The position numbers and the translations under genes were made by a program. Below, piece after piece: positions 1-64,000 of a stretch of 64,000 bases of DNA. Each line of letters begins with the position of its first letter. Positions within the stretch are counted from its first letter, which is position 1. The notes beneath the pieces were generated by a model. It had not been told where the DNA came from, did no database searches, and saw only the letters and a list, made by a program, of their open reading frames with translations. Origin of the DNA: Verrucomicrobiota bacterium (GTDB lineage Bacteria; Verrucomicrobiota; Verrucomicrobiia; Opitutales; Opitutaceae); assembly GCA_030601755.1 (NCBI GenBank), contig JAUWBF010000007.1, positions 1-64,000 on the forward strand, given 5' to 3'.

Positions 1-2652
<2,652 letters not shown>

Positions 2653-2765
2653 GAATGTTCCCTGTTGAGTGTGTGTGGACGACGGACTCGCGCGCGGTCA
2701 GCGGGCGAGAAAAACGGACGGACGCCGGCGAGGATTCGCCGACGGAGAGACGCTAAAAAGAACGG

Positions 2766-2811
2766 TGAAAAGAAAAGGCAAAGGACAGGCCGCGGAAAAT
2801 GCGGCCTGTCC
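2766..2811 (-). terminator. Attenuator-like hairpin between rplL and rpoB
   Basis: An 11-bp perfect stem, GGACAGGCCGC against GCGGCCTGTCC with a 7-base loop (2783-2811), is followed on the transcribed minus strand by a T-rich run (TTTGCCTTTTCTTTTC). This is the form of a Rho-independent terminator. Its place after rplL and before rpoB matches the partial terminator that lowers rpoB relative to ribosomal-protein expression in E. coli. The position and structure are seen; partial readthrough is inferred from the family pattern. Confidence 0.85.
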
Positions 2812-2851
2812 CGTAAAGTTCGGATGCTGAGTGCGGTTGAACGCCAAGTAA

Positions 2852-3229
2852 TTACTTGAGTTCGACTTTGGCGCCAGCGGCTTCGAGCTTCTTCTTGATC
2901 TCCTCGGCGTCGGCCTTGGAAGCTTGCTCCTTGACGGGCTTCGGGGCGCCTTCGACGAGGTCCTTGGCTTCCTTGAGACCGAGGCCGGTGATGCCGCGGA
3001 CTTCCTTGATGACGCCGATCTTGTTGGCGCCGGCGTCGACGAGGACGACGTCGAACTCGGTCTTCTCCTCGGCGGGAGCAGCGGCGGCGGCGCCAGGAGC
3101 GGCGGCGACAACGGCGGCGGCGGCGGAAACGCCCCACTTGGCCTCGAGGTCCTTGACGAGGGCGGCGAGCTCGAGAACGGGCTGGGCGGACAGCCACTCG
3201 ATGACTTGGTCTTTGGTGATGGTGCTCAT
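2852..3229 (-). CDS. rplL: 50S ribosomal protein L7/L12
   Basis: This 125-residue acidic stalk protein recruits translational GTPases to the ribosome. The N-terminal dimerisation helices (about residues 1-35, ending in LEAKWGV) are followed by an unusually plain Ala/Pro hinge of roughly 20 residues. The C-terminal factor-binding domain shows the conserved [20 protein letters not shown] core. The length is normal for the family. It lies 150 bases after rplJ and ahead of rpoB in the usual order, and the ATG at 3229 is the only start that gives the expected N-terminus. Confidence 0.98.
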
Positions 3230-3320
3230 GTGCTTATCTTTCGAAACGAGCTAGCGGTTTCAGGAGTGAAACGCGTTTAAGAGACGTATCCCCTAGCCGG
3301 CTTCTGTTGATGTTGTATCC

Positions 3321-3353
3321 CGCGCCGCCGGGTCGCGAGGACGCGGCGGCGCG
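3321..3353 (-). promoter_or_regulatory. GC-rich stem-loop in the rplJ-rplL spacer
   Basis: A 9-bp perfect stem, CGCGCCGCC against GGCGGCGCG with a 15-base loop, sits in the 150-base gap between rplJ and rplL. No T-run follows on the minus strand, so it is not an intrinsic terminator. It could shape the mRNA at the point where rplL translation must rise above that of rplJ, or be an RNA processing site. Only the structure is seen; the role is a guess. Confidence 0.45.
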
Positions 3354-3379
3354 AAAAGGGTTTGGATTGGAACGCGGGG

Positions 3380-3874
3380 TTAGGCGGCGGCCTCGGGCTG
3401 GTCCTTCTTGACCTTGGCGTCGAGCAGGCGGACGAAGGCGGCGGCGTTGCTGGTGAGGAGGCTGAGGAACTGCGCGCGGAGGGCGTCGAACGGAGGCAGG
3501 TCGGCGATGGCGGACAGGTCCGCCGCGCTGATGACCTTCTTCTCCATGACGCCGATCTTCACCTCGAGCTTCTGCTTCTTCTCGAAGAACTGCTTGAGGA
3601 TCTTGGCGACACCGGCGGGATTCTCGCCACCGACGACGATGGCGGTGGGGCCGGCCAGGGCGGCGTCGAGATCAGGCAGGCCGAGGGCCTTGGCGGCCAC
3701 GCGGAAGGAGCTGTTCTTGACGACGTGGAACTCGGCTTTCTCGTTGGCGAGCTCGCCGCGGAGTTCGGCGACGTCGGACACGGTCACCTGCGAGAAGTTG
3801 GCGAGGATGACGTAGTCGGACTTCTTGAGGTGGGTCTCGACCTCGGCGATCAGATATTGTTTTTCGGCTCTCAT
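3380..3874 (-). CDS. rplJ: 50S ribosomal protein L10
   Basis: L10 anchors the L7/L12 dimers to the ribosome and usually represses its own operon. I place the start at the ATG at 3874 (MRAEKQYLIAEVETHLKK), giving 164 residues, a normal length. A longer reading frame upstream would run into the end of rplA and has no family-like sequence. The body shows YVILANFSQVTVSDVAELRG and the FFEKKQKLEVKIG segment, and the C-terminus is the helix that binds L7/L12. It follows rplA by 13 bases, so the two are probably translated from one message. Confidence 0.97.
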   Translation of the reverse strand: MRAEKQYLIAEVETHLKKSDYVILANFSQVTVSDVAELRGELANEKAEFHVVKNSSFRVAAKALGLPDLDAALAGPTAIVVGGENPAGVAKILKQFFEKKQKLEVKIGVMEKKVISAADLSAIADLPPFDALRAQFLSLLTSNAAAFVRLLDAKVKKDQPEAAA

Positions 3875-3887
3875 GGTCGTGGGTCGG

Positions 3888-4583
3888 TTAGAACTTGCTG
3901 TATTCGGTGGAGGCGAGGCGGACACCAGGGCTCATCGAGGAGGAGATGGTGACGCTCTTGATGTAGCCGCTGCCCTTGAAGGAGGCGGGACGGGCCTTGC
4001 CGATGGCGGCGATGACGGCCTCGGCGTTCTCGGCGATCTGCTCGGCGGTGAAGGAACGCTTGCCGATGCCGACACCGATGCAGGCGGCCTTGTCCATCTT
4101 GAACTCAACGCGACCGGCCTTGACGGCCTTGATGGCGCCGGCGACGTCGTCGGAGACGGTGCCGCTCTTGGGGTTGGGCATGAGGCCCTTGGGACCGAGC
4201 ACGCGGGCGAGGGTGCGGACCTGCTTCATGGCCTCGGTGGTGGCGATGGCGACGTCGAAGTCGAGCCAGCCCTCGTTGACCTTCTGCATCATGTCCTGCA
4301 GACCGGCATGGTCGGCGCCGGCCTTGAGGGCGGCCTCGGCATTGTCGGTGAAGACCAAGATGCGGACCTTCTTGCCGCTGCCGTTGGGGAGCGGGGTGGT
4401 GCCACGGATCATCTGGTCGCCCTGGGTCGGGTTGACGCCGAGGCGGATGGAGAGCTCGACGGTCTCGTCGAACTTGGCGGAGGGGAACTTGCCGAGGACG
4501 GCGACGGCTTCGGCGAGCGTGTAGTCCTTGGCGAGGTCGGCGGTCTTGACCGCGGCTTGGTAGCGTTTGCTGGGTTTGTCCAT
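3888..4583 (-). CDS. rplA: 50S ribosomal protein L1
   Basis: L1 forms the mobile stalk near the ribosomal E site and is the usual translational repressor of the rplK-rplA unit. The 231-residue length is normal. Recognisable blocks are KRYQAAVKTADLAKDYTLAEA at the N-terminus, VFTDNAEAALKAGADHAG, and RVLGPKGLMPNPKSGTVSDD in the middle. The ATG at 4583 has a good AAGGAG ribosome site six bases upstream, one of the few strong ones in this operon. It follows rplK by 76 bases. Confidence 0.98.
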   Translation of the reverse strand: MDKPSKRYQAAVKTADLAKDYTLAEAVAVLGKFPSAKFDETVELSIRLGVNPTQGDQMIRGTTPLPNGSGKKVRILVFTDNAEAALKAGADHAGLQDMMQKVNEGWLDFDVAIATTEAMKQVRTLARVLGPKGLMPNPKSGTVSDDVAGAIKAVKAGRVEFKMDKAACIGVGIGKRSFTAEQIAENAEAVIAAIGKARPASFKGSGYIKSVTISSSMSPGVRLASTEYSKF

Positions 4584-4659
4584 TGATGACTCCTTGCGGT
4601 GCGAACGTCCCGGGTGGGACTCCCGCGTCGAGTTGGGTTATACGGGTGGTGAAAAAAAC

Positions 4660-5085
4660 TTAGTCGACGACCTCGATGCCCATGTTGCGGGCGGTGCCTT
4701 CGATGATGCGGATGCCGGCTTCCTCGCTGTTGGAGTTGAGGTCCTTGGCCTTGAGCTTGACGATCTCGGCGAGCTGCTTGCGGGTGACCTTGCCGACCTT
4801 GTCCTTGTTGGGGGCGGCGGAGCCGGAGGCGATGTTGGCGGCTTTCTTGAGGAGGACCGAGGCGGGCGGAGACTTCAGGATGAAGGTGAAGCTCTTGTCC
4901 GAGAAGACGGTGATGACGACCGGCAGGATCATGCCGTTCTGGTCCTTGGTGCGGGCGTTGAACTCCTTGCAGAACGCCATGATGTTGACGCCTTGGGCGC
5001 CGAGCGCGGGACCGACGGGGGGCGCGGGGTTGGCGGCGCCGGCGGGAAGCTGGAGACGGATGTAACCTTGAATTTTCTTGGCCAT
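4660..5085 (-). CDS. rplK: 50S ribosomal protein L11
   Basis: L11 is a 141-residue protein of the GTPase-associated centre, binding 23S rRNA near the factor site. The N-terminal domain shows the Pro-rich [20 protein letters not shown] motif that includes the thiostrepton-interacting prolines, followed by [15 protein letters not shown]. The C-terminal RNA-binding domain ends in [10 protein letters not shown]. Start, length and order after nusG are as expected for the family. Confidence 0.98.
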
Positions 5086-5167
5086 GGTGAGCGGTGGGAC
5101 TGGTGGTTATTGACGGATGACGTGTGGGACTTGCTGAACGGTCGGCGGTGTCAAAGAGGGCGTCGCG

Positions 5168-5746
5168 TCACTCGGTGATGCGTTGAACCTGCCAGTATTC
5201 GAGCTCGACCGGGGTGAACCGGCCGAAAATGGAAACGGAAACCTTGAGCTTGCCGCGCTCGGGGTCGACCTCGTCGATGCGGCCGGTGAGGTTGGCGAAG
5301 GCGCCGTCGGTGATCTTGATTTCCTCGCCCACCTCGTAGGTGATCTTGGGAACTTCCTTGCCGCTGGCGGCCTCGACACGGGACTTGATCTCGTCGATCT
5401 CGGCCTGGCGCAGGGGAGCGGGATTCTCGCCGCCGACGAAACCGATGACGCCGGCGACTTCCTTGACGAAATACCAAGGCTTGTTGATGAGCTTCTTGGT
5501 CTCGTCATAGAGACGCATCTGGATGAAGACGTAGCCCGGGTAGAGCTTGCGGGTCTTGGTGCTCTTCTTGCCGTTCTTGACCTCGGAAACGACCTCGGTG
5601 GGCATCAATACCTCAAAGATGTAGTCATCGAGCTCCTCGATGGTTTTGAACTTCTCGATGTATTTGGTGACCTTGTTCTCCTGCCCGGAAAGGGTGTGGA
5701 GGGCGAACCATTGGGCTCCGGCGGGGGCGGTCGTCTGGGTGGACAT
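5168..5746 (-). CDS. nusG: Transcription termination/antitermination protein NusG
   Basis: NusG binds RNA polymerase and couples it to Rho or to the ribosome. The 192-residue protein has the NGN domain (about residues 10-125, beginning QWFALHTLSGQENKV and containing LYPGYVFIQM) and a C-terminal KOW domain (about 135-190, with FANLTGRIDEVDPERGKLKV and the IFGRFTPVEL strand). A KS-rich insert (VKNGKKSTKTRKL) precedes the GYVF strand, as in many NusG proteins. It follows secE by 12 bases. Confidence 0.98.
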   Translation of the reverse strand: MSTQTTAPAGAQWFALHTLSGQENKVTKYIEKFKTIEELDDYIFEVLMPTEVVSEVKNGKKSTKTRKLYPGYVFIQMRLYDETKKLINKPWYFVKEVAGVIGFVGGENPAPLRQAEIDEIKSRVEAASGKEVPKITYEVGEEIKITDGAFANLTGRIDEVDPERGKLKVSVSIFGRFTPVELEYWQVQRITE

Positions 5747-5758
5747 GGCGGCGGGGGA

Positions 5759-5962
5759 TCAGCTGACCCAAGAGGTGAACAGGTCGACGACCTGAATGAG
5801 GGCGAAGTCGCTGATGCTGGTGAAAAGTCCGAGGATGGCCGCAGCCACGATGACGACGATCGTGGAGTCGCGCAGTTCGGTCTTGGTGGGCCACGAGGCT
5901 TTCTTGAGCTCGTCGACCATCTCGCCGAAGAAGATGCGGGTGCTGCGGAACGGATTTTTCAT
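5759..5962 (-). CDS. secE: Preprotein translocase subunit SecE
   Basis: SecE clamps SecY in the Sec translocon of the inner membrane. From the ATG at 5962 (MKNPFRSTRIFFGEMVDELK) the protein has 67 residues: the cytosolic amphipathic helix with the family motif ELKKASWPTKTEL, then one membrane segment (VVIVAAAILGLFTSISDFAL). This is the single-TM form typical of most bacteria outside the enterics. An in-frame start 13 codons further up would lie inside the tRNA-Trp gene and is rejected. Confidence 0.95.
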   Translation of the reverse strand: MKNPFRSTRIFFGEMVDELKKASWPTKTELRDSTIVVIVAAAILGLFTSISDFALIQVVDLFTSWVS

Positions 5963-5971
5963 GGATGAAAG

Positions 5972-6047
5972 TGGCAGGCGCGGAGGGAATCGAACCCCCA
6001 ACCAACGGTTTTGGAGACCGCTACTCTACCAATTGAGCTACACGCCT
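5972..6047 (-). tRNA. tRNA-Trp (anticodon CCA)
   Basis: The minus strand folds into a 76-base cloverleaf. The acceptor arm AGGCGTG pairs with CGCGCCT, the anticodon loop CTCCAAA carries CCA, and the T-arm contains GGTTCGATTCC. The 3' CCA is encoded. It lies between tuf and secE, the usual site for this tRNA in many phyla, and is probably processed from the operon transcript. Confidence 0.97.
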
Positions 6048-6126
6048 GTGTGATTTTGTCTTTTTAGACGACGCAGCCGGGACCCCTTTGCGAGGCCCCG
6101 GCGGTCGTTGTAACAACAATCGAAAC

Positions 6127-7317
6127 TTATTCGATGATCTCGGTGATACGGCCGGCACCGATGGTGCGGCCGCCCTCGCGAATGGCGAAGCGCTGGGTCT
6201 TCTCCATGGCGATGGGGCACATCAGGTCGACCTCGACGGCGATGTTGTCGCCGGGCATGACCATCTCAACACCGGCGGGCAGGTTGATGACGCCGGTGAC
6301 GTCGGTCGTGCGGAAGTAGAACTGGGGACGATAGCCGTTGAAGAACGGGGTGTGACGGCCGCCCTCTTCCTTGGTGAGGACGTAGATCTCGGCCTTGCCC
6401 TTCTTGTGCGGCTTGATGGACTTCGGGGCGGCGATGACCTGGCCGCGCTCGATGGCGTCCTTGTCGATACCGCGGAGGAGGATGCCGACGTTGTCGCCAG
6501 CCTGACCCTCGTCGAGGAGCTTGCGGAACATCTCGATGCCGGTGACGACGGTGCTCTGGGTGTCGCGGATGCCGACGATCTCGACGGTCTCGTTGACCTT
6601 GACCACGCCGCGCTCGATACGACCGGTGGCAACGGTGCCGCGGCCGGTGATCGAGAAGACGTCCTCGATGGACATCAGGAAGGGCTTGTCGGTCTCGCGG
6701 GCCGGCTCGGGGATCTCGGAGTCGATGGCCTCCATGAGCTGCTGGATGGCGGCCTCGCCCTCCGGCTTGCCCTCAAGGGCGGCGGTGGCGGAACCACGGA
6801 CGATCTGGGCATTGTCGCCGTCGAACTGATACTTGGAGAGAAGCTCGCGGATCTCCATCTCGACGAGCTCGAGGAGCTCGGGGTCGTCGATGAGGTCGAC
6901 CTTGTTGAGCCAGACAACGATCTTCGGCACGCCGACCTGGCGGGCGAGGAGGATGTGCTCGCGGGTCTGCGGCATCGGGCCGTCGGCGGCGGAGACGACA
7001 AGGATCGCGCCATCCATCTGGGCGGCGCCGGTGATCATGTTCTTGACGAAGTCGGCGTGGCCGGGGCAGTCGACGTGGGCGTAGTGGCGCTTGTCGGACT
7101 CATACTCCACGTGGGCGACGGAGATGGTGACGATCTTGGAAGCGTCACGGACGGTGCCGCCCTTGGCGATGTCCGCGTAGGACTTCACCTCGGCGAGACC
7201 CTTGCGGGCCTGCACGGCGAGGATCGCGGTGGTGGTGGTGGTTTTGCCGTGGTCGACGTGGCCGATGGTGCCGACGTTGACGTGCGGTTTCTTGCGCTCG
7301 AATGTGCCTTTAGCCAT
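6127..7317 (-). CDS. tuf: Elongation factor Tu
   Basis: EF-Tu delivers aminoacyl-tRNA to the ribosome and hydrolyses GTP. The 396-residue protein has the P-loop GHVDHGKTT, switch [14 protein letters not shown], and NKVD for guanine recognition, followed by the two beta-barrel domains (for example [13 protein letters not shown]). It is bracketed by tRNA-Thr and tRNA-Trp. No other copy of tuf is in the window. Confidence 0.99.
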
Positions 7318-7396
7318 TGTGGATGATTACGATTGTTGTGTTACGGAAGGGTGACTTCGGAGATTAGCGTCGTCGAAATCGAACGACGTTGTGACC

Positions 7397-7472
7397 TGGA
7401 GCCCAGAATCGGATTCGAACCGACGACCTCACCCTTACCAAGGGTGTGCTCTACCAACTGAGCTATCTGGGC
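7397..7472 (-). tRNA. tRNA-Thr (anticodon GGT)
   Basis: The minus strand folds into a 76-base tRNA. The acceptor GCCCAGA pairs with TCTGGGC, the D-loop is AGTTGGTA, and the anticodon loop TTGGTAA carries GGT. The T-arm has GGTTCGAATCC and CCA is encoded at the 3' end. It is the first gene of the tuf-rpoB block, 79 bases ahead of tuf. No convincing promoter could be fixed upstream. Confidence 0.97.
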
Positions 7473-7568
7473 AAACTGTGTGAAGGGTCAAAAAACGAGA
7501 AAAAGAGCGATGACCGTGACCCTCTGATTTTACCCCGTCAACTGCAAATTCACCGCTATCTCAAAATA

Positions 7569-8315
7569 CTATTGGCCCACGATCAAGCGGTAGGTGCCAG
7601 GCCGCAAACTACGCCCAGTCGCAAAGCCGCGCCCGATCACATCCATCACGTAATCATCGACCTCCGAAACACCGGACCCGCTCAACAGCTCGACCTGGCC
7701 CACCAACCCATCGGCCTCGGTCACGACGAGCAGCTCCATCGGGGACCACAATGCGTCGGCAAAACCCACCGCTCCAGGCGAGGGCAAACGCACTTCGTCC
7801 ACGAGCGCGGGATTTCTGAGCGAGTAAATCGAGGCAACCGCCCAGCGCGGGGGCAGCTTGGCGGGCTGTTGAGACTCACGACCAAGGCCCAGGAAGGGCC
7901 GCCGCACCTCGCCCTGTCCAATGACATCCAACGGACCGGGCACCGGGCGTTCGCCCGCCCCGGGCGTGCGCTCCGATTGGGAATACCAGCCGGCGGCGAC
8001 CCAGCGCGGGTCGTAGTCACCGAGCACCGCCGCCTCCATGCCGCCATCGGCACGCGGGAACTCCAACTGGCTGCTACTCAACGGCGACGGCAAAAACAGC
8101 GGGGTCGGGTCCAGCAACCGCAACCGCTCGCGCGTGGCGGCGCCGCCCGAAGCGTCCAGATTCTCCACGCGCAACTCAGGCGCCATCCTCCCCGAGCGCG
8201 AGGTTTGGTCCAACACGGGCAGGTCGAGGCTCAGGCCGGCCAGCAGCAAGCCCGCCGCGACCGGCACCGCGGCCAATACCCACGGGAATCTGCCCTGCTT
8301 CCGCTTCATGCGCAT
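7569..8315 (-). CDS. TonB-like energy transducer candidate
   Basis: This 248-residue protein has a short basic N-terminus, one membrane segment (VLAAVPVAAGLLLAGLSL) and a periplasmic part. The C-terminus (GQVELLSGSGVSEVDDYVMD and what follows) resembles the TonB C-terminal fold, where a GSG turn precedes a helix and a final strand. It is the last gene of a TPR-ExbB-ExbD operon, 22 bases after exbD, which is the place TonB takes in such systems. The Pro-rich spacer of classical TonB is absent. The role as TonB partner is inferred from context and weak similarity. Confidence 0.6.
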   Translation of the reverse strand: MRMKRKQGRFPWVLAAVPVAAGLLLAGLSLDLPVLDQTSRSGRMAPELRVENLDASGGAATRERLRLLDPTPLFLPSPLSSSQLEFPRADGGMEAAVLGDYDPRWVAAGWYSQSERTPGAGERPVPGPLDVIGQGEVRRPFLGLGRESQQPAKLPPRWAVASIYSLRNPALVDEVRLPSPGAVGFADALWSPMELLVVTEADGLVGQVELLSGSGVSEVDDYVMDVIGRGFATGRSLRPGTYRLIVGQ

Positions 8316-8337
8316 CCCCTGCCCTCGCCTCGCCCGC

Positions 8338-8781
8338 TCAGGGCCGGACCTCCGGCGCGACCGGCTCGGCCGCGATGATGACGCCCGCGAAACCCGCGCC
8401 GGCGGCCATGCGGTGCAACTGCGCGATGTCCTGGGCCGTGACCGCGGCGTCGGCTTGGATCAACAGGCGCAACCCAGTGCGTCCGCCCGCGCGCCCGGCC
8501 AACCAGCGTTCCAAGTCGGCGAAGTTGAGCACCGCGCCCTCTACGAGGGCCATGTCGGTGCGACGAACCGCGATGACCACGTCCGTGGGCGCGGCCTGCG
8601 CGAGCGCGTCGCCGGCCTCGGGCAGGGTGAACTCGGTGCCGAGGCCGGGCGACAGCACGAAGCGCGAGCCAAACAACGAAAACATCAGCGCCATGAAGCC
8701 GACATTGACGTAGAAAAACACGTCCAGCGAACGCGGCGCCGGGCGCAGGCGCGCCGAGAGATCGAGGGGACGGGTGATCAT
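8338..8781 (-). CDS. exbD: ExbD/TolR-family biopolymer transport protein
   Basis: ExbD-type proteins form, with ExbB, a proton-driven inner-membrane motor. The start at 8781 (MITRPLDLSARLRPAPRSLD) gives 147 residues. Asp20 heads the single membrane helix (VFFYVNVGFMALMFSLFG), the position of the essential proton-carrying Asp in this family. The periplasmic domain ends in a strand pattern (LRLLIQADAAVTAQDIAQLH) typical of ExbD. The start overlaps the exbB stop as ATGA, indicating translational coupling. Confidence 0.85.
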   Translation of the reverse strand: MITRPLDLSARLRPAPRSLDVFFYVNVGFMALMFSLFGSRFVLSPGLGTEFTLPEAGDALAQAAPTDVVIAVRRTDMALVEGAVLNFADLERWLAGRAGGRTGLRLLIQADAAVTAQDIAQLHRMAAGAGFAGVIIAAEPVAPEVRP

Positions 8782-9446
8782 TTCTCCTCGCCGGCCGGGG
8801 CCTCGGCGGAGCCGGCGGCGGGGGCCTTGTATTCGGTGATCAAATACCGCATGATCTCGTTGCCCGCCCACTCGACGTCGCGCACGATGGCGCGCACGCG
8901 GCCGCTCAGCAGGTGATAGCCGAGGTGCGCGGGGATGGCCAGGGCAAGGCTGGCGCCGGCGGTGATGAGCGCCTGCCACATGCCGCCCGCCAGGGCCTGC
9001 GCGGTGGCGTATTCGCCGCCCTGCATGAAGGCGTGAAAGGTATACGTCATGCCGAGCACCGTGCCGAGCAGGCCGACCAGCGGGGCGACCTGCGCGATGG
9101 CGGCGATCGAGCCGAGCCGGCGCTCTAGGGCGGGCAGCTCGACGACGGCGGCGTCCTGCACGGCGAAGCGCATGGCGACCTCGCTGTCGCCGGCGTGGAT
9201 GAGCGCAGCCTTGACCACCGCGGCCACCGGGCCGGGCGTCTCCTCGCACACGGTGATCGCCTCGACGATGCGGCGCTTGGCGAGGATGTTCTTGATGCCG
9301 TCGACAAACGAGGTCGACCGGATCTGCCCGCGGTGCAGGAACAGCGTTCGCTCGACGAACAACACCGCGCCGATCACGGCCATGAGCAGGATGACCCACA
9401 TCATCGGGCCACCCTTGGCGAGCAGACTCAGTTGAAACGCATCCAT
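8778..9446 (-). CDS. exbB: MotA/TolQ/ExbB-family proton channel protein
   Basis: This is the channel partner of ExbD. The 222-residue protein begins with a membrane segment (MMWVILLMAVIGAVLFVERT) followed by a cytosolic loop. Two more membrane helices follow in the conserved block APLVGLLGTVLGMTYTFHAF ... ALITAGASLALAIPAHLGY, the signature of the TolQ/ExbB family. It lies 62 bases downstream of the TPR gene and overlaps exbD by four bases. The set probably energises outer-membrane receptors or an envelope process. Confidence 0.92.
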   Translation of the reverse strand: MDAFQLSLLAKGGPMMWVILLMAVIGAVLFVERTLFLHRGQIRSTSFVDGIKNILAKRRIVEAITVCEETPGPVAAVVKAALIHAGDSEVAMRFAVQDAAVVELPALERRLGSIAAIAQVAPLVGLLGTVLGMTYTFHAFMQGGEYATAQALAGGMWQALITAGASLALAIPAHLGYHLLSGRVRAIVRDVEWAGNEIMRYLITEYKAPAAGSAEAPAGEEK

Positions 9447-9508
9447 GTTATTTCAGGTGACCGTGAAGGGGTTTGGGCGACGTGGTAAATCCTCAATTTG
9501 GGCGCGCG

Positions 9509-12133
9509 TCACTGCGCCGGCGCGGCCCCGCGCGTGGCCAGTCGGCCGCGCGCCAGGCCGGCGCCCGGCAGACCTTTTTCCAAGATCAGACGGCAAATCT
9601 CCAGCGACTCCTCGCGGCGACCCTCGGCCTCGGCGAGGTCGGACAATCGGATGAGCAGGCGCGCCATCCAGTAGCGACCGCGCGGGCCGTCCAACGACGG
9701 AGCGTCGGGCGCCAGCAGGTAGGTCGAGACCAGCGGTCCCCAGACCGCGCGAACGCGCTCGATGTCCGCCCGGCGCGCGGCGGCGTCGCCCTTTTCGGCG
9801 CGCTGATAATACATGTCGCCCAGTTGATAACCGGCCTCGATGCGCAGCTCGGCCGGCGCGCTGGGCAGGTCGCGCAGACGCTCGAAGATCGTGACCGCGC
9901 TCTCGAAGTGCGACGGATCCGCGGCGACCTGCGCGCGGTGGGTCGCGCCGAGCGCGAGCTGCGCGGCCAGCACGCCCTCGTGGCCGCCGCTGGTGTTGAT
10001 GAGCGACTCGTAGATGAGCTGCGCGCGCGGAAAGTCGTTGAGGCGGCGCAACAGGTCGCCCTGTCGCAGCCGGGCGTAAAACACCAAGTCGCTCTTTGGG
10101 TAGTCGCGCACGAGGCGCTCGAGCAGCAGATAGGCCTGCTCGAAATACTCGTCCTTGCCGCGACGCTCGGCGTTGGCGGCGGCCTTGTAGAGGGCGTCGT
10201 CCGCGTATTCGTCGCTTGGATACTCGTCAACCAGGCGCGTAAGCAGGGCCTGCGCCTCGACCACGCGGCCGACGCTCGCGTAGTGGTCGGCCTCGACGAG
10301 AAACGAGCGCGTCTTGGCGTCGGCGTCGGCCGCGGCGCCGCCCGCGCCCTCGCGCAGCGCCTTGAGGTCGGCGACGGCCTCGTCGGGCCGGTCGAGCCGG
10401 AACTTCGCCTCGGCCGACAGGAGGCGCGACAGGCTGGTGATCTCGGCGCGCAGCCGTTCGTCGACGCCCTTCAGGTTGTCCGGCAGCGACACGGCCAGCT
10501 CGAGGGCGCGCGCCGGCTGGCCGGCCTCGAGCGCGAGGCGGGCCTGCAACCACGCCATGCGGGCGCGCAGACCGGGCGCGAGCGACTCGCCGCCGCCTTG
10601 CTCGCGCAAGGCCGTGACGCGTTGAAACGCCTCCTCGGTGCGGCCGGCGGCCTGCAGGGCGCGGGCGAGGTTCCACTCGGCCTGCCAGCGGCTGAGCGCG
10701 TCGAAGCGCCGGTCGCCGGCCAGTTGCGTGAGCAGCGCGGCGGCCTCGGTCAGTCGCTCCGCCTGCAGCTCGGACATCACCCGCTGAAACAAAATCGCCC
10801 CGGGCTCCACGCCGGCCGGCACCGCGTCCGCCGCGGCCGCGTAGGCGGAGGCGGCGCTGCGGTAGTCGCCGGCGCGGTAGTAGGCCTCGGCCACGATCAC
10901 GCCGAGCCGAGCGCGCAGCTCGGGGTCGCGCGCCTCGGCCTGCGCGCGCGCGGCGTAGTCGGCGGCGGTGCGGTAGCGGCGCAGGGACCAGGCGGCCTGC
11001 GCGAGCTGGCCGAGCGCGAGCGGCTTGAGCTCCGAGCCGGGAAACCGCGCGAGCAGGTCCTTGGCATCCTGCTCGACCGCGTCGTATTGGCCGGCGGCCA
11101 AGGCGAACTCCGCGCGGACGAGCAACAGGTTTTCCAGGATCGGATGAGCCGGCTCACCGCGTTCGATCAGGCGGCCGATGAAGGTCAAAAAGTTGCCGCG
11201 CGACGCTCCCGCGCGCGAGCCCTCGGTCAGCAGGCGCAGCGCCGCGCGCATGCGGCCGCGATCATCCGACTCCGCGAGCATCGCCTCCAACGCCTGGCGC
11301 CCGGCGGAGTCGGTCGGGCCGGCGAGCACGCCGAGCAGCAGGCGATATTCGTCGCGCACGGAGCGGTCCGCCGGGGCGAGCGCCTGCAATTGCCGCTGCA
11401 GGTAGGCGATGGCCTCGTCGCGCCGGCCGAGGCGGTTGAGGGCCACCGCGTATTGGCGGCCGAAATCGTAACCGACGCCGCGGCCTTGGAAACGCTCGGC
11501 GTTTTGGCGCAGCGCGTTGGCCTGCGACTCGGTCACCTCGCCGGACGCCAGCCGCACGCGTTCGCGCGCGAGGGCAAAGCTCGCCCGCTGCCAGTCGTTG
11601 ACCGCGGCCTCGGCGGCCTGGTCGTAGGCCTGCTCGGCCTTCAGGGTTTCCTTGTCCTGCTCCAGCACGAGGCCCTGCAAAAAGAACGCCCACGACCGGT
11701 CGGTGGCGGACAACTCCTCGGGCTTGAGGGCGGCGAACTCGGCGCGCGCCGCCGTCAGGTGGCCGCGCTGCGCCGCGATCAGTCCCGCCCGCAGTCGCGC
11801 GGCCGCGCCCGCCGGGCCCTTCAGGCGAGCGAGGTCGACGGAGGCCTGCTCGATTCGGCCCGCCTCAAGACGCGCGGTGACCAGCGCCAACACCCGCCGG
11901 TTGAAGGTCGCCGTCGCCGCGTCCGGCTCGGCCGTCAGCAATTGTTCGTAGATCGCCGCCGCCACCGAGGGCATGCCGGCGGCCAGCGCGCGTTCGGCCG
12001 CGACCTCCTTGTCCAGCATCTCGCCCGCCGCCCGTGGGGCCTCGGCCAGCGGCACCGGGTTGAACAACGGCTCCGCGGCGGGCAGGGCCGGCGCGGTGCA
12101 GGCCAGCATTATCAAGAGGAATCGGGGCAACAT
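9509..12133 (-). CDS. Large TPR-repeat periplasmic protein of the ExbBD operon
   Basis: The ATG at 12133 opens a signal peptide (MLPRFLLIMLACTAPALPAA), giving 874 residues; a GTG two codons upstream is an alternative. The mature protein is almost entirely Ala/Arg/Leu-rich helical repeats with TPR spacing (for example AAIYEQLLTAEPDAATATFN and EQAYLLLERLVRDYPKSDLV). It is probably a periplasmic scaffold. A TPR protein next to ExbB-ExbD-TonB genes recalls the TonB2-type operons that carry the TPR protein TtpC. The partner here is unknown. It heads the operon and is divergent from the NERD genes. Confidence 0.75.
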   Translation of the reverse strand: MLPRFLLIMLACTAPALPAAEPLFNPVPLAEAPRAAGEMLDKEVAAERALAAGMPSVAAAIYEQLLTAEPDAATATFNRRVLALVTARLEAGRIEQASVDLARLKGPAGAAARLRAGLIAAQRGHLTAARAEFAALKPEELSATDRSWAFFLQGLVLEQDKETLKAEQAYDQAAEAAVNDWQRASFALARERVRLASGEVTESQANALRQNAERFQGRGVGYDFGRQYAVALNRLGRRDEAIAYLQRQLQALAPADRSVRDEYRLLLGVLAGPTDSAGRQALEAMLAESDDRGRMRAALRLLTEGSRAGASRGNFLTFIGRLIERGEPAHPILENLLLVRAEFALAAGQYDAVEQDAKDLLARFPGSELKPLALGQLAQAAWSLRRYRTAADYAARAQAEARDPELRARLGVIVAEAYYRAGDYRSAASAYAAAADAVPAGVEPGAILFQRVMSELQAERLTEAAALLTQLAGDRRFDALSRWQAEWNLARALQAAGRTEEAFQRVTALREQGGGESLAPGLRARMAWLQARLALEAGQPARALELAVSLPDNLKGVDERLRAEITSLSRLLSAEAKFRLDRPDEAVADLKALREGAGGAAADADAKTRSFLVEADHYASVGRVVEAQALLTRLVDEYPSDEYADDALYKAAANAERRGKDEYFEQAYLLLERLVRDYPKSDLVFYARLRQGDLLRRLNDFPRAQLIYESLINTSGGHEGVLAAQLALGATHRAQVAADPSHFESAVTIFERLRDLPSAPAELRIEAGYQLGDMYYQRAEKGDAAARRADIERVRAVWGPLVSTYLLAPDAPSLDGPRGRYWMARLLIRLSDLAEAEGRREESLEICRLILEKGLPGAGLARGRLATRGAAPAQ

Positions 12134-12237
12134 CGACACAGGGCGCGCAAAGAAGCACTCCCGCCCGCCGCACGCAATCGCGAAGGAAACCCCAGCCCGC
12201 GCTCGACTGCCCCGCGCCGACCGCCGATAAGCGCCGA

Positions 12238-13122
12238 ATGCACTGGTTCATCCTCGGCGGTTACCTGCTGGCCTGCGTCCTGTTTCTCGGCGGCACCGCG
12301 CTCCTGCGCGTGCGCGGCGGGCACGACCGCCAACCCTTCGCCGTGGGTCAACGCCTGCTGCGCGGCCCGGGCGAGTCGTTGCGCCGCCGGTTGCAGGCGC
12401 ATCGTCAGGCGGGTTTGGCCGACATCCTCGCGGCCCTCGTGCTGCCGGTGGCGGCGAGCGTGGTGTTGTTTCAAATCGTCACCCGGCTCGACGGCGCGGG
12501 CCAGACGTGGGCGTTGCTCGCCACCGCATGCGCGCTCGCGGCCGCCCTCGCCTTCCTCGTCCGGCGGTTGCTCGCCCGCGTCAACCACGCCCGCAACCTC
12601 TACCTCGGCCACTTCGGCGAACGCGTCGTCGCCGAGGCCCTCGAACCGCTCAAGGCCGCCGGGCACCTGGTCTTTCACGACGTGCCCGCCGGCGAACCCG
12701 GCGACGCCTTCAACATTGACCACGTCATCGTCGGCCCCTCCGGCGTCTTCGCCATCGAGACCAAGACCCGCCGCCAGAGCCCGCGCGGCTCGGGCTTCAT
12801 GTTGCACGAGATCATCCATGACGGGCAGGTGCTGGCCTTCCCGTGGGGCGAGGACCGCCACGGCCTCGACCAGGCGCTGCGCCAAGCCCGGTGGTTGCAG
12901 GAACGCATCGCCCGCGAAACCGGCGCGAGCACGCCCGTGCGCCCGCTGCTGACTTTCCCCGGATGGACCGTGGTCCGGCGCGGCGCGGGTCCGGTGCACG
13001 TGCTCGCGCCCGCCGAGATCCCCGCGCTGGTCGCCGGCGACCAGTCCGTGCGCCTGCAACCCGATCAGGTCGCCCGCATCGCCGCCCTGCTCGACGCCCG
13101 CTGCCGCGACGTGGAGTATTGA
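12238..13122 (+). CDS. Membrane-anchored NERD-domain protein (intact active site)
   Basis: The protein has 294 residues: an N-terminal membrane helix (residues 2-22), two further hydrophobic segments (about 62-80 and 90-108), then a nuclease-related (NERD) domain from about residue 120. The NERD core is complete: D161 in NIDHVIVGPSG and E174-T-K176, matching the D...E-x-K residues of the PD-(D/E)XK fold. A helical C-terminus follows. The substrate is unknown; NERD is proposed to act on DNA. A paralogue follows 124 bases downstream. Confidence 0.82.
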   Translation: MHWFILGGYLLACVLFLGGTALLRVRGGHDRQPFAVGQRLLRGPGESLRRRLQAHRQAGLADILAALVLPVAASVVLFQIVTRLDGAGQTWALLATACALAAALAFLVRRLLARVNHARNLYLGHFGERVVAEALEPLKAAGHLVFHDVPAGEPGDAFNIDHVIVGPSGVFAIETKTRRQSPRGSGFMLHEIIHDGQVLAFPWGEDRHGLDQALRQARWLQERIARETGASTPVRPLLTFPGWTVVRRGAGPVHVLAPAEIPALVAGDQSVRLQPDQVARIAALLDARCRDVEY

Positions 13123-13246
13123 AAGGAACCCTTGAGCGCCGCCTCCGGCCAACCGACACCCTGGCGGTAAAGTTTTTGCCAAAAACCCACGTCCGCCCGC
13201 ATCCCCCTTGCCCGACGCGACTAAGGCCACCAATGCCTAGGGCGTC

Positions 13247-14137
13247 ATGTTGCCCGGTCTACCCACCCTGATCATCGGCGTCGTGCTCGTGCACCTGCTG
13301 CTGGCCGCCCTCATGTTTCGCTTTCGTTGGCAAAGCCGCGAACGCGCCCCCGTCTCGGAGAAACTCCTCCGGCCGCCCGGCGAACGCCTGCGTCGCCGCC
13401 TCGACAAGCTCGACGAGCGCACCGACCAGCTCCTGCTCGGCACCTCGGGCCTCGCCCTGCTCGTGCTCGCCATCGGCTTCTGGTTGATCCCGCGCCTCGA
13501 GACCGGAGCCCCGCAGATCGCCGGTCTCGTCGGCACCCTGTTGCTCTTCGCCGGCCTCGCCGGTGCGGGCGGCTGGCTGCTCTGGAAAAACCTCGACGAA
13601 CGCCGCCACGCCCGCCGCGCCCTCGACGGCGAACTCGCCGTCGCCTCCATCCTCGAACCGCTCGCCGCCCACGGCTACCACCTCTTTCACGACGTGCCCG
13701 CCGACTCCCGCGACCCCGACGACAACCTCCACCACGTCGTCGTCGGCCCCAGCGGCATCTTCGCCATCGAGACCCAGACCCACGCCCGCAAGAAGGCCAT
13801 CCCTGGCCGCAAGGAGCACGAAATCGTCTTCGACGGCGACCAGCTCGTGTATCCATGGGGCGAGGACACCCACGGCATCGTGCCCGCCCGCACCAAGGCT
13901 GAGTGGCTCGGCGAATGGATCTTCCAGACCGTCGGAGACCGCATCCGCGTCGGCGCCGTGCTCACCTTCCCCGGCTGGTGGGTCACTCCCTTCCACCAGC
14001 GCGACATCCGCGTGAGCAACCCCAGCCAGATCCGCGCCCAGATCCTCGAGGCCGCCCCCGCCGGCAACCTCGGCGAACAACGCCTCGCCCTCATCGTGCG
14101 CCAACTCGACACCCGCTGCCGCGACGTCGAGTTTTGA
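13247..14137 (+). CDS. NERD-domain paralogue with degenerate active site
   Basis: This 296-residue protein has the same plan as its upstream neighbour: an N-terminal membrane helix, two central hydrophobic segments, then a NERD-type domain. Both end in the same DTRCRDVEF/DARCRDVEY motif, so the pair arose by duplication. The catalytic positions differ: the Asp of NIDH is His162 (DNLHHVVVGPSG) and the Lys of ETK is Gln177 (ETQ); only E175 remains. It is therefore probably not a nuclease and may regulate or dimerise with the intact copy. Confidence 0.8.
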   Translation: MLPGLPTLIIGVVLVHLLLAALMFRFRWQSRERAPVSEKLLRPPGERLRRRLDKLDERTDQLLLGTSGLALLVLAIGFWLIPRLETGAPQIAGLVGTLLLFAGLAGAGGWLLWKNLDERRHARRALDGELAVASILEPLAAHGYHLFHDVPADSRDPDDNLHHVVVGPSGIFAIETQTHARKKAIPGRKEHEIVFDGDQLVYPWGEDTHGIVPARTKAEWLGEWIFQTVGDRIRVGAVLTFPGWWVTPFHQRDIRVSNPSQIRAQILEAAPAGNLGEQRLALIVRQLDTRCRDVEF

Positions 14138-14171
14138 CCCGCCGCCGCCCCGCCGCGTAGGTTGGGCGGCC

Positions 14172-14585
14172 ATGTCCACCATCGCCGAACAGCAACGCCG
14201 CCTCCGCGACGACCTCGCCGTGATCGAGGACCCGCAGGAACGCCTCGCCATCGTCGTCGACCGCGTGCGCGCCCGCCCGCCCCTCCCCGCCGCCGAGCGC
14301 ACCGACGCCAACCGCGTGCCCGGTTGCGTCTCCGCCGTCTGGCTCGTCGCCGAGCACCGCGACGGCCGCCTGCGCCTGCGCTTCGACGCCGACTCACCCA
14401 TGGTCAAGGGACTCGTCGCCCTCATCGTCGACGCCGCCGACGACTCCGCGCCCGACGACGCCGCCACCGCCGACATCACCCTCGTGGAAGACCTCGGCCT
14501 GCACCGCAACCTCACCCCCACCCGCCAAAACGGACTCGCCGCCGTCCGCCAGCGCATCCGCCAACTCGCCGTCGCCCGCGCCTGA
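14172..14585 (+). CDS. sufE: SufE-family sulfur acceptor protein
   Basis: SufE accepts persulfide sulfur from a cysteine desulfurase (SufS) for iron-sulfur cluster assembly. The 137-residue length is normal. The conserved active Cys is C51 in the motif NRVPGCVSAVWL, and the later SPMVKGLVALIV segment is also typical. No other suf gene is nearby. Its stop codon overlaps the start of the next gene (TGATG), so the two are probably co-translated. Confidence 0.9.
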   Translation: MSTIAEQQRRLRDDLAVIEDPQERLAIVVDRVRARPPLPAAERTDANRVPGCVSAVWLVAEHRDGRLRLRFDADSPMVKGLVALIVDAADDSAPDDAATADITLVEDLGLHRNLTPTRQNGLAAVRQRIRQLAVARA

Positions 14586-15433
14586 TGTATTTCGACGCGC
14601 ACAACCACCTGCAGGACGACGCCCTCGCCCCGCACCTCGCCGCCCTCCCCCGCGACCTCGCCGCCCTCCCCCTCGGCGCCGCCGTCGTCAACGGCACCTG
14701 CGAAGAAGACTGGGACCGCGTGGCCACCCTCGCCGCCCGTCACCCTTGGATCATCCCCAGCTACGGCCTGCACCCCTGGGACGCCGGCAATCGCACCGAG
14801 GGCTGGTTTCCCAAGCTCCGCGCCCGCCTCGACGCCGACCCGCGCGCCGCCGTCGGCGAGATCGGCATCGACCGCTGGATGCTCGGCGCCCGCCCCGACG
14901 ATCCCCGCCTCGCCGGCCTGCGCCGCGCCGAGCTGCCCGAGCAAGGCGAGGTCATGCTCAAGCAACTCGCCCTCGCCTGCTCCGCCGACCGCCCCGTCAC
15001 CCTTCACTGCATCCAAGCCTGGGGCACCCTCTGCGAGATCCTCGAACGCGTGAACCTCCCCGCCCGTGGCTTCCTCCTGCACGCCTACGCCGGTCCCGCC
15101 GAACTCATCCCCCGCTTCGCCGCCCTCGGCGCCTACTTTTCCCTCAACCCCGCCTTCCTGCCCCCTGCAAAGAGTAACCCAATAGGTTACTCTTTCCCGA
15201 AAGCCGCTGTGCTTCAAAATTTTAAAATCATCCCCAAAGACCGCCTGCTGGTCGAGACGGACGCGCCCGCCATGCCGCCGCCGCCGGCTTGGCAAACCCG
15301 CCCCCTGACCGACCACCTCAGCCACCCCGCCAACATCGTCGCCGCCACCGAGGGACTCGCCACCGTGCTCGAACTGCCCCTCGACGAAACCCGCGCCCTC
15401 GTCGCGGAAAATTTCCACCGCCTCTTCGGCTGA
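14585..15433 (+). CDS. TatD-family metal-dependent hydrolase
   Basis: The 282-residue protein is a TIM-barrel metallohydrolase of the TatD type (DNA exonuclease or related activity). Metal ligands are visible in order: HNH near the N-terminus (MYFDAHNHLQ), Glu in AVGEIGID, His in VTLHCIQAW, His in LLHAYAG and Asp in LLVETDAP. The segment PAKSNPIGYSFPKAAVLQNF, just before LLVETDAP, is longer and more A/T-rich in codons than the rest. It contains a perfect palindrome at 15169-15195 that looks inserted in frame. The start overlaps sufE. Confidence 0.9.
   Translation: MYFDAHNHLQDDALAPHLAALPRDLAALPLGAAVVNGTCEEDWDRVATLAARHPWIIPSYGLHPWDAGNRTEGWFPKLRARLDADPRAAVGEIGIDRWMLGARPDDPRLAGLRRAELPEQGEVMLKQLALACSADRPVTLHCIQAWGTLCEILERVNLPARGFLLHAYAGPAELIPRFAALGAYFSLNPAFLPPAKSNPIGYSFPKAAVLQNFKIIPKDRLLVETDAPAMPPPPAWQTRPLTDHLSHPANIVAATEGLATVLELPLDETRALVAENFHRLFG
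15169..15195. repeat. In-frame palindrome inside the tatD-type gene
   Basis: AAAGAGTAACC and GGTTACTCTTT form an 11-bp perfect inverted repeat around a 5-base loop (CAATA). The 27 bases are A/T-rich in a very GC-rich gene and correspond to nine in-frame codons at a place where TatD proteins are normally shorter. It looks like a small palindromic insertion tolerated in a surface loop. Origin and mobility are inferred. Confidence 0.8.
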
Positions 15434-15472
15434 CTGGTTGCAAATCGCCTGCAATCCACTTCCCGTCTGCGC

Positions 15473-17182
15473 ATGCCCGAATCGCTGACCTACCCCGTGC
15501 CCGAAAACGAGGCCGCCCGCCTCGCCGTGCTGCGCGAATGCGGCATCCTCGACACCAACCCCGAGGAAGAATTCGACGACCTGCTCACCCTCGCGGCCAA
15601 GATCTGCGACGCCCCCATGGCGGCGATTTCACTGATCGACGAGACCCGCCAGTGGTTCAAGGCCCGCATCGGCTTGGATGTCTCCGAGACGACGCGCCGC
15701 GTCTCGTTTTGCGCGCACACCATCTGCCAGCCGCCCGGCGAACTCCTGCTCGTGTCCGACGCCAGCCGCGACCCGCGCTTCGCCAAATACGACAACGTCA
15801 CCGGCGACCCCGGCATCCGTTTCTACGCAGGCGCCCCCCTCGTCACCCACGACGGCTTCGCCCTCGGCTCGCTCTGCCTGATCGACCGCCGCCCCCGCGA
15901 ACTCGACGCCGGCCAGCAACGCGCCCTGCGCATCCTCGGCCGCCACGTCGTCAACGCCCTTGAGCTGCGCCGCCTCATTCACTCCCAGGAGCAGACCATC
16001 CGCCACCTTGAGCAAACCCGCGCCGAACTGGAGCAAGCCCGCTCCGCCGCCGAGCAAAGCTCAGCCGCCAAGAGCCGCTTCCTCGCCGCCACCAGCCACG
16101 AGATCCGCACCCCGCTCAACGCCATCATCGGCATGAGCACCCTGCTCACCGACGCCAACCTCACCCCCGCCCAGCGCGACTGCACCGAGACCATCCGCTC
16201 CGCCGGCGAGATCCTGCTCGCCCTCGTCAACGACATCCTCGACCTCTCCAAGATCGAGTCCGGTCGCCTCGAGCTCGAGCAACGCCCCTTCCACCTCGCG
16301 ACCAGCGTCAACCGCGCCCTCGACTGCCTGCGGGGCGCCGCCCGCACCAAGGGCCTCAAACTTGAGACCCGCCTCGCCCCCGGCCTGCCCGCGCACGTCA
16401 CCGGCGACGCCACCCGCATCCAGCAGATCCTCGTCAACCTCGTCGCCAACGCCATCAAGTTCACCGCCACCGGCAGCGTCACCCTCGACGTCTCGCTTGA
16501 CGAAGGCAACCGCCTTCACCTCGCCGTCACCGACACCGGCATCGGCATCCCCGCCGACCGCATCGACAGCCTCTTCCAAGACTACAACCAGGCCGACCGC
16601 TCGACCACCCGCACCCACGGCGGCACCGGCCTCGGCCTCTCCATCAGCAAACGCCTCGCCGAACTCCACGGCGGCCGCATCTGGGTCGAGAGCACCGAGG
16701 GCCGCGGCTCCACCTTTCACGTCACCGTCGCCGTCACCAAGGCCGACGCCGCCTGCGGCTCCGGCGCCGACTGCGCCAAGGTCGACGCGAACTTCGCCGC
16801 CGCCCACCCCTTCGACATCCTCGTCGCCGACGACAACCCCGTGAACCAAAAGGTCGCCGGCATGCTCCTGCGCCGCCTCGGCTACGAACCCGCCTTCGCC
16901 AACGACGGCCTCGACGCCCTCGCCGCCGTGCAAACCGGCAACCACGACCTGGTGCTCATGGACTCCGAGATGCCCCGGCTCGACGGCTCCGCCGCCACCG
17001 CCCGCATCCGCAAGGAGATCCCCCTCGGCCGCCAACCCCTCATCGTCGCCTTCACCGGCCACGCCGCCGACGGCGACGGTCGACGCTTCATCGAGGACGG
17101 CATGGACGGCTACCTGCCCAAGCCCGTGCGCCTCGAACAAATCGCCGCCCTGCTCGCCGAACTGCACACCCGCCGCGGTTGA
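15473..17182 (+). CDS. GAF-domain hybrid sensor histidine kinase
   Basis: The 569-residue cytosolic protein has, in order, a GAF domain (about 20-165, with the [19 protein letters not shown] block), a coiled linker, a HisKA domain with phospho-accepting His209 ([13 protein letters not shown]), an HATPase domain (NAIKF at about 325, [17 protein letters not shown]) and a C-terminal receiver (from about 446; ADDNPVN, Asp497 in LMDSEMP, Lys in YLPKPV). All catalytic residues are present. The signal and the final partner are unknown. It stands alone after the tatD-type gene, 39 bases downstream. Confidence 0.92.
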
Positions 17183-17302
17183 CGACATTCGTCCCCATCA
17201 CCCCAGCCTGTTCGTCCCTATTGATTGGCGCGCATTATTTTACGATTTATTTTTCCCGGTAAAATTTGCCCCGCCGCGACGGCATGGTTCCATTGCGGAG
17301 CC

Positions 17303-17677
17303 ATGAAAACCACCCGACTCCTCCCCCTCGCGATCCTCTCCCTGCTCGTCCTCCCGCTCGGCGTGCAGGCCAAGCCCGACGCCGCCACCGACAAGGGTGG
17401 CAAACCCGCCGATGTCGGCGGCCTGGCCGACAAGGCCAAAGACAAAAAGCCGGACGCCGCCGCCAAAACCGACGAAGCCAAGGCCAAGGGTGAAGACGCC
17501 AAGGTCAAGTCCGAGGAGGCCGTCAACGAGGCCAAGAAAAAGGCCGAGCTCGAGGGCAAGAAAGCCGACCAGGAGCGCAAGGAACTCGGCAAAGGTTCCG
17601 AGACCGGCCAAGCCAAGCGCGCCGAGAACAGCCGCAAGTGGTGGAAGTTCTGGTCGAGCGACAAGGAAGCGGAATAA
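17303..17677 (+). CDS. Small secreted Lys/Ala/Glu-rich coiled-coil protein
   Basis: I do not recognise a family. The ATG at 17303 opens a clean signal peptide (MKTTRLLPLAILSLLVLPLG, cut after VQA). About 100 residues of highly charged, low-complexity sequence (K, A, D, E) follow, expected to be a long helix or disordered. The end is aromatic and basic (RKWWKFWSSDKEAE). The composition suggests a periplasmic or surface spacer protein. A repeat and a hairpin terminator lie downstream. Confidence 0.6.
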   Translation: MKTTRLLPLAILSLLVLPLGVQAKPDAATDKGGKPADVGGLADKAKDKKPDAAAKTDEAKAKGEDAKVKSEEAVNEAKKKAELEGKKADQERKELGKGSETGQAKRAENSRKWWKFWSSDKEAE

Positions 17678-17723
17678 TAGCAAACGCCTTTCTATTTGGA
17701 CTTTCCGTCAGCCTGGCTTTTCA

Positions 17724-17809
17724 ACCACGGATATCACGGATAGCATAGATAAAAAACGCTTTGGATTGATCCGTGCCCATCTGTGTCATCCGTGGTTAAA
17801 ATCTGAAGG
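17724..17809. repeat. Mirrored repeat with CCACGGAT/ATCCGTGG arms
   Basis: AACCACGGATATCACGGAT on the left is answered by ATCCGTGTCATCCGTGG-type sequence on the right (TGTGTCATCCGTGGTT), around an A/T-rich centre. Each arm is internally repetitive (CACGGAT twice). It lies downstream of the small secreted protein gene and contains no gene. This is one of several mirrored intergenic repeats in the window. Confidence 0.75.
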
Positions 17810-17881
17810 TTTGGGGTATTTGATATAACCCCCGCGCCCTCCGCCCCTACTCACCCGCCGCGCACCCCGCGGCCCACGACG

Positions 17882-17920
17882 ACGGCGCCACCGCCCTGCC
17901 CGGGCGAGGCGCCGTTTTTT
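17882..17920 (+). terminator. Rho-independent terminator candidate
   Basis: ACGGCGCC and GGCGCCGT form an 8-bp stem around an 18-base loop that can itself pair (GCCCGGGC), and six T follow on the plus strand. It would end transcription from the small secreted protein gene 200 bases upstream. It lies just before the 3' end of msrA, which runs the other way. Confidence 0.7.
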
Positions 17921-17935
17921 GTGCCCGCCCGCCTC

Positions 17936-18469
17936 TCAGTGCGCGCGGCGCAGCTTTTCGATCTTCGGCCGGATCACCGCCTGGCAGTAGCCCGCGTGCG
18001 GGTTGCGGGCGAAGTAGTCCTGGTGGTAGTCCTCGGCCGGATAAAACACGCCCAGCGGCTCGATGGCCGTGACGATGCGGCCGCCCCAGCCCGGATTGGC
18101 CCGGTCGCGCGACGCCTCGGCCGCGGTCTTCTGCGCCTCGTCGGCGTAAAGGATGATCGAGCGATACTGCGTGCCCGTGTCCGCGCCCTGACGGTTGAGC
18201 GTGGTCGGGTCGTGGATTTTCCAGAAAAAATCCAGCAACGCGTCCAACGACACCACCGCCGGATCGAACGTGATGCGGATCACCTCCGCGTGTCCCGTCG
18301 TGCCCGAGCAAACCTCGTGATAGGTCGGATTGTCGACATGGCCGGCGGCATAACCGCTGACCACCGAGGTCACGCCCGGGATCAACTTGTAGGCCGCCTC
18401 GGTGCACCAAAAGCACCCGCCGCCCAGCACGAGTTGATGCGTATCAGTATTTTCACGATCCATGTTCAT
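17936..18469 (-). CDS. msrA: Peptide methionine sulfoxide reductase MsrA
   Basis: MsrA reduces the S-form of methionine sulfoxide in proteins. The 177-residue protein has the catalytic motif GGGCFWCTEA near its N-terminus, the PGVTSVVSGYAAGHVDNPTY block and the GTTGHAEVIRI block; the length is normal. The start is either the ATG at 18469 (MNMDRENTD) or at 18463. There is no signal peptide, so it acts in the cytosol. It is divergent from the sensor-like gene at 18599. Confidence 0.96.
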   Translation of the reverse strand: MNMDRENTDTHQLVLGGGCFWCTEAAYKLIPGVTSVVSGYAAGHVDNPTYHEVCSGTTGHAEVIRITFDPAVVSLDALLDFFWKIHDPTTLNRQGADTGTQYRSIILYADEAQKTAAEASRDRANPGWGGRIVTAIEPLGVFYPAEDYHQDYFARNPHAGYCQAVIRPKIEKLRRAH

Positions 18470-18598
18470 AAGCTTGGGAGATACAGGCAGCGCCCGTGGC
18501 GATTGAGACTTTGTTTTTGACAATAAATTGACAGAGGTAAGAGCAAGTCGGTTGCTTTTCATTCCCACCCTTCCCCCGCTCTTCCCACCCAGTCCACC

Positions 18599-19417
18599 AT
18601 GTCGACCAAGCAGACATTCTCCCTGTCCAAGCGGTTCGTCTTCGCGGTGCTGGGTCTGGCGTTCATGCTGGTGGTGTTGTCCAGTCTGCTGACGTTTTCG
18701 GCGTCGCGCAAACTCGAGCGCACCTTGGAGGAACTGACCGAGAACCAACGGCTCACCGCCGAGCTCGAGTCGTTGCCTCTGCGCCTGGAGAGCCTGCTCA
18801 ACGAGGCCCGCGCCTACACCCGTTCCGGCACCCCGGAGGAGCTGGCCAAGCTCAAGGACGGATTGGCCGCCCGGCGTCTCTGGGATCATCCGGCCAAGGG
18901 CCTGCCGCAGGCCGCGCTCGGGCATCCGCTGCTCGCCGAGATCGAACTGCTCTCGCAGTCGGTCGACGAACGGCTCGACGCCATGGTCGTCGAAGGCGAG
19001 GCCGGCCGCCGCGCGGACGCCGCCGCCATCTGGGTGCAGATCGAGCACGACATGCCCGGCCAAAAACTGCAGGCCCTCACCACCCGGCTGACCGCGGTCG
19101 TGCGCGAAGACTTTCAACGGCAGGCGCGCCTCGGCGCGGAGGTCGCCGCCTCGCATCAACGCACCGGCCTGGGCATCGTCGGCCTCGCAATCATCCTCGG
19201 CGTGGTGGCCGCCGTGTTGCTCGGCCGGCGCCTGCAGGAACTGGAAACCTTCATTACTGTCTGCGCCTGGACCAAGCGCGTGAAATACGAGGGTCGCTGG
19301 GTGCCCTTCGAAGAATTCCTCGAAAAACGTTTCCGCCTGAAACTCTCGCACGGCATCTCCGAGGAGGCCGCCCGGCTCGAGATGGAAAACCTGCCGAAAC
19401 CCGCGTCCGACGAGTGA
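18599..19417 (+). CDS. Two-TM sensor-like protein with a Cys-less HGI domain
   Basis: The 272-residue protein has a membrane helix (about 13-35), a periplasmic helical region of about 150 residues, a second membrane helix (about 187-209) and a short cytosolic domain. The topology is that of a chemoreceptor or kinase sensor, but no kinase, HAMP or GGDEF domain follows. The tail (VCAWTKRVKYEGRWVPFEEF, then SHGIS) resembles the small domain with CxxCKRI ... SHGIC found after PAS or GAF domains, but without the paired cysteines. Function unknown. Confidence 0.6.
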   Translation: MSTKQTFSLSKRFVFAVLGLAFMLVVLSSLLTFSASRKLERTLEELTENQRLTAELESLPLRLESLLNEARAYTRSGTPEELAKLKDGLAARRLWDHPAKGLPQAALGHPLLAEIELLSQSVDERLDAMVVEGEAGRRADAAAIWVQIEHDMPGQKLQALTTRLTAVVREDFQRQARLGAEVAASHQRTGLGIVGLAIILGVVAAVLLGRRLQELETFITVCAWTKRVKYEGRWVPFEEFLEKRFRLKLSHGISEEAARLEMENLPKPASDE

Positions 19418-19426
19418 GCGAAGTTT

Positions 19427-19515
19427 GTCCGTGGGCCGCCTGCTTGCAGGTGCGTCGTTCGACAAACAACCATGAACGGCATTCGCGCCTGCAAGCAGGC
19501 GGCCTACCCGTGGAC
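19427..19515. repeat. Mirrored repeat with CTGCTTGCAG arms
   Basis: GGCCGCCTGCTTGCAGG on the left is mirrored by CCTGCAAGCAGGCGGCC on the right, and the outer ends GTCCGTGGG and CCCGTGGAC also match. The centre is about 30 bases. Each arm is itself self-complementary (CTGCTTGCAG). It lies in the gap between the sensor-like gene and nikR, at the 3' ends of both. Confidence 0.85.
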
Positions 19516-19547
19516 GACCCCACGCGCCCCGCGGGGAGCCGCGGCGC

Positions 19548-19979
19548 TCAGAGCAGCGGCGGGATCGTGGTGGCGGTGAGGTTGAGCTTGCCGGTCTTCA
19601 CGCCGCGGCAGGTGGCGAGCTCGTCGCAGAGCTTCTGCAGGTCGGAGGCCTTCCCCTGCACGAGCAGCACCTCCATGTAGTTGTGGTCCTCCAGGTGCAC
19701 GTGCATCGAAGAGACGATCATCAAAAAGTAGGCGTGCTGGATGGCCGCGAGCTTGGCCTGCAGACCCTTGGTCGTGTGATCGTAAACGAGGCTGATCGTG
19801 CCCGCGACCGACTCGGTGCCGAGCTGCGCGGCGTAGTCGACCAACCCGTCGCGGGTGAGCGCGGCGACCGCGTGCGACCGGCTCGGGTAGCCGCGGCTCT
19901 GCACCATGTCGTCGAGCTGCGCGAGCAGGCTCTCGGGCAGGGAGACGCTGAACCGGGCGATCTTGTCGCGTTTGGGCAT
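19548..19979 (-). CDS. NikR-like metal-responsive ribbon-helix-helix regulator
   Basis: The 143-residue protein has an N-terminal ribbon-helix-helix DNA-binding domain (RFSVSLPESLLAQLDDMV) and a C-terminal ACT-like metal domain. With an offset of six from E. coli NikR, the nickel ligands map as His76 to His82, His87 and His89 to His93 and His95 (HVH), but Cys95 is Tyr101 (DHNYMEV). One of four square-planar nickel ligands is therefore missing, so it may sense another metal or bind nickel differently. It lies downstream of the glutamine synthetase gene on the same strand, with a mirrored repeat between. Confidence 0.85.
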   Translation of the reverse strand: MPKRDKIARFSVSLPESLLAQLDDMVQSRGYPSRSHAVAALTRDGLVDYAAQLGTESVAGTISLVYDHTTKGLQAKLAAIQHAYFLMIVSSMHVHLEDHNYMEVLLVQGKASDLQKLCDELATCRGVKTGKLNLTATTIPPLL

Positions 19980-20057
19980 GGGCGTAAGTCGTTGTCGAAT
20001 CGGTCGGGCGGCGCAAGCCGCGGGTTGGGGCGGCTGCCGACGCAGGCCGGTGCTGGT

Positions 20058-20135
20058 GTAGGGGCCTCGCTCGCGAGGCCCGTTGCGCGTCAGACCACCG
20101 GAACGGTATGCAGGCCGAGCAAGCTCGGCCCCTAC
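20058..20135. repeat. Mirrored repeat with GTAGGGGCC / GGCCCCTAC ends
   Basis: The left arm GTAGGGGCCTCGCTCGCG continues to AGGCCC and is itself palindromic. The right arm reads GAGCAAGCTCGGCCCCTAC and is also palindromic. The centre is about 30 unrelated bases. The same family recurs at 47643-47742 and as a single arm at 33252-33271. It fills the gap between the glutamine synthetase and nikR genes. Confidence 0.85.
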
Positions 20136-20151
20136 GGCTGCGGCAAACCGC

Positions 20152-21513
20152 TCAGAACATGCGCGCGTAGCGGTCCACCTCCCACTGGCTGACCTGCTGG
20201 TGATACTGGCGCCACTCCTCGGACTTATACGTGACGAACTCGTCACGTAGTTGTTTTCCAAGGACGCGCTCGACGAACGGGTCGGCGGCAAAGGCCTCGA
20301 CGGCCTCCCCGAGCGTGCGCGGAAGCTCACCGATGCCGCGCTCGGCGAGTTGCGCCGGGCTGAGTTCGTAGAGGTTGTCCTCCTGCGGCGCGCCGGGATC
20401 GAGTTTCTCGCGAATGCCCTCCAAGCCGGCGGCGAGCGCAAGGGTGGCGGCGAGGTAGGGGTTGCACGCGGAGTCGGCGTTGCGGCTCTCGCAACGGCCG
20501 CCTCCCATGGGCACGCGGATGGAGTTGGTGCGGTTGTTGGTGCCGAAGCTGTTGAAGACGGGCGCCCAGGAGAAGTAGCTCATGAGGCCGCGGCGCACGA
20601 GGCGCTTGTAGCTGTTGACGGTCGGCGCCATGGCCGCGCAGATCGCCGGGCCGTGCTTGAGGATGCCGGCGATGAAGTGGTAGGCGACGGGCGTGAGACC
20701 GAGTCCGCGCGGGTCGTCGGCGGGGTCGCACTTGAAGACGTTGGCGCCGGTGGCGAGGTCGCTGAGCGACATGTTGAAGTGCGCGCCGTTGCCGGTCTTG
20801 TTGGCAAAGGGCTTGGGCATGAAGGTCGCCAGCAGACCCTCCTCGGCGGCGTAGTGCTTGGCCATGGTGCGGAAGAACACGTAGCGGTCGCACATGGTGA
20901 GCGCGTCGGCGTATTTGAAATCGAACTCGAACTGCGAGTGCGCGTCCTCGTGGTCGAGCGAGTAGAGGTCCCAGCCGAGGTCGTTGATGGTGGTCGAGAC
21001 CTTGTCCAGCCAGTCGAAGCGCTGGAAGAAGCGGCGCACGTCGTAGCAGCTCTTGTCGAGCTGGTCGTCGGCGAAGGGCAGCTCGAGACGGCCGTCGGCG
21101 CCGAGCTTCACGACGTAGACCTCGCACTCGATGCCGAGGTTGAAGCCGAAGCCGAGCGACGCGGCGTCGGCGAGCACGTTCTTGAGGGCGACGCGCGTAT
21201 TCACTTCGTAAGGACGGCCGTGGAAGGTGTTGTCGGCCGGATACCACATGACCTCCGGACGCCAAGGCAGGCGGATGCCGCGGTCGAGGTCGGGCAGCGA
21301 GGCGATCTCGTCGTCGTTGGGCGACTGGCCGAGGCCGTCGAGCGCGTAGCCGGTGTAGAGCTCGGAGCCGTGCGCGAAGTGCACGAAGTGGTCGATGGGC
21401 ACGAACTTGCCCTTGGGCACGCCGTGGATGTCGACGTAGGCGCCGAGGCAATATTTCACGCCGGCGGCCTTGAGCTCGGCCTGGAGTTTCAGGAGTTCGG
21501 AATCGGTTTTCAT
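20152..21513 (-). CDS. glnT: GlnT-type glutamine synthetase
   Basis: The 453-residue protein belongs to the glutamine synthetase superfamily and resembles the GlnT (type III-named) group, whose members make glutamine or gamma-glutamyl amides such as gamma-glutamylmethylamide. Visible blocks are [18 protein letters not shown], the metal/substrate strand [13 protein letters not shown], and the ATP-site region [20 protein letters not shown], then [10 protein letters not shown]. The start is the ATG at 21513. The neighbours (ABC transporter, creatininase-like amidohydrolase) favour use of ammonia or an amine freed from an imported compound. Confidence 0.88.
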
Positions 21514-21540
21514 GATTTTGCGGGAGAGCGGCTTGCGGAG

Positions 21541-21563
21541 TTTGTCACTTATTAAGTGACAAA
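21541..21563. repeat. Perfect palindrome at the glnT-creatininase junction
   Basis: The arms TTTGTCACTTA and TAAGTGACAAA flank a single T: 23 bases, perfectly palindromic. Read on the minus strand it supplies the last codons and the TGA stop of the creatininase-family gene. It is the reference copy of a family seen again at 29214, 29280, 62497 and 62572. It is A/T-rich against a very GC-rich background. Confidence 0.9.
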
Positions 21564-22387
21564 TCGGTTTGGGGTGCGGGGGCGGTGGGGCGATAGGGGG
21601 CGGACAGCGGCGGGGTTTCGCGCAGGGCGCGGCGCACGAGTGCCGTGAGGTCGGCGACGATCCACGCAAAGAGGCGGCGGCCCTGCGTCGCTGTGGCCTT
21701 GGACGGTGTGCCAGTGACGCCGTTGGCGCTGGTGGCGTTGACCGGATGGGCGAAGACGAGGCCGGCGGTGCGGTCGGGGTCGTCGGCGGTCTTGACGAGG
21801 TGAGGGCGCACGAGGCCCGGCACGTGGGCGAGCATGAGCGCGGTCTCGGCCTGATTGGCGTGCCAGTCGGCGGCATCGGCGAAGAAGGCGGCGCGCACGC
21901 GCGGGCTGACCTCGGCGGTGTTGATGACGGCGACCATGAAGCCGTCGTGCTTGGCGCGGAGAACCTCGAGCGCGCAGCGCAGCGGGGCGGCGTTGGTCAC
22001 ATGACTGTTGACGAGAAAGAGGCGGCGGATGCCCGCGGCGAAGAGCCAGTCCCCGATGTCGGTGACGAGCGCGATGAGGGTCTGCGGCGAGAGCGCGAGC
22101 GTGCCTGGCCAGCGGTGCGAGTGGCCGAGCGAGCAGCCGTAGGCGAGCGCGGGCAACACGGGCACGCCGGTCGCGGCGGAGACGGCGTCGCACACGTCGC
22201 TCGCGAGCGCGGTGTCCATGCCGGTGCCGAGGTGCGGGCCATGCTGCTCGGTGGCGCCGCACGGGAGGAGCACGGCGTCGCATCCGGCCGCGATGCGGTC
22301 GGCGATCTCGGGCCAAGTGAGCGAGGCCCAGGACAAAGGCGTGGCCTTGGGCGTCCTTGCGGGACGCGATTGGAAGGAGGATGCCAT
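21545..22387 (-). CDS. Creatininase-family amidohydrolase
   Basis: The 280-residue protein matches the creatinine amidohydrolase fold, metal enzymes that open cyclic amides or formamides. Putative ligands are Glu47, His49, His52 and Asp58 in [16 protein letters not shown], and Glu in [11 protein letters not shown]. The usual NGHGGN motif reads NSHVTN here, a clear deviation. The last residues (DLSLNK) and the stop are encoded by a mobile-looking palindrome, so the tail is probably not original. It sits 16 bases after the ABC ATPase gene in an apparent operon. Confidence 0.85.
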
Positions 22388-22403
22388 GGTGATGGCGGGT
22401 GGT

Positions 22404-23303
22404 TTATTCGACGTCGTCGCCGGCCTGGGTCAGGCGGATGATCGGCAACGGCTCGGGCGGGTGTTCGGACTTGGGATGGATGAGTTCGTCGAGCCGGCGG
22501 CGGGTGGCCAGGAACTCAGGCGAGTGGATCTGGTCGATGCGGCGCGGGCGCGGCACGGGGACCTCGATGATCTCCTGGACCTCGCCGGGGTTGGCCTTGA
22601 GCACGAGAATGCGGTCGGCGAGGAAGACGGCTTCGTCGAGGTCGTGGGTGATGAAGAGGATGGTGACGTCGACGTTGCGCCAGATTTCGAGCAGGTGGGA
22701 CTGCATTTGGCAGCGGGTCTGCGCGTCGAGCGCGCCGAAGGGCTCGTCCATGAGGAGCACGCGCGGGTTGGCCGCGAGGGCACGGGCGATCGCGGTGCGC
22801 TGCTTCATGCCGCCGGAGAGTTGCGCGGGATAATTGTCCTTGAAGCGTCCCAGTCCTACGAGGTCGGCCCATTGCTCGGCCTCGCTGCGCGCGGAGGTTT
22901 TCGCGCGGCCCTGCATCTCGAGGCCGAACATGATGTTCTGCGTGACGGTCAGCCAGGGAAAGAGCGTGTAGCCTTGGAATACCATGCCGCGGTCGGGGCC
23001 GGGGCCGGAGACTTCCTTGCCGTCGACCAGCAGGCGTCCGGAGGTGGCTTGGTCGAGGCCGGCCACGATGCGGATGAGCGTGGACTTGCCGCAGCCGGAC
23101 GGACCGATGACGCAGACCAGCTCGCGGCGGTGGATTTTCAGGTTGATGTCACGCAGCGCGGTGACCGAGCCGTGTTCACCGGCGAACTGGCGGCCGAGGT
23201 GGTCGATCTCGAGGACGACGGGGCGCTCCTTTATCTTGGCGAAGCGGGCGGCGACCTCGGGGGATTGTTCGCGGTAGTCGGGCAGATGGTCGGTCGTATT
23301 CAT
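22404..23303 (-). CDS. ABC transporter ATPase (nitrate/sulfonate/taurine type)
   Basis: The 299-residue ATPase of a SsuB/TauB/NrtD-type importer has Walker [11 protein letters not shown]-loop [14 protein letters not shown], signature LSGGMKQR, Walker B VLLMDEP and the switch His in FITHDLDEA. The start at 23303 overlaps the permease stop as ATGA. The tail of about 40 residues after the nucleotide-binding domain contains nothing I recognise. It energises uptake of a small solute that cannot be named from sequence. Confidence 0.93.
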
Positions 23304-24340
23304 GCTTTGACTACAAGGGGCTTGTCGGCGAACGCACAGATGTCGCGGGCGGCGAAGAGGCGGACGATGAAATTGCGCAGGCGACTCGGACGGTTGTCCT
23401 TCCACGGGAAGAGGCGGCGTCCGATGAAGCCGAGGGCCATGTCGGTGGTGAGGCCGATGAAACCGATGATGAGGATGGCGGCGTAAACGTTGTCGAAGTT
23501 GCGGTATTTGGCCTGCTGGTTGATGAAGAAGGTGATGCCTGAGCTGACGCCGACGACCTCGGCGACGACGAGGTAGGTCCAGGCCCAGCCGAGGAGGATG
23601 CGCAGGTCGTTGTAGAGGTCGGGCAGACTGGCCGGCAGGAGCACGCGGAGCACGAGCTGGCGACGGCGCGCGCCAAGGGTCTGCGCGGCCTCGAGCAGAC
23701 CGCCGTCGACCTTGCGCACGGTGTTGGCGACGACGAGGACCTGTTGAAAGAAGGTGCCGATGACGATGATCGCGACCTTCGGTTCAAGGTGGATGCCGAA
23801 CACCGCGACCATGAGCGCGCCGAAGGCCGGCGCCGGCATGTAGCGGACAAAGTCGACAAACGGCTCGGTGAGCCGGGAGATGGAAAAAAACGCGCCGCAG
23901 AGGATGCCAAGCGGCACGCCGACGGCGGAGGAAATCACGAAGCCCCAGAAGATGGTGCGGATGCTGGTCCAGATGCTTTCGTGCAGCCACTTGTCGCCTT
24001 TGAGCACGGGCTTGGTGGTGAAGGCGGTGTAGAGCGCGCGGCCGACCTCGTGCGGCGCGGGCAGAAAGATCGGGTTGGCGCGCTTGCCGGCGGGAGGCGC
24101 CTTGCCCTCGGCGATGGTTTTGTCGACCTGCGCGGCGAACTCGTGGCGGTCCATGAGTTGCCCGGGCTTGAGCCACGACACGTCGCCGGACTCGGTGACC
24201 TTGATCATCGGTCCCCAGATCACCGGCACGTAGCTGACCAGACTCCAGACGCCGAGCGGCAGCAGGAAGGCCAACACGGTCAACACGACGCGAACGCGCG
24301 TGGTGAGTTCCTGACGGACGTTGAGCAGGCGGTTGGGCAT
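23300..24340 (-). CDS. ABC transporter permease (nitrate/sulfonate/taurine type)
   Basis: From the ATG at 24340 ([20 protein letters not shown]) the protein has 346 residues. After the first membrane helix ([20 protein letters not shown]) comes an unusually long extracytoplasmic loop of about 85 residues (from WGPMIKVTE to WLHES). Further helices and the EAA loop follow ([20 protein letters not shown]). The long loop is uncommon for SsuC/TauC permeases. It is coupled to the ATPase gene by a four-base overlap. Confidence 0.92.
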
Positions 24341-24443
24341 GCAGGCTCGGACGATGAGCGTGAAAGAATCTCCGGACGCGTTACGGGTGGCCGACAAACG
24401 CGTCCGGCTGTGTCAGAACAATGGATACAGCTTCAGTCCGAAC

Positions 24444-25424
24444 TCAGAGCTTGAGCGCGTCGGCGGTGACGGAGGCGTCGTAGGAGCCGGGGATGTCCTG
24501 CGGCTCCTTGTAGACCTCGTTCTTCACGTTGAAGTCGTCGGCGATCTTCGAGGAGCCGGCCACGGAGTCGAAGCCTTCGGTGGGCGTGGAGAGCAGCTTG
24601 GAACCTTCGGCCAAGGTCAGCAGACGCGTGCCGCTGATGAACGCGGCGTAGTCGGCAGGGTCAACGCTGGCGCGGGCGGCCATGATCTTGATGCCGTCGG
24701 CCTTGGTGGCAGGGTCGGCGAGGTAGGCGACGACCTTGTCCCAAACGGAGACGAACTTCACCCAATCGTCGCGGCGCGAGGCGAGGCTCTGCGGGGTGAC
24801 GACCACGCAGTCGTAGATGAGTCCGGGCTGGTCGGCGCTGGTGTAAACCGCCTTCGATCCGGGAACAGCCTTGAGGGCCTCGCCGGAGTTGGGTTGCCAG
24901 GCGCCGATGGCGTCGACCTGGCCGGAGGCAAGCACCTGCGGAGTCTGGTTGGTGGGCGTAGGCACGAGCTCGACGTCGGCCTCGGTGAGTCCGGCCTTTT
25001 GCAGCCCGTTGAGCAAAAGCAGGTGCGTGACGAAGCCGACCTCGATGCCGATTTTTTTGCCCTTGATGTCCTTGAGCGACTCGATGCCGGGACGGGCGAC
25101 GATCATGTCGTTGCCGTTGGAGTAGTCGGTCAGCATGATGACGACGTTCTTGCCGCCGGTGGCGGTGGTGACGAGGGCGTCGCCGTTGGTGACGGTGACG
25201 GCGTCGACCTGACCGGCCGCGTAGGCCTCCATGGACGGGCCATATTCGAACCAGAGCAGTTCGACGTCGACGCCGGCCTCCTTATACCAGCCCTTTTCGG
25301 CGGCGATCTGCAATGCGGTCCAACCCGGCCAGTCGGAGAAGGCGACCTTGAGCGGAGCGGCGGAGACGAAGGCGGCCAACGCGCCACAAAGCGCGAGCGA
25401 GGAGAGGATGTTTCTTAGGCGCAT
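24444..25424 (-). CDS. ABC transporter periplasmic binding protein
   Basis: The 326-residue NMT1/SsuA-like binding protein has a signal peptide ([20 protein letters not shown], cut after VSA). The ligand-binding core starts [20 protein letters not shown] and includes [16 protein letters not shown]. The fold is shared by nitrate, taurine, sulfonate and pyrimidine-precursor binders, so the ligand is undetermined. With a creatininase-like hydrolase and GlnT in the same unit, an amide- or amine-containing compound is a reasonable guess. It heads the operon behind a structured leader. Confidence 0.9.
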
Positions 25425-25504
25425 GATCGTGATTAGTGTTATGATTTTGGCAAAAAGTATTACCGACCACCTTTCAGCACATGTCGTGCCCGCACATGGC
25501 GACG

Positions 25505-25540
25505 GGCAAAAAACTTTGGCTGCAGGACGGTTTTGCCTGC
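25505..25540 (-). promoter_or_regulatory. Structured leader with two exclusive hairpins
   Basis: On the minus strand 80-120 bases before the binding-protein gene, GGCAAAAC (25530-25537) can pair with GTTTTTTGCC (25505-25514). Alternatively GCAGG (25536-25540) can pair with CCTGC (25522-25526). The two share bases 25536-25537 and exclude each other, the arrangement expected of a switching leader. I do not recognise a known riboswitch consensus. The pairing is seen; the function is inferred. Confidence 0.35.
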
Positions 25541-25614
25541 TCCCATGAGCGGCTTTCACACCAACGACCGCCTTTGCGTTTGTTTTTCGCCACCGGCCGG
25601 ACAGGTTGCGCCGC

Positions 25615-25932
25615 ATGAGTCTGAATCGCAGCGAGCAAATGGTGCACGATTACCTCCAGGCCAATCCCGACGAACAGCGCCACTGGCAGGGGGTTGTGCG
25701 CGCCACCGCCGAACGGGAGCGCGATCCCCACGCCGCCGCGGCCGCGCTCGATCACGATTTGTGGGCCTACTATCAGGAGCGCGCCGGCGTCGTGTCGCCT
25801 TTTCGCGAGGAGGCCGCCCGCGAGGGGCTGCGTCGCATCAGCATGCGCAACCTCGCCGAATACCTGTTGCGCCTGTGGGGGCCTGCGCGAAAACGACCAG
25901 CCGGCCAACCGCCGGCGCGGCCCTACGCCTAA
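25615..25932 (+). CDS. Conserved-looking small protein, unknown function
   Basis: The 105-residue protein ([20 protein letters not shown]...) has no signal peptide and no membrane segment. It is predicted mostly helical, with an Arg-rich, proline-containing tail ([10 protein letters not shown]). A TTG three codons upstream could also start it. It uses the GC-rich codons of its neighbours, which supports real coding. It is divergent from the ABC operon. I recognise no domain. Confidence 0.6.
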
Positions 25933-26260
25933 AAACCCTCCATTCGGCCGGTATTTGCCGTTCGGGTTTCGCGACTTGGCGAATACTGCCAAATTGGCGC
26001 GGTAAAAAATGCAACGTTCCCCCGCCGCCTGCGTCCTACTTGGCGGTTCTGGTTGGATACCGCGCCCGCAGCCCCGGCTGCTTGGCAACGACTATCGACC
26101 AGTCTGGTAAACGGGCGGGCCGCCATGGGTAGGTGGCCCGCCCCATGCTGTTTTCGGGAACGAAATGCGTGGTGCCGGTGACTCAGGTTTTTAACCTATA
26201 TCCGCAGTCTGGCATCGACATTGCATTACCTGCCGGCAAAGTTACTCACAAGATATCCAC
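25933..26260. other. 328-base intergenic region with a GC-rich hairpin
   Basis: No gene is visible here. The main structure is a 9-bp perfect stem, GGGCGGGCC against GGCCCGCCC (26113-26143), without a following T-run, so it is at best a weak terminator for the small gene upstream. The last 100 bases are more A/T-rich and should hold the phoH promoter, but no convincing -35/-10 pair could be fixed. Confidence 0.5.
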
Positions 26261-27793
26261 ATGATGGAAAACCTGAGCGGGGCTAAGCCTCAAAAACCGC
26301 AGCTCAAGGTCTCTGCGAAGGTCAAAACCTTCGTCTTGGACACGAACGTTCTACTGCACGACCCGCAGTCGATCTTCAAATTCGAGGACAACAACCTCGC
26401 CATCCCGGTCGAGGTCCTCGAGGAGCTGGACGCCATAAAAACGGAGCAGTCCACCGAGCGCGGCCGCAACGCCCGCCGCGTGCACCGCATCCTCTCCCAG
26501 CTGTTGCCCGACTCGCGCTCCATGCACGAGGGCGTGAAGCTCGAGACCGGCGGCACGTTGTCGGTCATCATCAACCCGCACCTCGCCGACCCCGCCCTCG
26601 CGGACTCGGCCCTGATGCGCAAGCTCCGCTCCGTGCTCCCGAACCTGGAGAAGAAGGACAACCGCATCATCGCCGCGGCCCTCTTCGTGCAGGCCCACTA
26701 CCAGCCGCCGACCATCCTCGTCACCAAGGACGTCAACGTCGCCCTCAAGGCCCGCGCCGTCGGCCTCGAGTCGCAGGACTACCTCAACGACAAGGTCCCC
26801 GAGCCCACCCAGGAAGACGCCTACCGCGAGATTCCCGTCACCATCTACGAACTCCAGCGCTTCGCCTCCGAAGGCCAGTTCGACCTCGGCGAGGAGGCCG
26901 CCAAGCCCCTCTTCCTGAACGAATACGTCCTGCTTCGCTCCGACGAGGGCAAGACCATGCCGGCCCGCTACTACGGCGAAAACATCGTGCGCCGCCTCAA
27001 GATCCCCGACTTCGTCAAGGCCCCCGGCGGCATCCCCATCCGCAGCCGCAACCTCGAGCAACAGTTCTTCATGGACGCCCTGCTCGACGACTCGATCACC
27101 CTGATCACCTGCTTCGGCAAGGCCGGCACCGGCAAGACCCTGCTCTCCATCGGCTGCGCCCTGCACCAGACGCACGACGACCACTCCCGCTACGACGGCG
27201 TCTCGATCTCGCGCCCCGTCATGGCGCTCGGCAAGGACATCGGTTTCCTGCCCGGCACCATGGAGGAAAAGATGAAGCCCTGGCTCCAGCCCTACTTCGA
27301 CGCGCTCGAGGTGCTCATCCCCTCCAAGCCGCCCAAGGAGCCGCAGTTCGCCTCCAAGAAAGTCGCCAAGAAACACAAGAAGGGCGATGAGACCTTCTTC
27401 GGCCCGCAACCCGGCCCCGCCGCCACCCACGCCGGCCCTGGAGCCATCGCCCCGATCAAGCCCTACGAGCGCCTCATCAAGAGCGGACTCGTCGAGGTCG
27501 AGGCCCTCGCCTTCATCCGCGGCCGCTCGATCGCCCGCCGTTTCTTCATCCTCGACGAGGCCCAGCAACTCACGCCGCACGAGGTGAAGACCGTCATCAC
27601 CCGCATCTCCGAGGGCTCGAAGATCGTGCTGATCGGCGACCCGGCCCAGATCGACAATCCCTACGTCGACTCGCGCAGCAACGGTCTCGTCTATTGCCAC
27701 AACCGCATGAAGGGCCACGCCCTCTCCGCGCACGTGAAGCTGACCAAGGGCGAGCGTTCCAAACTCGCCGAACTCGCCGCCGACCTGCTCTGA
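26261..27793 (+). CDS. PhoH-family PIN-domain ATPase
   Basis: The 510-residue protein joins an N-terminal PIN nuclease domain (FVLDTNVLLHDP at about residue 24; acidic residues in EELDAIK and EKKDNRI) to a PhoH ATPase/helicase domain (Walker A GKAGTGKT at about 286, Walker B FFILDEAQ at about 427). This is the PhoH2-type fusion, reported as an RNA helicase-ribonuclease. A Lys/Pro/Gly-rich insert of about 50 residues (SKKVAKKHKKGDET...) interrupts the ATPase domain. A strong terminator follows, so it is probably monocistronic. Confidence 0.93.
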   Translation: MMENLSGAKPQKPQLKVSAKVKTFVLDTNVLLHDPQSIFKFEDNNLAIPVEVLEELDAIKTEQSTERGRNARRVHRILSQLLPDSRSMHEGVKLETGGTLSVIINPHLADPALADSALMRKLRSVLPNLEKKDNRIIAAALFVQAHYQPPTILVTKDVNVALKARAVGLESQDYLNDKVPEPTQEDAYREIPVTIYELQRFASEGQFDLGEEAAKPLFLNEYVLLRSDEGKTMPARYYGENIVRRLKIPDFVKAPGGIPIRSRNLEQQFFMDALLDDSITLITCFGKAGTGKTLLSIGCALHQTHDDHSRYDGVSISRPVMALGKDIGFLPGTMEEKMKPWLQPYFDALEVLIPSKPPKEPQFASKKVAKKHKKGDETFFGPQPGPAATHAGPGAIAPIKPYERLIKSGLVEVEALAFIRGRSIARRFFILDEAQQLTPHEVKTVITRISEGSKIVLIGDPAQIDNPYVDSRSNGLVYCHNRMKGHALSAHVKLTKGERSKLAELAADLL

Positions 27794-27860
27794 GCCGGCG
27801 CGTTCTCCGGTCGCCCGGCCTCGGGATCCGCCGACGTATCAACCAAACAACTACAACAGG

Positions 27861-27895
27861 AAGGCCGGTCGCGTCATGCGACCGGCCTTCTTGTG
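27861..27895 (+). terminator. Strong terminator hairpin after phoH
   Basis: AAGGCCGGTCGC and GCGACCGGCCTT form a perfect 12-bp stem around GTCAT, followed by CTTGT. The T-run is short, but the stem is very stable and sits 68 bases after the phoH stop. Confidence 0.75.
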
Positions 27896-27958
27896 GAGAG
27901 AATGATCGGCAAACGCCGCGGGGCAGCCCGCGGCGAGAAGAGTCGGTGCCTGCCTGGG

Positions 27959-29035
27959 TCAGCAGTTGATGCGACGCGCCGCGGCTTGGGCGCGCAGGCA
28001 CAACTCCGCGGCCTTGAAGACATGGCGCTGGGTCATGGCGTTCTCGGTGCGATTGAGGGAGTCGAGCACGAGCTGGCCGAAGTATTTGAAGCCGACCTTG
28101 CCTGCCACGTTCATGTAATGCTCCCCCTTCTCGTCGACGAGGTAGACATGATCACCGGTCTTCTCGCGACCGACATCGACGTATTTGCGCAGCTCGATGT
28201 AGCCCTTGGTGCCGAGAATTGTCATGCGGCCGTCGCCCCAGGTGGAGAGACCGGGCGGGGTGAACCAGTCGACGCGGATGTAGTTGGTCGAGCCGTTGTC
28301 GCCGAGCAGGTTGGCCTCGCCGAAGTCCTCGAGTTCGGGGTGGTCGGGGTTGCCGTAGTTGGCGACGGTGGCGTTGGTCACAGTCGCGTCCTGCGCTCCG
28401 GTGAAGGTGAGGAACTGCTCGAACTGGTGGCTGCCGATGTCGCAGAGAATGCCGCCGTATTGCTCCTTCTTGAAGAACCAGTCGGGGCGACCGGTGCCGA
28501 GGCGGTGCGGCCCGAGACCGATGACTTGGATGACCTTGCCAATGGCGCCCTGCTCGATGAGCTCGGTGGCGAACATCGCCGACTCCACGTGCAAGCGTTC
28601 GCTGAAATAGACGGCGTATTTGCGGCCGGTCTTGGCGACGACGGCCTTGGCTTGGTCGAGCTGATCGAGCGTGGTGAAGGGGGTCTTGTCGGTGAAGTAG
28701 TCCTTGCCGGCCTCCATGACCTTGCAGCCGAGCGGACCGCGGAGGTTGGGAATGGCGGCGGCGGCCACGAGCTTCACCTCGGCGTCGTCGAGGATCTGGT
28801 CGAGCGAGCGGGCGACCTTGGCGCCGGCATACTTGGCGGCGAAGGCCTCGGCCTTGGCGGTGTCGGCGTCAAAGACCCACTTGAGCTGCGCGCCGGCCTC
28901 GGTCAGGCCGTTGCACTGGCCGTTGATGTGGCCGTGGTCGAGGTTGGTCGCGGCGAAGACAAACTCGCCGGGCTTCACCACCGGACTGGGTTTGCCCTGC
29001 GGGGCGTAGTTCATGCCATCGGATTTTTGCGTCAT
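27959..29035 (-). CDS. Gfo/Idh/MocA-family oxidoreductase
   Basis: The 358-residue NAD(P)-dependent sugar or inositol-type dehydrogenase has a Rossmann N-terminal half (from EFVFAATNLDHGHINGQCNG), the region corresponding to the EKP motif reading YFTDKTPF, and the C-terminal sheet domain with GGILCDIGSHQFEQFL (the conserved DxxxH motif). The nucleotide-binding Gly motif is atypical at the N-terminus. An ATG at 29014 is an alternative start. Substrate unknown. It stands alone, with a long upstream gap carrying two palindromes. Confidence 0.88.
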   Translation of the reverse strand: MTQKSDGMNYAPQGKPSPVVKPGEFVFAATNLDHGHINGQCNGLTEAGAQLKWVFDADTAKAEAFAAKYAGAKVARSLDQILDDAEVKLVAAAAIPNLRGPLGCKVMEAGKDYFTDKTPFTTLDQLDQAKAVVAKTGRKYAVYFSERLHVESAMFATELIEQGAIGKVIQVIGLGPHRLGTGRPDWFFKKEQYGGILCDIGSHQFEQFLTFTGAQDATVTNATVANYGNPDHPELEDFGEANLLGDNGSTNYIRVDWFTPPGLSTWGDGRMTILGTKGYIELRKYVDVGREKTGDHVYLVDEKGEHYMNVAGKVGFKYFGQLVLDSLNRTENAMTQRHVFKAAELCLRAQAAARRINC

Positions 29036-29385
29036 CGGATAAAGGGATAATGAGGGTGGGCGGCGAAAACATCGCCGCGCGGGGAGAGAGCGTCACTTCA
29101 ATCCAGTCCCGCGCCCGCGGCGAGCAACCCGATTCTGCAAACACTTTCAGCACGCCTCCCCCACCCGCTCCGCCCACTCACACCCCCACCTCCCGGACAA
29201 CGCGCACAAACCATTTGTAACTTATTAAGTGACAAATTTTGATAGCTGCATCCCGCTTTCAGCAAATATCTTAAAGGCGATTGTCACTTATTAAGTGACA
29301 AAGTTTCCGGCGTGTCGGCGCAAGTGGGGCGGTCGGGTCAGACCCGAGGCGGAGTGTGGGGGCCGCCGGGGTGATCGGATTAGGC
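29036..29385. other. 350-base intergenic region between def and the oxidoreductase gene
   Basis: No gene is visible. The region holds a pair of palindromes (29214-29236 and 29280-29302, listed separately). The 43 bases between them are A/T-rich. It lies upstream of the oxidoreductase gene and downstream of def, both on the minus strand, so the oxidoreductase promoter should be here; none could be fixed. Confidence 0.6.
29214..29302. repeat. Composite pair of GTCACTTA/TAAGTGAC palindromes
   Basis: The first copy (29214-29236) has an altered outer half, TTTGTAACTTA instead of TTTGTCACTTA. The second (29280-29302) is palindromic over at least 21 bases. They are 43 bases apart. The same composite, reversed and with the same altered outer half (GTAACTTA), is found at 62497-62594. 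This points to a defined element of about 90-100 bases rather than scattered single sites. Confidence 0.88.
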
Positions 29386-29949
29386 TTAGGCCTGGGCCTT
29401 GGTCTTTTCGGCCAGGGCCTTGATCGAGCGGTCGATGGCGGCGCGGGTGCGCTTGCTCATGCGGTCGATGAAGAGCGTGCCGTTGAGGTGGTCCGCCTCG
29501 TGCTGGATGCAGCGCGAAAGGAGCCCGTTGCAAACCATCACATGCGGCACGCCCTGCGCGTCTTCAAACCTCACCTCGATCTCGTCCGGCCGCACCACGT
29601 CGCCGCGGATGTCGGGGAACGACAGGCAGCCCTCCTCATACGAGTCCTTCTCGGACGGCAGCACGGTGATCTTCGGGTTGGCGATCATCATCGGCATGAA
29701 CAGCTCGACCGGCGGACGGCTGCCATCGAGTTCGAAATCAAAGTCGTCCGGGTCGGCCTCGCGCAGGTCGACCACGCAGAATTGCAGCGCCTTGCCGATC
29801 TGCTGCGCCGCCAGCCCGATGCCGCGCGCGGCATGCATCGTCTCGACCATGTCCCGGCCGAGCTGCGTCAACGCGGCGTCAAAAACCGTCACCGGCTCGC
29901 CTTTTTGGCGAAGGACAGGATCGTTGTAATGAACAATGGGCAACACCAT
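29386..29949 (-). CDS. def: Peptide deformylase
   Basis: Peptide deformylase removes the formyl group from nascent N-terminal methionine. The 187-residue protein carries all three signature motifs: GIGLAAQQIG, EEGCLSFP (metal Cys) and QHEADHLNG (metal His residues and catalytic Glu). The start at 29949 gives MVLPIVHYNDPVLRQKGEPV, a normal N-terminus. It is divergent from the gene at 30048. fmt is not next to it here. Confidence 0.97.
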   Translation of the reverse strand: MVLPIVHYNDPVLRQKGEPVTVFDAALTQLGRDMVETMHAARGIGLAAQQIGKALQFCVVDLREADPDDFDFELDGSRPPVELFMPMMIANPKITVLPSEKDSYEEGCLSFPDIRGDVVRPDEIEVRFEDAQGVPHVMVCNGLLSRCIQHEADHLNGTLFIDRMSKRTRAAIDRSIKALAEKTKAQA

Positions 29950-30047
29950 GAGTCGAAGGATTCGGTTAAATTAAAACGGCCCGCCAACGTGGGTTTGCCA
30001 CCCCGCGCCGGCAAACCAATAGTGCCCGATCCCCGCAAGCCGCGCCC

Positions 30048-31745
30048 ATGACCGCCAACGACCACCGCAGCCCGCCACCCGCCCGCCGCGCCGCCACCGT
30101 GCTGCTGGCGTTGGCCGGCCTTGCGCTGGTGATCGTCGCGTGGGCACTCCCGGTCCATCTCACCTCGATCACGCCCGCGATCCTCCGCCAGGCCGGCGCC
30201 GGCAGCCCGGGCGTCGCGCAACTCGGGCTCGACCTGCTCGCCTCCGAAAAACCCGGCCCCGCCGCCCTTGTCGCCGAGACCGCCGCCGCGCTCGACGCGC
30301 CCGACACCGCCCGCCTCGCCCGCGAACTCGCCTCGCTGCACATGACGCACCCCGAGCTGACCCCTTGGGGCGGCTGGGACCCGTTTCTCGACCCGCTCGT
30401 GCGCGAGGCCGCCAAGGCCGCCGAGCCCCGCACCGCCAGCACGCCGGTGCTCACCTTCTTCGTCACCGCCAAGGCCCGCGAAACCCTCCGCGGCTTCCTC
30501 TCCAACTCCCGCTCGCCCACCGTGCTCTCGCTCCTGCGACTGCGCGAGTTGTCCGACACCGGCCGCTTCACCCCCGCCTCCAAGGCCGGCGGCCAGACCC
30601 TCGACGCGCTCATCCTGCTCGCCGCGCTCCTCCAGCAAGGCGACCACCCCCACCCCACCCTCCAACGCCAGCTCCGCGCGCTCGCCGACCAAGCCCTCGC
30701 CGACCAACGCCTCGGCGCGCTCGAGCCCGTCTGCTTCGACCTGCTCGCCCTCGGCCGCCGGCTCGACTGGATCCAACTCTCCACCCTGCTCTCGCTCACG
30801 CCCGACACCGCCACCCTGCGCGGCCTCGCCGAGCAACTCCGCGCTCACCCGGAGCAGACCGCGCTCGTCTTCACGCTCGCCGTCGCCAACGACTCCGCCG
30901 CCCCGCTCGTCACCTACCTGCAAACCCAGGGCGACGCCGCCATCGACGACCTCCGCCTCGCGCTCGGCTCGGGCCGCGACGCCGTTCGCCTGCTCCTGCG
31001 CCGGCAGGTGCCGGTCAACCGCCAGCCCGCCACCCCCGCCCCGCCCGCCTTCGTCGTCTTCAGCCTGCTCCAGCCCAAGGCCGCGCTCGCCGCGAAATAC
31101 CTCGGCTGGTTCCTCGGCGCGTTTCTCCTCTTGCGCGCCCTCGACCGCGCCGCCCTCGGCTCCGAGCGCCGCGAGGACGCCACCACGCGCCCCCACCTCG
31201 TCTCCGGGGCACTCGCCCTGCTGCTCGCCGGCATCTTCGTCGCCGCCACCGAACCCAGCCTCGTCAAACCGCGCCCGCTCCCCGCGCCCAAACTCAGCTT
31301 CGCCGTGCCCGTGCTCGGCTCCCTCACCGAACCCGACACGCTCACCCGCCAACCCGCCACCTTCGCCATGGACATCAACACCCTGCTCTCGATCAGCTTC
31401 TTCGCGTCGCTGCAAATCGCCATGTATCTCGTCTGCCTGGCCAAGATCCGCCAGATCGGCCGCGGCGACCTCCCTCCCCTCGTGAAGCTCCGCCTCATGG
31501 AAAACGAGGAGAACCTCTTCGACGGCGGCCTCTACGTCGGCATCGGCGGCACCGCCACCGCGCTCGTGCTCCAGGTGCTCGGCGTCATCGAGCCCAACCT
31601 CCTCGCCGCCTACTCCTCCAACCTCTTCGGCATCTGCTGCGTCGCGCTCGTGAAGATCCGCCACGTCCGCCCCTTCAAGAACCGCCTCATCCTCGAAGGC
31701 CAGGCCGCCATCGTCGCCGCCGGCCTCGCCCCCAAGGCGCCATGA
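30048..31745 (+). CDS. Multi-segment membrane protein with helical periplasmic region, unknown
   Basis: The 565-residue protein has an N-terminal membrane helix (VLLALAGLALVIVAWALPV) followed by about 320 residues of Leu/Ala/Arg-rich helical sequence resembling alpha-solenoid repeats. At least four further membrane helices lie in the C-terminal third (YLGWFLGAFLLLRAL, LVSGALALLLAGIFVAAT, LLSISFFASLQIAMYLVCLA, GIGGTATALVLQVLGV). No known domain is recognised. The next gene overlaps it by four bases (ATGA), so the two are expected to work together. Confidence 0.65.
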   Translation: MTANDHRSPPPARRAATVLLALAGLALVIVAWALPVHLTSITPAILRQAGAGSPGVAQLGLDLLASEKPGPAALVAETAAALDAPDTARLARELASLHMTHPELTPWGGWDPFLDPLVREAAKAAEPRTASTPVLTFFVTAKARETLRGFLSNSRSPTVLSLLRLRELSDTGRFTPASKAGGQTLDALILLAALLQQGDHPHPTLQRQLRALADQALADQRLGALEPVCFDLLALGRRLDWIQLSTLLSLTPDTATLRGLAEQLRAHPEQTALVFTLAVANDSAAPLVTYLQTQGDAAIDDLRLALGSGRDAVRLLLRRQVPVNRQPATPAPPAFVVFSLLQPKAALAAKYLGWFLGAFLLLRALDRAALGSERREDATTRPHLVSGALALLLAGIFVAATEPSLVKPRPLPAPKLSFAVPVLGSLTEPDTLTRQPATFAMDINTLLSISFFASLQIAMYLVCLAKIRQIGRGDLPPLVKLRLMENEENLFDGGLYVGIGGTATALVLQVLGVIEPNLLAAYSSNLFGICCVALVKIRHVRPFKNRLILEGQAAIVAAGLAPKAP

Positions 31746-33127
31746 ACAAGACCCTCCTGCTCATCCTCTGCGACTTCCTGCTGCTCACGCTGCTCGCGCT
31801 GACGGACTGGACGCACATCGACGCCGCCCGCCCCGAGCCCGCCGCCGCGACCACCACGCAGACCGCTCCCTCGGCCGGCGCCGCCACGCCCGACGACGAC
31901 CTCGTCGCCGTCATGCAGCTCGCCCTCACCGACGAGCAGGCCCGCCGCGAGCAACTCGCGCAGGAACTCGACCATACCGCCCAGACCCTCGCCGAGCGCG
32001 AAAAGAACCTCACCCAGCTCGACGCTCAACTCAACCAGACCACGCAGCAGGCCGCGCAACTCCGCCGGCAACTCGACACCACCGCCGCCGACGCCACCCG
32101 CACCAAGGAGCAGGCCGAGGCCCTCGCCCGCCAGCTCGTCGAACGCGAGGCCGAGGCGAAACGCCAGGCCGCCGAACTCGAGAAACTCGAAAAGGCCCAG
32201 GCCGAGGCCCGCCAAAAAATCGAGGACCTCAACGTCACCGTGCGCGTCGCCGAGCAGGAAAAAACCCTGCTCCGCGAGACCACCGTCGCGTTGAAGGAGC
32301 AGGTCGAGGCCGAGCGTCAGGAACGCCTGCAAGTCCAGGCCACCAACGTGCAGCTCGCCCAGGGCGTCGGCCAGCTCGCCGACCAGTCCGCCACCCTCAC
32401 CCGCGAGTTTCGCGAGAGCCAGCCGATCAACGCCAACACCCTCTTCAACACCTACCTCGCCAACCGCCTCACCGCGCGCTTTCAGGCCAGGCGCGACTCC
32501 TTCTTCGGCCCCATCGTGCGCGACCGCGCCGCCACCACCGTGCTCGTGACCGACGGCCAGGCGACCTACGCGCTGCTGCACGTCGAGGACACGCCCTTCA
32601 GCCTCGGCGAGCCCGGCGCCGACTGGGCCAGCTTCTCCATCACGCTCGGCAAGGACAACCGCGCCGTCGCCATCCCGCGGCTCGAGTTCCTGCGCGCCGA
32701 TCCGCGCGCCGTCGGCCTGCCCGTGCCCGCCGCCCTCGCCGACCAGTTCGGCGTGAAGGTTTATCAGACCGCGCTCGATCCGTATCGTTTTCCCGACGCC
32801 CTGCTCATCGCCCGCGATGGCCGCGCCTACGGCGAGGTTCCCTTCAAGCTCGACCCCGCCAACCCCGGCTACGTGAAGATGGACACGCGCCTCGTGCGAA
32901 AACTCTTCGCCGACTACAACCCCGGCCGCGGCGATCTCGTCCTGAGCAAGACCGGCGAACTGCTCGGCATCATGGTCAACAGCGACTACTGCGTGGTCGT
33001 CGGCGCCTTCGCCGCCAACGCCGCCTTTCCTGTCGGCGACGACCTGAAGGCCACGCCCACCGGCCCGCTGCTCGACGCCCAGGTGGCCCGCCGCGCCGCG
33101 CTGCCCACGCCGCTGCGCATGCCGTGA
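31742..33127 (+). CDS. Coiled-coil membrane protein with serine-less protease-like domain
   Basis: The 461-residue protein has an N-terminal membrane helix (LLLILCDFLLLTLLALTDW), a long coiled coil (about 50-225; repeated EQA/QLA/REAEAK heptads) and a C-terminal domain of about 220 residues. That domain reads like a trypsin-type fold: a His in YALLHVEDTPF, an Asp in FLRADPRAVGLPV and a final turn NPGRGDLVLSKTGELLGI where active proteases have GNSGGP followed by the same strand. The serine is absent, so it is probably a binding domain. The assignment is by pattern only. It is translationally coupled to the upstream gene. Confidence 0.6.
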   Translation: MNKTLLLILCDFLLLTLLALTDWTHIDAARPEPAAATTTQTAPSAGAATPDDDLVAVMQLALTDEQARREQLAQELDHTAQTLAEREKNLTQLDAQLNQTTQQAAQLRRQLDTTAADATRTKEQAEALARQLVEREAEAKRQAAELEKLEKAQAEARQKIEDLNVTVRVAEQEKTLLRETTVALKEQVEAERQERLQVQATNVQLAQGVGQLADQSATLTREFRESQPINANTLFNTYLANRLTARFQARRDSFFGPIVRDRAATTVLVTDGQATYALLHVEDTPFSLGEPGADWASFSITLGKDNRAVAIPRLEFLRADPRAVGLPVPAALADQFGVKVYQTALDPYRFPDALLIARDGRAYGEVPFKLDPANPGYVKMDTRLVRKLFADYNPGRGDLVLSKTGELLGIMVNSDYCVVVGAFAANAAFPVGDDLKATPTGPLLDAQVARRAALPTPLRMP

Positions 33128-33139
33128 GGCGGTGGCACC

Positions 33140-33238
33140 GGAGAACGGACATTCTTGTCCGTTCCCTCAAGCCATCATCATCCTGAATAAACACCCACGC
33201 GCCAACCAACCGGAACGGACAAGAATGTCCGTTCTCCT
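33140..33238. repeat. Mirrored repeat with GAACGGACA arms (copy 1)
   Basis: The left arm GGAGAACGGACATTCTTG continues to TCCGTTCC and the right arm is its reverse complement (GGAACGGACAAGAATGTCCG continuing to TTCTCC). The centre of about 46 bases is unrelated to those of the other copies at 35389 and 41595. Each arm is itself a hairpin (GAACGGACA/TGTCCGTTC). It lies between two converging genes, where it could end transcription from both sides. Confidence 0.9.
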
Positions 33239-33251
33239 CCAAGCGCGCCAC

Positions 33252-33271
33252 GGGCGTCGCGAGCGACGCCC
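33252..33271. repeat. Single palindromic arm GGGCGTCGC-GA-GCGACGCCC
   Basis: A 9-bp perfect stem with a two-base loop, followed by CCTAC. The same ending appears in the mirrored repeats at 20058-20135 and 47643-47742. It looks like one arm of that family placed directly after the GAACGGACA repeat. Confidence 0.6.
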
Positions 33272-33280
33272 CTACCGCGC

Positions 33281-34570
33281 TCACCGCAGCGTCATGAACG
33301 GCACCGCGCGCTCCTTGATGCGGTCGAGCTCCTCGGCGAGGTGCGTGGCCAGCTTGGCGGCGGTCTCGTAGTTCTCCTGGTGATACGGCAGCTCCAGCCG
33401 CGGCGGGTTGCGGCGGCCCTGCTTCACCTCGCGCTCGAGGATCTCGCCGATCAACGCCAGCCGGCGGCGGTAGGCCTGGTTCATGGCGGTGTTGAAGCGC
33501 GCCATTTCGTCCAGCGATCCAAAGGTGCCGAGCTCGGTGCGGCTGAGTTTTTTCTCCATTTCGTTTTGCTGGGTCACCACCTCGCGCAACCGTTCGTCGC
33601 CCGACAGGCCGCCGGGCACGCCGCGGGTGGGCTGCGTGACGAGGTGCTCGGCCAGCGCCCAGGCTTCCTGCACGAGCAGTTCGAGGTCGCGGACCTTGCG
33701 CGACTGGGCGACGTAGATCGCGGGTGATTGCTCCTGCCAATCCATGCCGCGGGTGATGCGCAGGGCGAAGCGGCGGGGTTTGGCGTAACGGGTGTTCTTG
33801 AGCGTCCAGTCCTCCTCCTTGCCGTCGCGGTCGGCCGCCGACGCGGGCTCGCCGCGCAGGAGAAACGTCGAGATGCCGACGACCTCGCCGGCCTGGTTGA
33901 GCACGGGGCCGCCGCTGTTGCCGGGCACGATCTCGGAGGTGACTTCCAACTGCTCGGCGGACACGCCCAGCACCTTGCCGCGGCTGAGCGTGGTGACGCC
34001 CGCGCCCTGGCTGTTGCCGTAGACGGCGACGCGGTCCTCCAACCGCGCCGGATCGCCGATCAGCAGGCCGCCGGTGGCGTTGACGCGCAGGCGGGCGAGG
34101 TCGGCGGTCGGCATGACCTCGATGGCCTCGGCCACGTAGCGCGTGCCGTCGGTCGAGGTGATCACGATCCGGTCGAGCGGCGTGCCGGCGATGACGTGCT
34201 GGTTGGTGTAGGCGAAGACACGGCCGTTGTCCTGCGCAAGGAAGCCCGAGCCACGTCCGTCCGGCGTGTTGATGAGCAGCACCGCGGCCTCGACCGACGG
34301 CACCTGCAGGAGCTTCGGTTTCCACTGCGCGGCGTATTCGCGGTCGCTGTTGATGAGCCGTTCGAGCGGCAGGGTAAAAACGAGGCCGTCGTCGCGTTTG
34401 ACAACGATGTTCTCGCCACGCTTTTCGAGCATCTCGGCGCGCAGCGTGCGGCCCTGCGTGTCGGTCCACGTGCGCAACTCGGCGCGGACCGCGGCCGTCA
34501 GCACGAGCCCGGCGATGAGCGCGGTCACGAGGCGGGGGAAACGGGGTGAACTGGGGAACGGCGATCCCAT
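33281..34570 (-). CDS. Secreted SHD1-domain trypsin-like serine protease
   Basis: From the ATG at 34570 the 429-residue protein has a signal peptide (LVTALIAGLVLTAAVRA). An SHD1-like domain follows (LRTWTDTQGRTLRAEMLEKR ... FTLPLERLINSDREY), common in secreted proteins of Planctomycetes and Verrucomicrobia. The trypsin-fold domain has His in AYTNQHVIAG, Asp in DLARLRVNA and Ser in VPGNSGGPVLN, so the catalytic triad is complete. The last 130 residues are helical. It converges with the pseudo-protease gene, suggesting a related envelope task. Confidence 0.88.
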   Translation of the reverse strand: MGSPFPSSPRFPRLVTALIAGLVLTAAVRAELRTWTDTQGRTLRAEMLEKRGENIVVKRDDGLVFTLPLERLINSDREYAAQWKPKLLQVPSVEAAVLLINTPDGRGSGFLAQDNGRVFAYTNQHVIAGTPLDRIVITSTDGTRYVAEAIEVMPTADLARLRVNATGGLLIGDPARLEDRVAVYGNSQGAGVTTLSRGKVLGVSAEQLEVTSEIVPGNSGGPVLNQAGEVVGISTFLLRGEPASAADRDGKEEDWTLKNTRYAKPRRFALRITRGMDWQEQSPAIYVAQSRKVRDLELLVQEAWALAEHLVTQPTRGVPGGLSGDERLREVVTQQNEMEKKLSRTELGTFGSLDEMARFNTAMNQAYRRRLALIGEILEREVKQGRRNPPRLELPYHQENYETAAKLATHLAEELDRIKERAVPFMTLR

Positions 34571-34694
34571 GTTGACGCGTTTCCTAGCGCCGCGCCCCGG
34601 AGGTCGCAAGCCCGCGGGGCGATTTTGACGGATGCGGATTTGCGCGGCCGCGGACGGTGGGTTTGCTTCGGGGAACTCCGATTTCCCCACGCTC

Positions 34695-35375
34695 ATGAAA
34701 GTCACCTACTACGGACACTCCTGTTTTCTGGTCGAGACCGCGCAAGCCCGCCTGCTCATCGACCCGTTCCTGACCGACAACCCCCTCGCCTCGGTGGCCG
34801 CGGCCGACGTGAAGTGCGACTACGTGCTGCTCTCGCACGGCCACGAAGACCACACCTGCGACGCGCTCGAGATCGCCAAGGCCAACGACGCCACCATCGT
34901 CGCCAACTACGAGATCGCCGAATACTTCGGGGCCAAGGGCGCCAAGTCCCACGGCATGAATCCCGGCGGCGGCCACGACTTCCCCTTCGGCCGCGTCAAG
35001 CTGACCATCGCCCACCACACCTCGTCGCTGAACGCCGGGCTCAACCCGATCTACCTGGGCGTGCCCTGCGGCATCATCGTCGAGGCCGACGGCAAGCGGC
35101 TCTACCACGCCGGCGACACGGCGCTGTTCCTCGACATGCAGCTCATCGGCAAGGGCGGGCTCGACCTCGCGCTCCTGCCCATCGGCGACAACTTCACCAT
35201 GGGCCCGGCCGACGCGCTCGACGCGCTCGACCTGCTGCGCCCGCGCCTGGCCGCGCCGATGCACTTCAACACCTGGCCGCCCATCGCGCAGGACCCGCAG
35301 GCGTTCGTCGCCGCCGCCGCCGAGCGCGGCCACATCGTCAAGGCGCTGAACCCCGGCGACACGCTGGTGGTGTGA
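34695..35375 (+). CDS. UPF0173-type metallo-beta-lactamase-fold hydrolase
   Basis: The start at 34695 (MKVTYYGHSCFLVETAQARL) gives 226 residues, normal for this family of small beta-lactamase-fold metal hydrolases of unknown substrate. Metal ligands are seen in LLSHGHEDHTCDA (HxHxDH), His in KLTIAHHTSS, Asp in YHAGDTALF and His in APMHFNTWP. It is cytosolic and has no clear operon partner. Confidence 0.92.
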   Translation: MKVTYYGHSCFLVETAQARLLIDPFLTDNPLASVAAADVKCDYVLLSHGHEDHTCDALEIAKANDATIVANYEIAEYFGAKGAKSHGMNPGGGHDFPFGRVKLTIAHHTSSLNAGLNPIYLGVPCGIIVEADGKRLYHAGDTALFLDMQLIGKGGLDLALLPIGDNFTMGPADALDALDLLRPRLAAPMHFNTWPPIAQDPQAFVAAAAERGHIVKALNPGDTLVV

Positions 35376-35388
35376 GCGGCAAGTCCAC

Positions 35389-35490
35389 GGAGAACGGACA
35401 TTCTTGTCCGTTCCCCTGGTCCCTTTGCCTGGTCAGTTCGCCGGTCTGTTCGCCGGTGACGTGAACGGACACAGGAATGTCCGTTCTCCT
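35389..35490. repeat. Mirrored repeat with GAACGGACA arms (copy 2)
   Basis: The left arm GGAGAACGGACATTCTTG is identical to the arms at 33140 and 41595. The right arm (GAACGGACACAGGAATGT continuing to CCGTTCTCC) carries small changes. The centre is about 50 unrelated bases with a short GTTCGCCGGT duplication. It lies between two converging genes. Confidence 0.9.
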
Positions 35491-35500
35491 TTGGTCACCG

Positions 35501-35935
35501 TCAGTCGGTGACGACTTGGTCGGACAACTCGTTCTTGTCGTCCTGACGGCGCGGGAAGCGCGTGGCCAACAGGTCGCCCGCGCGGGTGATGCCCTTGATG
35601 ATCGCGGCGGTGTGGTCGCCGGCCTTGAAGTCCTCCGTCATGGCGGCGGCGAGCTCGGTCCAGAAGGCCGGGCCGCACTCGCGATGCACGCCGTGATCGC
35701 CGATGACGGCGAAGGTCTGCGAGGCGGGCGCGACGAAGATCAACACGCCGTTGCGCTCGGCGGTGGCGGCCATGCCGAGGCGGGCGAACTCCTGCTCGGC
35801 GCGCGTCACCGGCTCCGGGGCGGCCTTGCGCGTGACCATCACGCGGATCTCCCCGGAGGTGCGGGCCTCGGCGGCGGCAATGGTCGCGGTGATTTTGTCG
35901 TGGTCGAGTCGGTTGATGAAGTCGGTGGGTTTCAT
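35501..35935 (-). CDS. Cytosolic TPM-domain protein
   Basis: The start at 35935 (MKPTDFINRLDHDKITATIA) gives 144 residues made almost wholly of a TPM domain (EARTSGEIRVMVTRK, GVLIFVAPASQTFAVIGDHG). Unlike its neighbour it has neither signal peptide nor Gly-rich tail. TPM proteins commonly occur with LemA, as here, and are thought to act on membrane protein complexes. It is the last gene of the lemA-TPM-TPM cluster. Confidence 0.85.
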   Translation of the reverse strand: MKPTDFINRLDHDKITATIAAAEARTSGEIRVMVTRKAAPEPVTRAEQEFARLGMAATAERNGVLIFVAPASQTFAVIGDHGVHRECGPAFWTELAAAMTEDFKAGDHTAAIIKGITRAGDLLATRFPRRQDDKNELSDQVVTD

Positions 35936-35981
35936 GGGCGGAACGTGGACGCGGGGATTGTCGTGAAAGGATGCGCAGGCG

Positions 35982-36737
35982 TCACCAGCGGCCTCCCGCG
36001 CCGCCGCCGCCAAAACCGCCGCCTCCGCCGGAGAAGCCGCCACCACCACCACCGCCGCCGAAGCCGCCGCCCCACCCGCCGCGACGGTGGCCGCCGCCGG
36101 TGTAGAGCATCGTCCCGCGGCGACGGTTGCCGCCGTAGATCGCGGAGAGCGTGATCGCGAGGATCAGGAAGAAAAACACGGGAGCCACGCCGTCGCCGCC
36201 ACGGGGTTGGCGCGCGCCGTCGCCGACGGTGCGGCCGGTGCCTTGGTATTCACCCTTGGTGGCCGCGATCATGTCGCTGACCGCGGCCTCGACGCCGCCG
36301 GCGAAGTCGCCACGACGGAAGGCGGGCTTTAGCCGCTCCTCGATGATGCGGTGGGCGGTGGCGTCGGGCAACGCGCCCTCGAGGCCGTAGCCGACCTGGA
36401 TATACATGGCGCGGTCCTCGATGAAGACGAAGAGCACGGCGCCGTTGTCGCGGCCCTTTTGTCCGACGCCCCATTTTTGGGCGACGCGCACGGTGTAGTC
36501 CTCGATGGACGACGCGGAGTCCATGCGCGGGTAGAGCGCGACGACGATCTGGTTGGACGTCTCGCGCTCGAAGTCGGCGAGCCGGCGGTTGAGCGCGTCC
36601 TCGCGGGCGGCGGGGATGACGTTGGCCGCGTCAACCACCGGTTGGCGCGGTGCCGGTGGAATGGTTTCGGCGCAAAGGGCGGCGCCGGCCAGCGCGAAGC
36701 CCAGCCAACCGAGCAGATGAAGCCAACCCGCGCGCAT
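35982..36737 (-). CDS. Secreted TPM-domain (YgcG-like) membrane protein
   Basis: The 251-residue protein has a signal peptide (LLGWLGFALAGAALC), a TPM domain (VVDAANVIPAAREDALNRRL ... GYGLEGALPDATAHRIIEE), a membrane helix (VFFFLILAITLSAIYGG) and a Gly/Ser-rich tail of about 50 residues ending FGGGGAGGRW. This is the typical YgcG layout. Its start overlaps the lemA stop (TGATG), confirming a shared operon. Confidence 0.92.
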   Translation of the reverse strand: MRAGWLHLLGWLGFALAGAALCAETIPPAPRQPVVDAANVIPAAREDALNRRLADFERETSNQIVVALYPRMDSASSIEDYTVRVAQKWGVGQKGRDNGAVLFVFIEDRAMYIQVGYGLEGALPDATAHRIIEERLKPAFRRGDFAGGVEAAVSDMIAATKGEYQGTGRTVGDGARQPRGGDGVAPVFFFLILAITLSAIYGGNRRRGTMLYTGGGHRRGGWGGGFGGGGGGGGFSGGGGGFGGGGAGGRW

Positions 36738-37363
36738 CACGATTGCGGAGCGGGTTGACCACCGAAGTCGAAGTCGACCTTGGGCGCGTCCTCGGCGCCG
36801 GGCTTGGCGGAGAAGTAGGCCTTGCTGTCGAAGCCGAGCGCGGCGGCGAAGAAGACGGCGGGGATGCGCTTGATGGCCGAGTTGTAGTCGCGGGCGATCT
36901 CGTTGTAGCGGCCGCGTTCGACGGCGATGCGGTTCTCCGCGCCCTCGAGCTGGGCCTGCAGGGTCTGGAAATTGGCGGTGGCCTTGAGGTCGGGGTAGCG
37001 TTCGACGACGACCAGCAGGCGCGAGAGCGCGGAGCCGAGGCGGTTCTGCGCCTGCTCGAACGCGGCGAGCTGCGCGGGGTCGGTGGGCGCGGAGCCCTCG
37101 GGCAACCGGACGCTGCCGACGGAGGCGCGCGCCTCGGTGATGTCGGTGAGCGTGGACTTCTCGAAGTTGGCCGCGCCGGACACGGTGGCGACGAGGTTGG
37201 GCACGAGGTCGGCGCGGCGTTGGTAGACGTTTTCCACCTGGGCCCACTGGGCGTCGACCGCCTGTGAGCGATTGACGAGGCCGTTGTAGTTGCCGACGAC
37301 GACACCGACAAAAACCAGGCCGAGGACGAAGACGATGCCGAGAGCGATCAGGAGCTTGCGCAT
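36737..37363 (-). CDS. lemA: LemA family protein
   Basis: The 208-residue protein has an N-terminal membrane helix (LIALGIVFVLGLVFVGVVVG) and the LemA helical bundle with the family motifs VDAQWAQVENVYQRRADLVP, LVVVERYPDLKATANFQ and AENRIAVERGRYNEIARDYN. LemA occurs with TPM proteins in many phyla, as here; the molecular role is still unclear. The start at 37363 is divergent from the gene at 37479. Confidence 0.95.
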   Translation of the reverse strand: MRKLLIALGIVFVLGLVFVGVVVGNYNGLVNRSQAVDAQWAQVENVYQRRADLVPNLVATVSGAANFEKSTLTDITEARASVGSVRLPEGSAPTDPAQLAAFEQAQNRLGSALSRLLVVVERYPDLKATANFQTLQAQLEGAENRIAVERGRYNEIARDYNSAIKRIPAVFFAAALGFDSKAYFSAKPGAEDAPKVDFDFGGQPAPQS

Positions 37364-37478
37364 AAGGCGGTCACGTTGGCACGGGAGCAAGGGCACTTCA
37401 AGGTCCGACGGCTGTTTGCGCGGAGTGGCAAACGGGCGTGCAAAACGGCGTCCGATCGATTGCCATGAGCGCACCTCC

Positions 37479-38120
37479 ATGAAACTCCTCCCCAAAGGCA
37501 AGTGGGCGCGACTTCGATTGGGAGCCCTGATCGTGATGCTGGTCGGGGTGTTCCTCCAATTTCATGTTTACGGGCTCGGGCATCTGCTGACCTACCGCCC
37601 GCAGGAGGGCGACATCGTCTTCCAATCGTTGCCCGAGGGGCCGTTGGTCGATGCCATTGAGGGCATCACCGGTTCGCCGTTTTCCCATTGCGGCGTGGTG
37701 ATCAAAAACCACGCGGGCGACTGGGTCGTGTCCGAGGCCATCGGTGAGGTTCGCGAGACACCGCTGCACCTGTGGGTCGTGCGCGGGCGCGGAGCGCGGC
37801 TCGACGTGTGGCGCTGGCGCGAGATGACGTCGCGAGATCCGCAGACGTTGAAAGCCGCGCTCACCACGTATCTCGGGCGTCCCTACGACTTTCGCTACGC
37901 ACCGGACGACGGCGCGATCTACTGCTCCGAGCTGGTGTTCAAGGCCTACCGCCAGGCCTACGGCGTCGAGTTCGGCACGTGGGAAAAGCTCGGCGAGCTC
38001 GACTGGCGGCCACACGAGGCGTTCATTCGCGAAATGGAGAACGGCGCGCTGCCGCTCGACCGCCCGATGATCACCCCGGTGGGCCTGACCCGCAGCCCGC
38101 TGCTCGAAAAAATCTACTGA
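37479..38120 (+). CDS. YiiX/YebB-like papain-fold cysteine hydrolase
   Basis: The 213-residue protein has an N-terminal membrane anchor (LGALIVMLVGVFLQFHVYGL) and a permuted NlpC/P60-type domain. The probable catalytic His is in GSPFSHCGVVIKN and the Cys in DGAIYCSELVFKAY, in the order expected for circularly permuted papain-fold enzymes. Such proteins cleave peptide or lipid amide bonds at the envelope. The start at 37479 removes a basic, unconserved leader. It is followed within 8 bases by a methyltransferase gene. Confidence 0.85.
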   Translation: MKLLPKGKWARLRLGALIVMLVGVFLQFHVYGLGHLLTYRPQEGDIVFQSLPEGPLVDAIEGITGSPFSHCGVVIKNHAGDWVVSEAIGEVRETPLHLWVVRGRGARLDVWRWREMTSRDPQTLKAALTTYLGRPYDFRYAPDDGAIYCSELVFKAYRQAYGVEFGTWEKLGELDWRPHEAFIREMENGALPLDRPMITPVGLTRSPLLEKIY

Positions 38121-38128
38121 CCGCCACC

Positions 38129-38905
38129 ATGCCCGATCCCACCGAACGTTTCTCCAATCGCGTCGCCGACTATGTGCGTTGTCGGCCGGATTATCCGGCC
38201 GCGTTGATCGACGCGTTGGGATCGCGGGGCCTGTTGCGCACCGATGCCGACTGGGCCGACGTCGGCGCGGGCACCGGCATCTGGACGCGGCAGATCGCGC
38301 CGCAAGCGCGGTCCGTCAGCGCCGTCGAACCCAACGACAACATGCGCGCGGCCGCCGCCGTGCTGCTCAAGCCGTGGGCCAACGTGCGACTCTCCGCGGG
38401 CTCCGCCGAGGCCACCGGGCTCCCCGACGCCTCGTGCGACGTGGTGACGGCCGCGCAGGCGTTTCACTGGTTCGACCGCGCGGCGTTCGCCCGCGAGTGT
38501 CGCCGCGTGCTAAGGCCGGGCGGACGCGTGGTGCTGGTCTGGAACGAGCGCGAGACCGACACGACGGCGTTCTTGCGGGCCTACGAAAAACTGCTGCTCG
38601 ACCACGCGGGCGATTACCGCGAGGTCAACCACCAGAACATCACGCCGGACGACTTCGCGGCCTTCTTCGACGAGGCCGGCTACGAGTTGCTGGAGTTTCC
38701 GCACGCGCAGTATTTCGACTTCGATGGGCTCGCCGGGCGGCTGTTGTCCTCGTCCTATGTGCCGCCGGCCGGGCATCCGCGCCACCCGGCGATGATGGCG
38801 GCGTTGCGCGAGTGTTTCGACGCCCACGTCGCCGACGGCCGGGTGACCTTCGCCTACACGACGCGGGCCTACGTCGGCGTGCCTCGGAACGTGCCCGCGA
38901 GGTAA
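38129..38905 (+). CDS. Class I SAM-dependent methyltransferase
   Basis: The 258-residue protein is a UbiE/methyltransferase-11-type enzyme. Motif I is ADVGAGTGIWTRQIA, the acidic loop after strand 2 is SAVEPNDNM, and motif III-like sequence is RVLRPGGRVVLVWNE. The N-terminal segment (ERFSNRVADYVRCRPDYP) matches proteins annotated as small-molecule methyltransferases. The substrate cannot be told. It is 8 bases downstream of the papain-fold gene and probably co-transcribed. Confidence 0.92.
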   Translation: MPDPTERFSNRVADYVRCRPDYPAALIDALGSRGLLRTDADWADVGAGTGIWTRQIAPQARSVSAVEPNDNMRAAAAVLLKPWANVRLSAGSAEATGLPDASCDVVTAAQAFHWFDRAAFARECRRVLRPGGRVVLVWNERETDTTAFLRAYEKLLLDHAGDYREVNHQNITPDDFAAFFDEAGYELLEFPHAQYFDFDGLAGRLLSSSYVPPAGHPRHPAMMAALRECFDAHVADGRVTFAYTTRAYVGVPRNVPAR

Positions 38906-38967
38906 ACCGCGGGCAGGCGCTCGCTTGACTTTGGCGGGGCGGGTTCATCGGCTCGGCCACCAGCCCC

Positions 38968-40272
38968 ATGTCCGCCGAAACCAACGCCAGCACCCACGCC
39001 GCCGCCACCCGACCCGCGCTCTCCGCCGCCGAGCGTCGCGCCAATCTCATGAAGGCGCTCGGCCCGGGCATCCTCGTGGCCTGCGCGGCGGTGGGCGGTT
39101 CGCACCTGGTGTGGTCGACGCGCGCGGGCGCCGAGTTCGGCTGGGCGCTGGTCGGCCTGATCGTGCTGACCAACCTCTTCAAGTATCCGTTTTTCCTCTA
39201 CGGCCAGCGCTACACCGCCGCGACCGGCGAGAGCCTGCTGGCCGGTTACCTGCGGCAGGGGCGCGGCTATGTCTGGATTTTCCTGCTGATCAACATCCTC
39301 ACCGGCATGATCAACATCGCGGGCGTGGGCATGCTCAGCGGCGCGTTGCTGGCGGGTTACGGCATCACCGCGCTTTCCGTGGCCCAGCTCACGACCGGTC
39401 TCATCGCGGTGTGCGCGGCTCTGTTGTTGCTCGGTCACTACAAGCTGCTCGACGGCATGGCCAAGGCCGTGATCGTGGCACTCTCGCTGAGCACGCTGGT
39501 CGCGGTGTGCCTGGCGATCCCGAAGCACACGGTGCCGCCGGCCGACTTCGTGCAGGTGAGCCCGTGGACGTGGGTGGCGTTTCCGTTTCTCGTCAGCCTG
39601 ATGGGCTGGATGCCAGCTCCCGTCGACCTGTCGGCGTGGTCCTCGCTGTGGATGTTCAGCCGCCGCGATCAGACCGGCCACATGGCCACCGTGCGCGAGA
39701 CGTCGATCGACTTTTATCTGGGCTATCTCTCGGCGGCGGTGCTCGCGGTGCTGTTCGTCGCGCTGGGCGCGCTGGTCATGCACGGCACGGGGCTGACATT
39801 CGCCGAGGGCGGCATCGGTTTCTCCAACCAGCTGGTGGCGCTCTACACGCAGACCATCGGCGAGTGGTCGCGCCCGCTGATCCTGTCGGCGGCGTTCATC
39901 ACGATGTTCAGCACCACGCTGACGTGCGTCGACGGCTACCCGCGCTCGCTGGCGGCGTGCTGCGTGCTGCTGAAGATCGCGCCGCAGCGGAGCTTTGCCT
40001 CGATCCACAACGTCTGGATGATCGTGTCGTCCGCGGTTGCGGCGGTCGTGGTGCTGTTCTTCGTGAAAAACCTGATCCAACTGCTGACCTTCGCCGCGGT
40101 GGTCTCGTTTCTCACCTCGCCGGTGCTGGCGTGGATCAACTTCAAGGTCATGCGCGGCGACAACGTGCCGGCCGACCGGCGTCCGGGCGCGCTGCTCTCG
40201 GCGCTGAGCTGGACGGGACTCGCGTTCTTCGCGGTCATGACCGCGGGCTACGTCTACGTGCTGCTCAAGTGA
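38968..40272 (+). CDS. Divergent Nramp-like metal-ion transporter
   Basis: The 434-residue protein has about 11 membrane helices and the overall Nramp (SLC11) layout (ALGPGILVACAAVGGSHLVW, later RAGAEFG). The metal-site motifs differ from the canonical ones: helix 1 has GGSHLVWSTRAG in place of DPGN, and helix 6 has MPAPVDLSAW in place of MPHN. The Asp and Asn that bind manganese or iron are thus absent or shifted, so another ion or solute is likely. Its 3' end overlaps the converging gene by 8 bases. Confidence 0.85.
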   Translation: MSAETNASTHAAATRPALSAAERRANLMKALGPGILVACAAVGGSHLVWSTRAGAEFGWALVGLIVLTNLFKYPFFLYGQRYTAATGESLLAGYLRQGRGYVWIFLLINILTGMINIAGVGMLSGALLAGYGITALSVAQLTTGLIAVCAALLLLGHYKLLDGMAKAVIVALSLSTLVAVCLAIPKHTVPPADFVQVSPWTWVAFPFLVSLMGWMPAPVDLSAWSSLWMFSRRDQTGHMATVRETSIDFYLGYLSAAVLAVLFVALGALVMHGTGLTFAEGGIGFSNQLVALYTQTIGEWSRPLILSAAFITMFSTTLTCVDGYPRSLAACCVLLKIAPQRSFASIHNVWMIVSSAVAAVVVLFFVKNLIQLLTFAAVVSFLTSPVLAWINFKVMRGDNVPADRRPGALLSALSWTGLAFFAVMTAGYVYVLLK

Positions 40273-41533
40273 CGCGGCGGGCGCGCCGGCGGCGGGCCTC
40301 GGCGGCGATGTTGAGCGGCGTCACCAACTCGGTGTGCTCGCGGGCCTCGGCACCGTCGAGGTGCACCAGCCCCGGCGCGAAGGGCGGCGTGTCGCCGGCC
40401 TCGTCGGACCAGCGGGCCCACTCATAGCCGACCACCAACGGGTCGACCACGGCCGTGCCGATCACGCGGCGCAGGGTCGCCAGCCGGCGCTCGAGCCGGG
40501 TGGGACCGCGACGCGGCGGCGCGCCGGCGGGGGCGCGCACCGGGCCTTCGTTGAGCCCGACGTCGACCAGTAGGCGCGGTTGCGCGGCCGGCAGATCGTC
40601 GGGATTCGCGCCGGCGGGCACGGCCAGCACGTCGACCAGCGCCGGCCCCGACTCCGCGAGCACGGCGGCGGGCGGCGGCGCGGCGAAACGCACGCCGAGC
40701 ACCAGGTGCTCGGGGTCATGCCGCCGCAGCGCGCCGACCGTGGTTTGAAAATAGCGGCGGGCGAACTCGCGCACGAAACCGTGGTCGTCGCGCCGATAGC
40801 CGGCGTGGTCGAGCGCGCGCTCCGCGTGGGTGAGTTGGCGGATGGTTTCGCGATGCGGCAACGCCATGCCCCAGGCGCGCCCCAGAGCGGCGAGGTCGCC
40901 GGCGTGCGGCGCGAGCACGAACTCCCACGCGGCGTGATGCGCGGCGTGGACCGGCTCTAGGCTGAGGCAAACCTGCAGGAGGCCAAGACCACCGGCCGAC
41001 GCCGGCGAGACCCACGCGAGGTCGGCGTCGGTATGCAGGCCTACGAAGTCCGTGCAACCGCGCCAGCGCGCGGCGGCGAGCTTGGCGCGCGCGTCGCAGA
41101 AGGCCGGCCACGACGTGTCGAACACGTCCGGCAACCACACGCCATGCGCGCGGATCACCGGCCCGCCCGCGTGCAGAAAGTCGACCAGCCCGACCTGATG
41201 CAGCCCGAGCCCGGCGAGGTCGGCGTCAGAGTGAATGCCCACGGCGTTGAACCCCCAGCCGAGCAGACGCCGACCGGTCTCGCGGGCGAAGGCCGCCGGT
41301 TCGCCGCCGGCGGACGGGGCGAAGTCCGGCGCGGACGCGGCGCGGCGCCGTCCGGCGGAGTGGCGGTTTACCGCGCCGACCGCGCGCAGGAACAGCGGCC
41401 GGTCATGCGGACCGATCAACCACCAGCGGCCGTCACCAGTCTGGCCGACCCGGAAAAAACCGGGCGCGCCGCGCACGGTGTCGGCCTTGAAGTCGTTCGG
41501 ATGGAGCGGACCGGATTCACGCGCTGGCGGCAT
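40265..41533 (-). CDS. Agarase-like glycoside hydrolase-type protein
   Basis: From the ATG at 41533 the protein has 422 residues. It begins with GFFRVGQTGDGRWWLIGP, an opening typical of agarase-like TIM-barrel glycoside hydrolases, and ends with VVGYEWARWSDEAGDTPPFA and PGLVHLDG, also typical. The usual acid-base NE motif after strand 4 reads SLEP here, so activity is uncertain. No signal peptide is visible, which is unusual for a polysaccharide hydrolase. Substrate unknown. Confidence 0.65.
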   Translation of the reverse strand: MPPARESGPLHPNDFKADTVRGAPGFFRVGQTGDGRWWLIGPHDRPLFLRAVGAVNRHSAGRRRAASAPDFAPSAGGEPAAFARETGRRLLGWGFNAVGIHSDADLAGLGLHQVGLVDFLHAGGPVIRAHGVWLPDVFDTSWPAFCDARAKLAAARWRGCTDFVGLHTDADLAWVSPASAGGLGLLQVCLSLEPVHAAHHAAWEFVLAPHAGDLAALGRAWGMALPHRETIRQLTHAERALDHAGYRRDDHGFVREFARRYFQTTVGALRRHDPEHLVLGVRFAAPPPAAVLAESGPALVDVLAVPAGANPDDLPAAQPRLLVDVGLNEGPVRAPAGAPPRRGPTRLERRLATLRRVIGTAVVDPLVVGYEWARWSDEAGDTPPFAPGLVHLDGAEAREHTELVTPLNIAAEARRRRARRVT

Positions 41534-41594
41534 GAGCCCGGGAGGCTGACGGTGGACGCGCGCATTGAAAAGGGGGAAGTGCCGCGGCGCGCCA

Positions 41595-41678
41595 GGAGAA
41601 CGGACATTCTTGTCCGTTCCGAATGACACTCCTCCACGAGAGCGTTGAAAACGAACGGACAGGAATGTCCGTTCTCCT
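41595..41678. repeat. Mirrored repeat with GAACGGACA arms (copy 3)
   Basis: The left arm GGAGAACGGACATTCTTG equals those at 33140 and 35389. The right arm is GAACGGACAGGAATGTCC continuing to GTTCTCC. The centre is about 32 bases, shorter than in the other copies and unrelated to them. It lies just after the flavin reductase stop and upstream of the agarase-like gene. Confidence 0.9.
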
Positions 41679-41689
41679 TAGTCACCCGC

Positions 41690-42304
41690 TCAGCGCCGGT
41701 CCGGCCGCTTGATCGCGAACAACTCGCCGAGCCGACTGTAGCTCTCGCCGCCAAGGCGGGCGACCGGGTCGAGCTTGACCGGATCGACCAGGCCGGCGTC
41801 GTCGAGCACGTCGTCGCGCACGTGCGCGCAGAGGATTCGCCCGACGAGGATGTTGCCCGCCAACGGTCCCTCGCCGACGTCGAGCCGCGAGTGCAGCGTG
41901 CACTCGAAGGCCACCGGCGCGTCGGCCACGCGCGGCGGGCGCACGCGCTCGGACGGTATCGAGGCGATGTCGAACGCGTCGAACTCGCTCTCGCCGTAGG
42001 GCAGCAGGGCGGCGCAGGCGTTCATCTTCTCGGCCAGCGCGCCGTTGACGATGTGCACGACGAACTCGGGCACGGCCTCGATGTTGCGCACGGTGTCCTT
42101 CTTGTTCCCGTGGCGGTCGTTGACCGGCACGAACATCAGCGTGGGCGGGTTCGACGTGACGCCGTTGAAAAACGAAAACGGCGCGAGGTTCGTGCGCCCG
42201 TCCGCGGAGATGGTCGAGACCCAGGCGATGGGCCGCGGGACGATCAGGCTGACCATCCGGGCGTAGGCGTGTTTCGGTTCAAGGGCGGCGAAGTCGATCA
42301 GCAT
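41690..42304 (-). CDS. Flavin reductase family protein
   Basis: The 204-residue FMN-binding split-barrel protein shows the family signature RPIAWVSTISADGRTNLAPF, followed by NPPTLMFVP and DTVRNIEAVPEFVVHIVN. Such proteins reduce flavin for a partner oxygenase or act as oxidoreductases themselves. No oxygenase gene is adjacent. The start at 42304 (MLIDFAALEPKHAYARMVSL) is normal. Confidence 0.92.
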   Translation of the reverse strand: MLIDFAALEPKHAYARMVSLIVPRPIAWVSTISADGRTNLAPFSFFNGVTSNPPTLMFVPVNDRHGNKKDTVRNIEAVPEFVVHIVNGALAEKMNACAALLPYGESEFDAFDIASIPSERVRPPRVADAPVAFECTLHSRLDVGEGPLAGNILVGRILCAHVRDDVLDDAGLVDPVKLDPVARLGGESYSRLGELFAIKRPDRR

Positions 42305-42432
42305 GCCTCCAACTAGGCACGCCCGCGGCGCGCACGCCAGCCCGCGACGTTGATCACGGGCAGGTTAACGCGAGGCTAATAGTTCCCATTTGCCGACCTC
42401 GGCCGGAGCTGGCAGCGTGGACGGTTTCCTCC

Positions 42433-43143
42433 ATGACCACGCCCATCCGACCACACCGCGAGACTCCCGTGCGCGCCGCCCTGCGCGGCGCCCGCGCCAA
42501 CCTCGGGCCGGGCTTGGTGTTGCAGGTCTTCGCGGTCGCGCTGGTGATCGCCTACTACGGCCATGCGGAGGCGCGCGAGTGGTTCGACCGCGTCGCGGCG
42601 CTGCGCGAACAGATCGGGGTGGTCTTCCCGATGATCACGACCGCGGTCTTCGGCGCGATCATCCCGTCGCTCTACCTGTGCGCGTTGCCCTCGACCCGCC
42701 AGGAACAATCCGCGCGCAAGATCGTCGCGCTGACGTTGTTCTGGGCCGTCAAGGGCGCCGAGGTCGACCTGCTCTACCGCATGCTGGCCGCGCTGGTCGG
42801 CGCCGACAACGGCATCACGACGATCGCCACCAAGGCCTTTCTCGACCAGTTCATCTACTGCCCGATCTGGGCCGTGCCCTCCTGCTGGGCGATGTATGCG
42901 TGGGTCGAGGCCGGTCTGCGCTGGCGGCCGGTCTGGCAGGACATCCGCACCGCCGGCTGGTATGGCCGCAGCGTGCTGCCTGTTCTGATCTCCAACCTCG
43001 GCGTCTGGCTGCCCGCGGTCGCGCTCATCTACGCGCTGCCGACCGGCCTGCAATTGCCCATGCAGAACCTCGTTTTGTGCTTCTACACGCTGCTGCTCGC
43101 GACCCTTGAGCGTCGCCGGCGCGCCGTCGCGGCTCAGGAGTGA
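42433..43143 (+). CDS. Multi-pass membrane protein, weakly Mpv17/PMP22-like
   Basis: The 236-residue protein has four or five hydrophobic segments (VLQVFAVALVIAYYG, MITTAVFGAIIPSLYLCAL, FLDQFIYCPIWAVPSCWAMY, SVLPVLISNLGVWLPAVALI, LVLCFYTLLLATLE). The DQFIYCPIW...W pattern recalls the Mpv17/PMP22 family motif with DQ followed by P and W, but overall similarity could not be tested. Function unknown. It converges with the lipase gene, overlapping it by 10 bases. Confidence 0.55.
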   Translation: MTTPIRPHRETPVRAALRGARANLGPGLVLQVFAVALVIAYYGHAEAREWFDRVAALREQIGVVFPMITTAVFGAIIPSLYLCALPSTRQEQSARKIVALTLFWAVKGAEVDLLYRMLAALVGADNGITTIATKAFLDQFIYCPIWAVPSCWAMYAWVEAGLRWRPVWQDIRTAGWYGRSVLPVLISNLGVWLPAVALIYALPTGLQLPMQNLVLCFYTLLLATLERRRRAVAAQE

Positions 43144-43865
43144 TCGGCAAACCGCCCCTCGCGCAAAAACTCCCGCACCCGTCCGACCACCGCGCCGCGC
43201 CACATCAGCCACGTGTGCGACGCCGCCACGGTCACGTGGTCGGCCTCGCCCGCCAGATGCGTGCGCTCGACCGAGACCTTGCCGTCGTCCGCGCCCGGAA
43301 TCAGCGCGGAGAAAACCGGATTCCACGAACGCCCACCCGCGATCACGCCCAGCTCGACCTCCGCCGGCCACGCGCCCAGCGCCGCCGGCGCGTCGTCCGG
43401 CGCCGTGCCCAACCGCACGCCCGCCGGGCCGTTGATCCGGCGAAACAACCGCCAGTCGCCCATCGCGTCGACGATCTCGCTCCCTTGATTCGGCGGCCCG
43501 AGCATCACCACGCGCCCCAGCGCCGCCGGCACGTCATGGTCGCGCAAATACTGCCGCAGCAAAATCCCACCCATCGAGTGCGTGACCACGTGGATCGTCT
43601 CGCCATCCGCGGCCTCGCGAAACACCGGCCCGAACACCGCCTCAGCCAGTTCGGGCAACGAGTCGCGCTGCGACGCATAGCCGATGTTGCGCACGGTATG
43701 CCCGTCGCGCTCGAGCGCCGCCGCCAGCCGCGCCATCGACAACGGCCCGCGCCCCAGCCCATGCACCAGCACGACCGTGTCCGCGCGCGCCGTCAGTCCC
43801 GCGCCCGCGGCGAGCAACCCCACCGCCAGCGCCACGCCCCGCGCGAATGTTCGTATTACGAACAT
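43134..43865 (-). CDS. Secreted alpha/beta-hydrolase (lipase-like)
   Basis: The 243-residue protein has a signal peptide (VALAVGLLAAGAGL, cut near TARA) and an alpha/beta-hydrolase fold. The oxyanion region is VVLVHGLGRGPLSM, the nucleophile elbow THSMGGILLRQY (Ser) and the likely catalytic His is in AASHTWLMWR. It resembles triacylglycerol lipases and PGAP1-like hydrolases. The ATG lies inside a perfect palindrome (43847-43865), five bases from the dsbD stop. Confidence 0.88.
   Translation of the reverse strand: MFVIRTFARGVALAVGLLAAGAGLTARADTVVLVHGLGRGPLSMARLAAALERDGHTVRNIGYASQRDSLPELAEAVFGPVFREAADGETIHVVTHSMGGILLRQYLRDHDVPAALGRVVMLGPPNQGSEIVDAMGDWRLFRRINGPAGVRLGTAPDDAPAALGAWPAEVELGVIAGGRSWNPVFSALIPGADDGKVSVERTHLAGEADHVTVAASHTWLMWRGAVVGRVREFLREGRFADHS
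43847..43865. repeat. Palindrome spanning the lipase start codon
   Basis: ATGTTCGTA and TACGAACAT flank a single T: 19 bases, perfectly palindromic. It supplies the ATG and first codons (MFVIRT) of the lipase gene on the minus strand. It is A/T-rich against its surroundings. It could be an operator or another member of the short palindromic insertions seen in this window. Confidence 0.75.
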
Positions 43866-43869
43866 CGGT

Positions 43870-45972
43870 TCAGCGCCCGCCTTTCAGGGCCTCCAGCACG
43901 ATCGACGGCGTCAACAGCTCGGGCAACGGCCGCGGCTCGGGCTCGCCCGGGAGATAGACGAGATTGAACGGCACCGCGCTCCGGCCCCACTTGGCCAGCT
44001 CGGCCGTGATGCGCGGATCGGCCGAGGTCCAGTCGGCCTTGAGCGGCACCACGCCCTCGTCGCGGAAAAAGCGCCGCACCTCCTCCGAGCCGAAGACGAC
44101 CTGCTTGTTCGTCTGACACGTCGCGCACCAACGGGCCGTAAAGTCCACGTAGACCGGCCGGCCCTCGGCAGCCAGTTGCTCCGCGCGGCCCGGCGACCAC
44201 TCCTCCCACACGATGGCGTCGGGCGCGGGCGGACGCGGCCAGCCAAGCGCAACGCCGCCGGCCACCAGCAGCAACCCGCCCAACACGCCCACCCGACGAC
44301 GCGCGGCCGAGGCGACCGGCGTCGCGTAGCGCCCGTAGAGCCACACGCCGAGCGCGATGACCGTCAGCGCGAACAACACCCGCAGGAACGCATCCTCGCC
44401 ATGATCCTGGAGCTGCCCGGCCAGCACCCACAGCAGGTATCCAACAGTCGCATACAATGGGAATGCCATCGCCTGCTTGAACGTCTCCATCCACGCGCCC
44501 GGCCTCGGCAGCAGCTTCACCGCCTGCGGGAAAACCGACAGCAGCAGATACGGGAGCGACAGCCCGAGCGCGATCATCGTGAACACCGCGAAGCCCTGCC
44601 CCGTCGGCAACGCCAGCGCCGCGCCCAGCGCCGGCGCGAGGAACGGCGCGCTGCACGGCGTCGCCACCACCGTGGCCAGCACGCCCGTGAAGAACGATCC
44701 CGCCAGCCCCTCCTTGCGTTGCAGGCCCGAGCCGACGCCCGTCGCGCCCAGCCCGAATTCGAACACCCCGCTCATCGCGAGCGCGAAGACCAGCATCACC
44801 ACCGCGATCATGAAGACGAACGCCGGCGACTGCAGTTGGAACCCCCACCCCAGCTCGTCGCCGCCCGCGCGCAGCACCGCCAGCGCGCCCGCCAACGCCC
44901 AGAACGACGCCAACACGCCGCCCGTGAACGCCAGCCCGTGCAACGTCACCTTGCGCCGGTCGCCGCCCGCCTGCCTCACAAAGCCAAGAATCTTGATGCC
45001 CAACACCGGAAACACGCACGGCATCAGGTTCAGAATCAACCCGCCCACCAGCGCCAGCAGCAGTGTGCCTGCAAAACCAGCACCGCCTCCCGCCACCTCC
45101 TGCGTGCTCGCCTCGCCGGCCCGCGTCACCGTGAACGCCGGTCCGTCGGCCACCACCGTCACCGCCTCGTCCAGCGACCAACCCTCGCGCGCCCCCTTCG
45201 GACCAAACGCCAGCACGCCGCGCAGCCGTTGGTCCGCCGGATCGGCCGCCGGCGACACCGTCAGCTTCAAAATCAGCGCGCCGTCCTCGCCCGCGCCGAC
45301 CGCCTGCGGCGCGTCGAACGCGACAAAATCATTCTCCGTGAAAAAATGCGGCTCCGTCAGCCCGGCCGCCTCCGCGCCCGCCAGCCGCAGCCACACCGTG
45401 TCGCCCTCCGCGCCCACGCGCTCGACCGTGATCGCCACGCCCTCCGGCGGCGCCTGCGGCCGCGCGATGCCCGCGAACTCCGCCGCCAACGCCGACGGCT
45501 CGGGTTCGCCATCGGTCACGTTGAGCGTGAGCACCACCTCCGCGTTGCCCGGCACGCATTGCTTCGGATCGCACATCAGCCAGTCGGCCGCGGCCTTCAG
45601 CGTCACCGTCGAGCCGACCGCCGCGTCCGCCGGCACGGTGATCTTCATCGGCAGCAGCACCACGCCCTCGTAGCCCTGCCCCGTGACCACACCGCGGTAG
45701 TCGTGGATCACCATCGGCACCGGCCACTTGATCGGCCCGGCTGACCAACCCTCCGGCAACGTCCAGTCCAGCGACGTCGCGTAGCCCGAGCCCGCGTTGA
45801 TCCAGTAGGTGTGCCACGTCGGCGCGTGCTCCACACGCAGCGCCGCCTCGAACGACTCGCCCGGCCGCACCGAGGTCACCGGCGCGACCAACGACACCCT
45901 CACCTGCGCGCCCAGCGGCAGCGCAAACGACAACAACACCACCAGCGGGAACAGCCGACGCAGGAAACTCAT
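43870..45972 (-). CDS. dsbD: Thiol:disulfide interchange protein DsbD
   Basis: DsbD carries electrons from cytosolic thioredoxin across the membrane to periplasmic thiol enzymes. The 700-residue protein from the ATG at 45972 has a signal peptide and an N-terminal periplasmic domain with a Cys pair (WLMCDPKQC). The membrane domain of about eight helices carries its redox cysteines (NLMPCVFP and VATPCSAPF), and a C-terminal thioredoxin domain has WCATCQTNK. All three redox centres are present. The lipase gene follows within five bases on the same strand. Confidence 0.94.
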   Translation of the reverse strand: MSFLRRLFPLVVLLSFALPLGAQVRVSLVAPVTSVRPGESFEAALRVEHAPTWHTYWINAGSGYATSLDWTLPEGWSAGPIKWPVPMVIHDYRGVVTGQGYEGVVLLPMKITVPADAAVGSTVTLKAAADWLMCDPKQCVPGNAEVVLTLNVTDGEPEPSALAAEFAGIARPQAPPEGVAITVERVGAEGDTVWLRLAGAEAAGLTEPHFFTENDFVAFDAPQAVGAGEDGALILKLTVSPAADPADQRLRGVLAFGPKGAREGWSLDEAVTVVADGPAFTVTRAGEASTQEVAGGGAGFAGTLLLALVGGLILNLMPCVFPVLGIKILGFVRQAGGDRRKVTLHGLAFTGGVLASFWALAGALAVLRAGGDELGWGFQLQSPAFVFMIAVVMLVFALAMSGVFEFGLGATGVGSGLQRKEGLAGSFFTGVLATVVATPCSAPFLAPALGAALALPTGQGFAVFTMIALGLSLPYLLLSVFPQAVKLLPRPGAWMETFKQAMAFPLYATVGYLLWVLAGQLQDHGEDAFLRVLFALTVIALGVWLYGRYATPVASAARRRVGVLGGLLLVAGGVALGWPRPPAPDAIVWEEWSPGRAEQLAAEGRPVYVDFTARWCATCQTNKQVVFGSEEVRRFFRDEGVVPLKADWTSADPRITAELAKWGRSAVPFNLVYLPGEPEPRPLPELLTPSIVLEALKGGR

Positions 45973-46104
45973 GGAGCCGCAGAGATTGACCATGCCCGTG
46001 CGAACCGCAACCCCCGCCGGTTGTTCCCGTCGAGCGTTACAAAATGTCCTCAGGGCCGCCCGCGCACTCGACACTCCCCGCGCCCTGCCCCACTAACGTC
46101 ACCC

Positions 46105-47625
46105 ATGGCGAAAAAGACCCGCCCGCAACTCTCCAAAAAAGACTACGAGGCCCGCATCCCCGCCCTGCGCGAGCAGCTCGTGCAGCTGCAGGTCGCCCTC
46201 AAGGAGGCCCCCTTCAAGGTCCTGCTCATCGTCGCCGGCCTCGAGGGCACCGGCCGCGGCGACCTCATCAACAGCCTCAGCTCCTGGCTCGACCCCCGCG
46301 GCGTCGAGACCTTCTCCTACCACGAACCCACCGACGAGGAGCGCGCCCGCCCCTTCATGTGGCGCTTCTGGCGCCAGCTCCCCGACATGGGCCGCATCGG
46401 CATCTACGCCGGCTCCTGGTATACGGAGACCCTGCGCGCCGAGGCCCGCAGCCGCAAGGCCCTCGCCCACCGCGACCACGAGCTCGAGCGCATCCGCCAC
46501 TTCGAGAAGCTGCTCGTCGACAATGACACCCTCGTCATCAAGATCTGGATACACATGGACAAGGCCGCCCACCGCGCGCGCCTCAAGGCCCTTTCCTCCG
46601 ACCGTCGCACCGCCTGGAAGGTCAGCGAGGAGGACTGGCGCCACCACCGCATCTACGACCGCCTCGACCGCACCGCCGCCCACATCCGCGCAAAGACCAA
46701 CCAGCCCGGCGCCACCTGGCACGTCGTCGAGGGCGAGGACGAACGCGCCCGCAACCTCGCCGTCGCCGACCTGCTCCTCGCCAGCTTCGACCGCCACCGC
46801 GGCCACCTCGCCGCCCTCGCCCGCAAGCGCAAGCCCGCCCGCCCCCCCGCGCCCGCCCGCTCGCTGCGCCCAGCCGGCCGCAAGCGCCTGCAATCCCTCC
46901 AGCTCCTCCACGAGCTCTCCGCCAAGGCCTACGAGGAGAAGCGCGACAAGTGGCTAGGCCGGCTCAACCAGGCCGTGCGCGCCGCCCACGACGCCGGCCG
47001 CGCCATCACGTTTGTCTTCGAAGGCTGGGACGCCGCCGGCAAGGGCGGCGCCATCCGCCGCCTCACCAGCGCCATCGACGCGCGCAACTTCCGCGTCATC
47101 CCCGTTGCCAAGCCCACCGCCGAGGAGAAAAACTTCCACTACCTCTGGCGTTTCTGGCGGCAGGTCCCGCGCGACGGCCTCGTCGCCATCTTCGACCGCT
47201 CCTGGTATGGCCGCGTGCTCGTCGAGCGCCTCGAGGGCTTCTGCCGCCCCGACGAGTGGCGCCGCGCCTTCGGCGAGCTCAACGACTTTGAGAAGGAACT
47301 CACCGACCACGGCCAGATCGTCATCAAGTTCTGGATGCACATCTCCGCCGAGGAGCAGCTCCGCCGCTTCAAGTCCCGCGAGGAGACCGCCTACAAGCAG
47401 CACAAGATCAACGACGAGGACTGGCGCAACCGCGCCAAGTGGGACGGCTACGAGATCGCCGTCGGCGACATGATCGCCCTCACCCACACGCCCTCCGCTC
47501 CCTGGCACCTCATCCCCGCCGACAACAAGCGTTTCGCCCGCCTCGAGATCCTCAAGACCGCCTGCAAGTCCATCGAGAAAGCCCTCGGCAAAAAGCCCGC
47601 GAAAAAACCCGCCAAGAAAAAATGA
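46105..47625 (+). CDS. Two-domain polyphosphate kinase 2 (PPK2)
   Basis: The 506-residue protein has two tandem PPK2 domains. The C-terminal one is canonical, with Walker A GWDAAGKGG (about residue 307), the lid-region DRSWYGRVLVER and FWRQVPRDGLVAIF. The N-terminal one keeps the fold (FMWRFWRQLPDMGRIGIYAG) but its P-loop reads GLEGTGRG, without the Lys, and the DRSWY motif is AGSWYTETL, so it is probably inactive. Two-domain PPK2 enzymes of this kind are known to phosphorylate AMP with polyphosphate. The tail is Lys-rich. Confidence 0.92.
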   Translation: MAKKTRPQLSKKDYEARIPALREQLVQLQVALKEAPFKVLLIVAGLEGTGRGDLINSLSSWLDPRGVETFSYHEPTDEERARPFMWRFWRQLPDMGRIGIYAGSWYTETLRAEARSRKALAHRDHELERIRHFEKLLVDNDTLVIKIWIHMDKAAHRARLKALSSDRRTAWKVSEEDWRHHRIYDRLDRTAAHIRAKTNQPGATWHVVEGEDERARNLAVADLLLASFDRHRGHLAALARKRKPARPPAPARSLRPAGRKRLQSLQLLHELSAKAYEEKRDKWLGRLNQAVRAAHDAGRAITFVFEGWDAAGKGGAIRRLTSAIDARNFRVIPVAKPTAEEKNFHYLWRFWRQVPRDGLVAIFDRSWYGRVLVERLEGFCRPDEWRRAFGELNDFEKELTDHGQIVIKFWMHISAEEQLRRFKSREETAYKQHKINDEDWRNRAKWDGYEIAVGDMIALTHTPSAPWHLIPADNKRFARLEILKTACKSIEKALGKKPAKKPAKKK

Positions 47626-47642
47626 GGTTCAACGCATTCAAT

Positions 47643-47742
47643 GCAGGGGCCTCGCTCGCGAGGCCCGTTGAACGCCTTCACCACACAGACCACACGCTCA
47701 CGCCCGTCGCACCCAACGGGCTTCGCAAGCGGAGCCCCTACG
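47643..47742. repeat. Mirrored repeat with GCAGGGGCC / GCCCCTAC ends
   Basis: The left arm GCAGGGGCCTCGCTCGCG continues to AGGCCCGTTG, nearly identical to the left arm at 20058. The right arm CAACGGGCTTCGCAAGCGGA continues to GCCCCTAC. The centre is about 40 unrelated bases. It fills most of the gap between ppk2 and the holA-type gene. Confidence 0.85.
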
Positions 47743-47747
47743 ACGAC

Positions 47748-47778
47748 CTTCGCGCCTTCGCGTCCTTGCGTTAAAAAT
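47748..47778. repeat. Single arm of the CTTTGCG/TTGCGTTAAAA repeat family
   Basis: TTCGCGCCTTCGCGTCCTTG followed by CGTTAAAAATC resembles the right arm at 63691-63724 (GCGCCTTTGCGTTAAAA). No left arm is found next to it. It ends 18 bases before the holA-type start codon, so that gene lacks a normal ribosome site. Confidence 0.6.
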
Positions 47779-47796
47779 CCTCCGCCCTTCCGCGCC

Positions 47797-48909
47797 ATGT
47801 CCGCCCCCGCTCCCTTCATCTTCATCTGCGGCTCCGACGACTTTCTCGTCAACCGCCTCGGCCAGACCCGCTGGGCCGAACTGTGCAAGGACGTCGACGA
47901 CGAGTTCTCGCGCGAGACCATCAGCGGCTTCGCCAACAACATCGGCGAGGTCGAGGCCGCCATCAACCGCTTCCGCGAAAGCGTGCAGACCGTGTCCATG
48001 TTCGGCGGCAAACGCGCCGTCTGGCTCAAGGACGTCAACTTCCTCGCCGACACCGTCACCGGCCGCGCCGAGGGCACGCTCAAGCTCGTCGACGACTTCA
48101 AAGAGCTGCTCGAAAAACTCGATCCCGCGCAGGTCGCCGTGCTCGTGACCGCCGCGCCGGTGGACCGCCGCCGCGCGTTCCCCAAGTGGTGCGAGAAGAC
48201 CGCCGACTTCGCCCTCGTGGGCGGCGACGAGAAGAGCGGCGGCGAAGGCCTCGCCGGCGTGCTCATGGCCGAGGCCCGCGAGCTCGGCGTCGAGTTCGCG
48301 CCCGGCGCCGCCGAGCTGCTGCTCGCCAAGATCGGCGCCAACACCCGCCTGCTCATCGAAGAGGTGCGCAAGCTCGCCACCTATGTCGGCGAGGGCACGC
48401 CCGGCGCGCCGCCCGTGATCGAGGAGGCGCACGTCGCCGACCTCTCGCCCAACGCCGCCGAGGGCGACTTCTTCGAGGCCGCCGAGGCCTTCTTCGCCGG
48501 CGACCTCAAGTGGACGCTCGCCGCGTTGCACCGGCACTTCTTCGCCGGCGGCGACGCGCGCCCGATCATCTCGGCGCTGCAGAACCGCAACCGCATCCTT
48601 GTGCAGGTGCGCGCGCTGGCCGACGCCGGCGCGGTGCGCGTGGGCCCGCGCGGGCTCGACGGCCTGCCGGCCGCGCAGAACAAGTTCGGCCAACACTTCA
48701 CCGGCGCGACCGAGAAGAGCGCCTTTAATCTCTTCACGCAAAACGCGTGGTATGTCGGCAAGCTCGCCGGCTCCGGCAAACTGCCCGCGCTGCGCCGGTT
48801 GATCGACAACCAGCAGGAGTTCATCAAGGCCTTCGAGGAGATCGTGCAACGCCCCAACGAGCAGGAGGAAGTCCTGCGCGAGATGACCGTCCGCTGCCTG
48901 GCGGCGTGA
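47797..48909 (+). CDS. holA: DNA polymerase III delta subunit
   Basis: The delta subunit opens the sliding clamp within the clamp-loader complex. From the ATG at 47797 the protein has 370 residues and starts FIFICGSDDFLVNRL, the family's first strand. The conserved central segment (LLAKIGANTRLLIEEVRKLA, the delta equivalent of the sensor helix) and the C-terminal collar domain (FTQNAWYVGKLAGSGKLPAL) follow. No ribosome site is visible because a repeat arm ends just upstream. Confidence 0.88.
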   Translation: MSAPAPFIFICGSDDFLVNRLGQTRWAELCKDVDDEFSRETISGFANNIGEVEAAINRFRESVQTVSMFGGKRAVWLKDVNFLADTVTGRAEGTLKLVDDFKELLEKLDPAQVAVLVTAAPVDRRRAFPKWCEKTADFALVGGDEKSGGEGLAGVLMAEARELGVEFAPGAAELLLAKIGANTRLLIEEVRKLATYVGEGTPGAPPVIEEAHVADLSPNAAEGDFFEAAEAFFAGDLKWTLAALHRHFFAGGDARPIISALQNRNRILVQVRALADAGAVRVGPRGLDGLPAAQNKFGQHFTGATEKSAFNLFTQNAWYVGKLAGSGKLPALRRLIDNQQEFIKAFEEIVQRPNEQEEVLREMTVRCLAA

Positions 48910-48948
48910 CGGCGCGAGCGGCGAACACGACGCCGCAACCACGACAGG

Positions 48949-49030
48949 CCCAAGGAGCGCCGCTTTTCAAGCGGCGTCGGTGACGTTCGATGACCCAAAC
49001 CACGCCGCTTGAAAAGCGGCGCTCCTTGGG
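48949..49030. repeat. Mirrored repeat with CCCAAGGAGCGCCGC arms
   Basis: CCAAGGAGCGCCGCTTTTCA continues to AGCGGCG and is mirrored by CGCCGCTTGAAAAGCGGCGC continuing to TCCTTGG; the arms match almost perfectly over 27 bases. The centre is about 26 bases. The inner part of each arm (GCCGCTTTTCAAGCGGC) is itself a hairpin. It lies between two converging genes. Confidence 0.88.
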
Positions 49031-49079
49031 CTCCTTGGGCTGCTTCGCGCTCTCTGGCGAAGGGACGCATTGATTCGTC

Positions 49080-50039
49080 TCAGAGGTGACCCTCGAGAAG
49101 TTTCTCCGTGTCGGCGACGAGTTGATCGATGCTGTCGGGGTCGAGGTCGAGCCGCACGAGTTTGCGCAGCGACTCCCACTGGCGGAGCACGTAGCCGCGC
49201 GGCGTGCCGGGCGGGGCCACCGCGAGCGCGCCTTCCGTGACGATGACGCCGCGCACCTGCTGGAGCTGCATCTGATGGTTGGTCGCGAACTCGGACAACA
49301 CCTTCACGGCCTGCCCGGCGGGAAAGGAGCGCAGGCGCTGGATGCCGGCCTCGCTGCCGAGCACGGCCTGACGCTTGAGCGTATCCTCGCCCAACGGGAG
49401 CACGCGGCGCTGCGTGTCGGCCACGCGGTTGAGAAAATGCACCTCGGCGTCAACCGCCGCGCCGACCTTCACGGTGCGGTTGAACACGTCCAGCGCCCGC
49501 TCGTCCTCGTCGATCATCATGAGCACCGGCAGGCGGGCGAGCTCGGTGTTGAGCGCGTGGACAAACTCATTGAGACGCAGCAGGCGCATGCCGAAGCGGC
49601 GCGACCAGCGTTCCCAGTCCTCGGGCCAGCGGTGCGTGGCGAGACCGGCGAGGTAGTCGAGGTCGGTGCCGCGCAGATGCGTCTCCAGTTCGTCCTCGAC
49701 CCACGCGGTGAGCAACGGACGCACGCGGTCGAGTTTCTCCAGACCGCCGGTGATCGCCGTCAGACTCTCGCTCGCGCCGAGCAACTGGCGGTTGTAATCG
49801 GAGCGGGTCGACTTGGGCTGCAAGAACATGAACGGCGGCCGCGTCTTTTGCAGCAAGGCGGCCTCCTGCTCGACCTCGGCCAGGGCGGCGCTGAGGCGTT
49901 CATGGCTGAGGGTCAGGGCGACGTCGCGACGCAGCAACTCGCGCAAAGCCTTCGGCAGGGCGAAGGGCGCGTTGGTCAGCGTGGTGGCGTCGGTGTTGGA
50001 CACGGCCGCATGAAAAGCCCGCGCCGCTCCTATTCGCAA
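49080..50039 (-). CDS. Helical protein of unknown function
   Basis: The 319-residue reading frame (or about 307 residues if a GTG at 50003 starts it) has no signal peptide and no membrane segment. The sequence is mainly amphipathic helices with many Leu, Arg and Glu (LSHERLSAALAEVEQEAALL, LLRLNEFVHALNTELARLPV). A central stretch, LPVLMMIDEDERALDVFN, could be a strand-loop with acidic residues. I recognise no domain. Codon use matches its neighbours, supporting real coding. Confidence 0.6.
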   Translation of the reverse strand: MRIGAARAFHAAVSNTDATTLTNAPFALPKALRELLRRDVALTLSHERLSAALAEVEQEAALLQKTRPPFMFLQPKSTRSDYNRQLLGASESLTAITGGLEKLDRVRPLLTAWVEDELETHLRGTDLDYLAGLATHRWPEDWERWSRRFGMRLLRLNEFVHALNTELARLPVLMMIDEDERALDVFNRTVKVGAAVDAEVHFLNRVADTQRRVLPLGEDTLKRQAVLGSEAGIQRLRSFPAGQAVKVLSEFATNHQMQLQQVRGVIVTEGALAVAPPGTPRGYVLRQWESLRKLVRLDLDPDSIDQLVADTEKLLEGHL

Positions 50040-50084
50040 CTATTTTACATGCGCGGATTTTGCCCCCCCAGTGCCCTCCATAGG

Positions 50085-50133
50085 ATGAACCCGATAAATG
50101 CTAACGTGTCTGGTTAGCATTTATCGGGTTCAT
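50085..50133. repeat. Long perfect hairpin (21-bp arms, 7-base loop)
   Basis: ATGAACCCGATAAATGCTAA-C and G-TTAGCATTTATCGGGTTCAT pair without a mismatch over 21 bp around GTGTCTG. It is A/T-rich, lies 83 bases after the receptor stop codon and has no T-run on either side. It contains no gene. It belongs with the other short perfect palindromes of this window by style, not by sequence. Confidence 0.85.
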
Positions 50134-50215
50134 GTCTCGCGTAGGCGAGGAGTGGCGGTGGCGTCGAGCCGGCGGGGCTGGTGACGGGCTGAGCCGGGCC
50201 GGGCTGGCGCGGGGC

Positions 50216-52405
50216 TCAGAAGCGGATGCGCACCGTGGCCTCGACGCGCAGGGGGAGCGATTGGCTGATGAGGGCGGAGCCGCTGTAGGCGTCGCCGTTG
50301 TGGATCCAGTTGCGCTCGTCGGTGAGGTTGAGGATCTCGACGGCGACCGACCAGGTCTCGCGCTGATAGAAGAGCGTGGCGTCGATCTGGAACTGCGCGG
50401 GGATGTCGATCTGCGGAAAGGTCGGGGTGGCGATGTTGAGGTTTTGCTCGCTTTGCCACGAACCGCGCAGGCCGGCGCCGAAGCCGTTTTCAAACGTGTA
50501 GCGGACGCCGCCGTTGAGCAGCACGTCGGAGAAGCCGACGAGTTCGTGGTCGCCGGCCGCGGTGAGCGCGAAGGTGGGCTCGGCGAGCTGGAAGATCACG
50601 GCGTCGTCGTAGTGGCCGCGCTGGAAGGTGGCGTTGGCGAAGAGGCTCCAGGCGCGGGTCGGTTGCCAGACGGTCTCGAGTTCGACGCCGCGCACGACGA
50701 TGTCGGCGGGCGAGAGGAAGTCGTCGCGGGAACGCTTCTGCTCAAACACGGACACGGCGGCGAAGAGGCGGCCGTCGAGCAGGTCGGCCTTGACGCCGAC
50801 TTCGATGAGGGTGGAGGGACGTGCAAAATCGTCGGCGTCAGCCGCGGGGCCGGTGAAATAGTAACCGCCGCCGACCGCGCTGCCGTTGGTGCCGAGGGTC
50901 AACATGCGGTTGTAGGTGGCGTAGAAGGTGAGTTCGTCTCGGGCCTTGAAGGTGAGGCTGTAGGCCTGCGAGAAGGCTGCGAAGTCGATCTGGTCGGAAC
51001 CGGTCGCGGGCCAGGAACTGGAGCCGGTGATCTTGCCGAGGTAAAAGTCCTCGCGCAAACCGGCCAAGGCGGAGAAGCGGTCGGTGAGCTTGACCTCGTG
51101 CTGCCAGAAGAGGGCGGGGTTAAAGAGGTCGACGCGCGACTGCTCGAAGGAGAATACCGCCGGACGGGTGATAGTGGCGGGATCGGTGACGTCGTAGGTG
51201 GGCGGGTTGATGCCGACGCCGTAGTCGTAATCCGCATACGTTTCGCGGCCTTCGTAGCGCAGGGCGAGGCCGGCGATGACGGTGTTTTCGCGGCCGAGGG
51301 CGTCGAAGCCGAAGTGGTATTCGGTGCGATTGTCCACAGTGGTGGCCTGCACGTCCTCGTGGTAACCGAACTTATGCTCGCGCACGCGGTCGACGCGCTC
51401 GGCGAGGGTGCGGTTGACGAGGCGGGTGTCGGGCGTGAAGTCGCGGGTGACGGCGAGCTGGCCGCGGGCGACCCAGGCGTCGGACTCGTCGCCGGGCTGG
51501 AAGAGCGTGACGTCGCGGGGGAGCTTCACGGGGCCGGCGTCGGACTGGTAGATGCCGTGGTCGATGAGGTTTTGGTCGACGCGGTTAACGCCGAGGGTTT
51601 CCGGTGTGTTTTGCCAAAACACCTGGGCGTTGGCGTCGATGCGGAGGCCGTCGCGGGGTTTCCAGGCGAGCGCGGCGAAGAGGTCCTGGCGGTCGTCGTC
51701 GACGCCGCGGCGACGGTAGTAGGTGTCGCCGCCCTTGGCCTCGTAGCTGACTCGGTAGGCGAGCGTGTCGGAGAGGGGCGCGGTGTGGTCGACCTGCACG
51801 ATAGCGTTGGCAAAGGAGTCGCCCTCGCCGGGGGTCCAGGTGCCGAGGCGGGTGGTGATCTCGGTGCGGGCGGCGTCGAAGGAGGGCTGCTTGGTGCGGT
51901 AGTTGACGTAGCCGCCGACGAGATAGCCAGAGCCAAAGACGGCGGAGGCGGGGCCGCGCACGACGTCGATGGCCTCGACGGAGTTGAAGGACGGAAGGTA
52001 GCCGTAGTTGTTGTAGCCGAGGCGCTGGCCGTTGACGTAGGTCTCGGCGGTGTCGCCGCGGATGATCGGCGTGGTCAGCAGGCCGTAGCTGGCGGGCGCA
52101 TAGACGCCGGGCGAGAGGCGGGCGATGTCGGCGAGATCGGAGACGTTTTGCTCGTCGATGAGGGCGGGCGTGAGGGTGGTGGCGGCGCGGGGCGTCGCGA
52201 GCAGGGTGCGTTCGTCGCCGAGGATGCCGGCGGTGGGGCTGGCCTGCGGATTGATGGAGAGCTCCGCGGGCCGCGCGGTGACCTCGACGGTGTCGAGCAC
52301 GACGGGCGGCTGGTCGGCGACCGTGGCGGCGGAGTCGTCGGCGCGCAGGGAGGTCGCGCAGGCGGCGGTGAGGGCGAGCAGAGGGAGGAGGCGGCGGGAT
52401 TGCAT
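50216..52405 (-). CDS. TonB-dependent outer-membrane receptor, probably for thiamine
   Basis: From the ATG at 52405 the 729-residue protein has a signal peptide (MQSRRLLPLLALTAACATSL, then RA), a plug domain (VVLDTVEVTARPAELS ... SVEAIDVVRGPASAVFGSG) and a 22-strand-type barrel ending in EATVRIRF with the C-terminal aromatic residue. The plug has the usual IRGD-like signature (TTPIIRGDTAETYVNGQ). A TPP riboswitch lies directly upstream on the same strand, so the ligand is most likely thiamine or a precursor. An upstream in-frame ATG lies in the riboswitch region and is rejected. Confidence 0.93.
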   Translation of the reverse strand: MQSRRLLPLLALTAACATSLRADDSAATVADQPPVVLDTVEVTARPAELSINPQASPTAGILGDERTLLATPRAATTLTPALIDEQNVSDLADIARLSPGVYAPASYGLLTTPIIRGDTAETYVNGQRLGYNNYGYLPSFNSVEAIDVVRGPASAVFGSGYLVGGYVNYRTKQPSFDAARTEITTRLGTWTPGEGDSFANAIVQVDHTAPLSDTLAYRVSYEAKGGDTYYRRRGVDDDRQDLFAALAWKPRDGLRIDANAQVFWQNTPETLGVNRVDQNLIDHGIYQSDAGPVKLPRDVTLFQPGDESDAWVARGQLAVTRDFTPDTRLVNRTLAERVDRVREHKFGYHEDVQATTVDNRTEYHFGFDALGRENTVIAGLALRYEGRETYADYDYGVGINPPTYDVTDPATITRPAVFSFEQSRVDLFNPALFWQHEVKLTDRFSALAGLREDFYLGKITGSSSWPATGSDQIDFAAFSQAYSLTFKARDELTFYATYNRMLTLGTNGSAVGGGYYFTGPAADADDFARPSTLIEVGVKADLLDGRLFAAVSVFEQKRSRDDFLSPADIVVRGVELETVWQPTRAWSLFANATFQRGHYDDAVIFQLAEPTFALTAAGDHELVGFSDVLLNGGVRYTFENGFGAGLRGSWQSEQNLNIATPTFPQIDIPAQFQIDATLFYQRETWSVAVEILNLTDERNWIHNGDAYSGSALISQSLPLRVEATVRIRF

Positions 52406-52483
52406 GGCGTGTGGTTCGGCCCGTGATCCCGAGGCGGCTCCTGCGGCGGAGGAGTCACGCATGGCACGCCCGTCGCGGGCGCC

Positions 52484-52584
52484 CGGCTGATTTCCTTCGT
52501 CGGCATTATCCGTTTCAGGTTCGAAGGGTCGAGCGGCCGGACGCACCGCAATCTCAGCCTTCCGCGGAAGGCACCCCTACAGGC
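52484..52584 (-). ncRNA. TPP (thiamine pyrophosphate) riboswitch
   Basis: The minus strand carries all conserved blocks of the THI-box in order: AGGGGTGCC, GGCTGAGAT, ACCCTTCGAACCTGA, CGGATAATGCCG and GAAGGAAA. It ends 78 bases before the receptor start. Downstream are a GC-rich hairpin (GCGCCCG/CGGGCGT) and a CTCCT/AGGAG hairpin, without a T-run, so control is more likely at translation or by Rho than by an intrinsic terminator. High TPP should reduce receptor synthesis. Confidence 0.96.
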
Positions 52585-52689
52585 AGGGGTTCAGCGAAAG
52601 CGCACCGCGGGCCGCACCGCAAGCGCAACTGAGGTTACCCCCGTTTGATGGACAGGGAGCGCGGCAAAGCCGAAAAGGAACCCAATACC

Positions 52690-53004
52690 ATGCCACATAC
52701 CAAGCCAGCCTACACCGATGAGTTCAAACGCGAGGTGCTCGCCCATATGGCGAGCGCCGGCCAGTCGCTCAATCAAACCGCCACCCATTTCGGGGTGTCG
52801 ACCAACAGCCTGAGGGAGTGGAGATGACGTGCGGGGGCGCCGCTCGGGGCGCTCCCGCACGTCGTCTCCACTGAGAGCCCGGAGGCCGAGCTGCGCCGGC
52901 TGCGCAAGGAGAACCGCGAACTGCAGGCGCGTTGTGAGATACTAAAAAAACGGTGGGTATCTTCAGCAGCCCGTCGTCGAGCGATATGGGGCGATCCGGC
53001 AAAT
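52690..53004 (+). pseudogene. IS3 orfA with in-frame stop
   Basis: The reading frame starts MPHTKPAYTDEFKREVLAHM and has the helix-turn-helix region QSLNQTATHFGVSTNSLREW. A TGA at 52825-52827 interrupts it; the same frame then continues AGAPLGALPHVVSTESPEAE and the leucine-zipper region LRRLRKENRELQARCEILKK. An A7 run at 52944-52950 is the place where a -1 shift restores the usual KKTVGIF ending, either as programmed frameshifting or as a lost base. The stop makes a functional OrfA unlikely. Confidence 0.8.
52817..52872. repeat. 25-bp hairpin inside the IS3 orfA
   Basis: Bases 52817-52841 pair with 52848-52872 around a 6-base loop over 25 positions; only two pairs are G-T, the rest are Watson-Crick. 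The stem begins AGTGGAGATGACGTGCGGG and contains the in-frame TGA that breaks orfA. Such a long, nearly perfect stem within a coding region is unusual. Confidence 0.85.
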
Positions 53005-53866
53005 GAAGACGAACCATCCCATCACGCTATTATGCGATACGTTGGGGGTCTCCCGCAGCGGCTACCATGCGTGGGCGTCGGGCGACAACCAACGTCGAGC
53101 CCGTGCCGACGATGCGCTCCGCCCAAAGTTGCGCGCGGTCTTCGAGGCCACGCGCCAAAGCTACGGCTACCCGCGTATGACCATGGAGCTGCGGGCCCAC
53201 GGCGAGCAGGTCGGAAAAGCGCGGGTCGCCCGGCTGATGCGCGAGGAAGGCCTGCAAGTCCGCCAACGCGGCAGGTTTCGCCCGCGCACGACCGACTCCA
53301 ACCACAACGGCCCGATCGCGCCCAATCGGCTCGCCCAAGCCGGGCCGATCACCGCTTGCGACCAGGTGTGGCAGACCGACATCACCTATCTGCCCACTCG
53401 TGCCGGCTGGCTCTACCTGGCCGTGGTGATCGACGCCCACAGCAAGCGCGTGCTCGGCTGGGCTTTCTCGCCCTCGCTGGAAACCGGGTTTGTGATCGTG
53501 GCGCTCCTGATGGCCATCCGGCGTCGCGGCGGCCGATGCGCCCCAGGGCTTTTGTTGCACTCCGACCGCGGCGTCCAATACGCCAGCGAACGCTTCCGCG
53601 CCCAACTCGCCGCCCACCGCATCACCGCCTCCATGAGCCGTCGTGGCAACTGCTACGACAACGCCCGCGCCGAGGCCTTCTTCTCCACCCTCAAAATCGA
53701 ACTCGTTTACCGGCGGCGGCGGGGCGGAGATGGGCAGACGCCGAGTGCGGATCAAGGGAGGAGTGACGGAGCGCGGGCTGGAACCGCGGCTTCGTGGAGA
53801 CGGAAACAAGAAAGGCGCTCCCGAAACGGAAGCGCCTCTCCAGATTTACACCAAGCAAACCTATGA
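53003..53866 (+). pseudogene. IS3 orfB transposase, C-terminus replaced
   Basis: The DDE transposase of an IS3 element has an N-terminal HTH_21-like region (VSRSGYHAWASGDNQRRARA), then the rve integrase core. All three acidic residues are present: Asp in QTDITYLP, Asp in LLHSDRGVQYAS and Glu in NARAEAFFSTLKIE. After KIELVYRR the usual end (the region with NRQRLHSALGY) is missing and unrelated Arg/Gly-rich sequence follows to the stop. The gene is therefore truncated, and the last 50 residues are not transposase. Confidence 0.88.
53801..53837 (-). terminator. Terminator hairpin downstream of kamA
   Basis: On the minus strand AGGCGCTTCCG pairs with CGGGAGCGCCT across a TTT loop with one mismatch, followed by TTCTTGTTTCC. 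It faces the kamA transcript, 240 bases after the kamA stop, and lies beside the truncated IS3 end. The plus-strand reading has no T-run. Confidence 0.6.
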
Positions 53867-54074
53867 AATTACCGTAACCAGCGGTAACAAACTACACGGA
53901 GATAGACGCGGGTTTGCCGAAAGCATTCAAAATTCGCGGAAGTTTTTTTGGGGCGTTCGCCACGACCGGAAACGTTCCGTCCGCAAAACAGCCCGGTCCG
54001 CAAGACGGTGGGAGCAAAAGCTACGAGCGCAGGCGCGAACTGCGTGACCACACCCGGTTCGATTCACCGGCGAC

Positions 54075-55271
54075 TTAGCCGTGGAGGGCGGGCGACAGAC
54101 CGGCCACCGGCTCGTTCGCGGCGGCGGCCGGCAGCGGCGTGGCGGTGAGCGGGTAGCGGTGGAGCTTGCCCTCGTAGTTGCGCAGGACGACCTCGGTGTC
54201 GGTGAGGCTTTCGACGTAGTCGGGGTTGATGGGGACCTTGCCGCCGCCGCCCGGAGCATCGATGACGTATTGGGGCACGGCGTAGCCGGTGGTGTGACCG
54301 CGCAGGGACTGGATGATCTCCATGCCGCGGCGCACATCGACCTTGAAGTGCGAACCGCCGGTGATGAGGTCCATCTGGTAGAGGTAGTAGGGCCGCACGC
54401 GCATGCGCAGGAGTCGGTGCACGAGGGCCTGCATGACGTCGGGGTCATCGTTGACGCCCTTGAGCAGCACGCTCTGGTTGCCGAGGGGCACACCCGCGAA
54501 GGACAGGCGCTCGCAGGCGGCCTTGAGCTCGGCGGTGGCCTCGCGCGGATGGTTCACATGGATGCTCATCCAGATGGGGCCGTGTTTTTTGAAGATTTCG
54601 CACAGCTCCGGGGTGATGCGCTGCGGCAAGAAGACCGGGATGCGCGAACCGATGCGGATGAACTCCACGTGCGGGATGGCCCGCAGGCGGCCGAGGAGAT
54701 GGTCGAGCTTGCGGTCGGAAAGCAGCAGCGGGTCGCCACCGGAGAGCAGCACGTCGCGCACCTCCGGATGGGCCTCGATGTAGCGCAGGCCCTGCTCGTA
54801 TTCTGGGTGGAAGTTGTAGTCCTGGGCGTTGGAAACGAGGCGGCTACGCGTGCAATAGCGGCAATACGAAGCGCAACGGTCCGTGACCAGAAACAGCACG
54901 CGGTCCGGGTAGCGATGCACGAGGCCGGGGACCGGGGAGTGTTCGTCCTCGCCCAGCGAATCGAGCATTTCCTCGGCGTGCAGCACGGATTCGCCCTGCC
55001 GCGGGATCATTTGCAGGCGAATCGGGCAGTTGGGATCGTCGCGGTCGATCAGATTGAAAAAGTAAGGCGTGATCGCCATGGCCAGCTTTTGGCCCGCGAA
55101 CAGCACACCTGCGCGCTCGTCGGGCGTGAGCGTCATAAACCGTTCGAGGTCTTCGAGCTTCGTGAGGCGGTTCTTGAGCTGCCAAGTCCAGTCCCGCCAG
55201 TCGGAGGCCGGCACGTGTTCCCACAAACCCTGACCTTCAAACCAAGCGGAACGATCTTCGGAGTAAGCCAT
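54075..55271 (-). CDS. Lysine 2,3-aminomutase family radical SAM protein
   Basis: The 398-residue protein from the ATG at 55271 (MAYSEDRSAWFEGQGLWEHV) belongs to the KamA/YodO group. The radical-SAM cluster motif is CASYCRYCTR (about 133-140). The conserved DVLLSGGDPLLLSDRKLDHL and QMDLITGGSHFKVDV segments point to PLP-dependent lysine 2,3-aminomutase rather than EpmB, which is shorter. It would make beta-lysine, often for osmoprotection with AblB or for lysine fermentation, but no ablB lies next to it. It is divergent from carA. Confidence 0.92.
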   Translation of the reverse strand: MAYSEDRSAWFEGQGLWEHVPASDWRDWTWQLKNRLTKLEDLERFMTLTPDERAGVLFAGQKLAMAITPYFFNLIDRDDPNCPIRLQMIPRQGESVLHAEEMLDSLGEDEHSPVPGLVHRYPDRVLFLVTDRCASYCRYCTRSRLVSNAQDYNFHPEYEQGLRYIEAHPEVRDVLLSGGDPLLLSDRKLDHLLGRLRAIPHVEFIRIGSRIPVFLPQRITPELCEIFKKHGPIWMSIHVNHPREATAELKAACERLSFAGVPLGNQSVLLKGVNDDPDVMQALVHRLLRMRVRPYYLYQMDLITGGSHFKVDVRRGMEIIQSLRGHTTGYAVPQYVIDAPGGGGKVPINPDYVESLTDTEVVLRNYEGKLHRYPLTATPLPAAAANEPVAGLSPALHG

Positions 55272-55453
55272 GAGCGGTAAAAGTCGCAGGCTAGGTCGCC
55301 CCCCGCCCCTGTCAAACGCCCCCGCCAAAACACAGCTCGGTCACCGCAATGTAACCATAGGGGGCGTTTTGCCCGACAGGGTGTCGGTCGCGGGTTAAGT
55401 TTAGGTGAAGGCGGGCGGCAATTGCGGACGGGGCAGAAATACCACTTGGCAGG

Positions 55454-55471
55454 AGCGCCCGGGGCGCTTTT
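55454..55471 (+). promoter_or_regulatory. Hairpin plus T-run in the carA leader
   Basis: AGCGCC-CGG-GGCGCT followed by TTTTC has the form of a small intrinsic terminator and ends 12 bases before the carA ATG. In this divergent region it can only act on carA transcription or translation, so it may be an attenuator. The short T-run and the absence of a clear alternative fold leave this uncertain. No Shine-Dalgarno is seen at the carA start. Confidence 0.4.
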
Positions 55472-55483
55472 CGTTCTCCTTTA

Positions 55484-56656
55484 ATGTCCTCGCCCAAGCC
55501 TGCAGTCCTCGCCCTTGAAGATGGTTCCGTCTACCGCGGTCTCGCGTTCGGCGCCGACGCCACCATCGCCGGCGAATGCGTCTTCAACACCTCCATGACC
55601 GGCTATCAGGAGATCCTCAGCGATCCCTCCTACTTCGGCCAGATCGTGACCATGACCGCGCCGCAGATCGGCAACTACGGCATCACCGCCGAGGACAACG
55701 AGGCCCTCCGCCCCATGGCGTCCGGCTTCGTCGTGCGCGAACTCTCCCCCATCGTCAGCAACTGGCGCTCCACCGTTTCCCTGCACGACTACCTCGCCAA
55801 GCACGGCATCCCCGGCATCAGCGAGGTCGACACCCGCGCCATCACCAAGAAGCTCCGCGTCGACGGCGCCATGAAGTGCTGTCTCTCGACCCTCGGCCTC
55901 TCCGACGCCGAGGCCATCGCCCAGGCCAAGGGCTGGCGCGACATGGCCGGCAGCGACTACGTGCAGGACGTCTCCTGCAAGGAGCCCTACATCTGGAGCG
56001 CCGAGGACCCCGCCAACTACAACGGCATCTACCAGCCCGTCGGCACCACCCTCGGCAACCTCCCCCCCGTGCCCCGCCGCTTCCGCGTGGCCGCCTTCGA
56101 CTTCGGCGCCAAGCACACCATCTTCCGCAAGCTCATCCGCCACGGCTTCGACGTGCAGGTGTTCCCCTCCAACGCCACCGCCGAGCAAATCAAAGAGCAC
56201 GCCCCCGACGGCGTCTTCCTCTCCAACGGCCCCGGCGACCCCGCCGCGCTCGCCTACGTGCACAAGACCGTCACCGGCCTCGTCAACGACTTCCCGATCT
56301 TCGGCATCTGCCTCGGCCACCAGATGCTCACCCACGCCCTCGGCGGCACCACCTACAAGCTCAAGTTCGGCCACCGCGGCGGCAACCAGCCGGTCAAAAA
56401 CCTCGAGACCGGTCGCGTCTCCATCACCGCGCAGAACCACGGCTTCGCCACCGACCCCAAGTCCATCGAAAAAGGCGGCGGCATCGTCACCGAGATCAAC
56501 CTCAACGACAACACCGTCGAGGGCCTGCGCCACAAGTCGCTGCCGATCTTCTCGGTGCAATACCACCCCGAGGCCGCCCCCGGTCCCAACGACGCCGACC
56601 CGCTCTTCAACGACTTCTACCGGCTCGTCGAGCAGCGCAAGGCCGGCAAGATCTGA
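55484..56656 (+). CDS. carA: Carbamoyl-phosphate synthase small subunit
   Basis: CarA hydrolyses glutamine and passes ammonia to CarB for carbamoyl phosphate, the entry to pyrimidine and arginine synthesis. The 390-residue protein has the N-terminal CPSase domain (LALEDGSVYRGLAFGADATI, FNTSMTGYQEILSDPSY) and a class I glutaminase domain with the catalytic triad: Cys in FGICLGHQ, and His and Glu in YHPEAAPGP. Length and both domains are normal. carB is not adjacent; a terminator follows instead. Confidence 0.97.
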   Translation: MSSPKPAVLALEDGSVYRGLAFGADATIAGECVFNTSMTGYQEILSDPSYFGQIVTMTAPQIGNYGITAEDNEALRPMASGFVVRELSPIVSNWRSTVSLHDYLAKHGIPGISEVDTRAITKKLRVDGAMKCCLSTLGLSDAEAIAQAKGWRDMAGSDYVQDVSCKEPYIWSAEDPANYNGIYQPVGTTLGNLPPVPRRFRVAAFDFGAKHTIFRKLIRHGFDVQVFPSNATAEQIKEHAPDGVFLSNGPGDPAALAYVHKTVTGLVNDFPIFGICLGHQMLTHALGGTTYKLKFGHRGGNQPVKNLETGRVSITAQNHGFATDPKSIEKGGGIVTEINLNDNTVEGLRHKSLPIFSVQYHPEAAPGPNDADPLFNDFYRLVEQRKAGKI

Positions 56657-56704
56657 CCCGCAGCACGGGCATTTTTGCCTGTGTTCGCCCTCTCCCTCTC
56701 ACCC

Positions 56705-56733
56705 AAGCCGCCCTCACGCAGGGCGGCTTTTTT
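56705..56733 (+). terminator. Rho-independent terminator after carA
   Basis: AAGCCGCCCT and AGGGCGGCTT form a 10-bp stem around CACGC, followed by TTTTA. This is a textbook terminator 48 bases after the carA stop, showing that carA is not co-transcribed with the kinase gene downstream. Confidence 0.92.
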
Positions 56734-56838
56734 ACGGACGGCTCCCCGCAGCAGAAATGGGGTATATTCCCCCGCAGCCGCCGGTTGCGACATTGCGCGA
56801 TCAGGTCAAAGTGATCGTGCGCCCCATCGCGCGATCCG

Positions 56839-59114
<2,276 letters not shown>

Positions 59115-59115
<1 letters not shown>

Positions 59116-59525
59116 TGAACGACACCCCGCCGCCGATGCAACCGCCCGCGCTGTCCGCGGCGCCGCGCAGACCCGACACGCTCTGGCCCACGCTCTGCCA
59201 TGTCTGCGGGCTCGCCGGCGGCGTCGTGCCGTTGGGCAACATCATCGGCCCGATCATCATTTGGCAGGTGAAGAAGGACGAGCTGCCCGAGGTCGTCGCC
59301 CACGCCAAGGAGGTGCTCAACTTTCAGATCACGATCATCATCGCCCTGCTCGCCTGCGTGCCGCTGTTTTTCCTCGGGGCGCTGTTGGTTTTCCCGTTTT
59401 TGCTGATCGTGCCGCTCATCGCGGCCATCTCCATCGGCGCGCTGGTCTGCACCATCATCGGCATCGTCAAGGCCAGCGAGGGTAGGTTCTACACCTACCC
59501 CTGCACGATCCGGTTTTTCAAGTGA
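59115..59525 (+). CDS. DUF4870 (Tic20-like) small membrane protein
   Basis: The 136-residue protein has the DUF4870 pattern: a Pro-rich N-terminus, then LCHVCGLAGGVVPLGNIIGP and IIWQVKKDELPEVVAHAKEV, followed by two membrane helices. The function of the family is unknown. Its ATG overlaps the stop of the hybrid kinase (TGATG), so it may be an accessory of that sensor. Confidence 0.9.
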
Positions 59526-59571
59526 ACGCCCGAGCCACCGAGTTCCGATTGGCCCGGAGATTATACTCACG

Positions 59572-60552
59572 TCACTCGGCCTGTTCCAGCATTCCGGCGA
59601 TCATGCTGGCGAGCACCCGGTTGCCCTCCGGATTGGGATGGATCGAGTCCATGTAGCATGCATCACCCCAGCGTTGATCAAACGGGAACGGGTTGAGCAC
59701 GAGCCCGATGGACGCCATGGCCGAAGCCATGCGTTGGTAGTTTTCGACCACCTCCCCTTCGGCAAGCGCCTTGGCTTCACGCTTGTTCGGATACCAAAGA
59801 AATACGGTTTTCCCGCGAATGGCATCCGGCATCTTGGCCAACAACTCCAGCGATTCCCGATGAACAGGTGCCTCAAACTCGCGGCTGCTTGATGCAGATG
59901 CCTTGGCGCCTGGCCAAATGCGCCCCACGTAACGGGGAGCAACCTTATTAAACAAATACCAGCCCAACCAAACCGGCTTTGCCTTGGGATGCGTGTCGGG
60001 ATTTTTCCACTGAGTGCGTCCTCCTAGGTCGGCGCTGTTAAGTATCCAAACGATCCGCTTCACACCGTCCACGACCTCTGGGTTTCGCTCCAAATAAGTC
60101 AGCTCATTTACCGCCGCCCAAGACCCGGCGGAAGCGGCCCAGACCTGACCGCCGTCATATACACGCTCAAGGCAAGCGCCCAGCCGTTCCTCGGGCTGGA
60201 AGGTAATGCCACCTCCGAACACAATCGAATCACCCAGCAGCAACAGATCCCGCGTCGGATCACCGCGGAACGGCTGGTTACGCATCGAGCGTTCGTTAAA
60301 ATAAAACGGATACCGCTCGGCAAACATACCGGCGGTTCCTGGCTTCGGAATATACCCGATCAGCTCATCGGTTTCGTAGACGGGAAAGTTACCATAACCG
60401 CTTCGCCACAGCACCGCTTCCAGAGCCATCACGGGCAAACAGACCAGCGCCGCAAAATACACGGCGATCTTAAACCAATAACGCGGGGGGCGACGCAGCC
60501 TCGCAAACGCCCGAGAAAACGCGGCGGAAATCTTAGGCGTAAGACGTTTCAT
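59572..60552 (-). CDS. Membrane-anchored SGNH-hydrolase-like protein
   Basis: The protein has about 326 residues from the ATG at 60552 (or two more from 60558). It begins with a basic segment and one membrane helix (FKIAVYFAALVCLPVMALEA). The SGNH-type domain shows block I RDLLLLGDSIVFGGG (Ser) and block V DSIHPNPEGNRVLA (Asp, His). Such anchored SGNH proteins are found in surface polysaccharide acetylation and related loci. Base composition is visibly lower in G+C than in neighbouring genes, suggesting transfer. It is divergent from the HTH gene. Confidence 0.8.
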   Translation of the reverse strand: MKRLTPKISAAFSRAFARLRRPPRYWFKIAVYFAALVCLPVMALEAVLWRSGYGNFPVYETDELIGYIPKPGTAGMFAERYPFYFNERSMRNQPFRGDPTRDLLLLGDSIVFGGGITFQPEERLGACLERVYDGGQVWAASAGSWAAVNELTYLERNPEVVDGVKRIVWILNSADLGGRTQWKNPDTHPKAKPVWLGWYLFNKVAPRYVGRIWPGAKASASSSREFEAPVHRESLELLAKMPDAIRGKTVFLWYPNKREAKALAEGEVVENYQRMASAMASIGLVLNPFPFDQRWGDACYMDSIHPNPEGNRVLASMIAGMLEQAE

Positions 60553-60626
60553 ACCCACTCAACGGGACAATTACGATCAGCTCATGACGTAAAATGCCAC
60601 ACTCAATTACGCCATGATCGTGGCGC

Positions 60627-60926
60627 ATGAGCCTTATCCCATTGATCGCCGAACGATTGCGGAAACTGCGGTTACGTCATGGACTGACCCAAGAAGAGGC
60701 CGCCGAAACCATCGGAGTCAGCATGCGATTTTACCAAACGCTTGAGTCAGGGACCAAAAAACAGCTCTGGCTCGAAACCGTCGAGAAACTGGCCCGACCC
60801 TACGGACTGGAGGCTTGGCAGTTGCTCGCCCCCAAACTGCCTGAGGACACCGAACTCAGCCACACGGTTGCGGAAAGCTCCGTCCATTACCGATCACGAA
60901 AAGGTCCATACCGCAAAGGACGATAG
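60627..60926 (+). CDS. XRE-type helix-turn-helix regulator
   Basis: The 99-residue protein has an N-terminal Cro/CI-type HTH (IAERLRKLRLRHGLTQEEAA, then ETIGVSMRFYQTLESG) and a short tail of about 30 residues without a sensor domain. It is divergent from the SGNH gene, 74 bases away. The gap holds repeated ATTACG and CATGA/TCATG words that could be operator half-sites. Base composition is lower in G+C, like its neighbour. Confidence 0.85.
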   Translation: MSLIPLIAERLRKLRLRHGLTQEEAAETIGVSMRFYQTLESGTKKQLWLETVEKLARPYGLEAWQLLAPKLPEDTELSHTVAESSVHYRSRKGPYRKGR

Positions 60927-61242
60927 ATGGATTGCCGCAAAGAGGCGCAAAGAATCCGGCGCACGCCCATCCGCTCAGGGAACATTCACCGCAAGGCGCC
61001 TATAGGCGCTCACGGTAAAAGGCCTGCGACCGGACAAACCGCCCGACCACATCTTTGCGCCTCTTTGCGGCCCAAAAAAGTTCGTATCCCACGCACCTGT
61101 AGTGCTGCCGCTCGACGGCAGCCGCCGGCAGATGAGACACCCATCCCTGGTGGAGCGACTTGACCTCAAGGCGCTCGGTTCGCGGTGATCACCCGCCACC
61201 CAACGCGTTGGGGTCAACGCGTTCCACCTGCGTGCGGTGTGC
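60927..61242. other. 316-base intergenic region made of repeats
   Basis: No gene is visible. The first half is a mirrored repeat (60935-61070, listed separately). Beyond it are a GTAGTGCTGCCGCTCGACGG word with a nearby mirror CGACGGCAGCC, and a double CAACGCGTT word (61200-61222). The whole stretch lies at the 3' ends of the HTH gene and of the RNA methyltransferase gene. Confidence 0.65.
60935..61070. repeat. Mirrored repeat with CCGCAAAGAGGCGCAAAG arms
   Basis: CCGCAAAGAGGCGCAAAG (60935-60952) and CTTTGCGCCTCTTTGCGG (61053-61070) are a perfect 18-bp inverted repeat around a centre of 100 bases, the longest centre seen in the window. Each arm contains the word GCAAAG twice. The family recurs at 63635-63723 and as a single arm at 47748. 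Confidence 0.9.
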
Positions 61243-62709
61243 TCACCCCTTCACCAGCGTCACCACGCACTCGAGGTGGCGGGTCTGCGGGAAGAGATCA
61301 AAGGGCTGCACGTCGGTCAGCGCGTAGCCGGCCGCGGTGAAGTGGCGCAGGTCGCGCATCTGCGTCGCCGGGTCGCAGCTCACGTAAACCACCGCGCGCG
61401 GACCGTAGGCAAAGAGCTGGTTGAGGAACGACTCGTCGCAACCCTTGCGCGGCGGGTCGATCACGATGGCCGTGTCCGCGGCGGGGAACTCCAACCCGGC
61501 GAAGATCGCCGAGGCGTCACCCGCGAGGAAACGCGTGTTGCCGATACCGTTGAGCTCCGCGTTTTGCTTGGCGAACACGATGCTGCTCTCGCTGATCTCC
61601 ACGCCGGCCACCTGCTCGAAGGAGCGCGCGCAGCTCAGCGCGAACAGGCCGCTGCCGCAGTAGGCGTCGACCAGGAAACGCGCGCCGCTGGCCGCGGCCT
61701 TTTCGCGCACATAGCCGGTGAACGCCGGCAGGATGAACGGGTTGTTCTGGAAAAAATCGCGCGCGAGGAACCGCAGCTTCAGGTCGCCGACCGTCTCGGT
61801 GACGATCTCGTCGTAGTTGGTGGTCACGTGGCCCGACGCGTCGCGCAGCAGCACGGTGGCCGCGCGTTTGTAGGTGTGCCAGCGCGCGTGAATGTCGGCG
61901 CGCACCGCGGTCAGCCGGTCGTTGATCGCCTCGGTCGCGATCTCGCAGCGCGGCACGTCGACGAGGTCGAATCGCGTGCCCTGCCGCAGAAACCCGATGG
62001 GCCGCTCCGCCTGCGCCACCGCCGACTCCGACTTTGGCGTTTGTGATCTGGCGTTTGGGATTTCCGCACTTCGACGCGTCGCGTCGAAGTGCGGCGTGAT
62101 TTTCGAGCGATAGCCGTATTCGCGCGGCGAACCGATGACGGGATTCACCGCATGCTCCAGGCCGGCCATGTGGCGAAGCAGCTCCTCGACCTGACGGCGC
62201 TTCCAAGCGAGCTGCCCGGCGTAGTTGAAGTGTTGATACTGGCAGCCGCCGCAGCGGCCGAAGAGCGGGCACTTCGGATCGGCGCGCTCGGGCGACGGCG
62301 TGAGCACCTCGATCAGATCGGCCTCGGAAAAGTTCTTCTGGTTGCGAAACACCCGCGCCCGCACCCGTTCGCCCGGCAGGCAAAACGGCACCATGACCAC
62401 CCAGCCGCCCGCCCGCGCCTTGCCGCCGTCCGCAGCACCGTCGGCGTCACGGCCGGCCTGCGCGCCCTCCGAATCACCGGCGTCGCCGCCGGCGGATTTG
62501 TCACTTATTAAGTGACAATGGCTCGGGTCCGACGGGGCGGACGCGTGGGACGAGGCGGCGGTAACGGGCGGTTTGTCACTTATTAAGTTACATTCCGCCG
62601 GGAGGGGCACGCGGCCGAGGCCCAGGCCGAGGTTGGTGAGCGTGGTGATTTCCAGCTCGATCTCGGCGTGGTAGGGGAAGGGATGGTCGTTGAATTTCTT
62701 TTTGCCCAC
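61243..62709 (-). CDS. 23S rRNA/tRNA m5U methyltransferase (RlmD/TrmA family) with inserted TRAM domain
   Basis: The protein has an N-terminal TRAM domain, a [4Fe-4S] cluster motif (CPLFGRCGGCQ), the SAM site (FLVDAYCGSGLFALSCA) and the catalytic Cys (VSCDPATQMRDL). It methylates uridine at C5 in RNA. No in-frame ATG precedes the TRAM domain; GTG at 62709 is preferred, TTG at 62784 possible. The TRAM domain is split: after GLGLGRVPLPAE come about 63 low-complexity residues holding two palindromes (each read as LISDK), then VVMVPFCLPGERVRARV resumes. The gene is divergent from the SpoU-type gene. Confidence 0.9.
   Translation of the reverse strand: MGKKKFNDHPFPYHAEIELEITTLTNLGLGLGRVPLPAECNLISDKPPVTAASSHASAPSDPSHCHLISDKSAGGDAGDSEGAQAGRDADGAADGGKARAGGWVVMVPFCLPGERVRARVFRNQKNFSEADLIEVLTPSPERADPKCPLFGRCGGCQYQHFNYAGQLAWKRRQVEELLRHMAGLEHAVNPVIGSPREYGYRSKITPHFDATRRSAEIPNARSQTPKSESAVAQAERPIGFLRQGTRFDLVDVPRCEIATEAINDRLTAVRADIHARWHTYKRAATVLLRDASGHVTTNYDEIVTETVGDLKLRFLARDFFQNNPFILPAFTGYVREKAAASGARFLVDAYCGSGLFALSCARSFEQVAGVEISESSIVFAKQNAELNGIGNTRFLAGDASAIFAGLEFPAADTAIVIDPPRKGCDESFLNQLFAYGPRAVVYVSCDPATQMRDLRHFTAAGYALTDVQPFDLFPQTRHLECVVTLVKG
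62497..62594. repeat. Composite palindrome pair inside the RNA methyltransferase gene
   Basis: One copy (about 62498-62518) is perfect over 21 bases (TTGTCACTTA-T-TAAGTGACAA). The other (62572-62594) has an altered outer half ending GTTACATT. They are about 53 bases apart. This is the composite seen at 29214-29302 in the opposite orientation, with the change in the same outer position. Both copies are read in the same frame and give NLISDK and HLISDK. Confidence 0.9.
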
Positions 62710-62773
62710 GAAAGACACGAAACACACAAAAAGCCCCGAACGAAGCTGTTTTCTTTCGTGTTTTTTCGTGTGT
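62707..62773. repeat. Mirrored repeat with CACGAAA / TTTCGTG arms
   Basis: CACGAAAGACACGAAACACA on the left is mirrored by CTTTCGTGTTTTTTCGTGTG on the right around about 20 bases. Each arm repeats the word CACGAAA/TTCGTG. Unlike the others it lies between two divergent genes, so both promoters must lie in or beside it. Confidence 0.75.
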
Positions 62774-62792
62774 TGATCGGGCAATAACCACC

Positions 62793-63614
62793 ATGCCCGC
62801 CGAAAAGATCACCAGCCTGCAAAACCCCCGCGTCAAACAGCTCGTCAAGCTGCGCGACCGCCGCCCGCGCGACGAGGCCGGCGTGTTTCTGATCGAGGGC
62901 TACCGGCAGATCCTGCGGGCGCTGGACAAGTCCATCGCCATCACCGAGCTCTACGTGTGCCCCGACTGGTTCCTCGGCGAGAACGAGGGCGCGCTGATCG
63001 CCCGCGCCGAGGCGGCCGGCGCAAAGGTTTTCGAGTTGTCCAAGGACGCTTTTGCCAAGGTCGCCTACCGCGAGCGTCCCGACGGCCTGCTGGCGGTCGC
63101 CCCTCAATGGCGGCGCACGCTCGCCGACCTCGAGACGCTGGTCGCGGCCAAGGGCCCGGGCCACGCGCCGTTTTTGCTGGTGGTCGAGGCCATCGAGAAG
63201 CCGGGCAACCTTGGGACGATCCTGCGCAGCGCCGACGCGGCGGGCGTGGACGCGCTGATCGTGTGCGACCCGGTGACGGATTTGTTCAACCCGAACGTCG
63301 TGCGCGCGTCCACCGGCGTGCTGTTCTCGGTGCCGGTGATCATCGCCGGCAGCCGCGACGTGCGCGAGTGGCTGCGCGCCGCCGGCGTGCGCTCGGTGGC
63401 GACCACGCCCTCGGCGACGGATTTGTATACGGACACCGATCTGACGGGACCGCTGGCCATCGTGATGGGCAGCGAACAATACGGCCTGAGCGACTACTGG
63501 CTCGGCGAGGCCGACCAGCGCGTGGTCATCCCGATGGCCGGCCAGGCCGACTCGCTCAACGTGGCCATGGCGACGATCATCACCCTGTTCGAGGCCGTGC
63601 GCCAGCGGGGGTGA
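62793..63614 (+). CDS. SpoU/TrmH-family RNA 2'-O-methyltransferase
   Basis: The 273-residue protein has an N-terminal L30e-like substrate domain (SLQNPRVKQLVKLRDRRPRD) and a SpoU knotted domain with motif 1 EKPGNLGTILRSADAAG, motif 2 IVMGSEQYGLS and motif 3 IPMAGQADSLNVAMA. It methylates ribose in rRNA or tRNA; RlmB-like or TsnR-like assignment cannot be settled by eye. The ATG follows a mirrored repeat directly, without a clear ribosome site. Confidence 0.93.
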   Translation: MPAEKITSLQNPRVKQLVKLRDRRPRDEAGVFLIEGYRQILRALDKSIAITELYVCPDWFLGENEGALIARAEAAGAKVFELSKDAFAKVAYRERPDGLLAVAPQWRRTLADLETLVAAKGPGHAPFLLVVEAIEKPGNLGTILRSADAAGVDALIVCDPVTDLFNPNVVRASTGVLFSVPVIIAGSRDVREWLRAAGVRSVATTPSATDLYTDTDLTGPLAIVMGSEQYGLSDYWLGEADQRVVIPMAGQADSLNVAMATIITLFEAVRQRG

Positions 63615-63634
63615 AAACGACGTAACGTTCAGAG

Positions 63635-63723
63635 TTTTAACGCAAAGGCGCTAAGACGCAAAGATCGCAAAGAAGCCGACAGCAACCCGCGTCGCTTTGC
63701 GCCTCTGCGCCTTTGCGTTAAAA
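63635..63723. repeat. Mirrored repeat with TTTTAACGCAAAGGCG arms
   Basis: TTTTAACGCAAAGGCG (63635-63650) and CGCCTTTGCGTTAAAA (63708-63723) are a perfect 16-bp inverted repeat; further GCAAAG and CTTTGC words extend both arms inwards. The right arm ends directly at the epimerase stop codon. It lies between converging genes and could end transcription from both. Confidence 0.88.
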
Positions 63724-63724
63724 A

Positions 63725-64000
63725 TCAGTTCCCCTTAGCCTTCAGCGCCGCCACCAACTCCGCGGTGCCGGCGGCCATGGTGATCTTGGGCGCGTAGCCG
63801 AGGTCGCGCTTGGCGGCCTCGATGGAGAACCAGTGGTCCTTGGCCAACTCGGCGGCGACGAAACGAGTCATGGGCGGCTCGCCCTTGAGGGGCAGCAGGC
63901 TCCACAGGGCCTCGCAGATCGCGCCGACGGTCTTGGCCGCGCCGAGCGGGATTTTTTTGGTGACGGGCGGCTCGCCGAGCGCGGTGAGCAGGCCGTTGAT
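63725..64000 (-). CDS. NAD-dependent epimerase/dehydratase, C-terminal part
   Basis: Only the last 91 codons are inside the window. They read INGLLTALGEPPVTKKIPLG, then AICEALWSLL, HWFSIEAAKRDLGYAPKITM and end in KAKGN. This is the C-terminal substrate-side part of an extended short-chain dehydrogenase of the epimerase or 3-beta-hydroxysteroid dehydrogenase type, with the typical DLGYAPK motif. The Rossmann domain lies beyond base 64000, so the exact activity cannot be given. Confidence 0.85.
   Translation of the reverse strand: MNGLLTALGEPPVTKKIPLGAAKTVGAICEALWSLLPLKGEPPMTRFVAAELAKDHWFSIEAAKRDLGYAPKITMAAGTAELVAALKAKGN

Follow-up and report, generated by a model that had tools for sequence, protein, structure and literature searches.

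The short palindromes described here, which lie between genes of members of the Opitutaceae and also within them, essential and housekeeping genes included, are probably scattered sites at which a small and so far undescribed HTH protein binds double-stranded DNA; this protein, probably dimeric and of the Cro/cI type, would coevolve with them in this family. We infer the binding from genomic linkage: the gene of this HTH protein is itself bracketed by the palindromes, which makes its product the natural candidate for the site-binding protein. A wider proposal, for which we consider the case evenly balanced, is that of a self-contained, previously undescribed system: a small HTH protein, its gene set between copies of the palindrome, would keep up dozens of sites dispersed over the chromosomes of Opitutaceae, some of them in frame within genes for translation and repair. 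Protein and sites would change specificity together, and parallel versions would exist side by side in a single genome. In the literature searched, no paper was found on either the palindrome or the HTH protein.

Two palindromes in the TRAM loop of an RlmD-type methyltransferase

In the window (the whole 64-kb stretch of DNA that was analysed), positions 61243–62784 of the minus strand encode an RlmD-type 23S rRNA m5U methyltransferase with a TRAM domain (TIGR00479, E 6e-81; PF05958), which matches RumA (1uwv) and whose translation probably begins downstream of the TTG at 62784. A hypervariable TRAM loop is evident when about 40 homologues from Opitutaceae are compared, namely the segment from GLGLGR to WVVMVPF (62404–62610, minus strand), which comprises 69 aa here versus 7–44 aa in nearly all of the homologues; the exception is an 81-aa loop of different sequence (L175). 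The N-terminal TRAM region reads, in order, GLGLGR-VPLPAE-CNLISDK-...-CHLISDK-...-GG-WVVMVPF, and its two heptapeptides correspond to two in-frame copies of the palindrome spaced 75 bp apart: one with the exact consensus TTGTCACTTATTAAGTGACAA at 62498–62518, read as CHLISDK on the minus strand, and a degenerate one, TTGTCACTTATTAAGTTACAT, at 62573–62593, which has one arm of the GTAAC type and a changed outer base and is read as CNLISDK on the same strand. None of the roughly 40 RlmD homologues contains the palindrome, even at four mismatches, so both copies were most likely gained in the lineage of the source genome. This agrees with the first-pass annotation, which had described an in-frame, palindrome-bearing gain in the TRAM domain of an otherwise intact methyltransferase and had suggested the alignment with homologues in which the palindrome proves absent and the loop mostly shorter. 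It had also remarked that the two copies share a reading frame; they do, but this is no coincidence, because on either strand the palindrome is open in a single one of the three frames, so that both copies are forced into it. If the two sites were gained by the source lineage within an insert-tolerant loop, as we propose, RlmD would pay in its coding sequence for a signal that acts at the level of DNA.

Other repeat-like strings occupy the RlmD TRAM loop of several relatives (L178, L182, L199, L205, L220 or L193, L198, L222), in the form of CTCCGTAGCTC..GAGCGAAGGAGG, a REP-like string with a GTAG in it, or of a AATCGAAA-type repeat, both unrelated to the palindrome. With these strings, three or more kinds of repeat are found in this loop, which is a recurrent landing place tolerated by the enzyme. 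A second loop of the same protein (TPHF..PIGFL; 62006–62095 of the window) is also enlarged, with 28 aa versus 9–12 in many relatives, and contains a perfect hairpin, CCGCACTTCGACGCGTCGCGTCGAAGTGCGG, as well as a repeat of the GGCGTTTG type.

Unit, copies and spacing of the palindrome

The repeat unit is a single dyad of about 21 bp, present mostly as solo copies. Five palindrome sites were found in the window versus none in 100 shuffles, and the source genome (G000; 3.55 Mb in 152 contigs) holds 74 sites with up to three mismatches versus none for a reversed control pattern. Besides the two rlmD copies, the window contains an intergenic pair spaced 66 bp apart, the first member at 29215–29235 with one arm GTAAC and the second at 29281–29301, with an AT-rich 49-bp interior, and a palindrome where two predicted ORFs meet (21542–21562), which is kept at the orthologous position in G050, a genome of another genus. 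The first-pass annotation had proposed a composite element of about 100 bases and a search of the genome for it in other genes; that search did recover the palindrome in fmt, rlmN, rsmE, ogt, uvrA and others, but no unit of about 100 bases, and the composite element is not upheld, as solo copies predominate and both the spacing and the interior of pairs vary.

Close pairs are spaced at 44–47, 53–58, 65–68, 75 and 87–90 bp, with unrelated interiors, and spacing classes of similar length recur among them (53, 56–57 and 65–66 bp). The spacings of 38 close pairs are best described by a helical ladder with a period of 10.4 bp (R 0.66, reached by 0 of 2000 uniform controls), and since some of these pairs are orthologous, the 15 distinct spacings were also checked alone, which gave an R of 0.64. 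A profile over 204 sites revealed weak, symmetric C-rich/G-rich flanks (CC..GG) out to about 45 bp, and some copies are prolonged as long GC-rich perfect stems.

Sites within and between genes

ORFs called with a custom codon scorer contain 56 of the 208 sites, and all but two of these (54/56) use the one open frame. Judged by sequence, the host genes include those for a SAM methyltransferase, ogt, OGG, rsmE, a P-type ATPase, a carboxypeptidase and NnrD/E, and further an amidase, lplA, a helicase, fmt, rlmN and uvrA. A protein-level motif, CHLLSDK, can be ruled out as the cause, since conservation is just as high at intergenic sites and the residues change with the site variant. A DNA-level signal appears to impose seven near-identical residues on unrelated proteins and to have been kept over genus-level divergence, so that the palindromes separate DNA-level from protein-level selection inside genes. 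The intergenic sites of the source genome fall between convergent and divergent genes in equal number (nine each). An ordinary transcription regulon was likewise rejected, as no common function of the neighbouring genes was noticed and many sites are in genes or between convergent genes. At one locus (L043, 3028), the palindrome lies over a conserved SpoU/TrmH-like motif in the otherwise closed frame, where the stop codon TAA has become TAC, with no obvious net insertion.

Distribution and positional conservation

Within the order, matches to the exact site with at most one mismatch are restricted to the Opitutaceae, and a degenerate search with the variant pattern TTGTNACNTATTANGTNACAA returned 24 of 346 genomes, again all Opitutaceae. 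The degenerate matches mostly agree between arms, which are of the CACT, CACC, CACG, AACC, AACG, AACT or AACA type; AACT is the main variant in G050, and G402 and G385 have TTTCAC or TTTCAT types. When about 85,000 species genomes were scanned, Opitutaceae-type MAGs and one Marmoricola-labelled contig were found among the matches listed. Copy number swings within a single genus, from 6 in G126 to 27 in G224 (two-mismatch search). G224 has sites at 1.1–2.2 Mb, near the skew-defined terminus, and no ori/ter bias was seen in this single genome.

An all-against-all comparison showed that palindromes align at the same positions of orthologous loci. Because these loci had been chosen by site, 1.6 Mb of G050 served as an unbiased test: 56 sites of other genomes could be aligned to G050 on both flanks at 66–88% identity, and 39 of them have a palindrome at the orthologous spot, with a chance expectation of about 1%. 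Across 18 distinct G050 sites, a mean of 0.39 differences was counted in the 18 fixed core positions versus 4.1 expected from the flanks, and position N1 has changed in 23 of the 36 arms. The same place of the fmt loop reads CNLISDK in G050, CHLLSDK in G312 and G358, CHLLGDK in G202 and CNLLGYK in G196, and has decayed to CHLLNDI in G370, a genome without any site at one mismatch. From the core conservation and the fmt-loop variants we conclude that sites evolve in place toward a genome-specific consensus. At several of the absent orthologous sites, G050 is shorter by 24–200 bp, which implies that site gain involves insertion or that loss involves deletion.

The arms of the dyad behave differently at different positions. 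Only C or A is found at N1, and the classes CC/CA/AA occur at 55/15/1 in the source genome versus 55.0/15.0/1.0 expected if the arms are independent, and at 3/13/24 in the G050 sample versus 2.3/14.5/23.3. Because the arms are independent there and nothing other than C or A occurs, base pairing is not what is preserved at N1, and the pattern fits half-site recognition by a dimer. N2 and the outer positions, in contrast, covary between arms, which counts against half-sites and against the binding-site reading, as it also fits a hairpin or recent copying; recent copying is perhaps the cause.

A candidate binding protein encoded between palindromes

Clustering of site-adjacent genes across genomes yielded one unannotated family of 115–150 aa, in which a long helix at the N-terminus is accompanied by a basic stretch and an HTH (KANLARVLEVPRQRVHDYF..GTQMPDAER). 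In a dozen genomes the gene is bracketed by or adjoins palindromes: it lies between them in G312, JANJTQ, UBA4094, JANXRL, G050 and G224, and in the source genome (L053) it adjoins them, with two sites near the gene start. The neighbouring genes vary, being atpC-like in the source genome, pdxH in g4-type genomes and DUF2721-like in G224, and since the HTH gene thus occurs in different neighbourhoods, gene and sites may be mobile. All six intervals predicted from site spacing alone contain the gene (L443–L448), and in all sequence examined it is enclosed by 13 of 16 site pairs that are 380–720 bp apart, versus none of 50 close pairs. The 1.6 Mb of G050 hold one gene of the family, which is bracketed. 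Two genomes have two paralogues each: in G181, one adjoins AACC sites and the other AACG sites, and in G402 the two occur with the CC and CG site types. The more distant paralogues L111 and L308 have no site nearby.

Residue differences in the HTH may track the site variant, and the pattern is suggestive only: of the three A-type proteins, two have a Q in the recognition helix, which no C-type protein has, and the three TTT-type proteins, members of a single genus, have all lost the arginine of PRQ. No curated family or name for the protein passes cut-off, with Pfam YdaS and HTH_3 matching below it. AlphaFold2, run on four sequences, predicts a bundle of five helices at moderate quality (pLDDT 74), those of the HTH at 77–85 and 89–98; the highest-probability folds in Foldseek are of the Cro/cI type (3op9, CylR2), as weak matches with E above 1. 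We regard the protein as a probable lambda-repressor-like (Cro/cI-type) HTH protein. No catalytic domain was recognised in it, and no profile match was obtained to the MatP, SlmA or Noc families. A phage or plasmid origin was considered and rejected, as the protein had no match in phage or plasmid collections.

Proposed mechanism and alternative explanations

Considering the arrangement of sites and gene, we propose a hypothetical scenario in which the bracketing palindromes would autoregulate the HTH gene, dimers bound to the same helical face may cooperate or bridge, and the dispersed sites would then form a chromosome-structuring or global regulatory system. The copy-number differences within one genus, the varied HTH neighbourhoods and the lack of an ori/ter pattern in G224 count against the binding-site reading. 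Among the close parallels are the sites of matS/MatP, SlmA and Noc (PMC3116907, PMC4331003), likewise tens of short dyads per chromosome that are often in coding regions, where the SlmA sites mainly lie (PMC3116907). Those systems have a dedicated bound protein, which here is a candidate by linkage, and they differ in that the Opitutaceae palindromes bracket the gene of their own presumed protein, have lineage-specific variants and, with the patterns searched, occur in only part of the family. Terminus exclusion of the Noc/SlmA kind was not seen in G224 and was rejected.

The main rival, which we consider unlikely but still of appreciable weight, is a REP-like mobile population in which the HTH gene with its flanking palindromes is the autonomous unit, the solo copies are non-autonomous, the copies inside genes are in-frame survivors, and every variant is propagated along with an HTH paralogue of its own, in much the way that RAYTs accompany REP families. 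Both systems comprise short dispersed palindromes, solo or paired with spacers of similar length and some of them in genes, a protein gene flanked by palindromes and several variants per genome, here each with a paralogue; pairs with spacers of like length and unlike sequence are known from REP dimers (PMC3733652), and the swings in copy number and the several neighbourhoods of the HTH gene fit the same explanation. However, the HTH protein is without a recognised catalytic domain, and the 70% positional conservation together with an almost unmutated core across genera would require constraint after insertion. Moreover, arms shift singly and in place, not as copied units. Positional conservation and arm-by-arm change therefore oppose REP-like mobility as the sole explanation. 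In contrast to REPs, the palindromes lack a GTAG/CGTC tag in the 204-site flank profile and do not need Y1_Tnp, since G340 has eight palindromes and no Y1_Tnp; REPs are also mainly downstream of genes and rare between divergent ones, whereas the palindromes show no such preference. Mobilisation by a RAYT was rejected for the same genome and for the source genome, where no palindrome lies near the Y1_Tnp loci, one of them truncated at the end of a contig.

The first-pass annotation had likened the rlmD insert to the Rickettsia palindromic elements, in-frame palindromes in genes (PMC2229807), that is, to a selfish insert merely tolerated by the protein. The in-frame gain in rlmD that homologues lack and the many genes affected accord with this reading, as does the presence of palindromic DNA in frame within conserved genes, yet we judge it very improbable. 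The unit here is 21–45 bp, as opposed to 105–146 bp with a long stem-loop in the Rickettsia elements, and no unit of 100–150 bp was found; copies instead form pairs 44–90 bp apart with unrelated interiors. Passive DNA would be expected to show about 4 differences in the 18 core positions, compared with the 0.4 observed, which is slower than neutral. The near-invariant core, the positions shared between genera, the orthologous sites that follow genome-specific variants and the linked, bracketed HTH gene further set the palindromes apart from such elements. Nor is an occurrence in another phylum, which the same annotation had pointed out, new by itself, because the GTAG REPs reported in Opitutus terrae are in-frame palindromic inserts within the Opitutaceae (PMC3733652); they are a repeat distinct from the dyad described here.

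An RNA hairpin acting as terminator, mRNA stabiliser or attenuator is the least probable reading: the palindromes can fold and some extend into the long GC-rich perfect stems, but divergent intergenic sites are as frequent as convergent ones, N1 alternates between C and A and not as a wobble-tolerant C to T, mismatched arms occur at Hardy–Weinberg frequency, and no Rfam match was obtained at the sites.

Under the preferred reading, in which the palindromes are binding sites of the HTH protein, the variants (C/A, T/C/G and TTG/TTT) and the paralogues within one genome would constitute a natural series of matched protein–site pairs, in which changes in the specificity of a distributed DNA-binding protein could be tested directly. 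The uncharacterised HTH family may help organise Verrucomicrobiota chromosomes.

Further sites and features

A divergent relative of the palindrome, GTAACCCAATAGGTTAC, with other outer arms (AAAGA/TCTTT), lies at 15174–15190 of the window, and L017 (1617) has a related palindrome, AAAGAGTAACCTATTAGGTTACTCTTT, whose outer arms differ; the two possibly represent a second class of sites in the source genome. The Marmoricola-labelled contig, from a MAG assigned to the Actinomycetota, carries an exact palindrome (L072, 1191–1211), which may reflect a binning error or a transfer. At three loci of G224 (L268/L269, L276/L277 and L281), palindromes are 172–173 or 344–345 bp apart, corresponding to once or twice a length of about 172 bp. 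Features of the window unrelated to the palindromes are a TPP riboswitch (52474–52588) and two tRNA genes (5975–6047 and 7400–7472).

Follow-up and report, generated by a model that had tools for sequence, protein, structure and literature searches.

In a member of the family Opitutaceae (phylum Verrucomicrobiota), the gene for an RNA methyltransferase carries an extra in-frame segment with two copies of a short palindrome. This locus raises the question of what the palindromes are and how they came to lie within a coding sequence. The window analyzed is a contiguous stretch of 64,000 nucleotides from this genome. An earlier interpretation, the sequence-only reading, proposed that a composite palindrome had split the TRAM domain of the enzyme in frame.

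A palindrome doublet in the TRAM domain of RlmD

The gene product is of the RlmD/RumA type and scores 273 bits against TIGR00479 in a profile search (cut-off 183.55). The true start of the gene is uncertain and probably lies near 62690-62730. The gene and the parts of its extra loop are as follows.

61243..62784, minus strand: RlmD-type 23S rRNA uracil-5-methyltransferase gene, assigned by profile match and conserved alignment with 31 relatives
62406..62594, minus strand: extra loop between two TRAM-domain beta strands, missing in aligned relatives
62406..62496, minus strand: low-complexity part of the loop, without palindrome
62497..62519, no strand: palindrome copy 1, TTTGTCACTTATTAAGTGACAAT, read CHLISDK on the minus strand; 9-bp hairpin, RNA z -6.5, DNA z -8.3
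62520..62571, no strand: doublet spacer, 52 nt
62572..62594, no strand: palindrome copy 2, TTTGTCACTTATTAAGTTACATT, imperfect, read CNLISDK on the minus strand

The palindrome unit in RlmD is 23 nt long (TTTGTCACTTATTAAGTGACAAA), and the two copies are 75 nt apart from start to start. Both sit in a single uninterrupted ORF and are read in the same frame, as had been claimed. In relatives, the Pfam TRAM domain is unbroken (28 bits, cut-off 21). In the RlmD protein of the window, the match is partial, covering profile positions 24-61 with 18.4 bits, which is below the cut-off. The description of a split TRAM domain is therefore correct.

RlmD homologues were found in all 61 family genomes searched. 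Alignment with such homologues had been suggested as a check, and the 63-residue insert is missing from 29 of the 29 that were aligned; their loop is about 2-35 residues long, contains no palindrome and differs in length between genera. Thus, the extra loop is real. The attribution of all of its roughly 63 residues to the palindromic element holds only in part, because about 33 residues (62497-62594) correspond to the doublet and about 30 (62406-62496) to palindrome-free low-complexity sequence. In the AlphaFold model, residues 39-92 have pLDDT values below 50, except for one residue, and this stretch falls between TRAM strands 24-29 and 96-101; the catalytic part is mostly confident. The extra residues are thus predicted to form a disordered loop between two TRAM strands.

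Another variable loop of the same protein contains a second near-perfect palindrome, TTCGACGCGTCGCGTCGAA, at 62070-62088. It is present in a single copy in the genome and is unrelated, and we rejected it as a member of the repeat.

The repeat unit and its copies in the genome

TAAGTGAC occurs eight times in the window, compared with 0.32 occurrences expected. The sequence-only reading had predicted that the element might recur in other coding genes. It does so, and a genome-wide search with TTGTCACTTANTAAGTGACAA gave 75 matches within 3 mismatches, compared with 0 for a reversed-pattern control. The unit is a near-perfect palindrome of 19-27 nt, in which GTnA in the arms and TAwTA at the center are conserved. 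It lacks a T-run and is identical on both strands. On each strand, one reading frame of the unit is free of stop codons and encodes peptides such as CHL(I/L)SDK or CNL(I/L)GYK. In single copies, complementary bases flank the core more frequently than in shuffled controls, an observation made in one genome. Copies in the genome of the window occur as singles and as doublets, and the doublets are mostly spaced by 65-66 or 53 nt. Two further examples lie in the window.

21541..21563, no strand: the same palindrome, as a single copy at a called gene's 3' end
29214..29302, no strand: the same palindrome, as an intergenic doublet with copies spaced by 66 nt

The single copy overlaps the end of the called gene and seems to provide its stop codon.

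Placement relative to genes was assigned with a self-trained gene caller for 46 copy groups in this genome. Of the 46 groups, 31 are clearly intergenic, even though coding regions make up 85% of the sequence. In intervals between tandem genes, 21 of 25 copies are nearer the 3' end of the upstream gene by our own count, and intervals between divergent genes hold few copies. The GTAG tag is found in 0 of 66 copies. The CGTC tag is found in 8 of 66, a fraction of 0.12 compared with 0.17 expected, and is thus not enriched.

Versions across the Opitutaceae

The exact matches to the palindrome listed among genome contigs all come from Opitutaceae or Verrucomicrobia MAGs. Viral contigs gave no exact match and plasmids no similar DNA, and a phage or plasmid origin was rejected for lack of a match. 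Identity with an Rfam family was also rejected, as the search returned a single sub-threshold chance match.

Related versions with covarying arms are present in 11 of 38 relatives. The versions in other genera have the form TGTCA-nn-TAwTA-nn-TGACA or GTAACC-TAwTA-GGTTAC, and their arms are mostly complementary. Doublets were detected in 15 of 80 Opitutaceae genomes (control, 0), with preferred spacings of 46-47 and 56-57 nt outside the genome of the window. In genomes G040 and G059, many near-identical doublets share a spacer at unrelated sites, which points to recent spread. Where the units are asymmetric (G009, G059 and G080), doublet partners are mostly inverted; symmetric units such as those of the window leave orientation undecidable.

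In-frame copies within other genes

At least 14 conserved Opitutaceae reading frames with strong coding signal on both sides contain an in-frame copy, and 13 of these use the one stop-free frame. The host families, several with recognized Pfam domains, include abhydrolase, DNA ligase, SpoU, thiE-like and lipase maturation factor proteins. The copies occupy variable loops of otherwise intact proteins. A thiE-like gene has a doublet common to the genome of the window and other Opitutaceae contigs, in which the spacer differs but the palindromes are retained. Allophanate hydrolase has one palindrome version in one genome and another version, identically placed, in a second genome. Lipoate ligase contains an in-frame copy that is missing from relatives.

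The RlmD homologue of G052 (L370:339-1721, plus strand) also has an in-frame doublet. It consists of the GTAACC version with copies 54 nt apart, lies in a different loop and reads CNL(I/L)GYK. Together with the copies in many other genes, this doublet makes the case in the window one of many.

Three side observations concern such hosts. The fourteenth in-frame copy (L039:4025-4047, close to the C-terminal end of a SpoU methylase gene) uses another frame, from which the stop codon has been removed by a single substitution. At L066:2975-5683 (plus strand), a ligase-associated exonuclease is fused to an ATP-dependent DNA ligase, and an in-frame copy lies near the domain junction. The loop that bears the doublet in the G052 RlmD has long low-complexity inserts in other genera.

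A fixed site in a SAM methyltransferase gene

One host gene, unrelated to RlmD, carries the palindrome at a fixed position.

L047:3458-4273, minus strand: SAM methyltransferase gene, with palindrome between HADAT and F.GALFMFNG

In this loop (L047, L300-L369), many genera have a palindrome at the same codon, and others have long unrelated inserts. In a set of 72 sequences (70 genomes plus two further contigs), the palindrome is present at the site in 30 according to a fixed rule. One outer group of eight sequences has a short, 8-residue loop and no palindrome. Within the rest of the tree, the earliest branches have the palindrome, which fits one old gain followed by losses. Parsimony requires 17 label changes on the tree, so repeated gain is also possible. 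The TT/AA version is found in two non-sister lineages, one containing the genome of the window and the other RX2, GAS368 and G053.

At the fixed alignment offset, 27 sequences form a total of 173 base pairs, compared with 21-109 at all other offsets tried. In these sequences, third codon positions are A or T in 50% of cases inside the site and in 14% in the flanks. Among 33 sites, some of which were chosen by searching longer loops, changes on both sides of the stem occupy 52 cells, compared with 21.8 ± 3.9 after shuffling (0 of 500 shuffles) and no more than 23 in slid controls. Within the 25-nt site, pairs 5, 6 and 8 are nearly invariant, and pairs 2, 3, 7, 9 and 10 covary. Selection at the protein level for CHxLxD was rejected, since the residues follow the palindrome version (SNLLGY, GSLLNY, CNLLGY). 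This variation means that the constraint acts on DNA or RNA.

The version at the methyltransferase site equals that of the dispersed copies of the same genome exactly in 13 of 24 genomes (2.7 expected by permutation), with version repertoires that were compiled by hand, partly from the matches listed. When close relatives are dropped, 10 of 20 genomes agree exactly (2.0 expected), and the P value is at the resolution limit of 5e-5. The exact agreements include asymmetric mismatches: GTCATCTATTATATGAC in G085 and G080, GTCACTTATTACGTGAC in G062 and GTCATCTATTAAATGAC in G016. Mismatches common to the site and the dispersed copies suggest copying between sites more than they do selection for a perfect duplex site.

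These data imply either recurrent copying into a fixed coding site or co-evolving recognition of it. It is conceivable, as a tentative proposal that we consider rather less than even, that, throughout the family, a hairpin repeat inserts again and again at this one methyltransferase codon, or undergoes conversion there, and so tracks the current version of each genome. The element would then be a site-seeking, self-overwriting palindrome with a mover outside the RAYT family, for which coding loops serve as a standing habitat. We found no published report of such a concerted fixed site, although our coverage of the literature is incomplete.

Search for a mobilizing enzyme

Matches to Y1_Tnp were found at 54 loci in 14 genomes, and none has a true copy within approximately 1.5 kb, although some of these loci run into contig ends. 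The RAYT link was thus tested in 14 genomes and not found. Genomes G017 and G059 contain the elements and gave no Y1_Tnp match; G059 is 84% complete, and the view is limited by contig ends. The genome of the window has two RAYT-like genes at contig edges (L257 and L258; G000, start of C72 and end of C125), each with one flank out of view.

No clear excess of direct repeats of 2-5 bp, as expected of a target-site duplication, was seen at any boundary tested. No recurrent transposase family lies beside recent copies among the first 25 of 159 neighboring gene families.

Relation to known palindromic elements

Di Nocera and others (PMC3733652) have described GTAG- and CGTC-tagged REPs that form dimers, lie at 3' locations and include in-frame copies in genes; O. 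terrae and R. conorii have the largest numbers of these in-frame copies. The same study reports that CGTC REPs have no known transposase and that, in one case, recB of two Xanthomonas species has REPs at about the same site. Like these tagged REPs, including the intragenic ones of Opitutus terrae, the present element is a short palindrome with many copies that forms dimers, tends to lie near 3' ends and is sometimes read in frame. Unlike them, it lacks GTAG, is not enriched for CGTC, is nearly perfect and has a TAwTA center. Moreover, TGTC is paired within the stem here instead of being unpaired.

REPINs mobilized with RAYT (PMC3116915) share with the present family the spacer-separated doublets, inverted where the unit is asymmetric, the near-identical copies in some genomes and singles that are possibly remnants. 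They differ in that no RAYT or Y1 transposase is near the copies described here, and in that some of these copies are inside genes. In summary, the elements have the 20-40 nt dispersed palindrome, the spacer doublets and the mostly extragenic placement near 3' ends of the REP/REPIN class. They lack the unpaired GTAG or CGTC tag of the tagged REP super-families, and no RAYT gene flanked by the same REP, as in RAYT-mobilized REPINs, was found among the 54 Y1_Tnp loci.

The window locus had instead been likened to Rickettsia palindromic elements (RPEs), in another phylum. The likeness holds in that unrelated genes have received in-frame insertions encoding a constant peptide (here, the CHL(I/L)SDK-type frame in 13 of 14). 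Nevertheless, the REP/REPIN class, with palindromes of 20-30 nt as singles and inverted doublets that mostly lie close to gene 3' ends, is nearer. RPEs are approximately 150 bp long (PMC10969869), and RPE-4 and RPE-6 are CGTC-tagged (PMC3733652). The present element differs in length, with a unit of 23 nt or a doublet of approximately 70-100 nt, and in the phylum of its described host. The change of phylum itself is not new, because in-frame REPs have been published for many species and are most numerous in Opitutus terrae, of the same family (PMC3733652).

Origin of the insert and alternative explanations

We conclude that the RlmD insert is quite probably a doublet of an Opitutaceae hairpin repeat of the REP/REPIN class, which landed in frame in a surface loop and is tolerated there. 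The pairing arms, the fixed GTnA and TAwTA positions and the lack of a target-site duplication fit an element that is recognized as a folded strand, in the way that RAYTs recognize REPs. A trans-acting enzyme would recognize the hairpin, probably as single-stranded DNA, and the conserved GTnA and TAwTA positions may be what it reads, with the covarying pairs reflecting the hairpin requirement. It would copy the unit to new sites and overwrite older degenerate copies. Singles would mostly be remnants of doublets. Copies that break genes would be purged, leaving those at gene 3' ends and in tolerant loops. Counting against this explanation, no transposase was found near the copies in the 14 genomes, and no target-site duplication was seen. 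In addition, a purely selfish insert would not be expected to persist as a palindrome at the same codon throughout much of the family.

The palindromes could instead be bound by a dimeric DNA-binding or nucleoid protein that changes its specificity from genus to genus, with all sites of a genome shifting together and the RlmD copy being one of them. Strict conservation of GTnA...TnAC and TAwTA, the preferred doublet spacings and a type that is uniform genome-wide and followed by the methyltransferase site would all be expected of such sites. Recently amplified doublets share spacers, however, and shared asymmetric mismatches look like products of copying, not of selection. In one genome, single copies show covariation of bases beyond the core, which a dimer site does not need, and divergent-gene intervals, with their few copies, are a further difficulty. 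We therefore regard binding sites as unlikely. RNA elements at gene 3' ends, such as terminators or mRNA stabilizers, would account for the 3' bias and the stable RNA hairpins and would make in-gene copies accidents. Without a T-run, with both strands identical and with in-frame gene copies that persist across genera, they have scarcely any probability.

Quasipalindrome correction, in which template switching during replication preserves the identity of the arms and introduces both changes of a pair at once without selection, would yield the compensatory changes found at every pair of the methyltransferase site, and it has been described for yeast coding genes (PMC8604942). All stem positions should then drift, yet pairs 5, 6 and 8 hardly vary, and the process offers no way for one type to reach dispersed loci. 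It is very improbable as the explanation, although it may act in addition to another process. Mobilization by a DDE transposase, as for an ordinary MITE, would likewise fit an element that is short, non-autonomous and multicopy with inverted ends. In this case, each end of the element is itself palindromic, and both the 2-5 bp duplications and a recurrent neighboring transposase family are missing within the scope searched, so we give a DDE origin hardly any credence.

Conclusions

The finding in the window is real and represents a known phenomenon, here in the form of an untagged family not described before. With this family, the REP elements gain a branch that has no tag and apparently no RAYT, and they emerge as a recurrent origin of peptide insertions in housekeeping enzymes. 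The surprising part is the wider pattern at the methyltransferase site. A fixed site that usually follows the version of its own genome hints at a copying or recognition process not yet known. Across dozens of genera, this site naturally records concerted sequence change in a dispersed palindrome, and it opens to direct testing the question of how REPs are copied and remain uniform.
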